A stretch of 32,596 nucleotides of DNA from Chloroflexota bacterium (GTDB lineage Bacteria; Chloroflexota; Anaerolineae; Promineifilales; Promineifilaceae), in contig JAGNBF010000051.1 of NCBI GenBank assembly GCA_018004935.1, positions 19,215 to 51,810 on the forward strand, read 5' to 3'. The notes under the pieces are model-generated. The model had not been told where the DNA came from. It did no database searches and saw only the letters and a list, made by a program, of their open reading frames with translations. A program made the position numbers and the translations under genes. Of this stretch, positions 1-32,596 are shown piece after piece (positions within the stretch are counted from its first letter, which is position 1; every line of letters begins with the position of its first letter).

Positions 1-334
1 GAGGGCCTTCCGTCGCCGGAGCACAGGGTTCAGCTTCAGCAACGGGTTCTTCGGTTGGCTCAGCGGCCGGTTCTTCCGTCGGTTCGGCGGCTGGCTCTTC
101 GGCTGGCTCTTCGGTTGGCTCAGCGGCCGGTTCTTCCGTCGGTTCGGCGGCTGGCTCTTCGGTTGGCTCAGCGGCTGGCTCTTCAGCGGTGTTCTCTTCG
201 GTTGTATTGGTTGTGTTCGTGGTATTGGCGTTTTCTTCGCCATTGTTGGTGGTGGTGTTACCGCCGCAAGCTACCAGTACGAGAGGCAGTAGCAGTGCGA
301 ACAGTAATAACCAGCGAGAAATTTTGCGAGACAT
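1..334 (-). CDS. Solute-binding lipoprotein of a carbohydrate ABC transporter, N-terminal part
   Basis: Partial gene that starts at 334 and runs off the left edge. About 111 residues are visible. They begin with basic residues and a hydrophobic segment ending in the lipobox LVAC, with the lipidated cysteine at residue 23, so the protein is a type II signal-peptide lipoprotein held on the outer face of the membrane. A Thr/Asn-rich stretch follows, then a long acidic linker built from repeats of the type EPAAEPTEEP. AAGGAG lies just upstream of the ATG. It follows malF- and malG-type permease genes on the same strand, so it is most likely the substrate-binding component of that importer. The ligand-binding domain itself is outside the window, so the substrate cannot be told, and another lipoprotein class cannot be excluded. 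Confidence 0.75.
   Translation of the reverse strand, partial: MSRKISRWLLLFALLLPLVLVACGGNTTTNNGEENANTTNTTNTTEENTAEEPAAEPTEEPAAEPTEEPAAEPTEEPAEEPAAEPTEEPAAEPTEEPVAEAEPCAPATEGP
48..171. repeat. 60-bp-period tandem repeat in the lipoprotein linker
   Basis: Positions 61-110 and 121-170 are identical base for base, giving two copies with a 60-bp period. Shorter 12- to 15-bp sub-units continue on both sides. In the minus-strand gene they encode the Glu/Pro/Ala/Thr linker behind the lipidated cysteine. Identity at third codon positions points to recent duplication by slippage or recombination. Confidence 0.85.
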
Positions 335-523
335 TTTATCTTCTCCTTCCAAAGTTTGATTCAATTTGATGGTTTCAAAAAATCTGTGTGCATTCATATG
401 TTGCTATTGTTGGTTGTGCATCACCCCCTTAAGGGTTTATAGGCTGAAAACCAGCCAATTATAACGCACATTCAATTTACCGTAAAACAGCGGCCTAGAT
501 GAATGGTTCCGAACGTATTCGGA

Positions 524-1432
524 TCAACCTTTCAAACCGGTTGTAGCTATGCCTTCGGTAAATTGCTTTTGCGTAAAGAAGTAAAGGAGCAGGATTGGCA
601 GGATAGTAATGACGGCTCCGGCCATCTGCAAATGAAACAAAGCCCCGGCTTCGTCTAAGAAAGCCAGCAACCCATAAGAGATGGGACGCCAATCTGGGGT
701 GGTTGTCACTAAAATGGGCCATGCCAGGGCATTCCAAGAACCGAGGAAACCAAACAGGATGACAGTTACCAGCGGGGCGCGTGAGAGGGGCAAAACAACC
801 TGGAACAGGTAGCGTAAATGACTGGCCCCATCAATTTGGGCAGAATCCCACAATTCACGGGGAATCTGCATGAAGAACTGTCTGAGTAAGAAGATGTTAA
901 ATGCGCTGGCCATAAAGGGAATGGTTAGTGCAGGCCAGTTATTAAGCCAGGGAATAGGACCGATGCGCCCTAACCAGGAAACGGTGATGAAATTGGGGAC
1001 CCAGGTGATAGCTTCAGGAAGGAGCAGAGTGGAAAGTAACAAGGCAAAGAGTAAATTTTTGCCAGGGAATTCCAGTTGAGCAAAAGCATAAGCCGCCAGG
1101 GTACAAAATAACACCTGACCTGTAAGGGTGATGGCGGTAATTTGTACGGTATTCCAAAAGTAGTCAGAAAAGTTCGCTTCTTCCCAGGCTTCGACATAGT
1201 TACTCCATTGGGGTGTACTGGGTAAGAACGAACCACCCGTGGCCTCGGTCAGGTTCATGAGGGAGACACTAATGGTGTAAAAGAAGGGGATGAGCGAAAT
1301 GATGGCCCCCACGGTTAAGAAGAAGTAGATAAGTATCTGCCACATATCTAGACGGCGGGTTTCAGGGCGAATAGCCGCGGCTGTGGGCTTCGCGGCCGCG
1401 TTAGGCGTTGTGACAGAAGCATTACTAGCCAT
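524..1432 (-). CDS. Carbohydrate ABC transporter permease, MalG/UgpE type
   Basis: 302-residue inner-membrane permease with about six transmembrane helices. The first ([17 protein letters not shown]) lies near residue 35, after an Ala/Thr-rich cytoplasmic tail. The EAA loop that docks the ATPase is at about residues 195-216 (core [15 protein letters not shown], then VVLPL). Length and motif fit the MalG half of CUT1-family sugar importers. I chose the ATG at 1432, not the in-frame ATG at 1468, because it gives the classic 8-nt overlap with the end of the upstream permease gene and has a purine-rich stretch before it. The partner permease is upstream and the lipoprotein gene is downstream after a 189-nt gap. 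No ATPase gene is present; CUT1 systems often share a distant MsmK-like ATPase. Confidence 0.9.
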
Positions 1433-3146
1433 AGAACACTCTCTCGCGGGCGATCCGGTTGTTAACAACCGTCAGGCCGGTGATGATAATAAGAAGAAGC
1501 ATGGCTAACGCGGCCGCGTAGCCATAACGGGTATCCCGTTTAAATGCTTCAAAGATGACCACGCTGGCGGTATCGGTTGTGCCCAAAGCGGCCCCATTCC
1601 GCATGACGTAAATGTGGTTAAAGGCTTTAAATGTGCCAATAACAGCTAACAGCATCAGAAAATAAATCGTTGGCGATAACAAAGGCAGGGTTACATGGCG
1701 GAATTGCGCCCAACGTCCAGCCCCGTCAATAGAAGCCGCTTCATATAATTCACTGGGAATACTCCCCAGTCCGGCCAAAAAAATTACAATATCAAAACCA
1801 ACATAGGTCCAGACATTGTAGAGAATAATGGCAACCAGAGCCAGACTGGGACCGGCCGCCCAATCGGGAAAATCAGGGCTGTTACCGGCAATGAGTTTAA
1901 AAATACCGTTGGGTTCATTCAGCCAGCGCAATGGCTCAAACCCGATTGCTGTCCACAAGGAGTTAACAGGGGCAGTGGGTCGTTCTGAGAAAAGGATACG
2001 AAAAACAGCGGCGGTTCCTACCAGAGGTGAGATATAAGGCAGGAAATAAATCATACGATAAATGGATTTACCGCGAATATTTTGAAAAAGCAGATTGGCA
2101 ATGAGTAAAGACAGGATAAATTGGAGAGGGATGGTTCCGGCGGCAAAGAAAACGGTCGTTCGCAACCCCTGCCACCAATCTTTATCCCCCGAGGTAATAG
2201 CCAGGGGCAATTCGCCAATCAGCACCCATCCACCCACTGCGAGAGCCGCGGCCGCGCCAATACGAAATAAGGTTTGACGCATAGAATCCTGGCCATGAGC
2301 CGTACGCCACAACAGGTAGGAAAAGATGAGCAGAACGAAACCAGCGCTGATTGTGACCACCTGAGACCAGACGGTTAATTCTGTGCCATCTTCTAAGGCC
2401 TCGGCATAGACCTTCACAATTTCGGTGTATGTAAGCCAACTGAGGGCTATTGCCAGTAACACCAAAATGCCCACCTGGGTGAACATGCCCCAGTAAGTGC
2501 TATTGTTGGGACTGTCAGGGGCGTAGCGATTGACAAAAAAGGTCAGGAGCACGGCCATAACCACAACCAACACACTAAGGCGGAAGGTAGCCTGGACGGT
2601 TTCAAGGCCCCAGGCTTCACCCAGAAGTTGTCTAAATAATTCGCCAGTGATTTGTTGACCGCGTGGAGCCTTATCAGGAATGAGCAGAAGTTCAGGGAGA
2701 AGAACGAAGACAAAACGGGCAAAAAGAAGTAAACCAGCGGCGGTGATTGTCCCTGGTAACGCCCAAATCCAGGGCTGACGGGCCTCTTTACGCCCCAATT
2801 CCCGCACTTTGCCAAGCTGTTGTATGGCCAGATACACAAAAACCAACGCCGCCCAAAACCCGAGAACATACGCCAGATTATCTATGGCTTTGACGTAGTT
2901 TCCGAGACCATCATACCGGCCCACAATTTTGTTTAAACCGGTGAGCAGGCTTTGATAGACGGAGAAGGCCAATGGGAAAAGGCCAAAAATAAAGATGATG
3001 AAAAACGCGGGGGCGAGAAGGGCATAGGCGGTCAGAGATTCTTTAAGTCTGCGGCCGCGCCGTCCGGCGAATAAACGATCCGTAAAAGACGAACCGCCAG
3101 ATGACACCGAAGGGGCCGACTTGGGGGAAATTGAGTAGTCGCTCAT
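1425..3146 (-). CDS. Carbohydrate ABC transporter permease, MalF type, enlarged
   Basis: 573-residue permease, far longer than the usual ~300 residues of MalF/UgpA-type subunits. The first membrane helix (residues ~40-66) is followed by about 240 residues holding several further predicted membrane segments, for example near 92-112, 128-155 and 190-206. The standard permease core begins near residue 325. The EAA loop is clear at 468-489 ([14 protein letters not shown], then HVTLPL). E. coli MalF also has an insertion after its early helices, but that is a periplasmic domain, whereas this one looks largely membrane-embedded. GGAG sits 8 nt before the ATG. It is the first gene of the transporter operon, overlaps the MalG-like gene by 8 nt, and pairs with it to form the channel. 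Confidence 0.9.
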
Positions 3147-3307
3147 AGGTCAGGCTCCACAAATTATGTACAGTAGTACCGCTGTCCTTTAAGACATTAT
3201 ATCATGGCAAGGGGGCGGGGCAAGGCAATAAAGGGCTACGTGTGTAAACATCAGGTTAAGGGTACATTATGATCTGATACACCAAAAGTGACTGTATAGA
3301 TACAAAT

Positions 3308-3338
3308 TAAAAAGGTGTTGTCCTACGACAACACCTTT
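3308..3338 (-). terminator. Rho-independent terminator of the TerC-like gene
   Basis: Perfect 12-bp inverted repeat (AAAGGTGTTGTC and its complement) around a 4-nt loop at 3311-3338. On the minus strand it is followed by a run of five T. It lies 47 nt after the TerC stop codon and before the transporter operon, so it insulates the two units. Confidence 0.85.
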
Positions 3339-3384
3339 AAATCGGATCGAAATCTGGATGCTCAACAGTACACTGCCCGGTTTT

Positions 3385-4263
3385 TTAGCGACGTTTGGGT
3401 TTGTTGTTTCCCTGTGGCCGCGTTCCCTGCCCTTTGCCTGCCGGAGTCGTCTTTTGAGCCAATAAGCGGGCATTCTCCATTTTTAATTGTGATATGGCGG
3501 CCTGCAATTCGGCCATGGTGGGCTGATTATGCAAATGAACCGGCTCCACTTGTTTACGTGCCCGAATATTAACTAACTCCACAATGAAGGAGAAAGCCAT
3601 CGCAAAATAGGCGTAGTTCTTCAGGTGCAAATCATGCGCCACTTCTGCATTCCACCCTTCAATAACTAATAAGGCGCCAATCAAAATAAGAAAGGCCAGT
3701 GCCAAAATTTTGGTGGTAGGATGTTTCTCGACAAAACGGCTAATGGCTCCGGCAAAGAAAATCATTACCGCGGCCGCGAGCATAATCGCCGTAATCATGA
3801 CCCACAACACCCCAGAAATACCAACCGCCGTAATAACAGAGTCTAACGAAAAGACCATGTCAACAATCATAACTTGAACAAGAACAGACGCCATAGTGGC
3901 CACCGCTTTGCCTGCTCCATGCCCCTTCTCTTCCCCTTCCAACTTACTATGAATTTCATGGGTACTCTTGCCGATCAGAAATGTTCCTCCAATCAGCAAA
4001 ACCAGGTCTTTGCCCGAAAGTGCGTTACCGAAAATGTTGAACAGGGGGTTTGTCGCTTGTTGAACAAGGTTAATAGCAAACAACAAAATAATACGGGTCA
4101 GTACCGCCAAAATAATACCCAGGCGGCGGGCACGCTCTTGTTGTTCCTGAGGTAATTTGGCCGCCAAAATAGCCAGAAAAATAACGTTATCAATGCCTAA
4201 TACCACCTCCAGGACAAACAACGTGGCTAATGCAATAAGATTTTGAGTAAGTGCAGGATCCAT
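3385..4263 (-). CDS. TerC-family integral membrane protein
   Basis: 292 residues with about seven hydrophobic helices. It carries the two TerC signatures: an acidic membrane motif near the N-terminus (EVVLGIDNVIFLAI) and a second (VDMVFSLDSVITAVG) near residue 140, whose acidic residues are thought to coordinate metal. The family is linked to tellurite resistance and to export of manganese or other divalent metals, sometimes loading secreted metalloproteins. The last ~45 residues form a non-membrane tail with a short helical stretch (MAELQAAISQLKMENARLL) and a basic Lys/Arg end, which is not part of the core family. AAGGAG lies 8 nt before the ATG. It is a single-gene unit with its own terminator. 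The metal transported cannot be read from the sequence. Confidence 0.88.
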   Translation of the reverse strand: MDPALTQNLIALATLFVLEVVLGIDNVIFLAILAAKLPQEQQERARRLGIILAVLTRIILLFAINLVQQATNPLFNIFGNALSGKDLVLLIGGTFLIGKSTHEIHSKLEGEEKGHGAGKAVATMASVLVQVMIVDMVFSLDSVITAVGISGVLWVMITAIMLAAAVMIFFAGAISRFVEKHPTTKILALAFLILIGALLVIEGWNAEVAHDLHLKNYAYFAMAFSFIVELVNIRARKQVEPVHLHNQPTMAELQAAISQLKMENARLLAQKTTPAGKGQGTRPQGNNKPKRR

Positions 4264-4352
4264 AGGGCATCTCCTTTTCCTTGATGGTTATCAATCGGTG
4301 GCAAAATTTATCTGAATTTCGCCCCGTTCGCAAGAGCGTGGGGTTTTCCAAA

Positions 4353-4383
4353 GTGGTATGGTCAGGAGACCGGCCACAGCAAA
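4353..4383 (+). repeat. Dispersed repeat R1 (core CGGTCAGGAGACCG)
   Basis: Copy of a short palindromic repeat with nested stems, GTGG/CCAC outside and GGTC/GACC inside around AGGA, ending in ACAGCAAA. Other copies are at 7629, 7707, 15877, 23205 (inverted) and 29631. The rest of the 368-nt gap between the TerC-like and nitroreductase genes holds only this repeat, the GC-rich hairpin at 4542 and probable promoters that I cannot place. Confidence 0.8.
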
Positions 4384-4541
4384 TGATATTTTGTTGACAG
4401 CAGGGGTGACCACTCTAGGCCTTTTCTGGATTTGCAATGGCTGAGTGATTTTTCGGCTTTATAATCTAATTACGTTTTTATCTATACAGATATCAAAACT
4501 TATTCCCCGCTCGGCCTGGAATGAGAAGGTAAAATGGCTGA

Positions 4542-4588
4542 CCCTCACCCCCGACCCCTCTCCCTGGGGAGAGGGGTCGGGTGAAGGG
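4542..4588. repeat. GC-rich palindromic hairpin upstream of the nitroreductase gene
   Basis: Inverted repeat of about 20 bp per arm centred near 4565 (CGACCCCTCTCCCTGGGG and its complement), with one weak pairing in the outer arm. It resembles a palindrome type scattered in many bacterial genomes. It lies 43 nt before the start codon at 4632 without a T-run, so it is more likely a repeat element than a terminator. Confidence 0.75.
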
Positions 4589-4631
4589 CTGTATATATTA
4601 TGTTTAACCTCTATGAAGAATAGGAGAATCT

Positions 4632-5420
4632 ATGGACCTCATTGACGCCATCCGTAATAGACACACCACTAATGGCCCTTTCAAACCGGACCCTGTAAGC
4701 AAAGAACACCAACATCTCCTCATCGAAGCCGCGAGCCGTGCCCCCAGTCATTTCAATTCCCAGCCCTGGCGTTTTGTCCTCATTGAAGATGCTCATACCC
4801 GCCGCCAAATAGCCGAAATAGGCGGCCGCACCATGACCCAACTGTTTGCCGAAGGGCGTTTTTTCCGCCGCTACCGCAAATACTTTCGCTTCAGCCAACA
4901 AGAGATGGATGAACGTCAGGACGGCATTTACATTGACACCATGCCTGCTCCTTTGCGCCCCTTCATCAAACAAGTATTTAGCGAAAAGGCTTTGGGGTTG
5001 CTGAATACACTGGGTGTGCCCAAAGTGCTAGGTAATGACAACATGAAACTGGTGGCTGAGAGTCCCTTACACCTGGCTGTACTCCTCACCAAAGAGGAAT
5101 ATGTACCCGACGACCTATCCGGGTTTTACTGTCTGCTCTCGTTGGGAATGGCAATTGAGAATATCTGGTTGACAACAACAGCTTTGGGGATGGGTATCCA
5201 ATTCGTTAGCACACCGATGGAAGTGCCAGAAGCCTGGCAAGAAATCAAAAACCTGCTCAAAGTGCCGGACACGTTGGAACTGATGGCCATTTATCGGTTA
5301 GGCTATGTGCCGGATGAACCCTCCAAAGTGCGGCCGCGTATCCATTGGCAAAGTAGTCAACGGCGTGCCCTGGCCCGTCTGGCCTACCGTGACACCTGCG
5401 AACAACCGGAAACACCCTGA
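4632..5420 (+). CDS. Nitroreductase-family flavoprotein
   Basis: 262 residues. The N-terminus ([13 protein letters not shown]) and the segment [17 protein letters not shown] near residue 40 match the FMN-binding region of the nitroreductase fold. [17 protein letters not shown] near residue 178 is the second conserved helix. Such proteins are FMN-dependent, usually dimeric, NAD(P)H oxidoreductases acting on nitro compounds, quinones or enones. An insert of roughly 60 residues around positions 70-135, rich in Arg, Phe and Tyr, makes it longer than typical members (~200 residues) and could form a lid over a hydrophobic substrate. AGGAG precedes the ATG. The type III polyketide synthase gene begins 34 nt downstream on the same strand, so a role in modifying that enzyme's product is plausible. 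This is inference. Confidence 0.82.
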
Positions 5421-5454
5421 CCCCAATTGATAGTCAAATCCACTACTATCCTCT

Positions 5455-6507
5455 ATGTCACTTATACCTACCATTCAAGCCATTGCTACCGCCGTTCCCC
5501 CTTACCGCCTGGCCCAGACCGATTTGCGGGCATTTGCTACCCGGTTGTTCCGCGGCCGCGTGCACCAGCTAGACCGCCTCATCTCTGTTTTTGAGCATAC
5601 CCTGATTGAACACCGGCACCTGTCACAACCGCTAGAATGGTTTGGTGAACCTCACACCTTCGCTGAGGCCAACACCATCTATGAGCAAATGGCCCTCCAG
5701 CTAAGTGAGCAAGCCAGTTGCCGGGCTATCGAACAGGCAGGCATCACACCAGATGAAATTGCTCTGGTGATCTTTGTCTCTAGTACGGGATTGGCAACCC
5801 CCAGTCTGGATAGCCGCCTCATTCAAAGTCTGGGATTGCCCGCCCACACGGCCCGCCTACCCATCTGGGGATTAGGTTGTGCTGGGGGTGTCGCTGGCCT
5901 GGCCCGTGCCGCTGAATTGGCTCAAGCTTTCCCCGGTAAATCCATTTTGCTGGTAACTGTGGAGTTGTGTAGCCTCACCTTCCAGTTAGAAGATTTATCC
6001 AAATCTAATCTGGTAGCTACAACCTTATTTGGCGACGGCGCGGCCGCGATCCTCCTCCGCCTCGGTCCAGGTGAAGGGCCACAAATCCTCAACCGCTTTA
6101 GTCACCTCTTTCCTCACTCTGAGGACATTATGGGCTGGGATATCGTGCCTACAGGTCTCAAAGTCCGTTTTGCCCGCTCTATTCCCACTCTGATAGAACA
6201 ACACATGCCCACTCTGGTGCAGGCGGCCAGCACCGCCTGGGGCATTCCCCCCACCGCCCTCACCCATTTTGTTTTCCATCCTGGTGGCCCCAAAGTGTTA
6301 CAAGCATATTCCCTAAGTCTCAAACTTCCCCCAGAAAAGCTTGCCCAGGCTCACCAGGTGTGGGCCGATTATGGCAATATGTCTAGTCCGACGGTATTAT
6401 TTGTTTTAGAACGATTTCTACGCGAAGTCAAAGCAACCGGAGATTACGGCCTCATGGCCGCCCTGGGGCCAGGGTTTAGTGCGGAACAGGTATTATTTAA
6501 ATGGTAG
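5455..6507 (+). CDS. Type III polyketide synthase (chalcone/stilbene synthase family)
   Basis: 350-residue homodimeric condensing enzyme of the thiolase fold. The catalytic triad is visible: Cys142 in GLGCAGGVAGLA, His275 in FVFHPGGPKVL and Asn308 in DYGNMSSPTVLF. The His-to-Asn spacing of 33 is the same as in plant chalcone synthase. FGDGAAAILL near residue 192 is another family hallmark. The enzyme extends a starter acyl-CoA with malonyl-CoA and cyclises it to alkylpyrones or alkylresorcinols. It lies between a nitroreductase and an isoprenylcysteine-methyltransferase-like protein. Compare B. subtilis bpsA-bpsB and Streptomyces srsABC, where the partner methyltransferase O-methylates the polyketide. 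Starter length and ring type cannot be read from sequence alone. No strong Shine-Dalgarno sequence precedes the ATG, so coupling to the gene before it is likely. Confidence 0.93.
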   Translation: MSLIPTIQAIATAVPPYRLAQTDLRAFATRLFRGRVHQLDRLISVFEHTLIEHRHLSQPLEWFGEPHTFAEANTIYEQMALQLSEQASCRAIEQAGITPDEIALVIFVSSTGLATPSLDSRLIQSLGLPAHTARLPIWGLGCAGGVAGLARAAELAQAFPGKSILLVTVELCSLTFQLEDLSKSNLVATTLFGDGAAAILLRLGPGEGPQILNRFSHLFPHSEDIMGWDIVPTGLKVRFARSIPTLIEQHMPTLVQAASTAWGIPPTALTHFVFHPGGPKVLQAYSLSLKLPPEKLAQAHQVWADYGNMSSPTVLFVLERFLREVKATGDYGLMAALGPGFSAEQVLFKW

Positions 6508-6669
6508 GTAAGTCCGCCCGAGTGGGGAAAATCCAACAGGCAATCGCCCAGGCACATCTGTATATAGTTGCCACGGTCATAAAGTGACATTTTGTTTGCG
6601 GCAACAGCTTAGGCAGGTTCAGGTGGAAGACCCATCCCCCTTCCCCTTCCCAAAGGGGGGAAACCCAAC

Positions 6670-6757
6670 GGCACGGTTTGGCGGGCGGGCCGCCCGCCAA
6701 ACCGTGCCGGAAATCGTTCCCATCCCTGGGGCGGGGTTAGGGGTGGGAGTTGCCCCG
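6670..6757 (+). repeat. Variable-stem hairpin element, copy A
   Basis: A perfect 19-bp inverted repeat (GGCACGGTTTGGCGGGCGG and complement, 6670-6708) is followed by a tail rich in C then G (TTCCCATCCCTGGGGCGGGG). The tail is shared with copies B (6793), C (14720), D (19697, partial) and E (12970), while the stem sequence differs in each. Confidence 0.8.
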
Positions 6758-6792
6758 GACAAACTTCCCAGAGGGAAGGAAAGCACCCCACC

Positions 6793-6862
6793 GGCGCGGT
6801 TTGGGGGCGTCTGCCCCCAAACCGCGCCCAGAAAAGTTCTCCGCCCCTGGGGGCGGGGTTAC
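6793..6862 (+). repeat. Variable-stem hairpin element, copy B
   Basis: Arms of 16 bp (GGCGCGGTTTGGGGGC and complement) around the loop GTCT at 6793-6828, then the family tail AAAAGTTCTCCGCCCCTGGG. With copy A it fills most of the 375-nt gap between the polyketide synthase and methyltransferase genes. The gap starts with a degenerate R5 copy (6512-6550) and contains no convincing gene. Confidence 0.8.
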
Positions 6863-6882
6863 GGTTACCCATAAGGAGATCT

Positions 6883-7404
6883 TTGGACACTCAGCACTCA
6901 ATCCTCCTCTCTGTTATCCTGGTTTTCCTCATTGGGCAAAGGCTTGTAGAGTTGCGCCTGGCGGCGCGAAACCGGCAATGGGCCATGGCCCAAGGAGCCA
7001 AAGAGAGTGGCGCGGGCCATTATCCGTTGTTTTTTCTTTTGCATGTGGGCTGGTTTGTGGGCTGGATAGGTGAAGCCATGGCGCGTGGGCTGACAGTGAG
7101 TCGGGTGTGGTGGTTATGGCTAACTGTGTTCGCGGCCGCGCAACTACTTCGCTATTGGGCCATTACCACCCTCGGTCCACGTTGGAATACCCGCATCCTG
7201 GTCATTCCGGGCCTTCCCCCCATTCAGCAAGGCCCATATCGTTACCTGCGTCACCCCAACTACGTGGCCGTCACCCTTGAACTACTCGTCATCCCTCTCA
7301 TCTTCAACGCCTGGTTCACCGCTCTGGTTGCTACCCTACTCAACAGTGCGCTACTTGGCCTCATCCGCATCCCCCACGAAGAAAAAGCCCTGCAAGAACC
7401 CTAA
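6883..7404 (+). CDS. Isoprenylcysteine carboxyl methyltransferase (ICMT) family membrane methyltransferase, BpsB/SrsB-like
   Basis: 173 residues, mostly hydrophobic, with four to five membrane helices. The C-terminal SAM-binding signature of the ICMT/PEMT fold is clear: GPYRYLRHPNYVAV near residue 117 and RIPHEEKAL near the end. Start codon is TTG at 6883, with AAGGAG six nt before it. There is no better ATG, and the next in-frame ATG lies inside the second helix region. Bacterial relatives next to type III polyketide synthases methylate the hydroxyl of alkylpyrones or phenolic lipids, and the polyketide synthase gene is immediately upstream here. The 375-nt gap with two hairpin elements may mean separate transcription or attenuation between the genes. 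Confidence is high for the family and moderate for the substrate. Confidence 0.88.
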   Translation: MDTQHSILLSVILVFLIGQRLVELRLAARNRQWAMAQGAKESGAGHYPLFFLLHVGWFVGWIGEAMARGLTVSRVWWLWLTVFAAAQLLRYWAITTLGPRWNTRILVIPGLPPIQQGPYRYLRHPNYVAVTLELLVIPLIFNAWFTALVATLLNSALLGLIRIPHEEKALQEP

Positions 7405-7477
7405 CCTGGGCAGGCTAGAATCAAACATTTTTACCACGAATTACCCCAATTAAAGGTACCGGCTAACCCTCTCAAGA

Positions 7478-7519
7478 GCTGAGCTTGTCGAAGTCCGTTT
7501 GCCTTCGACAAACTCAGGC
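7478..7519. repeat. Degenerate R2 core palindrome
   Basis: Inverted repeat GCTGAGCTTGTCGAAG ... CCTTCGACAAACTCAGGC, the inner part of repeat family R2, without its terminal repeats. It lies in the 366-nt gap between the methyltransferase and degV genes. That gap also holds two R1 copies and a decayed R1-like stretch (7557-7615), and I see no gene in it. Confidence 0.6.
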
Positions 7520-7628
7520 AACGAGCTTAGTCGTTTAGGACTTGCGGGGTCGCTCGAGCCGGTCTTCTGACTGTGCTCGTCGTGGCTTGATGAGGACACC
7601 GGCCACAACCCATCACGGTCACATATTG

Positions 7629-7658
7629 GTGGTTCGGTCAGGAGACCAGCCACAGCAG
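7629..7658 (+). repeat. Dispersed repeat R1
   Basis: Copy of the CGGTCAGGAGACC palindrome ending in CCACAGCAGA. Its right flank (CAAAAGTTATTTGCGGGCGA) is shared with the copy at 29631, so the unit extends at least 25 bp beyond the palindrome. Confidence 0.8.
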
Positions 7659-7706
7659 ATTCAAAAGTTATTTGCGGGCGATCCCTGAGTGTCTAAAAAT
7701 AAATGG

Positions 7707-7738
7707 GGTGGCACGGTCAGGAGACCGGCCACCGCCAG
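7707..7738 (+). repeat. Dispersed repeat R1
   Basis: Second R1 copy in the same gap, GGTGGCACGGTCAGGAGACC then GGCCACCGCC. It lies just beyond the stop codon of degV, which is on the opposite strand. Confidence 0.8.
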
Positions 7739-7770
7739 CACAACTATCCCTCAGACCTGTCTCCCCGACC

Positions 7771-8622
7771 CTATTGCGCGTCAGGAATAGCAATTACACC
7801 CAAAGCCCCAGGCCCCAGGTTGATCGCCACGGGCAATGTCAAATCCATAAACATCTTATCGCTGGTATTAAAAATCTGGCTGGCCTGAGCCAATAACTCT
7901 TCGGCTTCTTTGGGAGCATTGGCATGAACAATGCCTAATTTCACTTTGCGGCTCCCCACTTTGGCCTTCACCGAATCCAGCAGTTCACCCAACGCTTTCT
8001 TGCGGGTACGCACCTTGCTGGCCGGAACAATATGCCCATCATCTAGTTTCATGATGGGTTTGATATTGAGTAAGGAGGCGACAACGGATTGCAAAGAGCT
8101 AACGCGGCCGCCTTTCACCGCATATTCCAGGTTATCAATCATTAGATAAATGACCTGTTCTTGCCGCATCTGCTCCAAACGGCGCAAAATATCCTTTATC
8201 GGCACCCCTTGTTCAGCCATGCGGGCGGCTTCCAATGCCTGAAACCCTTGCGCCGCAGAGCCAGCCAAAGAGTCATGCAAATAGAAGCGGCCGCGGTTCG
8301 CCAATTCTTTCCCTGCCTGAGCCGCCGATTCATACGTCTTGCTCAGCTTTTCACTCACCACCACCGTCAAGATTTCCTCTTCCCCCTCCGCTAAAATACT
8401 TTCATACACCTCGCGAAACTGATAGGGATTGGGTTGTGAGGTTTTCGGAAAGTTATGGGCACCCACCGTCTTCGTCTTCTCATAAAACTGTGCCCGGCTG
8501 ATATTGACCCCGGAAAGATACTCTTCCGTGCCAAAATGAATATTGATAGGAATAATGTGGATATGATGTTTCTTTGCCAGATCTAGGGGCAAATCTCCCG
8601 TATCATCCATAACAACGCGCAT
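7771..8622 (-). CDS. DegV-family fatty-acid-binding protein
   Basis: 283 residues, the usual length for the family. The N-terminus MRVVMDDTGDLPLDLAKKHH gives the first strand and the acidic loop. Other landmarks are the internal KTSQPNPYQF, the SEKLSKTYESA helix, and KGGRVSSLQSV followed by NIKPIM. DegV/FakB proteins are two-domain cytoplasmic proteins that bind one fatty acid between the domains. In Firmicutes they present it to the fatty acid kinase FakA. No FakA gene is visible here, so whether it feeds a kinase or only carries lipid is open. GAGGAGG lies 5 nt before the ATG, and an R2 element sits directly upstream (8639-8739). It is probably a single-gene unit. Confidence 0.9.
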   Translation of the reverse strand: MRVVMDDTGDLPLDLAKKHHIHIIPINIHFGTEEYLSGVNISRAQFYEKTKTVGAHNFPKTSQPNPYQFREVYESILAEGEEEILTVVVSEKLSKTYESAAQAGKELANRGRFYLHDSLAGSAAQGFQALEAARMAEQGVPIKDILRRLEQMRQEQVIYLMIDNLEYAVKGGRVSSLQSVVASLLNIKPIMKLDDGHIVPASKVRTRKKALGELLDSVKAKVGSRKVKLGIVHANAPKEAEELLAQASQIFNTSDKMFMDLTLPVAINLGPGALGVIAIPDAQ

Positions 8623-8638
8623 ATTTCCTCCTCATTGA

Positions 8639-8739
8639 GTATCTTCTCAATAAAGCGCGGTGACGTTGGTTGAGCCTGTCGCAACCAACGGCCTTCGACA
8701 AGCTCAGGTCACGTTTCCCCCGAAACATTGAGAAGATAC
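8639..8739 (-). mobile_element. MITE-like element, family R2, complete copy
   Basis: A 101-bp unit bounded by perfect 13-bp terminal inverted repeats, GTATCTTCTCAAT at 8639-8651 and its complement at 8727-8739. An inner palindrome contains TTGGTTGAGCCTGTCGCAAC and CCTTCGACAAGCTCAGG. Related copies are at 9711, 21787 and 24070. It encodes nothing, and no transposase is in the window. It lies between the ECF sigma gene and degV, with its edge about 10 nt from the degV ribosome-binding site. Confidence 0.75.
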
Positions 8740-8787
8740 CCCATTGACATATAAATAAAGTAGGGCGGATTTTCAACCCGCCAGATA

Positions 8788-9387
8788 CTATGAACGCCGC
8801 CAGGGCAGACGAAACAAAGTACGTTTCTCTTCAACTATTGGCTGTGCTTCCTGGGTTTCCGCGTCAATTTCTTCACGTAATGCCAGGAGAGTGCGGTGAT
8901 AAAGTGATTTGATAGCCCCTTCGCTCCGTTCCAAAATTTCACCTACCGCCGCATTTGAGAGGCGGTCAACAAACTTCAATATCAGTAACTCTTGCCGGTC
9001 TCGGGGTAAACGACGGATAGCGTTGTACAGGGCCTCTTTATGTTCTGTCCATTCCAGGGCTAACTCCGGGCTTTCTTCATGGAAATGCCACTGATTCATA
9101 TCATCGAGCGAGATAATCTGACGCCGATTCTGGTCACGATGCCAGTTGGCAACCAGATTACGGGCAATACGGTAAAGCCAGGCCGAAAACGGCACACCCT
9201 GATCCTCATAATGCACAATATGTTGCATTGCTCGCATAAACACACGGGTGGTCAGGTCTTCCGCATCATGGGCATTCCCCACGCGATAATAAATGTAGCT
9301 GTAGATTTGTTTATGATACTGTTCATAAAGCAAGCCAAAGGCTTCTTTGTCTGTTTTGGCTTGCTCAATGAGTTGAAGTTCATCCAC
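8788..9387 (-). CDS. ECF-type RNA polymerase sigma factor, orphan
   Basis: 199 residues. Region 2 spans roughly residues 12-85, with the core-binding helix GLLYEQYHKQIYSYIYYRVG and the -10 recognition part FSAWLYRIARNLVANWHRDQ. Region 4 is at about 115-175, with the helix-turn-helix LSNAAVGEILERSEGAIKSL. A basic, Trp-containing tail follows. The start is GTG at 9387 with AGAGG seven nt upstream; the next ATG is too far inside. No anti-sigma gene is next to it, unlike the second ECF gene at 15233, so its control is not evident. It contains no GCGGCCGC site, unlike most genes here. Confidence 0.9.
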   Translation of the reverse strand: MDELQLIEQAKTDKEAFGLLYEQYHKQIYSYIYYRVGNAHDAEDLTTRVFMRAMQHIVHYEDQGVPFSAWLYRIARNLVANWHRDQNRRQIISLDDMNQWHFHEESPELALEWTEHKEALYNAIRRLPRDRQELLILKFVDRLSNAAVGEILERSEGAIKSLYHRTLLALREEIDAETQEAQPIVEEKRTLFRLPWRRS

Positions 9388-9710
9388 GTCCGAACCTCTT
9401 TCTCTACCGCCACAGGTAAAAACCCAGCGAGCGGATGGTGGTTACGATGTATTGGCTGATAACGGAACGGTAGGGGAATCGTAGCGTGATCATTGACCGG
9501 AGAGGTAGTATAACGCCTGTCTGTCACTCTGTCAGTTAGTACAATCAGTTGGTAGCAATTCTCATTTTGAACGGTACCACTTCGTATCCATGAAAATGAC
9601 GCGCACCCGCCTAAACTTATCGGCTTGACGCGCACTATTTTGCTGGTTATCCTCTTGACTGTCATGTAGGGCAATTTGCTACAAGACATAACAGTTGGTA
9701 CCTGACACGG

Positions 9711-9798
9711 CTATCTTTTCAATAAAACGTGGTGACATTGGTTGGGCTTGTCGAAACCGATGACCTTCGACAAGCTCAGGCCACGTTTTCCCCCCCCC
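9711..9798 (-). mobile_element. Decayed R2 MITE-like element
   Basis: Retains one terminal repeat (CTATCTTTTCAATAAA) and the inner palindrome (CCTTCGACAAGCTCAGG). The other terminal repeat is replaced by a run of C. It lies in the same orientation as the copy at 8639. Confidence 0.65.
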
Positions 9799-9915
9799 AT
9801 TCTGTGGCCGCCAACAAAATGTCATTTTGTGACCGTGGTAAGTATAAGTACCTTATTCTGAGAAATACAAGAACGCGGCGTGGTTCAAAAGTCGGCAAAC
9901 GGTGCTTAACATTTT

Positions 9916-9995
9916 GTAGGACGATTTGGTAAATCGCCCACGAGACAATTTACCAAATCGTCCTGCAAATTTGTAAAGCTGACCTGAACCAGGCC
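9916..9995 (-). repeat. Dispersed palindrome R3
   Basis: Inverted repeat GTAGGACGATTTGGTAAAT ... ACCAAATCGTCCTGC. A flanking stretch (TTTGTAAAGCTGACCTGAAC) reappears in opposite orientation beside the copy at 23122, which shows the unit is about 90 bp. A third copy is at 20385. Confidence 0.75.
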
Positions 9996-10026
9996 AAAAA
10001 CGCCACTGGCGTATACAGTAAGAATA

Positions 10027-11172
10027 ATGATAAACGACAGTTCACAACGTCCCAATTTTGACGCTATCACTCTGACAGGAGTGATATTATTGCTATTTTT
10101 CTTTATTGTGGTTTTACTTAATGGAGCCAGCGAGCAACATACACAGGCAGAGGCGGGTAACATCGCGGCCGCGACAGCGGCGAACTATCCTACCGCCAAT
10201 CCCTTCACCCTGATTACGCGGGTTATTCCCTCCACGAACACAGCTACAACTTCCCCCCTGCCCCCAACCTGGACCCAAACGCCTACCTTCACCCTCACAC
10301 CTACCAACACCTTCACCCCTTTCCCCACCCCTACCGAAACTAATACCCCTACATTCACACCGACATTACACCCTTCCATCACTCCCACCATTACCGAAAC
10401 ACCCGCCCCCACCGCAACAGCCACACCTGTTCCCCTACCAACACCCAATGGCATCTATAGCCGGACCTTACGTGTGCCTATCCTTATGTATCATTATGTG
10501 AGTACCCCCCCAGAAGACGCCGATGTGTACCGGCTGGATTTGTCCGTGGAGCCAGCAATGTTCCGCGCACAAATGCAATATCTGGTGGAGAATGGGTATA
10601 GTACGATTGACCTGTACGATTTGTCCCTGGCTATTACGAATCAGATTGTACTCCCAGCCAAACCGGTCATCATTACTCTGGATGATGGGTATGTGGACAA
10701 TTACTGGTATGCTTTCCCGGTGTTACAGGAATTTGGGCTGAAGGCTACTTTTTTTGTCGTCACAGAGTTTATTGATAACAACAATCCTAATTACATGAGT
10801 TGGGAAATGATCGAGACGATGGCGGCCGCGGGAATGCGTATTGAACCACACAGTAAAAACCACCCAGATTTAAGCGGCCGCGAACGAGACTTCCTCATTT
10901 ACCAGATGCTCGGTTCTCAGGAGACCATTGCCGCCCATATTGGCTATGCCCCCCGTTACTTCGCCTATCCCGGTGGTCGTTATGATGAAGAAGCCATCAC
11001 GGTATTGATGGAGTTGAATTATTGGGGCGCCGTTACCACCCAAGGGGGCAAGTGGCATGGATTTAATGACCGGTTTGAATGGACACGGGTGCGGGTACGT
11101 CATACAACGCCTCTGCTCGAATTTGTGGATCTGGTAGATCCGGCCAATACAATCAGTGGCATAACACAATAA
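10027..11172 (+). CDS. Membrane-anchored polysaccharide deacetylase (NodB domain)
   Basis: 381 residues. A short cytoplasmic N-terminus and one membrane helix (residues ~15-32) are followed by a Thr/Pro-rich linker (~70-140), then a NodB-type carbohydrate esterase 4 domain. Motif 1 is TLDDGY at 217-222, with the catalytic and metal-binding aspartates 219 and 220. Motif 2 is HSKNH at 275-279, giving the two metal-binding histidines. Motif 3 includes FAYPGGRYDE at 312-321. The family removes acetyl or other groups from cell-wall or capsular polysaccharides outside the cell using a divalent metal. The substrate is unknown. The ATG at 10027 has only a weak ribosome-binding site. The pterin-reductase-like gene starts 5 nt after its stop, so the two are probably cotranscribed although functionally unrelated. 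Confidence 0.9.
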   Translation: MINDSSQRPNFDAITLTGVILLLFFFIVVLLNGASEQHTQAEAGNIAAATAANYPTANPFTLITRVIPSTNTATTSPLPPTWTQTPTFTLTPTNTFTPFPTPTETNTPTFTPTLHPSITPTITETPAPTATATPVPLPTPNGIYSRTLRVPILMYHYVSTPPEDADVYRLDLSVEPAMFRAQMQYLVENGYSTIDLYDLSLAITNQIVLPAKPVIITLDDGYVDNYWYAFPVLQEFGLKATFFVVTEFIDNNNPNYMSWEMIETMAAAGMRIEPHSKNHPDLSGRERDFLIYQMLGSQETIAAHIGYAPRYFAYPGGRYDEEAITVLMELNYWGAVTTQGGKWHGFNDRFEWTRVRVRHTTPLLEFVDLVDPANTISGITQ

Positions 11173-11177
11173 ACATT

Positions 11178-11912
11178 ATGGAACTACGGGGTAAAGTGGC
11201 AGTAATCACCGGCGGCGCTGTACGGTTGGGTCGGGCTATCACCCTGGCGCTGGCCGAAGCCGGGTGTAATGTGCTGATTCATTATGGACATTCCGCGGCC
11301 GCGTCCCAGGAAACCCGTTTGTTAGCCCAGGCCCAAGGGGTAAAAGCCATCACCTATCAGGCAGACCTCTGCGACGCGGCCGCGACCCAGACCATCATCC
11401 CCACCGCCTGCCACCATTTTGGCCGCGTAGACATTCTCATCAACAACGCCGCTGTCTTCCCCGAAACCGATCAATTTTCCACCCTAAACCTGGATCAATG
11501 GCAAGAAATCATGGACATTAACCTGCGTGCCCCGTTCCTGCTCAGTCAGGCACTGGCTCATCACCTGCACGAAGGGCAAAATGGCCGAATCATCAATCTG
11601 AACGATGCCCGTGTTTCTCGTCCCGCGCCCGATCATTTTGCCTATCGGCTGAGCAAAGGGGCCTTGTGGAATATGACCGAAATCCTGGCCCATGCCCTGG
11701 CCCCCCGCGTAACCGTTAATGAGGTAGCTCTCGGGGCCATTCTACCCCCTCCCGGTCAGGCCGATAGTTATCTAAATGCCATTGCCCAACAGCGTGTTCC
11801 CCTGCGTCGGGCAGGTAATACCCACATCGTAGTGGAAAACATCCTGCATCTGCTACGCCAGGATTTTCTCACCGGCGTAACCCTGCCCATTGACGGCGGT
11901 GAATTTTTATAA
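11178..11912 (+). CDS. Short-chain dehydrogenase of the pteridine reductase (PTR1/FolM) type
   Basis: 244 residues, a Rossmann-fold NAD(P)H reductase. The cofactor motif is TGGAVRLG at 11-18, with the Arg typical of pteridine reductases, and NNAA is at 89-92. The catalytic set is Asp143, Tyr156 and Lys160: Asp replaces the usual SDR serine and lies 13 residues before the Tyr, as in Leishmania PTR1. This points to reduction of dihydropterin or dihydrofolate, not of an alcohol. folB and folK follow directly, which supports a pterin role. I chose the ATG at 11178 because it begins the Rossmann strand at the normal distance; longer in-frame starts would overlap the deacetylase gene. It may supply a bypass dihydrofolate or dihydromonapterin reductase. 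Confidence 0.85.
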   Translation: MELRGKVAVITGGAVRLGRAITLALAEAGCNVLIHYGHSAAASQETRLLAQAQGVKAITYQADLCDAAATQTIIPTACHHFGRVDILINNAAVFPETDQFSTLNLDQWQEIMDINLRAPFLLSQALAHHLHEGQNGRIINLNDARVSRPAPDHFAYRLSKGALWNMTEILAHALAPRVTVNEVALGAILPPPGQADSYLNAIAQQRVPLRRAGNTHIVVENILHLLRQDFLTGVTLPIDGGEFL

Positions 11913-11940
11913 GCACTCCCCCACGCCAGACGAGGTTCCC

Positions 11941-12306
11941 ATGGACAAAATTATCATCCGCGACCTTTTACTCCGGGGTATCATCGGCATCAACCCGGAA
12001 GAACGCAAAAATAAACAGGACATTCTGATTAACCTCATCCTGTTTACCGATATTCGCCCCGCGGCCGCAACCGATGACATTACCTACGCCACCAATTACA
12101 AAAGCATCACCAAACGAGTCATCCAGCACATTGAAGCCTCATCTGACTTCCTGGTAGAAAGATTAGTCACCGACATTGCCCGTTTAGTCCTCACCGAATT
12201 TAACGTTAGCCGGGCCATTGTCCGGGTAGAAAAACCGAGTGCGCTCCGTTTTGCCACCAGCGTGGGCATCGAAATTGAACGTACGCGTGAGGATTTTGCT
12301 TCCTAA
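11941..12306 (+). CDS. folB: Dihydroneopterin aldolase
   Basis: 121 residues, full length for FolB. The signature GIIGINPEERKNKQ at 13-26 includes the conserved Glu21, and EKPSALRFATSVGIEIER at 97-114 carries the catalytic Lys98, equivalent to the Glu22 and Lys100 of the S. aureus enzyme. The protein splits 7,8-dihydroneopterin into 6-hydroxymethyl-dihydropterin and glycolaldehyde, the step before FolK. The ATG at 11941 has GAGG six nt before it. It is 28 nt downstream of the pteridine-reductase-like gene and is followed by folK after a repeat-containing gap. Confidence 0.94.
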   Translation: MDKIIIRDLLLRGIIGINPEERKNKQDILINLILFTDIRPAAATDDITYATNYKSITKRVIQHIEASSDFLVERLVTDIARLVLTEFNVSRAIVRVEKPSALRFATSVGIEIERTREDFAS

Positions 12307-12308
12307 GA

Positions 12309-12439
12309 TAACTATTAAGTAATCGTTCGTTTTCAACTTAGGGTTCGCGTAACCGTTCAGTTCAGAGACGATTTTAGGCCATTTTGGATTACTTCAGCGG
12401 ATACTGTGTCACCCCTGTTGTTCCCGAACGATGACTAAG
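12309..12439 (-). repeat. Decayed copy of the extended R1 element overlapping the folK start
   Basis: The left end (TCGTTCGTTTTCAACTTAGG) and right end (TTCCCGAACGATGACTAA) match the ends of the R1 unit at 23175-23262, but the middle palindrome is lost. The right end includes the ATG used as the folK start at 12431, so the repeat reaches into the coding sequence. Confidence 0.65.
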
Positions 12440-12970
12440 AGCAATTGCGTGAACAACGTCTATCTGCTCCTCGGCTCCAATATTGACCGGGAACGGAATT
12501 TACCGGAAGCCGTGCGCTTGTTGGCGGAAAGTGTCGAACTGGTGGCTGTATCCCCAGTGTATGAAACGGCCCCCGTAGGACTGACTGAACAACCTGCTTT
12601 TTTCAACGCGGCCGCACACATTCGTACCCCCCTCTCACCGCCACAGATCAAACAGGCCATCATCCACCCCATCGAGCAAACACTAAAACGGGTGCGTCAG
12701 GCCGATAAAAACGCCCCCCGCACCATTGACCTGGACATTATTCTCTTCAACAATGCTGTTTTGGATTACAACCACCACCACATTCCCGATCCTGATCTGC
12801 TACGGTTTGCCCATGTAGCCGTTCCCCTGGCAGATCTGGCCCCCACCCTACGCCACCCGGAAACAGATGAGCCGTTAATGGATATAGCCCAAAGATTGCT
12901 CGCGGCCGCGGCAATCCCCCTTATTTCCCATCCCGAAGTCTCCCTTCCCCACCCTCAACCAGGACAATAG
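12431..12970 (+). CDS. folK: 2-amino-4-hydroxy-6-hydroxymethyldihydropteridine pyrophosphokinase
   Basis: 179 residues. YLLLGSNIDRERNL is the N-terminal strand and loop, VSPVYETAPVG the second conserved block, and KNAPRTIDLDIILF the HPPK signature with the two metal-binding aspartates. The enzyme transfers pyrophosphate from ATP to 6-hydroxymethyl-dihydropterin, the product of FolB. The ATG at 12431 lies in the end of an R1-type repeat. An alternative GTG start at 12449 would give MNNVYLLLGSN, closer to the usual family N-terminus. No folP gene follows, so the pathway continues elsewhere. A hairpin element begins at the stop codon. Confidence 0.94.
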   Translation: MTKSNCVNNVYLLLGSNIDRERNLPEAVRLLAESVELVAVSPVYETAPVGLTEQPAFFNAAAHIRTPLSPPQIKQAIIHPIEQTLKRVRQADKNAPRTIDLDIILFNNAVLDYNHHHIPDPDLLRFAHVAVPLADLAPTLRHPETDEPLMDIAQRLLAAAAIPLISHPEVSLPHPQPGQ

Positions 12971-13045
12971 CCGTTTTTCGTAGGCATTCGCCCACAAAAA
13001 CGGCCCATAAAAAGTTCCCCACCCCCAGGGCAGGGAACCCGAAAT
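12970..13045 (+). repeat. Variable-stem hairpin element, copy E
   Basis: Imperfect stem GCCGTTTTTCGTAGGC with GCCCACAAAAACGGC (12970-13003), then the family tail AAAAAGTTCCCCACCCCCAG. It starts at the last base of the folK stop codon and could act as a transcript-end structure, although it has no T-run. Confidence 0.75.
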
Positions 13046-13119
13046 CGTCCTATCCCGCCAAACATGAGATACAGACTGGCCTTATACCTGCCTCATCGAA
13101 AACAGAAAACCTGTCCGAA

Positions 13120-14082
13120 CTATCCTCCACTCCGGCTCTGTGTAGCCGTTGGCACAGGCGTCACCGTCATCTGAGCAAACTGCGTATTTTGAAACGTGAG
13201 CCGCCAGCCACCCGCCTGTCCCCCTTCACCCGTTGGGCAATCCTCAACCCGCAATCCACTCACCAGCGGGCTACCTTCCGCCAACATCACTCCATATGAC
13301 AATTCCGGCGTCATGATAAAATCCCCATACCCCACCCCCAACTCCGGCTTAAAGCCAGTAAAAAAACGGTCTGCCCCATTATCCCATGTTACCAACACCT
13401 CTACCCCCGGCAATGGTTGCAAATTCGCATCCAATACCACCACCTCAATCCGAGGAGCCGGTCGTTCCCGTTCACACACCCGCTCCTGATCCAACAATTG
13501 ATACACCGGCAATCGCGTAGGCGAAGGTGTAATTGTCGGTTGCGGCGTCCACGTAGAAGAAGGTGTGGCGGAGGGTAAAGGCGTAAAAGTGACAGTTGGT
13601 GGTAACGTGGGGGTTGCCGAAGGTTCTGGGGTGGCAGAGAGTGTGGGGGAAGGCTGAAACTCCGGTGTCACAAACAAAGCCACCGCCGGATCCCGTACCC
13701 CTAACCGATCCGCCAGCAAAGCCAGCGGCCGCACCCGAGATTCCGGCTCACCCTGACGCAAATAAACCTGAAGCAAATCAGTCACCGTCTGCGTAATATT
13801 AGGGTTCTCCAGAGCTGTCAGCCGTGTTTGTGCCCGGTTCCAATCCCCATCCAAAGCATAACTTTGGGCCACCAGGAAAATATACACTTCCTGATAATCA
13901 TCTCTTAGCCGGGAAGGCCCGGCTGACACATAAACCACCGGACTGATTAACCAGGCATAGGCTAACCCACCAGCCAGCCCCAGCAGTAAACCCATAAGCA
14001 ACAAACTGGCGACCCCCATAGCACTCAGTGAGCGTGGGCGTTGTTGTTGGCGACGTTCTTCGTACCGTTGGCGGGCAGACAT
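13120..14082 (-). CDS. Anchored extracytoplasmic protein of unknown function with TP-rich linker
   Basis: 320 residues, family not recognised. A basic cytoplasmic tail (1-20) precedes one membrane helix (~22-46). A helical module (~58-137, YIFLVAQSYALDGDWNRAQ, then LALLADRLGVRDPAVALF) resembles a single tetratricopeptide-like unit. A Ser/Thr/Pro linker (~140-193) leads to a beta-rich C-terminal domain (~203-308). That domain includes VVVLDANLQPLPGVEVLVTW and GYGDFIMTPELSYGV, which resembles a transthyretin- or carboxypeptidase-regulatory-like Ig fold. Cys203 and Cys282 could form a disulfide. The helical module is similar to the protein encoded just upstream (14114-14485), so the pair is paralogous. 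A role at the cell surface is likely; the function is unknown. Confidence 0.8.
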   Translation of the reverse strand: MSARQRYEERRQQQRPRSLSAMGVASLLLMGLLLGLAGGLAYAWLISPVVYVSAGPSRLRDDYQEVYIFLVAQSYALDGDWNRAQTRLTALENPNITQTVTDLLQVYLRQGEPESRVRPLALLADRLGVRDPAVALFVTPEFQPSPTLSATPEPSATPTLPPTVTFTPLPSATPSSTWTPQPTITPSPTRLPVYQLLDQERVCERERPAPRIEVVVLDANLQPLPGVEVLVTWDNGADRFFTGFKPELGVGYGDFIMTPELSYGVMLAEGSPLVSGLRVEDCPTGEGGQAGGWRLTFQNTQFAQMTVTPVPTATQSRSGG

Positions 14083-14113
14083 AAGGATTATTGATGGCTA
14101 AAAATGGTAATCG

Positions 14114-14485
14114 TCAATCGTCAATCAAATAGGGGGCAAGGGCGGGTGAACTCAACCCCAAATCAGTTGCCAGACGAGCTAGATGGCGCATATCTGCCTC
14201 ATTGCCCCCTTCGAGAATAGCTTCAACAGTGAAAGCCAGGTATTCCTGGAACGGGTCTGAAGCACCAATCCAGGCAGAGCGGAGTCGTTGGCTGGCGCTA
14301 GGCAAATCATGATCAGCACTGTACGCGGCCGCAATCATGACCACATAATCATAACGATACGCCTCCGCCAGAAGCGTAGGATCAGCATCAGCATACTCCG
14401 TAGGCCAGGCATACCAACCCAAAAACAACCCCAGGCCAACCCCAGCGGCCAACCCCAATAAAAGAATCAACAGACGACGAATCAT
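14114..14485 (-). CDS. Small anchored protein, paralogue of the N-terminal module of its neighbour
   Basis: 123 residues. An N-terminal hydrophobic helix (LLILLLGLAAGVGLGLFLGW) precedes an alpha-helical module, YDYVVMIAAAYSADHDL, then ASQRLRS and HLARLATDLGLSSPALAPYL. Spacing and residues parallel residues ~58-137 of the 13120-14082 product, including the Tyr/Gln-Ser-Tyr-like helix and the LAxDLGLxxPA end. It has no linker or C-terminal domain. It is the first gene of the pair, 31 nt upstream of the longer one, so they are cotranscribed. The two may form a complex through the shared module, but no function is known to me. Confidence 0.8.
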   Translation of the reverse strand: MIRRLLILLLGLAAGVGLGLFLGWYAWPTEYADADPTLLAEAYRYDYVVMIAAAYSADHDLPSASQRLRSAWIGASDPFQEYLAFTVEAILEGGNEADMRHLARLATDLGLSSPALAPYLIDD

Positions 14486-14522
14486 AAGAATGAATGAATG
14501 ACTGGTAACGGTTCAGTGTTAT

Positions 14523-14583
14523 GTAAATTCATCCACCAGCCCACCGGGTCGTAAAACGACCGCACTGGCAGATGAATTTATAC
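14523..14583. repeat. Nested palindrome
   Basis: Outer arms GTAAATTCATC ... GATGAATTTATAC and an inner hairpin GGTCGTAAAACGACC. It lies 38 nt upstream of the divergent end of the 14114-14485 gene. It is unlike the other repeat families and may be a decayed element or a regulator-binding region. Confidence 0.6.
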
Positions 14584-14616
14584 TTACCCCGGTCATAAGG
14601 CGAGGGATTTTTTAAG

Positions 14617-14856
14617 GCGGGCAAAATCGGGGGCTTTGTTCATTAAATTTTTAATCGGGTAACGCCTTCATTGACCCCATCCCCCCTGCCGATTCCCGAG
14701 GGAAGGGGGGAATTGCAATGGGGCATTTTTCGGGGCGAATGCCCCGAAAAATGCCCCTTAGAAAAGTTCCCCGCCCATGGGAACGGGGTTAGGGGTGGGG
14801 GGGATTCCATTACCTGATTAATTTTTTAAACGACAATCGCCCCCGATTTTGCCCGC
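14617..14856. mobile_element. 240-bp nested inverted-repeat element
   Basis: Perfect 18-bp terminal inverted repeats (GCGGGCAAAATCGGGGGC and complement) bound a unit whose interior is again symmetric: AATTTTTAATCGGGTAA faces TTACCTGATTAATTTTTT, with hairpin copy C in the centre. The whole could fold into one long cruciform or RNA stem. It has no coding capacity. It fills half of the 521-nt gap before the tRNA gene. Confidence 0.65.
14720..14800 (+). repeat. Variable-stem hairpin element, copy C
   Basis: Perfect 17-bp arms (GGGGCATTTTTCGGGGC and complement) around the loop GAAT at 14720-14757, then the family tail AAAAGTTCCCCGCCC and GGGGTTAGGGGTGGGG. It sits at the centre of the 240-bp element. 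Confidence 0.8.
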
Positions 14857-14932
14857 CGAGTGGGTTCCCCCTTCCCGAAATCGGGAATCGTCAGGGGGAT
14901 GGGTTCATTCTGGTAGTAGGCAATCGCCCTGT
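14848..14932 (+). repeat. Direct repeat R5, copy 1
   Basis: About 85 bp starting TTTGCCCGCCGAGTGGGTTC, with a small palindrome TTCCCGAAATCGGGAA and ending TAGGCAATCGCCCTGT. It is nearly identical to 15951-16036. The two copies flank the tRNA-Leu gene and the ECF sigma gene. Confidence 0.85.
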
Positions 14933-15006
14933 TTTCACACCACACTTCAATTGACTAATCTACCACCTTGAATTATACTTCCCGCCTGTCTTTAACAAGA
15001 GGGTGA

Positions 15007-15088
<82 letters not shown>

Positions 15089-15144
15089 TCCATCAGCAAA
15101 CCGGGTCGGATTATAACCCCGCTCGGAAGCACGGCCAACCATCA

Positions 15145-15176
15145 GGGGTACTCAGTTGAGTGCCCCTTTTGTTTTT
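15145..15176 (+). terminator. Rho-independent terminator after tRNA-Leu
   Basis: Stem GGGGTACTCA with TGAGTGCCCC (one T-G pair), a 2-nt centre, then TTTTGTTTTT. It ends the tRNA transcript 57 nt after the tRNA and separates it from the sigma factor gene. Confidence 0.85.
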
Positions 15177-15232
15177 ACATTCTCGGCATTCACTCTCTCT
15201 AGAACCGTGTTCTACAACGCACACCCTACCCC

Positions 15233-15823
15233 ATGGACGAAACACGTCTAATCAAACTGGCTCAAGAAGGCGACCTGACCGCTTATAATCGGTTAGTTTT
15301 GTTGTACCAGGATGCAGTGTTCAACATCGTCTATCGTATTATGGGCGATGGGGCCGCGGCCGCGGACATCACCCAAGATGCCTTCGTTTCCGCCTACCAT
15401 GCCATCTCTCGCTTCAGCGAAGGAAGTTTTAAGGCCTGGCTCATCCGCATCGCTACCAACGCCTGCTACGACGAATTCCGCCGCCGCAAGCGCCGCCCCC
15501 AAACTTCCCTGGACGAAATGACCGCCGAAAACGATAGCCCTGCTTTCCTCCAAAGTGATGAGCCTGGCCCAGAACAAATACGGCAACGCCATGAACTGGT
15601 TCAAGCCATTCAGGATTGCCTCAAACGTTTACCCGAAGATCAACGCGTCGCTTTGGTGCTCTGCGATGTAGAAGAATACGATTACAACGAAATCGCGGCC
15701 ATCATCACTTCTTCTCTGGGAACTGTTAAATCTCGTATCAGTCGGGCACGGACCAAATTGCGTGATTGTTTACAGGCGTTTAGGGAACTTCTACCCACCC
15801 AATACCGTTTAGAGAATGGATAA
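15233..15823 (+). CDS. ECF-type RNA polymerase sigma factor
   Basis: 196 residues. Region 2 holds YNRLVLLYQDAVFNIVYRIM, then DITQDAFVSAY and FKAWLIRIATNACYDEFRRR. The basic RRRKRRP stretch follows the -10 recognition helix. Region 4 is at about 130-180, with LPEDQRVALVLCDVEEYDY and the helix-turn-helix EIAAIITSSLGTVKSRISRA. It matches the RpoE/SigW-like group. An anti-sigma-like membrane protein is encoded 232 nt downstream on the same strand, the usual arrangement for envelope-stress regulation, but the gap is unusually wide because R1 and R5 repeats lie in it. Confidence 0.94.
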   Translation: MDETRLIKLAQEGDLTAYNRLVLLYQDAVFNIVYRIMGDGAAAADITQDAFVSAYHAISRFSEGSFKAWLIRIATNACYDEFRRRKRRPQTSLDEMTAENDSPAFLQSDEPGPEQIRQRHELVQAIQDCLKRLPEDQRVALVLCDVEEYDYNEIAAIITSSLGTVKSRISRARTKLRDCLQAFRELLPTQYRLENG

Positions 15824-15876
15824 ACAAGTTCCGATTTCGGGACCTGTGTAGTAAGTCATCGTTTGGGAATAATGTG

Positions 15877-15908
15877 GGTGGCCCGGTCAAGAGACCGACC
15901 ACAGCAAA
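15877..15908 (+). repeat. Dispersed repeat R1
   Basis: GTGGCCCGGTCAAGAGACCG then ACCACAGCAAAA. It is preceded by GTCATCGTTTGGGAATAA, the end sequence of the extended R1 unit seen at 23175-23262. It lies between the sigma and anti-sigma genes. Confidence 0.8.
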
Positions 15909-15950
15909 AGGAGAGCCTCCCCTCTCTTTGAAAATGTCAGATTATGCCCT

Positions 15951-16036
15951 TTGCCCGCCGAGTGGGTTCCCCCCTTCCCGATTTCGGGAATCGTCAGGGA
16001 GATAGATTCATTCTGGTAAGTAGGCAATCGCCCTGT
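15951..16036 (+). repeat. Direct repeat R5, copy 2
   Basis: Nearly identical to 14848-14932 with the palindrome core TTCCCGATTTCGGGAA. It ends CCCTGT, and the next bases complete TACAAT, a possible -10 box 17 nt before the anti-sigma start codon. Confidence 0.85.
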
Positions 16037-16055
16037 ACAATTTCCCTTTCCTATT

Positions 16056-16868
16056 ATGTTTGATTGGTTACGCCGCCTCGGCCAAAACAATGAGGCAAAA
16101 CAACAAGAACGGCTCAATGCCTATTTGGATAATGCCCTTTCGCCCCAAGAACGACTGGCATTAGAGCAGGAACTGAGCCGTAATAGCCCACTCCAACAGG
16201 AGTTGATGGAATTACGCTGGCTACGAGCCGCCATACGCCAGTTGCCCCATGTGCCTGCGCCCCGTCAATTCACGCTGACACCAGACATGGTTTCCCAGCG
16301 AACACACCCTTACCGCACACCCCTATACCCGGCCCTCCGCCTGGCTACTACACTTACTGCCTTCTTATTGGTGGCGTTGCTTTCATTAGAGCTAATCTTG
16401 CCGGTTATGAACGCACCAGATAGTGCCTATGAATCATCGGCAAATGCGGATGTTATGTCTGATGATGCCGAAACATTGGCTTACGACGGGGGCGAAACCG
16501 CGTCTGAAGAAGCAGAGGAGCCTGTTGAACCTGCGGCCGCGCCCGCCGCAGATATGACACAAACTGAAGCGGAGACCGGCAATGTGGAGATACCTGTTCC
16601 AGCCGAGGAGGTGAGTGTGACTCTATCAGCCGCCGCAGTTACAGCCACCATTAAATCGGACGCGGCCGCGACTATCCTGGCCCCTATACCTACTCCATCA
16701 GCCACACCCTCGCTTACCCCTTCACTGACTGCCGTACCCATCACCGTATCACCCACATCCCCACCAATCAGCCCAAACCCGCTACGTTTAGGTCAAATAG
16801 GGATGGGAATCATTTTTGTTGTCTTACTCTTTGCTACCCTCAGCCAGCGCCGTCGCGCCTCTCTTTAA
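16056..16868 (+). CDS. Anti-sigma-like transmembrane protein without zinc motif
   Basis: 270 residues. The cytoplasmic N-terminus (1-72), with ERLNAYLDNALSPQERLALE, has the look of an anti-sigma domain. It lacks the His-Cys-Cys zinc-binding set of ZAS-type anti-sigma factors. The first membrane helix is ~93-117. The long middle part (~120-240) is acidic, then Ser/Thr/Pro-rich, and would lie outside. A second helix (IGMGIIFVVLLFATL) sits near the C-terminus, followed by RRRAS. So it spans the membrane twice, with both ends inside. The gene follows an ECF sigma gene. No ribosome-binding site is seen before the ATG at 16056, and a possible -10 box (TACAAT) lies 17 nt upstream, so a short-leader transcript of its own is possible. 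Confidence 0.75.
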   Translation: MFDWLRRLGQNNEAKQQERLNAYLDNALSPQERLALEQELSRNSPLQQELMELRWLRAAIRQLPHVPAPRQFTLTPDMVSQRTHPYRTPLYPALRLATTLTAFLLVALLSLELILPVMNAPDSAYESSANADVMSDDAETLAYDGGETASEEAEEPVEPAAAPAADMTQTEAETGNVEIPVPAEEVSVTLSAAAVTATIKSDAAATILAPIPTPSATPSLTPSLTAVPITVSPTSPPISPNPLRLGQIGMGIIFVVLLFATLSQRRRASL

Positions 16869-16957
16869 CAAACCTACCTGGCAGGCCAAACATCCACACA
16901 AAACACAAGACTCTGCGCCCTGATAGCCAGACTCCAGGCAAATTCTCAGGTGTCATT

Positions 16958-17482
16958 ATGCTTTCCGCTCCCGAACGTATCGCTTTTTGCCCTCAATGTG
17001 CTACACCGCTTGTCACACAATTGGTAGGCGACAAACCACGTCGCTTTTGTCAGGCCTGTACCTACATCTACTTCCCTGAACCTAAAGTAGGTGTTGGGGT
17101 TATGGTGGTTACCGATGGCAAAATTTTGCTAGTGCAACGGGCTATGCCGCCGGAACAAGGCAAATGGAGTATTCCCGCCGGTTTTTTGGATTACGGCGAA
17201 GATCCCCGGTTGGTAGCCGCCAAGGAAACGTGGGAAGAGACGGGGCTGGTGGTTGAGGTGGAAACACTGGTAGATGTTTACTATAACCCGGAATCATTAA
17301 CAAAGGGGGGGGCATCTATCTTCATTTTGTATCGAGGCAGAGTAACTGGGGGTGAGTGTCGGGCTGGGGATGACGCGGCCGCGGCCGCTTTCTTTGCCCT
17401 TCATGAACTCCCTGAACTGGCCTTTGCCAGCACCCGTGATGCCATTCGCCGCCTCATCCCTATGCCTGTCCCTGAAGGCTAA
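16958..17482 (+). CDS. Nudix hydrolase with N-terminal zinc ribbon
   Basis: 174 residues. The zinc ribbon uses Cys11, Cys14, Cys31 and Cys34 (FCPQCATP, RRFCQACTY). The Nudix box at 75-97 reads GFLDYGEDPRLVAAKETWEE, then TGL; Lys replaces the consensus Arg, while the metal-binding Glu pair is kept. Zinc ribbon plus Nudix resembles the NudC (NADH pyrophosphatase) architecture, but it lacks the N-terminal part of NudC and is shorter, so ADP-ribose, ADP-sugar or a nucleotide substrate is also possible. It runs straight into the Crp/Fnr gene 19 nt downstream, and the two probably share a transcript. Two overlapping GCGGCCGC sites encode its Ala5 run near residue 140. Confidence 0.88.
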   Translation: MLSAPERIAFCPQCATPLVTQLVGDKPRRFCQACTYIYFPEPKVGVGVMVVTDGKILLVQRAMPPEQGKWSIPAGFLDYGEDPRLVAAKETWEETGLVVEVETLVDVYYNPESLTKGGASIFILYRGRVTGGECRAGDDAAAAAFFALHELPELAFASTRDAIRRLIPMPVPEG

Positions 17483-17501
17483 AGATCAGTACAATGCCCG
17501 C

Positions 17502-18212
17502 ATGAGCAAACAACTACCCTTTGACCCCCGGCCACTCCTGACACAGTCATCCCTATTTCAGCAGGTATCACCCACCGATATGGAAAAGCTGTGCGCGGCC
17601 GCGATCCTGCGTGAAGTACCTCGTGGACAATATTTTTTGTACCAGGGCGAACCAGCCCGCACCTTCTACATTTTGCTCCGGGGGCGGGTACGCCTCACCC
17701 AGGTAACAGCCGAAGGGCATCAACTCATTGCCGCTTTGCTGAGTCCTGGAGATGGGCTGGGCATTATTGCCGCCCTCAGCAATATGAAATATCCCGTCTC
17801 TGCCGAGGCCGTGGATGATTGCATGGCCCTGGCCTGGACTGCCGAAGATATCCAGCGACAGATGCTCCAAATTCCCCAGGTAGCACTTAACAGCATGAGG
17901 TTATTGGCTCAACACTTTACTGATTTACAGGATCGTTATCGGGAATTAGCGACAGAACGCGTAGAGCGCCGCGTTGCGCGGGCACTCTTGCGTCTGGTTC
18001 GGCAGGCGGGCAAACGTACCGAGGAGGGGGTCCTCATTGATATCCCCCTCTCCCGGCAGGATTTGGCCGAAATGACAGGTACAACGCTCTATACAGTGAG
18101 TCGTATTTTAAGCGAATGGGAACAAAAGGGGCTAGTCAACAGTGGCCGCGAACGAGTCACCTTACGGCAAGCTCATGAGATCATGCTGATTGCCGAAGAT
18201 TTGCCCTCATGA
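17502..18212 (+). CDS. Crp/Fnr-family transcriptional regulator
   Basis: 236 residues. The cyclic-nucleotide-binding-type beta-barrel covers about residues 18-115 (VPRGQYFLYQGEPARTFYIL, then RGRVRLTQVTAEG). The dimer helix is ~120-150. A winged helix-turn-helix with LSRQDLAEMTGTTLYTVSRI is near 180. It lacks the N-terminal cysteines of Fnr, so it is not an iron-sulfur oxygen sensor, and the effector is unknown. The ATG at 17502 follows the Nudix gene by 19 nt. The stop codon is shared with the convergent gene: TCATGA at 18207-18212 ends both. The Nudix neighbour suggests a nucleotide-derived signal, but this is only inference. Confidence 0.93.
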   Translation: MSKQLPFDPRPLLTQSSLFQQVSPTDMEKLCAAAILREVPRGQYFLYQGEPARTFYILLRGRVRLTQVTAEGHQLIAALLSPGDGLGIIAALSNMKYPVSAEAVDDCMALAWTAEDIQRQMLQIPQVALNSMRLLAQHFTDLQDRYRELATERVERRVARALLRLVRQAGKRTEEGVLIDIPLSRQDLAEMTGTTLYTVSRILSEWEQKGLVNSGRERVTLRQAHEIMLIAEDLPS

Positions 18213-19310
18213 TTCAGGGGCCTGCAATACCACTTCTACGCCATTCTCCCCCAGACGATAAGCTGTCACGTCAACCATATCATTCGCCACAAAGTTATCT
18301 TCTAACCAAACCTTGGAAGTCGGGCCTAAAACAATACGTGTTTGATCATCAGGCATAAGATGCCAGGCCGAGCTTTCTTCATCCCGTTTACTACCATAAC
18401 GCACCACAATGGGGCGGGTTTCGGTGCGGGTGCTGATGGCAAAATACGGCCAATGCTGGGGAAGCAGGTTGACAAACCCTTTGCGGAGATGCAACGGTTT
18501 TAACTCCGACACAAAATGAAAGAGTTGTTCTCGTTGCCCTTTGCCTTCACCACCCGCTTCTGTTGTGACAGTGCGTGTAATAGGGGCAGGAATGGGCGCG
18601 GCCGCGGGGCGGGGCGCACGAGTTTTAGCCGCTTTAGGCGTACGACCAGAAGCTGAACTCTTGCGTAAAACATGCACAAATTGCAACAAGGGCATTAGTT
18701 GCATAACATGATCTCGTATGGTTGGGATAACCCCCAGCCCCATAGCGGCCACCAGTTCAGAATGCAACCGGAGCGAAAAATAGATGGGTGTGACCCATTT
18801 CTCCTCGCCATGCAAGTAAATCGCTCGATTGGTGATTTCATTGGCCGCCTCACGCTCCAACTCAATCACTGGCCCTTTGTAAAGGTCTTGATAATGGGAA
18901 GGGTGGCCCCCTTCAATCACTTCCATTTGTTGAATACGCAAATGCCAGCTCTCGCCCAACTGTTTTACCGCGGTATACCACGAATCAAATTGCCTTTCCG
19001 CCACGCTCAACATCTTGCCGACATACATCTCATCAGTAATGTGTAATGTCATTTCAAAGCTAAGCGGCCGCGCCTGAAATGTCAGATAAGGCTCCGGCTC
19101 TAGCTGTGCACCACTGGCAATGTAGACAATCTGACTTTCAGCATCTACCCCAAAATGGGGCATAAGGCCCTGCAATTCTTGTGGCAAGGCAGCATGAAGG
19201 CGGCTGATAAATAGTTCCAACTGCGACATGGCATATTTGACGGCGGTTTCTTGTCCGGCCCAGCCAAAAGCAGAAAAAACCGGCATCGTCAAACCAGAAA
19301 ATTGGCTCAT
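18207..19310 (-). CDS. Two-domain cytoplasmic protein of unknown function
   Basis: 367 residues, family not recognised. There is no signal peptide. The first domain (~1-215) is mixed alpha/beta. Its segments include VKYAMSQLELFISRLHAAL, FDSWYTAVKQLGESWHLRI and KWVTPIYFSLRLHSELVAAM. A Lys/Ala/Pro linker (~218-255) follows. The C-terminal domain (~262-365) is beta-rich (LRKGFVNLLPQHWPYFAI, DDQTRIVLGPTSKVWLEDNF, VANDMVDVTAYRL). The order of a hydrophobic strand, an R-x-V-x-LG strand, then W-x-x-x-N-F-x-x-x-D-x-V is reminiscent of B3-type DNA-binding barrels, but that is a weak, shape-level likeness. It converges on the Crp/Fnr gene with a 6-nt overlap. The upstream 536-nt region may hold its promoter. 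Confidence 0.75.
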   Translation of the reverse strand: MSQFSGLTMPVFSAFGWAGQETAVKYAMSQLELFISRLHAALPQELQGLMPHFGVDAESQIVYIASGAQLEPEPYLTFQARPLSFEMTLHITDEMYVGKMLSVAERQFDSWYTAVKQLGESWHLRIQQMEVIEGGHPSHYQDLYKGPVIELEREAANEITNRAIYLHGEEKWVTPIYFSLRLHSELVAAMGLGVIPTIRDHVMQLMPLLQFVHVLRKSSASGRTPKAAKTRAPRPAAAPIPAPITRTVTTEAGGEGKGQREQLFHFVSELKPLHLRKGFVNLLPQHWPYFAISTRTETRPIVVRYGSKRDEESSAWHLMPDDQTRIVLGPTSKVWLEDNFVANDMVDVTAYRLGENGVEVVLQAPES

Positions 19311-19846
19311 ACTTGTTTCACCTGGTATTGTGGGTACTAAAATGAAGATGGTCTATAACCGCTTGACTTATTAAGAAGGAGTCCAATTTTGGGTTGACCA
19401 ACTCATTTTTGATCCGAAAAAAGTTGGACTTTCTCAGCAAACAGTTGCGATGGAAAAGTTATTTTTTCCCTGTAGTATCTCCAATTATTCACCTGCCCTG
19501 GCGAGAAGTCAAGAAGTGAGTATTTTCCTCGTGTGCGTTCCCTCTGTAGACCAAACAAATCCCCTTTCATTGACGACACCTCGCCCTTAACCTGATAGTA
19601 ATTATCCCGCGAGTGATAGCCTTTCTACGCTTACTTTGCCAATTTTGCGCGGGTTTCCCCCTTGCCACTGGGAAGGGAACAAAAATATTAATGGGAGCCG
19701 TTTTTCGCGGGCAGACGCCCACGAAAAACGGCCCATAAAAGATTCCCCGCCACATTTTGGCAGTCGTCTACCCACCGATGACAGTTTCTGGCGGTCTTCG
19801 CGTGTTACATTCCCCCCTAGATTTACACTTTAGACAGGATGATTTT
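19311..19846. other. 536-nt intergenic region
   Basis: No gene seen. It contains an imperfect inverted repeat GTCCAATTTT ... AAAAAGTTGGAC (19381-19429) near the divergent start at 19310, AT-rich sequence suited to promoters, and hairpin copy D at 19691. Promoter elements cannot be placed with confidence. Confidence 0.5.
19691..19750 (+). repeat. Variable-stem hairpin element, copy D
   Basis: Stem GCCGTTTTTCGCGGGC with GCCCACGAAAAACGGC (19697-19732, one mismatch), extended by ATGGG/CCCAT outside. The tail is shortened to AAAAGATTCCCCGCC. The stem differs from copy E at 12970 mainly in the loop-proximal pairs. Confidence 0.75.
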
Positions 19847-20230
19847 ATGACAAATCAAACTAAAAGTTTATTGGGAATGGCTCTGCTGATCGGCATGACC
19901 TTGGGCTGGTTGGACCTGACCCAGCCCGGGGCGCAAACGATTGTTGTGGGCATCGCGGCCGCGGCCTTTCTCCTGGCTTATATTCACCCTAACCGGGCCT
20001 GGGTCTGGGCCAGCCTCATCGGCGGGAGCATCTTCTGCACTCATCTACTGGCAGACTGGATCAGGTTTGTACCCACTCATACCCTGGAATCCAATCACCT
20101 CGCCACGCTCAATGCCCTTATCCCCGCCTTTTTGGGAGCTTACCTGGCGGTAATGGTAAATTGGTCACTCCAACAAACAGAGACAAAACCAAAATCAATA
20201 GAACTGATGGGCACAAAAGGGAATTCATAG
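19847..20230 (+). CDS. Small integral membrane protein of unknown function
   Basis: 127 residues with about four hydrophobic segments: LLGMALLIGMTLGWLDL, TIVVGIAAAAFLLAYI, WVWASLIGGSIFCTHLLADW and ALIPAFLGAYLAVMVNW. A hydrophilic tail of ~25 residues, rich in Thr, Lys and Glu, follows. No family is recognised. The start at 19847 is chosen because it opens directly into the first helix and has AGGATG upstream; longer in-frame starts lie in non-coding-like sequence. The next gene (thiolase) starts 227 nt downstream after an R3 palindrome, so shared transcription is uncertain. Confidence 0.7.
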   Translation: MTNQTKSLLGMALLIGMTLGWLDLTQPGAQTIVVGIAAAAFLLAYIHPNRAWVWASLIGGSIFCTHLLADWIRFVPTHTLESNHLATLNALIPAFLGAYLAVMVNWSLQQTETKPKSIELMGTKGNS

Positions 20231-20384
20231 ACAATAGGCTTGGGTCAGTGACTGTTCTTCCATTACGGCTCAACCCCCTGAATTTTGGCCTGACCAGAAA
20301 CTCAATGCCCATACAATTTACAATTCACTTCCCTTTCTAAGGAGTGCCCTATGCGTGGGGCACTCACCCAGAGGAATGAAAATT

Positions 20385-20437
20385 TGTAGGACGATTTTGT
20401 AAATCGTCCAGTGGGCGATTTGCCAAATCGCCCTACA
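20385..20437 (+). repeat. Dispersed palindrome R3
   Basis: TGTAGGACGATTTTGTAAAT then CGATTTGCCAAATCGCCCTA. Both halves are themselves palindromic, so two alternative hairpins are possible. It ends 20 nt before the thiolase start codon. Confidence 0.75.
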
Positions 20438-20457
20438 TTTTCGTAGGAGTCATTACA

Positions 20458-21603
20458 ATGCGCGATGTAGCCATTCTGGGCGTAGGACGGACGCCAGTAA
20501 GAGAACATTGGGAACTTTCCGTCCGAGATTTACTGGCCGATGCCGGGAAAGCGGCGTTGGCTGATTGCGGCCGCAACCGTGTAGACGCCATTTTTGTAGG
20601 TAACATGACCGCGGGCACCCTCAACCAGCAACTCCACCTGGGCACCGTAGCTGTAGATGCCCTGGGCATGTGGGGCATAGAAGCCATGCGCTTTGAAGCC
20701 GCCTGCGGCTCAGCCGGGTCAGCCATGCGCCAGGGCATTATGGCAATTGCCAGTGGGGTTATGGATGCGGTATTGGTCATTGGTGTGGAGAAAATGTTAG
20801 ATTCATCTCCCAGGAAAACTACCGCCGCTCTGGCTCAGGCCGCTGATGCTGATTACGAAACCCCATCTGGGGTAACCTTTGTGGCCCTAAACGCTCTGGT
20901 AATGCGTCGTTACATGCACGAATACGGCTACAGTCACGACGATTTTGCCCCCTTTGCCATCAACGCTCACGCCAATGGCGTTAAAAACCCTTATGCCCTC
21001 TTCCATGAACCCATCGGGCTAAAGGAGTATCGCAAAGGGCGGTCTGTAGCTCCACCCATTCAACTGTATGATGCTTCACCCATTGGGGATGGCGCGGCCG
21101 CGGTTCTGCTAGTCCCGGCCGCTGATGCACCCCAGGCCGTGCGGGTAGCCGGGTCGGCCGTAGCCACCGATACCCTGGCGATCCATGATCGGGAAGACCC
21201 CTTATGGCTTGCGGCCGCGGAACAATCCGCCCAAAAAGCCTACCGGCAAGCCGGGATAGGGCCAAAAGATATAGACATCTTTGAGTTACATGACGCCTTC
21301 AGCATCATGGCCGCCCTTTCCCTGGAAGCGTGTGGTTTTGCCGCCCGAGGGCAGGGGGTCAAATTGGCCCAATCTGGAGTCATTTTTCCCGAAGGAGAGT
21401 TGCCCATCAGCACAATGGGTGGACTTAAGGCACGCGGGCATCCGGTAGGCGCAACGGGGCTGTACCAGATTGTTGAAGCCACCTTGCAACTACGCGGTCA
21501 GGCAGGTGATGCTCAAATTGATGATGTTCATGTGGCTATGACCCAAAATATTGGCGGAAGTGGTGCTACCATTGCCACCCACATTTTAGTCAAAAATAGA
21601 TAA
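20458..21603 (+). CDS. Thiolase, SCP-x/archaeal acetyl-CoA acyltransferase type
   Basis: 381 residues. The N-terminal nucleophile Cys lies in FEAACGSAGSAMRQG near residue 83. Other landmarks are ELHDAFSIMAAL near 280 and KARGHPVGATGLYQ near 325. The end MTQNIGGSGATIATHIL carries a Gly-rich segment where classic thiolases have the second catalytic Cys, so here the C-terminal Cys motif is replaced, as in SCP-x and archaeal-type thiolases. These enzymes make or split acetoacetyl-CoA or 3-ketoacyl-CoA. In Archaea and some Chloroflexota such a gene sits beside HMG-CoA synthase and a DUF35 protein for the mevalonate pathway; neither is next to it here. AGGAG precedes the ATG by 9 nt. Confidence 0.88.
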   Translation: MRDVAILGVGRTPVREHWELSVRDLLADAGKAALADCGRNRVDAIFVGNMTAGTLNQQLHLGTVAVDALGMWGIEAMRFEAACGSAGSAMRQGIMAIASGVMDAVLVIGVEKMLDSSPRKTTAALAQAADADYETPSGVTFVALNALVMRRYMHEYGYSHDDFAPFAINAHANGVKNPYALFHEPIGLKEYRKGRSVAPPIQLYDASPIGDGAAAVLLVPAADAPQAVRVAGSAVATDTLAIHDREDPLWLAAAEQSAQKAYRQAGIGPKDIDIFELHDAFSIMAALSLEACGFAARGQGVKLAQSGVIFPEGELPISTMGGLKARGHPVGATGLYQIVEATLQLRGQAGDAQIDDVHVAMTQNIGGSGATIATHILVKNR

Positions 21604-21665
21604 CAAAAAGCTGTGCTTCAGTAACCAACAGCAACAATTTTTGTCGCTATAGCTTTTAAGAAAAA

Positions 21666-21743
21666 GATTTTGGGTTCGTAGTAACCGCTTTAGCAGTCCC
21701 ACGCGGATGGCTAAAGCCGTTACTACAAACCAGGCTCAAAATC
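21666..21743. repeat. Inverted repeat downstream of the thiolase gene
   Basis: Arms GTAGTAACCGCTTTAGC and GCTAAAGCCGTTACTAC (one mismatch) within outer arms GATTTTGGG and CTCAAAATC. It lies 62 nt after the thiolase stop without a clear T-run, so it is a repeat or a weak terminator. With the R2 element at 21787 it fills the 320-nt gap. Confidence 0.7.
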
Positions 21744-21786
21744 ATTTCTGAACATCTACGGAATAAACCTTTTTGACCAGGCTGAG

Positions 21787-21888
21787 GTATCTTCTCAGAA
21801 TTTCGAGGGTATCGTGGCCTGAGCCTGTCGAAGGCCATTGGTTTCAACAAACTCAACCAACCGCTACCGCATATTCTTGAGAAAACAC
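21787..21888 (+). mobile_element. MITE-like element, family R2
   Basis: Begins GTATCTTCTCAG and ends with the degenerate complement TTGAGAAAACAC. Inside is GCCTGAGCCTGTCGAAGGCC, then CAACAAACTCAACCAACCGC. It is the same length (~102 bp) as the copy at 8639 but in opposite orientation. It lies 35 nt before the next start codon. Confidence 0.7.
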
Positions 21889-21923
21889 AGACTGAGTATA
21901 TAACCCACATCCAATTACCTGCT

Positions 21924-23063
21924 ATGCGTCAAAACGTCATAACCCCATCTCCTACTCCTTTTGATCTGATTTGGACTCAATTACGTGCTTTACAAAACCG
22001 GCATTCTTCATCCTGGTGGTTCTTTCTCCTGTTTCCCCGGCAGAAAGCGGGTTTTGGCCCCAAACAGATGATGTTTGCCCTGGTTTCCCGTATGGGCCAG
22101 ATGATTGAAATTGCTCAGGTTCCCCATCCCAGCCTCAGCCTGCAACCCGAACCAGACGGAGTTCCGGATAGATTCAACACCTTTGCTGTGGGCTGGATCA
22201 ATGATGGACAGACTGTTCATGAGAAAATTGTCCATGACGCGGCCGCGGCCACCCTCTCCCGTGATGGCTTTCTCCACGCCTGGGCCGAACAACCTCATGG
22301 TGCTCAATATGGCGGCGGCATTGAACGGCTCCCAGATAAACCTTATGGCCTGGAAGCCCGGTTTATGGGGGAAAGGGGTTGTGCCCATTTTCAGGTGTGG
22401 GGCGATCCGGCATACCCGGTCACCGGGCCTATAGAAGCCGATGTGCAAACGTTATTGGGGGGAGCTAATGTGATTTATTGGCCGCATCTGCGTTTTGCCG
22501 GTGAATTTAGTTCACCTGCAGGCACCGAATGGCTGGAAGGGATTGGTTATTTTCAGCGTGTGTGCCTCAATTTTCCCCCCTTCCCCTGGAAATGGATTTG
22601 GGCCACCTTCAATGATGAAAGTGTTTTCTCGGCTTTTGTCCCGTATGTGGGGCCTCATCTCCTACGCCGGGGGCACCGTTTTTTCCCTCACTGGCTAGAA
22701 CGTGCGGCCGCGTCTATCAAACCTAGCTCCTACTTTGCCCAAGGAGGAACCTGGCAACAGGTAGATTTTAACCAGACCCAGGTAAAGGTTTTACCGCACA
22801 AAGGGAGGTACCCCCAATTCGCTGTTCAGTGTCAGGCAGTTAACGGGGATTTCATTCAATACCGCCTGGAACCACACGCCCACACCGGTTTTCTATTAGA
22901 CCGCCCCTTGTGGCGGGGTTTGTGGAAAACTCGCTTTAACTACAACGAGTATCTCTTTCACATCCGCGATTTAAGCGGCCGCATCGCTGGCCGTCCCCTC
23001 AATGAGAAAAAACTCGGCCAAGGGTTTGGCAATCTGGAATATACATGGGGGTTAGGATTGTAG
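21924..23063 (+). CDS. Unknown protein, possibly lipocalin-like (CrtC/AttH type)
   Basis: 379 residues, soluble, without a clear signal peptide. It is rich in Trp, Phe, His and Gly with many short beta strands, for example NTFAVGWINDGQTVHEKIV, AHFQVWGDPAYPVTGPIEA, WKWIWATFNDESVFSAFVPY and GTWQQVDFNQTQVKVLPHKG. The pattern and length recall proteins with two lipocalin-like barrels such as carotenoid 1,2-hydratase, AttH and the related fungal Diels-Alderase-like enzymes, which act on hydrophobic substrates. I see no decisive motif, so this remains a suggestion. There is a clear stop before it, and the R2 element 35 nt upstream may carry or displace its promoter. No ribosome-binding site of note is present. 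Confidence 0.65.
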   Translation: MRQNVITPSPTPFDLIWTQLRALQNRHSSSWWFFLLFPRQKAGFGPKQMMFALVSRMGQMIEIAQVPHPSLSLQPEPDGVPDRFNTFAVGWINDGQTVHEKIVHDAAAATLSRDGFLHAWAEQPHGAQYGGGIERLPDKPYGLEARFMGERGCAHFQVWGDPAYPVTGPIEADVQTLLGGANVIYWPHLRFAGEFSSPAGTEWLEGIGYFQRVCLNFPPFPWKWIWATFNDESVFSAFVPYVGPHLLRRGHRFFPHWLERAAASIKPSSYFAQGGTWQQVDFNQTQVKVLPHKGRYPQFAVQCQAVNGDFIQYRLEPHAHTGFLLDRPLWRGLWKTRFNYNEYLFHIRDLSGRIAGRPLNEKKLGQGFGNLEYTWGLGL

Positions 23064-23121
23064 ACGGGACCAATACACCATGACAAAAACAGGCATGGTT
23101 CAGGTCAGCTTTACAAATATA

Positions 23122-23171
23122 TAGGACGATTTTGTCAATCATCCACTGGGCAATTGACAAAATCGCCCTAC
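23122..23171 (-). repeat. Dispersed palindrome R3
   Basis: TAGGACGATTTTGTCAATCA then CAATTGACAAAATCGCCCTA. The preceding 20 nt (GGTTCAGGTCAGCTTTACAA) match the flank of the copy at 9916, so the unit continues beyond the palindrome. Confidence 0.75.
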
Positions 23172-23174
23172 AAG

Positions 23175-23262
23175 TAACTACTAAGTTCGTTTTTAACTTA
23201 GCGATTTGCTGTGGCCGGTCTCCTGACCGTGCTACCCCCCTTATTCCCGAACGATGACTAAT
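23175..23262 (-). repeat. Extended R1 element, best-preserved copy
   Basis: Contains the R1 palindrome in reverse (CTGTGGCCGGTCTCCTGACC, 23205-23236) between AAGTTCGTTTTTAACTTAG and TTCCCGAACGATGACTAA. The last bases include the TAG stop codon of the minus-strand nitroreductase gene (23258-23260). Confidence 0.75.
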
Positions 23263-23869
23263 CTATCAGCCACAGGACACGGCTCTCGATAGGTGCACGC
23301 TCTTTGACCTTGGTTTCGGCGGGGTAGCCCAGAGTAATCAGCCCTTGCGGTTGCCATTGGCTCGGGAGGGCTAATGCCTGTTGCACCACCTCAGGGCAAA
23401 AAAGGGGAGCACACACCCAACAAGCCCCCAACCCCTGGGCATGAGCGGCCAGCAAGAGTGTTTGCCCGGCCATGGCGACACTTTGAGTGGCCATAGTCCA
23501 TTCGTGATGTTGGCGTTGAGCATCGGGGTAGCTGTCCATATCTTGCATCGTCAGACACACAAGGATGAGCACAGGGGCATTGGTCAGGCGTTGGTAAGAA
23601 CGGCCAACATCCTGTTCGATGCGCTCTGGCGTTATCCCATCGGCCTGCAAATCGGCCCGCAATTTGGCTCCCATGGCGGCCGCAAGCCGGTGCCGGGTCG
23701 CTGTAGTCTGTAAAACAACAAACCGCCAGGGCTGACGGTTATGAGCCGAAGGGGCAAAAGTCGCGGCCGCGAGCAACGCATGCACCAGTTCCAGGGGCAC
23801 AGGGTCCGGTCGGTAGCGCCGAATTGAACGGCGTGATGTCACTAAAGAAAGAAAGGTTGAATCACTCAT
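23258..23869 (-). CDS. Nitroreductase-family protein resembling the FbiB C-terminal domain
   Basis: 203 residues, the standard family length. The N-terminal FMN region is TSRRSIRRYRPDPVPLEL, then FAPSAHNRQPWRFVVLQ. The C-terminal half reads LLAAHAQGLGACWVCAPLFC, then LPSQWQPQGLITLGYPAE. This closely resembles the dehydro-F420 reductase domain of FbiB and related F420-associated flavoproteins. The ATG at 23869 is chosen because it opens the flavin domain normally; the frame is open ~98 codons further upstream through repeat DNA that does not look like protein. TATACT ends 9 nt before the ATG with no Shine-Dalgarno sequence, so the transcript may be leaderless. The stop codon lies in an R1 element. 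Confidence 0.82.
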   Translation of the reverse strand: MSDSTFLSLVTSRRSIRRYRPDPVPLELVHALLAAATFAPSAHNRQPWRFVVLQTTATRHRLAAAMGAKLRADLQADGITPERIEQDVGRSYQRLTNAPVLILVCLTMQDMDSYPDAQRQHHEWTMATQSVAMAGQTLLLAAHAQGLGACWVCAPLFCPEVVQQALALPSQWQPQGLITLGYPAETKVKERAPIESRVLWLID

Positions 23870-23878
23870 GCGGCAAAA

Positions 23879-23884
23879 GTATAA
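23879..23884 (-). promoter_or_regulatory. Possible -10 box of the FbiB-like nitroreductase gene
   Basis: TATACT on the minus strand, 9 nt before the ATG, which would put the transcription start within a few nt of the start codon. No good -35 box is seen at the usual distance, so this is a weak call. Confidence 0.35.
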
Positions 23885-23954
23885 TGACAAAACCCGAATG
23901 ACGAAACCGAGGTGAGGATCTAAAATGGCTCTTTGGGAATTCAGGTTGACACCA

Positions 23955-24020
23955 TATGTACGGGCTGGCCTTGTGCCTGCCCCGTGTGGGGCAACCACAA
24001 GGGTTGCGCGTACCCTACGA
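23955..24020. repeat. Double hairpin repeat
   Basis: Consecutive hairpins GCCCCGTGTGGGGC and CAACCACAAGGGTTG inside GC-rich sequence. They lie in the 317-nt gap between divergent genes, together with an R2 element. Similar GC hairpin pairs are a common intergenic repeat type; no second copy is in this window. Confidence 0.55.
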
Positions 24021-24069
24021 AATCCCGAAGACCCACTAAAATTAACTTTCCGGTTTAGACCTGATCGGT

Positions 24070-24183
24070 GTACCTTCTCAATATTGTGAGGGAAACGTAG
24101 CCTGAGCCTGTCGAAGGCGGTTGGTTGCGACAAGTTCAACCAACATCTACTAACGTTCGGCAAATCTCTTGTTGAGGAAATAC
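24070..24183 (+). mobile_element. MITE-like element, family R2, supplying a ribosome-binding site
   Basis: Begins GTACCTTCTCAAT. The centre is GCCTGAGCCTGTCGAAGGC, then GGTTGCGACAAGTTCAACC. The right end GTTGAGGAAATAC corresponds to the degenerate terminal repeat. That end contains GAGGAAA, which is placed as the Shine-Dalgarno sequence of the gene starting at 24187. Confidence 0.65.
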
Positions 24184-24186
24184 GTT

Positions 24187-24591
24187 ATGCCTTTTTATGA
24201 TTATCGTTGTCGAGATTGCGGCCGCAGAGTTCGGCTCTTCCTGTCTTATAAAGAATATGATACTACCCAACCAGTATGTACCCATTGCCAGAGTCAAAAC
24301 TTGAAACGGCTCATCAGCCGTATCGCCCTGGCCAAATCGGAAGAAAACCGGATGGATTCACTGATGGACGATCCTTCTTTGGCGGGGTTGGATGAGGAAG
24401 ATCCCCGGGCCTTAGGTAAATTTATGCGTCGCATGAGCCACGAGATGGGGGAAGAGTTAGGGGATGAGTTTAATGAGGTGGTAGGACGCCTGGAAAAAGG
24501 GGAATCGCCTGATTCAATTGAAGCCTCTATGCCAGAACTGGCAGATGGGGGTATGGGAGGTATGGGGGCCGGATTGGGGGATGATTTCTAA
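24187..24591 (+). CDS. FmdB-type zinc ribbon protein
   Basis: 134 residues. The N-terminal zinc ribbon MPFYDYRCRDCGRRVRLF uses Cys8 and Cys11, paired with Cys31 and Cys34 in VCTHCQ; this is the FmdB/CxxC_CXXC_SSSS putative regulatory family. After it comes an acidic helical part (FMRRMSHEMGEELGDEFNEV) and a Gly/Met-rich end (DGGMGGMGAGLGDDF). The family name comes from a formamidase-operon regulator, but the function of most members is unknown. The start at 24187 has GAGGAAA 6 nt before it, inside the end of an R2 element. It converges with tmk; the stop codons are 6 nt apart with no terminator between them. Confidence 0.85.
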   Translation: MPFYDYRCRDCGRRVRLFLSYKEYDTTQPVCTHCQSQNLKRLISRIALAKSEENRMDSLMDDPSLAGLDEEDPRALGKFMRRMSHEMGEELGDEFNEVVGRLEKGESPDSIEASMPELADGGMGGMGAGLGDDF

Positions 24592-24597
24592 ACCGGT

Positions 24598-25233
24598 TTA
24601 CCCTTCACAAAAACGACCCTGGCGAATGCGGCCGCGCACGACCTGCCGTATTTCTGCCTGCACCATCGTAATGGGCCTTTCTGCATTGATTATTACCCAG
24701 CGAGACGGATCCTCTTCTGCTAAACGGAAATAGCCTTGCCGTACCCGCTGATGAAACACCACGGCTTCCCGATCCAGGCGGTTCATTTCCTCACCGCCAT
24801 TTTGGCGCCGGGCCAGCCCTGCTTCTACATCTACATCCAACAAAAGCGTCAGATCCGGCTCTAACCCCCCAGTCGCAAACCGGGTGATCTGGCGCAAGGT
24901 GGCCACATCCAGGCCACGCCCGTACCCCTGGTAAGCCAGCGTGCTATCCGCATAGCGATCACACAAAACAATTGATCCCTGTGCCAAAGCCGGGCGGATG
25001 AGTTCCCCCACCAGTTGTGCTCGTGAGGCAGAGTAGAGGAGAAGTTCCGCGGCCGCGGTCATAGCTGTGTTACTGACATCATGCAGACACGCCCGAATTT
25101 GATCACCAATCGCTGTCCCACCCGGCTCACGCGTAGCAATAACCTGCCGACCTTGCTCCTGCAAATGCGTTACTAATAATTTAATCTGCGTCGTTTTGCC
25201 ACTGCCCTCAGGGCCTTCAAAAGTTATAAACAT
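24598..25233 (-). CDS. tmk: Thymidylate kinase
   Basis: 211 residues. The P-loop is GPEGSGKTT at 7-15, the substrate motif ATREPGGTAIGDQIR follows near residue 35, and DRYADSTLAYQGYGRGL near 92 is the dTMP-binding DR(Y/F) block. EPDLTLLLDVD and a lid region rich in Arg complete the fold. The enzyme phosphorylates dTMP to dTDP for DNA synthesis. I chose the ATG at 25233 because it opens at the P-loop strand, as in the family; an in-frame start 66 nt earlier would add a non-homologous stretch. It is last of a minus-strand run after a GNAT-like gene, the R3H ATPase and a small membrane protein. Confidence 0.95.
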   Translation of the reverse strand: MFITFEGPEGSGKTTQIKLLVTHLQEQGRQVIATREPGGTAIGDQIRACLHDVSNTAMTAAAELLLYSASRAQLVGELIRPALAQGSIVLCDRYADSTLAYQGYGRGLDVATLRQITRFATGGLEPDLTLLLDVDVEAGLARRQNGGEEMNRLDREAVVFHQRVRQGYFRLAEEDPSRWVIINAERPITMVQAEIRQVVRGRIRQGRFCEG

Positions 25234-25397
25234 AGGCGTTGTACATTTCCAATTTCGAGTGCCGGGTATGGTAAACCGAACCCAGAAGGTTGACAACATT
25301 TATCCAGCAATTGGGTGTGTGTCAAATCTGTGGTGACCAGAAAACCGCTGTGGGCAATTTCCTGTGAAAATAGCCTGTCAGTTGGGAAGCCCCTGTC

Positions 25398-25553
25398 TCA
25401 GGGAATCGGGGTGACAAAAGTACTCGTACTGCCAAACGCAAAACCAAACCCGCCAAAGAGCAAGAATAAAGCGGCGATCAGGCAACAACAAATAAGAATC
25501 ACGATGATAATAGCGGCTATTAACAGAACATTACGATCTGTGCTTGAATTCAT
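25398..25553 (-). CDS. 51-residue single-pass membrane protein
   Basis: Short open frame with a good ribosome-binding site (GGAG four to five nt before the ATG at 25553). The product is MNSSTDRN, then a strongly hydrophobic helix (VLLIAAIIIVILICCCLIAA) with three adjacent cysteines, then a Gly/Phe-rich stretch (LFGGFGFAFG) and a short Thr/Pro tail. It would span the membrane once. It lies between the R3H ATPase and tmk on the same strand, so it may be transcribed with them. Support is the ribosome-binding site, the position and the composition; no homologue is recognised. Confidence 0.6.
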   Translation of the reverse strand: MNSSTDRNVLLIAAIIIVILICCCLIAALFLLFGGFGFAFGSTSTFVTPIP

Positions 25554-25604
25554 TTTTCTCCATACCTGGCATCATTGTCTGTAAACTCTAACTTCCTGGT
25601 TTTA

Positions 25605-25634
25605 ACCTGACAGGCTTCTGAAAGCCTGTCAGGT
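25605..25634. repeat. Perfect hairpin after the R3H ATPase gene
   Basis: Arms of 13 bp (ACCTGACAGGCTT and complement) around a 4-nt loop. It starts 10 nt beyond the ATPase stop codon. On the minus strand it is followed by TTAAAACC, not a T-run, so it is more likely a repeat or RNA-stabilising structure than a strong terminator. Confidence 0.7.
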
Positions 25635-25643
25635 CTGGCGTGT

Positions 25644-27368
25644 TTATTCACCCATACTGGCATTAGCCTCATTTCGGGGGGTGCTAAAAATACGTACATG
25701 CCGGTTTGGCTCACGGCCATAGCTATGGGAAACCAGATTAGCCTGGCGGGCCATCTGATGCTGGTAACGTCGCAAGGACGGGTTAACTGGAGCCAGATCC
25801 ACACTTTGTTGCCCAGAATGGATCATCTCGATGGCGCGTTGTGCTTCGGCAATAGCGGATTCAAAAGGGTCATCATTGGAAGGGATAACATTCTCCAGGT
25901 TAAACGCATCGGCCAGGAAGCTATCTATCTGACTATTTGTATTGGCACGTAAGACATAGACAGAGACACGGCGCCGCTCGGCATCGCTGATGAGCTGGCG
26001 ACGCTTGCGGTATAGGCTCTTGAGAGTAACCAGCATGTTGGCCTGGGTCAGGTCATCAACGATTTCCAGAGGTACACGTAAGCGCCGGGCGGCCTGGATA
26101 AGCCGATTACGTGCCACCCCATAAGGGTATAACTTCACTGGGGGGCGGTCAGTAGATAAGGCAACGGGTTCAGATCGAGCGGCCGCGGCCGCGTAGTTAC
26201 GATTATTCCCTTCTACGGCCACAGGCACAGGTCGGCCATTGCCTCCGTTCACAACGCGTTCCCGACCCTCACCGCGTTGTCCCCGTAATTCCCGGTTTTC
26301 CCGGCTCTCGCGGCGGCTAGTTGCTCCAGGTGTCCAATAATACGATTCCTGCTGTTCGATATGAATCTGGCCTTCTTCGTCACGGGAACGTAATTCCACG
26401 GTGAGGGGGCGTTGCCGTAACATTTCATCTACCGCGGCCGCGACATCACGATGCACCACCAACTTTTGCCGATCCTGAATCTCAATCAAAATATCAAACG
26501 TGGGTGGTGAACGGCGTTCCAGGACAGTTTTTTGTGTGCCACGTCGCCGGGCTTCTTCGTCAGACAGGGTAACACTCTCAATACCCCCAATTAAGTCTGA
26601 CAGGGTGGGGTTGAGGAGCAAGTTTTCCAGAGTACGCCCGTGGGCCGTGCCGATGAGTTGAACGCCACGCTCGTTAATGGTACGCGCCGCGGCCGCTTCC
26701 TTCTCCCGGCCAATCTCATCAATAACGATGACTTCCGGGTTATGATTCTCAACCGCTTCGATCATCGTTTCATCCTGATGCGAGGGTCGGGGAACCTGCA
26801 TCCGTCGGGCTTTGCCCACCGCCGGATGAGGAATATCACCATCACCCCCAATCTCATTGGAAGTATCAACAATGATGACGCGCTTTTTTTCGGCCAGGAC
26901 ACGGGCCATTTCGCGGAGCATGGTGGTTTTACCCACCCCAGGGCGGCCCAGCAAAAGAATGCTGTGCCCTTCCTCCACGATGTCGGCCATGATGTCAATG
27001 GTGCCATAAACGGCGCGGGCGACACGGCAGGTCAGACCCACCACCGCGCCTTTCCGATTACGAATACCGGAAATACGATGCAGGGTACGGGCAATACCCG
27101 CCCGGTTATCATCATCAAAATCACCGATATTGTTCACTACCTGCTCAATTTCTCGGGTAGTTACTTCTTCTGGGCGTAGGATTATTTCCCCTTCTACATA
27201 GCGAGCACTGGGGAGCCGACCTAAATCCAGCACAATTTCTAACAGGTTGTTTTCCTGACCCGCTTGCCGGATGGCGTTTTGGATACTATCAGGCAATACT
27301 GCCAGGAGTGTTTGTAAATCTTCGTAGGCGTGTTTTTGTGATAGTTCGTAGTGTGTAAGTTGAGACAT
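25644..27368 (-). CDS. SpoIIIAA/Ycf45-type AAA ATPase with C-terminal R3H domain
   Basis: 574 residues. The N-terminal part (1-110) precedes the ATPase core, with Walker A GRPGVGKTT at 141-149 and Walker B VIVIDEIG at 213-220, followed by ERGVQLIGTAHGRTLENLL (sensor region). A polar linker rich in Arg, Glu and Gly (~345-415) leads to a C-terminal block. Its end, about 529-561, reads RRYQHQMARQANLVSHSYGR, then EPNRHVRIF; this is an R3H single-strand nucleic-acid-binding motif. Similar proteins in Cyanobacteria (Ycf45), plastids and Chloroflexota have an unknown role, presumably RNA- or ssDNA-linked. Four GCGGCCGC sites occur in it, two overlapping. It is 63 nt downstream of the GNAT-like gene and upstream of tmk. 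Confidence 0.88.
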   Translation of the reverse strand: MSQLTHYELSQKHAYEDLQTLLAVLPDSIQNAIRQAGQENNLLEIVLDLGRLPSARYVEGEIILRPEEVTTREIEQVVNNIGDFDDDNRAGIARTLHRISGIRNRKGAVVGLTCRVARAVYGTIDIMADIVEEGHSILLLGRPGVGKTTMLREMARVLAEKKRVIIVDTSNEIGGDGDIPHPAVGKARRMQVPRPSHQDETMIEAVENHNPEVIVIDEIGREKEAAAARTINERGVQLIGTAHGRTLENLLLNPTLSDLIGGIESVTLSDEEARRRGTQKTVLERRSPPTFDILIEIQDRQKLVVHRDVAAAVDEMLRQRPLTVELRSRDEEGQIHIEQQESYYWTPGATSRRESRENRELRGQRGEGRERVVNGGNGRPVPVAVEGNNRNYAAAAARSEPVALSTDRPPVKLYPYGVARNRLIQAARRLRVPLEIVDDLTQANMLVTLKSLYRKRRQLISDAERRRVSVYVLRANTNSQIDSFLADAFNLENVIPSNDDPFESAIAEAQRAIEMIHSGQQSVDLAPVNPSLRRYQHQMARQANLVSHSYGREPNRHVRIFSTPRNEANASMGE

Positions 27369-27431
27369 GATTCCGTAATACGTGATGGGTAGTGTGAAGT
27401 AAACGTTTACTACTCACACTCAACAGTTGAT

Positions 27432-28373
27432 TTACTGGCCGTCATAACGCTGAACCAAAGGAGCTGAATTGGGTACGGTTTTCCCTTTAATGAGGGTGGC
27501 CAAATCTACCTGTGCGGCCTGCGCCCGGTGGATGGTATGTTTTACCATCACGGCCTGGTTGCTCCAGAATTGAAAGCCATTTCGTTCCAATCCATTTTGG
27601 AGCCAGCTTTGATAGCGACGAACACAGCAATAAACGGGATGATCAGGATGGGGACGTTTGAGCCGGAGCGCGGCCGCAACGAACGTCTCTATTTTGGTAT
27701 CGGCATTGGGGTGAATGAAAAAACGCAACCAGGTTGCCGAAGGGCCATAATGCAGATGCACGACGGCGACTAATTCTTGCCCTTCCCGGAAAACCCAGCT
27801 TTCCCCTCTGTCTAAAGGGGGGAGTGGTTCAACGAGTTGAACCATTGGCGGGACGGTATGGGCATAGAGGAGTTGGATGTCCCAATCATCCAGGCTTTGT
27901 CGGGGACGAAATATATCAGCATGATCGTTTTCTCCTGCCTGTTGACTGATCCAGATATCCTGCCGCGTATAAACGGCAAAACCAGCCTGTTTCAGCCACA
28001 TCAGTTCTTCACCGTTTTCGTTTACTTCGGCGATGACGCTTTGTACGCCCCGGCTACCCAGTTCTGCAATCAGCTGATCTAAGAAACTAAGCCAGAGTCC
28101 ATCTGCGGCCGCGTTATCTGTTTGCAAAGCCGCCCGTACCATATGAGCGTGCACACCCGCATCATCCAGGTGAAGTTGGACGTAACCTTCCGCATCCCGT
28201 TCTTCAGCTTTCCAAACATACGTAGGAAACTGACCGCCAACCAACATACTGGTAATGGCTCCCCGTAAAGGGTGCCGATTGTTGGTCAGGGCAAACTCTG
28301 TGTGGAGGGTAATAACCTGGTCATTGAGCCGACGGATCAGGGCCAGGTCACGCAGATCAAAAGGTCTGATCAT
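27432..28373 (-). CDS. GNAT-like acetyltransferase, probably tandem-domain
   Basis: 313 residues. The N-terminal domain opens with MIRPFDLRDLALIRRLND and has GYVQLHLDDAGVHAHMV, then AELGSRGVQSVIAEVNENG and WLKQAGFAVYTRQDIW, the order of strands and helices found in GNAT N-acetyltransferases. The second half (~165-313) repeats the pattern more weakly (GQELVAVVHLHYG, WLQNGLERNGFQFW), so a tandem GNAT is likely. The acetyl-CoA loop is not well conserved. The ATG at 28373 is chosen because it begins the first GNAT strand; the 30 codons before it look non-coding. It is first in the minus-strand run with the R3H ATPase. The substrate is unknown. Confidence 0.7.
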   Translation of the reverse strand: MIRPFDLRDLALIRRLNDQVITLHTEFALTNNRHPLRGAITSMLVGGQFPTYVWKAEERDAEGYVQLHLDDAGVHAHMVRAALQTDNAAADGLWLSFLDQLIAELGSRGVQSVIAEVNENGEELMWLKQAGFAVYTRQDIWISQQAGENDHADIFRPRQSLDDWDIQLLYAHTVPPMVQLVEPLPPLDRGESWVFREGQELVAVVHLHYGPSATWLRFFIHPNADTKIETFVAAALRLKRPHPDHPVYCCVRRYQSWLQNGLERNGFQFWSNQAVMVKHTIHRAQAAQVDLATLIKGKTVPNSAPLVQRYDGQ

Positions 28374-28634
28374 TTGGAGAAAGTGTAACAAGAGCCAGGG
28401 GGGAAAGCAATAGCTTTCACAAGGATTTAACAGGACGTAAAGATACCCAGGTAATAGCTTCAACCCGCGCCGCGAAAACTGGCGATTCCCGCAGTTGTGC
28501 TATAATTCACAGAGACCGTTGCCTTTGCTATTACCCTGGTCAAATTTCTACCCACGCCAGTTCTGCCTTTCCGTGAGAGTCTCATTGATGGGGCCGGACT
28601 GGTCATCGTTCACTTCAGTTTGCAGGAGGTTTTT

Positions 28635-29093
28635 ATGTCAACCCTCATCCTCACTGTCCGTGAAAGCATACGCTATCGCGGCCGCAGTGGACATTATAGC
28701 TGGGTGGCACACCGCATCTCCGGCCTGGCCATCCTCTTCTTCCTCATCATGCATGTGTGGGACACAGCCAACACCCATTTCTACCCAGAGCTATACGCCT
28801 GGTCGGTGGAGCTGTTCAAATTTCCCCTCTTCGCCGTCGGTGAAATTGCCCTCATGGCCGCCGTGCTCTACCACGCCTTCAACGGCATCCGTATCACTCT
28901 GCTCGACTTCAAACCAGAGTTATGGAAACACCAAAAGAAAAGTGCCACCATCTCCTGGGGCCTCTTTTTCCTGGTTTTTCTGCCCATCGGCATTTACATG
29001 TTCACAGAACTCCTTCATCGCTGTAGTGAACTGGCGGCAGAAGGAGCCACCTGCTGGGTCATTCCTTCGTTGGCCTCCTATCTGCAACAATAA
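28635..29093 (+). CDS. sdhC: Succinate dehydrogenase cytochrome b subunit
   Basis: 152 residues with three membrane helices. The motif SWVAHRISGLAILFFLIMHV (22-41) carries the His/Arg/Ser residues near the quinone site. The haem-ligand candidate is His80 in LYHAFNGIRITLLDF. The protein anchors the SdhAB catalytic dimer and passes electrons to quinone. The ATG at 28635 has GGAGGT 5 nt upstream; a slightly earlier in-frame ATG at 28620 lacks it. It is first of sdhC-sdhD-sdhA-sdhB. The C-terminal ~20 residues (RCSELAAEGATCWVI) carry two cysteines and extend beyond the last helix. Confidence 0.92.
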   Translation: MSTLILTVRESIRYRGRSGHYSWVAHRISGLAILFFLIMHVWDTANTHFYPELYAWSVELFKFPLFAVGEIALMAAVLYHAFNGIRITLLDFKPELWKHQKKSATISWGLFFLVFLPIGIYMFTELLHRCSELAAEGATCWVIPSLASYLQQ

Positions 29094-29176
29094 CTCTAGC
29101 CTGCGTCGTTCCTCGTGCGTTATGGCGCTACAGTAACAACAACGCACCCCGCAACACGCAACACGTGAGAAGATCT

Positions 29177-29608
29177 ATGACCACCGTCGTCGGAACTGCC
29201 AAACACAAAATAACCATCCGCAAGGTTCGTGTCCCCGCCAACATAGAGCGATATGCCTTCATGTTTATGCGCTTATCCGGTGTTGCTTTACTCGTCCTGG
29301 CTGTGGGACACATGCTCATCCAACACGTCCTCAACAGCAGTGGCAACCTCACCCTGCATTTTGTGGCCCAACAATGGAACTCCTGGGGCTGGAAAGCCTA
29401 CGACATGCTTCTGCTGGCCTTCGCCATCATGCATGGCTTCAACGGCCTGCGCAATGTCCTGGAAGATTACATCCACAATCGGACCACCACTGCCTGGATC
29501 AACCGCTTCCTGGTTGTTTTCTGTATCCTGACCATCATCTGGGCCGGGATTGCGATTGCCTCGTTTGATCCACAAGCGGCGATTGATGCGGCGAACTCTT
29601 TGCCCTAA
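29177..29608 (+). CDS. sdhD: Succinate dehydrogenase membrane anchor subunit
   Basis: 143 residues, three membrane helices. The first holds FMRLSGVALLVLAVGHMLIQ, with the Arg/Ser typical of the anchor. His86 in AFAIMHGFNGLRNVLEDYI is the candidate haem or quinone-side histidine, mirroring the HAFNGIR motif of SdhC, so this is a type with histidines in both anchors. The gene starts 83 nt after sdhC. GAGAAGATCT before the ATG serves as a ribosome-binding site. It contains no GCGGCCGC site. R1 and TTATT-type repeats follow before sdhA. Confidence 0.9.
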   Translation: MTTVVGTAKHKITIRKVRVPANIERYAFMFMRLSGVALLVLAVGHMLIQHVLNSSGNLTLHFVAQQWNSWGWKAYDMLLLAFAIMHGFNGLRNVLEDYIHNRTTTAWINRFLVVFCILTIIWAGIAIASFDPQAAIDAANSLP

Positions 29609-29630
29609 GGGTTTGCTCAAGATTAAGTTG

Positions 29631-29661
29631 GGTGGCACGGTCAGGAGACCGACCACAGCAA
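29631..29661 (+). repeat. Dispersed repeat R1 within the sdh operon
   Basis: GGTGGCACGGTCAGGAGACC then GACCACAGCAA. Its right flank (CTCAAACGTTATTTGCGAGC) matches that of the copy at 7629. It lies between sdhD and sdhA. Confidence 0.8.
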
Positions 29662-29690
29662 GCTCAAACGTTATTTGCGAGCGAACCCTA

Positions 29691-29770
29691 CGTTATTGGT
29701 TATTCGTTATTCGTTATTGGTTATTCGTTGGGGTTCCTCCCAATAACCAATGACCACTAACCAATAACCC
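29691..29770. repeat. Tandem and inverted GTTATT repeats before sdhA
   Basis: Direct repeats of CGTTATTGGTTATT (29691-29728) face inverted copies CCAATAACCAATGACC and CCAATAACCC (29740-29770), so a stable hairpin can form just upstream of the sdhA start codon. A related run, GGTTATT in three copies, occurs after sdhB at 32387. Confidence 0.75.
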
Positions 29771-29783
29771 ACCGAGAACCACT

Positions 29784-31571
29784 ATGACCAAAGTACATAC
29801 CCACCAACACGATGCCATCATCGTTGGCGCAGGCGGGGCCGGTCTGATGGCCGCGCTATATGCCAGCAAAAATGCCAATGTCGCCGTCGTTTCCAAGCTG
29901 TACCCCACCCGCTCCCACACTGGCGCGGCCCAAGGGGGAATCAGTGCCGCCCTGGGCAACTTTGAAGAAGACCATTGGGAATGGCACGCCTTTGACACCA
30001 TTAAAGGGTCTGACTATCTGGCCGATCAGGATGCGGTAGATGTCTTGTGCAAAGAAGCCATTGACGCTGTGATCGAACTGGAGCATATGGGTCTGCCCTT
30101 TGACCGTTTCCCCAACGGCAAAATCTCCCAACGCCGTTTTGGCGGTCATACCAACAACGAGACCAAAAAACCGGTGCAACGAGCCTGCCACGCCGCCGAC
30201 CGTACCGGGCACATGATTTTGCAGACGCTTTATCAACAATGCATCAAAAACAAAGTTAATTTCTTTGATGAATTCCATGTGGTAGACCTGATTCGGGTAG
30301 GAGATGCCGTGGCCGGGATTGTGGCGGTGGAGATTTCCACCGGAGATTTCCACATTTTCCACGGCAAAGCGGTTATGTTCGCTACTGGAGGCTGGGGCCG
30401 TTGCTGGGAAGTTACCTCGAATGCACATTCTCTCACCGGGGATGGGGCGGCTATCTGCTTCCGCCGGGGTGTGCCCATGGAAGATATGGAATTTTTCCAG
30501 TTTCACCCCACCGGCATTTATAAGCTGGGTATCCTGATTACCGAAGGGGTACGTGGTGAGGGGGGTATTCTTTTAAATGGCAAAGGGGAGCGTTTCATGG
30601 AGAAATATGCCCCCACCATCAAAGACCTCGCCAGCCGTGACGTGGTTAGCCGGGCGATTTTCCTGGAACTGCGTGATGGCAATGGGGTCAATGGGCAAAA
30701 TTATGTCCATCTGGATGTGACTCCGGCTACCGTCAACAAATATTTTGAATTGGCGGGAGAATCGCGCCGTATTACGCGTGAGGATATTGAGCAAAAATTG
30801 CCGGACATTGCCGACTTTACCCGCACTTACCTGGGAATTGACCCGGTGGAAGAGCCGATGCCGATTCAGCCTACGGCCCATTATGCGATGGGTGGCATTC
30901 CTACGGATGTGGATGCCCGTGTTTTGGCGGATGCGAAGGGGAATGTGATTACGGGGTTGTATGCCGCCGGGGAAGTGGCCTGTGTGTCTGTGCATGGGGC
31001 TAACCGGTTGGGCACAAACTCGCTGGTAGACCTGGTGGTGTTTGGTCGCCGGGCAGGGATGCACATTGCCGCCAACGTGCATCAGATGGCTTTGCCGCCG
31101 TTGCCAAAGGACGCGGCCGCGACCGTCATCGCCGAGTTTGAGCGCATCCGTAACGGCAAGGGTAAAGTTAAACCCTACGAACTACGCAAACAGATGCAGA
31201 AAACAATGACCGACAACGTGGGTGTTTTCCGCACTGCCGAAAGCATGAACCAGGCCATGCAAGACCTGAAGCAGTTACGCCAGGAATACAGTGCCAATAT
31301 CGCCATTGACGATAAAGGTAACCGGTTTAACACGGATATACTCGAAGCCTGGGAATTGGGTTGCCTGTTGGAACTGGCGGAAGTAACCGCCTTCGCCGCG
31401 GGCAACCGTACTGAAAGCCGGGGGGGCCATGCCCGTGAAGATTATCCTAACCGGGACGATGCTAACTGGCTCAAACATACCTTCTGCCACAAAAAAGGGG
31501 AAGGGCAATTCGACCTGGAATACAAACCTGTCACGATTCTGCGCCATCAACCGAAGGAGCGCGTGTATTAA
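29784..31571 (+). CDS. sdhA: Succinate dehydrogenase flavoprotein subunit
   Basis: 595 residues, full length. The FAD-binding GAGGAG is at 15-20. His45 in [12 protein letters not shown] is the covalent FAD attachment site. [20 protein letters not shown], then GEGGILL, is the substrate and catalytic region, and [20 protein letters not shown] the C-terminal part of the FAD domain. The subunit oxidises succinate to fumarate and passes electrons to SdhB. Fumarate reductase activity cannot be excluded by sequence. The gap to sdhD is 175 nt and is filled by repeats. One GCGGCCGC site is at 31114. Confidence 0.95.
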
Positions 31572-31639
31572 GAGACTGAGAGATTGAGAGACGAAGAGTT
31601 TGACGGTTCAATCTCTTCGTTTCTGAGTCGCTTAGTCTC
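31572..31639. repeat. Imperfect inverted repeat between sdhA and sdhB
   Basis: GAGACTGAGAGATTGAGAGA, then CGAAGAG, faces CTCTTCG, then CTGAGTCGCTTAGTCTC. It lies right after the sdhA stop. It could form an intra-operon hairpin that influences the relative amount of sdhB message. Confidence 0.65.
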
Positions 31640-31658
31640 CTTCTTCAAGGAGACCGTC

Positions 31659-32384
31659 ATGCAAGTACAACTGCGGGTCCGCCGCTATAACCCGGAAAAA
31701 GACCAAAAACCCTACTGGGGTGATTACACCTTGCAAAACGTCAACCGCACCGACACGGTTCTCGACCTGCTTCATCGCGTTAAATGGGAAATTGATGGCA
31801 CGTTAGCCCTACGCCGCTCCTGTGCGCATGGGGTGTGTGGTTCTGATGCCATGCGTATCAATGGGGCCAATGCTCTGGCCTGCAAAACTCTGGTCTCCCG
31901 TCTGGCTGAGGCTGGAGCACCCACAGTCAAAATTCAGGTGGAACCGATTCTGGGGTTGGCGGTGGAGAAAGATTTAATCGTCAACATGGATCCGTTCTTT
32001 GAGCATTATCGTTCGGTGTTGCCGTACATGGTCAATAATGATCCTGTGCCCGCCAATGGCCGGGAACGGCTACAATCGCCAGAAGACCGGGCGCGGTTCG
32101 ATGATACGACCAAATGTATTTTGTGTGCCGCCTGCACTACTTCTTGCCCCAGTTTTTGGGCCAACGATAAATATGTCGGCCCGGCGGCCATTGTCCAGGC
32201 CCATCGTTTCATCTTTGACACCCGTGATCAGGCGACGGCTGAACGGCTTCAGGTGGTGGGTGATACGTTTGGCGTATGGCGTTGCCGTACAGCCTTCAAC
32301 TGCACCAATGCCTGCCCCCGTGAGATTGAGGTGACGAGGGCGATTGCTGAGGTGAAGCAAGCGTTGGCGACAGGCGAAGTGTAA
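31659..32384 (+). CDS. sdhB: Succinate dehydrogenase iron-sulfur subunit
   Basis: 241 residues. The [2Fe-2S] domain has Cys55, Cys60 and Cys75 in SCAHGVCGSDAM ... ALAC, with Asp63 in the third ligand position, as in E. coli SdhB. The C-terminal domain has Cys153, Cys156 and Cys159 (CILCAACTTSCP) with Cys163, then Cys209, Cys215 and Cys219 (NCTNACPREI), giving the [4Fe-4S] and [3Fe-4S] clusters. The protein links SdhA to the membrane anchor. AAGGAG precedes the ATG at 31659, 87 nt after sdhA. It is the last gene of the operon; a strong terminator follows. Confidence 0.95.
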   Translation: MQVQLRVRRYNPEKDQKPYWGDYTLQNVNRTDTVLDLLHRVKWEIDGTLALRRSCAHGVCGSDAMRINGANALACKTLVSRLAEAGAPTVKIQVEPILGLAVEKDLIVNMDPFFEHYRSVLPYMVNNDPVPANGRERLQSPEDRARFDDTTKCILCAACTTSCPSFWANDKYVGPAAIVQAHRFIFDTRDQATAERLQVVGDTFGVWRCRTAFNCTNACPREIEVTRAIAEVKQALATGEV

Positions 32385-32386
32385 AC

Positions 32387-32409
32387 GGTTATTGGTTATT
32401 GGTTATTGG
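32387..32409 (+). repeat. GGTTATT tandem repeats after sdhB
   Basis: Three copies of a 7- to 8-nt unit (GGTTATT) directly between the sdhB stop codon and the terminator, related to the repeats before sdhA. Confidence 0.7.
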
Positions 32410-32410
32410 C

Positions 32411-32450
32411 AAAAGCCGCCTTATACAACGTAAGGCGGCTTTTTTGTTTT
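32411..32450 (+). terminator. Rho-independent terminator of the sdh operon
   Basis: Stem AAAAGCCGCCTTA with TAAGGCGGCTTTT, a short loop, then TTTTTTGTTTT. The final 146 nt of the window show no further gene. Confidence 0.92.
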
Positions 32451-32596
32451 CGTTCAGGACTTGAGTTTAGACTTATGGTTCGGTCATTTTTAGGTCGAGT
32501 TTGTTGATACGGTAACAAGTCTGGTGTAAATGTCGGGAGGCAATTCTAACAAAGCAAGAAGCTTCTCTTGTAGCCCAGATAAGGGTGTCACATGGC

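Follow-up and report, generated by a model that had tools for sequence, protein, structure and literature searches.

Two adjacent genes, here called orf1 and orf2, encode paralogous membrane-anchored proteins that have been kept side by side in Anaerolineae, and the reading we favour, at about even odds, is that they constitute an obligate two-gene unit producing a heteromeric complex of the cell envelope. The genes were found in a stretch of 32,596 nucleotides from a Chloroflexota genome, in the following called the window (Table 1). A preliminary description of this DNA, made from its letters, had placed both proteins outside any described family and without an assigned function, and this was borne out, as no Pfam or NCBIfam family covers orf1 or orf2. 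A description of the pair in the literature was likewise not found in the accessible part of one paper library.

Table 1. Position of the gene pair, its parts and its context. Positions refer to the window unless another locus is named.
Feature	Position	Strand	Basis or remark
orf1 (P0002)	14114..14485	-	123 aa; one membrane helix and a helical module
orf1 membrane helix, residues 2-26	14408..14482	-	AF2 and hydropathy; glycine-rich (G11, G15, G19, G23)
orf1 helical module, residues 34-123	14117..14386	-	AF2 helices; homology to orf2 module
orf2 (P0001)	13120..14082	-	320 aa; membrane helix, helical module, TP linker, beta domain
orf2 membrane helix, residues 24-45	13948..14013	-	AF2 and hydropathy
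orf2 helical module, residues 54-141	13660..13923	-	AF2 helices
orf2 Thr/Pro-rich (TP) linker, residues 142-193	13504..13659	-	Sequence; block mean pLDDT about 46-72
orf2 beta domain, residues 194-304	13171..13503	-	AF2 strands; predicted prealbumin-like/Cna-B-like fold
orf2 Cys203, invariant	13474..13476	-	Alignment A4, 73/73 rows
orf2 Cys282, invariant	13237..13239	-	Alignment A4, 73/73 rows
tRNA-Leu(CAA), context, not part of the pair	15007..15088	+	Conserved upstream neighbour; strand opposite to the pair here
ECF sigma factor, context, divergent to the pair	15233..15823	+	PF04542 E 4.4e-21; syntenic in 15/80 loci
Anti-sigma-like membrane protein, context	16056..16868	+	zf-HC2 E 0.00094, under Pfam cut-off
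Large membrane protein with C-terminal beta-domain relative, L178	7065-10247		
Large membrane protein with C-terminal beta-domain relative, L185	7070-10261		
Large membrane protein with C-terminal beta-domain relative, L167	1546-4383		
Large membrane protein with C-terminal beta-domain relative, L083	6645-9455		

As had been proposed from the sequence, an N-terminal membrane helix is followed by a helical module in both proteins, and the helices of the two AlphaFold2 (AF2) models follow the same pattern. The orf1 model (mean pLDDT 92) shows helices at residues 2-26, 41-58, 61-71, 78-91, 96-108 and 114-119 with a hydropathy peak at 5-23, and the orf2 model (mean pLDDT 83.5, pTM 0.44) at residues 24-45, 61-78, 81-89, 96-109, 114-126 and 132-138 with a peak at 19-37. 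The glycines of the orf1 membrane helix are widely kept, G15, G19 and G23 in at least 90% of alignment A5 (the orf1 alignment, from which L158, L178 and L180 of the 72 orf1 were left out) and G11 in at least 90% of alignment A2. C-terminal of its module, orf2 continues with a disordered, low-confidence stretch rich in TP and then with a domain of nine AF2 strands (residues 194-299), and the only cysteines of P0001 are C203 and C282, in agreement with the linker and the two-cysteine beta-rich domain that the preliminary description had assigned to one of the two proteins. Besides both cysteines, T242, G243, D254, Y263 and P56 of the module are invariant in all 73 rows of the orf2 alignment A4, from which L167, L169, L180, L181 and L183 of the 77 loci with a full orf2 were left out as odd fusions or breaks. 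The arginines ahead of the first helix suggest that both proteins are oriented N-in with the remainder outside the membrane. Charge, TP stalk and paired cysteines point to a location at the surface, where C203 and C282 likely form an extracytoplasmic disulfide.

In a single-pair BLASTP comparison, orf1 and orf2 are 31% identical across 119 aa (E 4e-10), and hhalign of the two families gave E 1.7e-35 with the membrane helix included. After removal of the membrane helices, the match remained at a probability of 99.6% and E 1.4e-23, and as this is far above the column-shuffled controls of the same comparison (n=20, probability at most 1.7%), the similarity is taken as homology. A similarity arising from the membrane helices alone is thereby ruled out. 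Paralogy of the two neighbours, for which profile-profile comparison of the modules had been named as the decisive check, is thus upheld.

The module is possibly a set of TPR-like hairpins, because its profile touches coatomer epsilon, the best PDB sequence match (E 0.0038), followed at lower rank by the TPR proteins LapB and IFT88; as in TPR alpha-solenoids, helical hairpins are seen in the AF2 model. Among the TPR models of Pfam only TPR_19 (E 0.03) and TPR_12 (E 0.1) came up, each in one of 20 members. No Foldseek match to the module was obtained at E 0.001, and VIA structure comparison of orf1 reached at best Z 4.9, to NOT1, with no fold well above the others in the list.

For the beta domain of orf2, a transthyretin/Cna-B-like fold is predicted. 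VIA comparison yielded Z 7.3-8.9 over 75-90 residues at an rmsd of 2.2-3.9, with all 50 rows falling within residues 195-309 and the best, Z 8.9 over 80 residues, standing among many ties. Residues 208-303 share the predicted beta-sandwich of prealbumin-like, transthyretin-like and Cna-B domains (Z 8.9 to a B. anthracis TIE protein, 8.3 to the BcpA pilin, 8.0 to 5-hydroxyisourate hydrolase and 7.9 to transthyretin and carboxypeptidase D), a likeness at the level of fold that is borderline at Z near 8. With Foldseek, the SpaC pilus adhesin accounted for all three matches that reached E 0.001 or better. None of 20 members reached the cut-off of a Pfam family of this superfamily, the nearest being Big_1 (2/20, best E 0.077), and a PDB sequence search with the domain gave nothing under E 0.69. 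The orf2 domain differs from prealbumin-like/Cna-B domains by its two invariant cysteines. Isopeptide bonds of Cna-B domains involve Lys, Asn/Asp and Glu, and the lysine is usually located in the first core strand. Unlike this usual arrangement, the first core strand of orf2 (residues 211-217 of P0001) is without lysine; K245 and D254 are conserved.

The gene orf1 lies directly upstream of orf2 in 72 of the 77 loci with a full orf2, so that conservation of the pair in Anaerolineae, which had been suggested as a check, is supported. At these 72 junctions, the genes overlap by exactly 4 nt in 63 cases and by 1 nt in three, and are separated by gaps of 0-14 nt in the remaining six. Because the orf2 start closest to the end of orf1 was chosen, overlaps are favoured; this choice alone, however, would hardly yield precisely 4 nt at 63/72 junctions. 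The pair of the window is an exception, as its genes, both on the minus strand, are spaced by 31 nt without overlap. In three close genome pairs, dN/dS of both genes was 0.06-0.17, 0.08-0.10 and 0.23-0.30, and both genes are under purifying selection in all three. Their joint inheritance and the 4-nt overlap seen at most loci make it plausible that the products of orf1 and orf2 form one surface complex.

A species-level scan of 84,980 species, each represented by a single genome, gave at least 98 relatives, 80 of which were kept as loci L109-L188; loci L069-L088 share genomes with these and were not added to the 80. Among the matches listed, all 80 belong to Chloroflexota, with 52 labelled as Anaerolineae, one as Ardenticatenia and one as Candidatus Limnocylindria, and 26 without a class label. 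In a sample of 251 genomes from the phylum, the beta domain occurred in 20 of the 31 genomes that belong to the class of the window and in none of the 220 outside it, whereas the module profile, which also catches other paralogues, matched in 29/31 genomes within the class and in 12/220 outside. The pair with its beta domain is restricted to Chloroflexota and almost entirely to Anaerolineae among the matches listed; Longilinea arvoryzae is a cultured carrier. Within a class sample of 199 genomes, for which the genomes without a match are listed in part, the beta domain was found in 89, and since the pair is missing from many genomes of the class it is dispensable. Among 59 near and class relatives, orf2 was matched in 41 at E <1e-20 and in 58 at E 0.01, the latter including paralogues and linker-only matches.

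The preliminary description had envisaged a duplication of the genes next to each other, followed by the gain of a domain in one copy. The two genes are indeed neighbours and paralogues, but their duplication is ancient. In a tree of 93 modules (about half of the A4 and A5 rows, with only 117 usable columns), each module was labelled as orf1, orf2, third paralogue or tandem variant, and these labels required five changes, compared with a mean of 43.6 after shuffling. The orf1 and the orf2 of the window each fall into a well-supported group of six with the same partners from other genomes, by which a recent local duplication is ruled out. Among the orf2 rows of the tree, 25 orf1 rows were placed, and neither a single clade for all orf1 (p-AU 0.171) nor one for all orf2 (p-AU 0.387) was rejected. 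The proposed gain of a domain after local duplication is not supported, as modules group by position across genomes and the beta domain has been lost from two relatives. These belong to family f54, in which G321 keeps the domain (L248), while G381 and G411 (L245, L247) carry two short module genes without it, one of them with a TP stub. In this lineage the beta domain has probably been lost with retention of the two-module unit, and because both modules persist as separate genes in the two relatives, the module pair looks like the core of the system. Among the ORFs kept by selection at L246 and L249, no module match was found.

The C-terminal part of such proteins also varies elsewhere. Three module copies occur in tandem at L079, L158 and L178, and the extra copies at L079 have other C-terminal parts without a beta-domain match. 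A weaker relative of the beta domain (E 8e-8 to 6e-4) ends large, TP-linked proteins with one membrane helix in four loci, and all four genes directly adjoin orf2 (Table 1). In the protein at L185, the only one scanned, Pfam recognised four cyclic-nucleotide (cNMP)-binding stretches.

If orf1 and orf2 form a heteromeric envelope unit, each would be inserted N-in by one glycine-rich helix, and the two proteins would contact each other through their membrane helices and through the modules just outside the membrane. In orf2, the TP linker would then span the wall layer as a stalk and carry the beta domain, which, closed by the C203-C282 disulfide, may bind a polymer of the wall, a glycan or some other protein of the surface; such a binding role would suit the predicted beta-sandwich, a kind of fold used for binding. 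The module pair would be the core, with the beta domain as a head open to exchange, because the domain is missing in some lineages, tandem copies carry other heads and a relative is found on the cNMP-binding neighbour. Speaking against such a unit are the 31-nt spacing in the window, the dispensability of the pair, its varying neighbours and a tree in which the orf1 rows do not form a single clade. Adjacent small bitopic proteins that act as an envelope heteromer are known from PilN/PilO, and by analogy the pair would work like such proteins without being, by the tests made, a member of their family. The ArlF/ArlG stator likewise consists of adjacent small membrane-anchored proteins forming an envelope heteromer, according to the available portions of two papers (PMC12488501, PMC13319060). 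The likeness to both systems lies in the small neighbouring anchored proteins, the heteromer being a proposed one for orf1/orf2; no relation to the pair emerged in the family searches made, and the predicted architecture would differ. The orf1/orf2 pair also sits outside any filament locus, and inspection of the window by eye revealed no genes of a filament system. At L086, a T2SSE gene is located nearby, separated from the pair by tRNA-Leu.

Gene neighbours vary between lineages, and the context therefore names no function for the pair. It seems unlikely that the pair scaffolds or guides the ligation of wall glycopolymers together with LCP and VanW-like proteins. A gene cluster of the LCP family is represented in 16/80 loci and a VanW-like one in 14/80, mostly just downstream of the pair (one LCP checked matched PF03816 at E 2e-37, one VanW-like protein gave a partial match under the cut-off at E 2.3e-15), yet this association is confined to a single branch of the class, the LCP gene runs convergently outside the operon, and the window has no LCP gene next to the pair. 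At L077, L078 and L082, a gene for a PMT_2-type glycosyltransferase follows directly or nearly directly downstream of the pair (Pfam E 1.1e-10, for L078 only), and glycosylation of the TP linker by this neighbour is possible. At the edge of the window, positions 2-397 hold a truncated lipoprotein-like ORF with repeated PAAEPTEE units, which adjoins genes recognised by eye as sugar-transporter-like permeases.

Rather improbable is a role in envelope stress, in which the pair would be the sensor for, or the main target of, an ECF sigma/anti-sigma system. The divergent gene order in the window suggests such a role, and a divergent sigma gene, mostly with an anti-sigma gene, accompanies the pair in 15/80 loci across distant branches (the anti-sigma-like protein of the window had no NCBIfam match at E 1e-5). 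However, the linkage is not constant, and a tRNA-Leu(CAA) upstream on the pair's strand, found in 22 of the 73 loci scanned for tRNAs out of the 80, is present in all 15 loci with sigma and in seven more without it, so that the arrangement looks like old synteny. In addition, G030 and G015 (L199, L200) and G023 (L202) keep sigma, anti-sigma, tRNA-Leu and mutL without the intervening pair; a profile identified mutL at L199 only, whereas at L200 and L202 it was recognised by eye, and the sigma match of L202 comes from one search, as an overlapping ORF displaced it in another. Conversely, the best sigma match lies away from the pair in six pair-bearing genomes (G047, G065, G098, G197, G329 and G457). 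Given the three relatives that retain these neighbours without the pair, dependence on sigma and anti-sigma is unlikely, and the link is one of synteny, although this sigma may still regulate the pair.

In the window, tRNA-Leu(CAA) and the pair are on opposite strands, in contrast to the same strand in all 22 loci where it was found, and the segment has apparently been inverted here. The interval from orf1 to the tRNA contains inverted repeats rich in G+C (32 nt at 81% and 18 nt at 94%) and a short hairpin, at 14616-14907 and 14524-14580, possibly a small mobile or repeat element.

The module is not confined to the pair. Third and fourth paralogues of about 330-400 aa in Anaerolineae have a membrane helix and module as in the pair but differ in their C-terminal part and by an additional membrane helix (checked on L096); those tried received no Pfam assignment. 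The third paralogue occurs in L090-L108, in most loci once (e.g., L096, 8818-9840), with a conserved C-terminal part, and in some genomes near the gene of the diadenylate cyclase CdaA (L105). In the genome of the window itself, L089 (contig C181, 8018-9010 and 9060-10586) has a module paralogue beside an ArlJ-like gene (NCBIfam E 5e-103, score under the cut-off) in an archaellum-type locus, and the same order is repeated in G001 and G022. A role of the pair itself as accessory to a type IV filament (pilus or archaellum), which it would hold in the envelope in the manner of PilN/PilO, is improbable in spite of this neighbourhood, since the protein beside ArlJ is a separate paralogue, ArlJ is found at E 1e-30 in only 5/59 genomes compared with 41/59 for orf2 at E <1e-20, and only three of these five genomes, those with the closest ArlJ, carry the full-length paralogue, which thus occurs in 3/59. 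A broader reading, to which we give little credence, would be a modular family of envelope anchors that is the class's own, with the co-translated pair as a class-wide scaffold for exchangeable heads and a paralogue recruited beside ArlJ to anchor an archaellum that some of these bacteria would have acquired.

The envelopes of Chloroflexota are described as either monoderm or of atypical build, and the identity of their layers as unclear (PMC13319060, PMC12488501). A conserved, nearly class-restricted and undescribed pair of envelope proteins offers a concrete handle on these poorly understood envelopes, and the paralogue beside ArlJ a testable lead on how an archaellum is held in a bacterial envelope.
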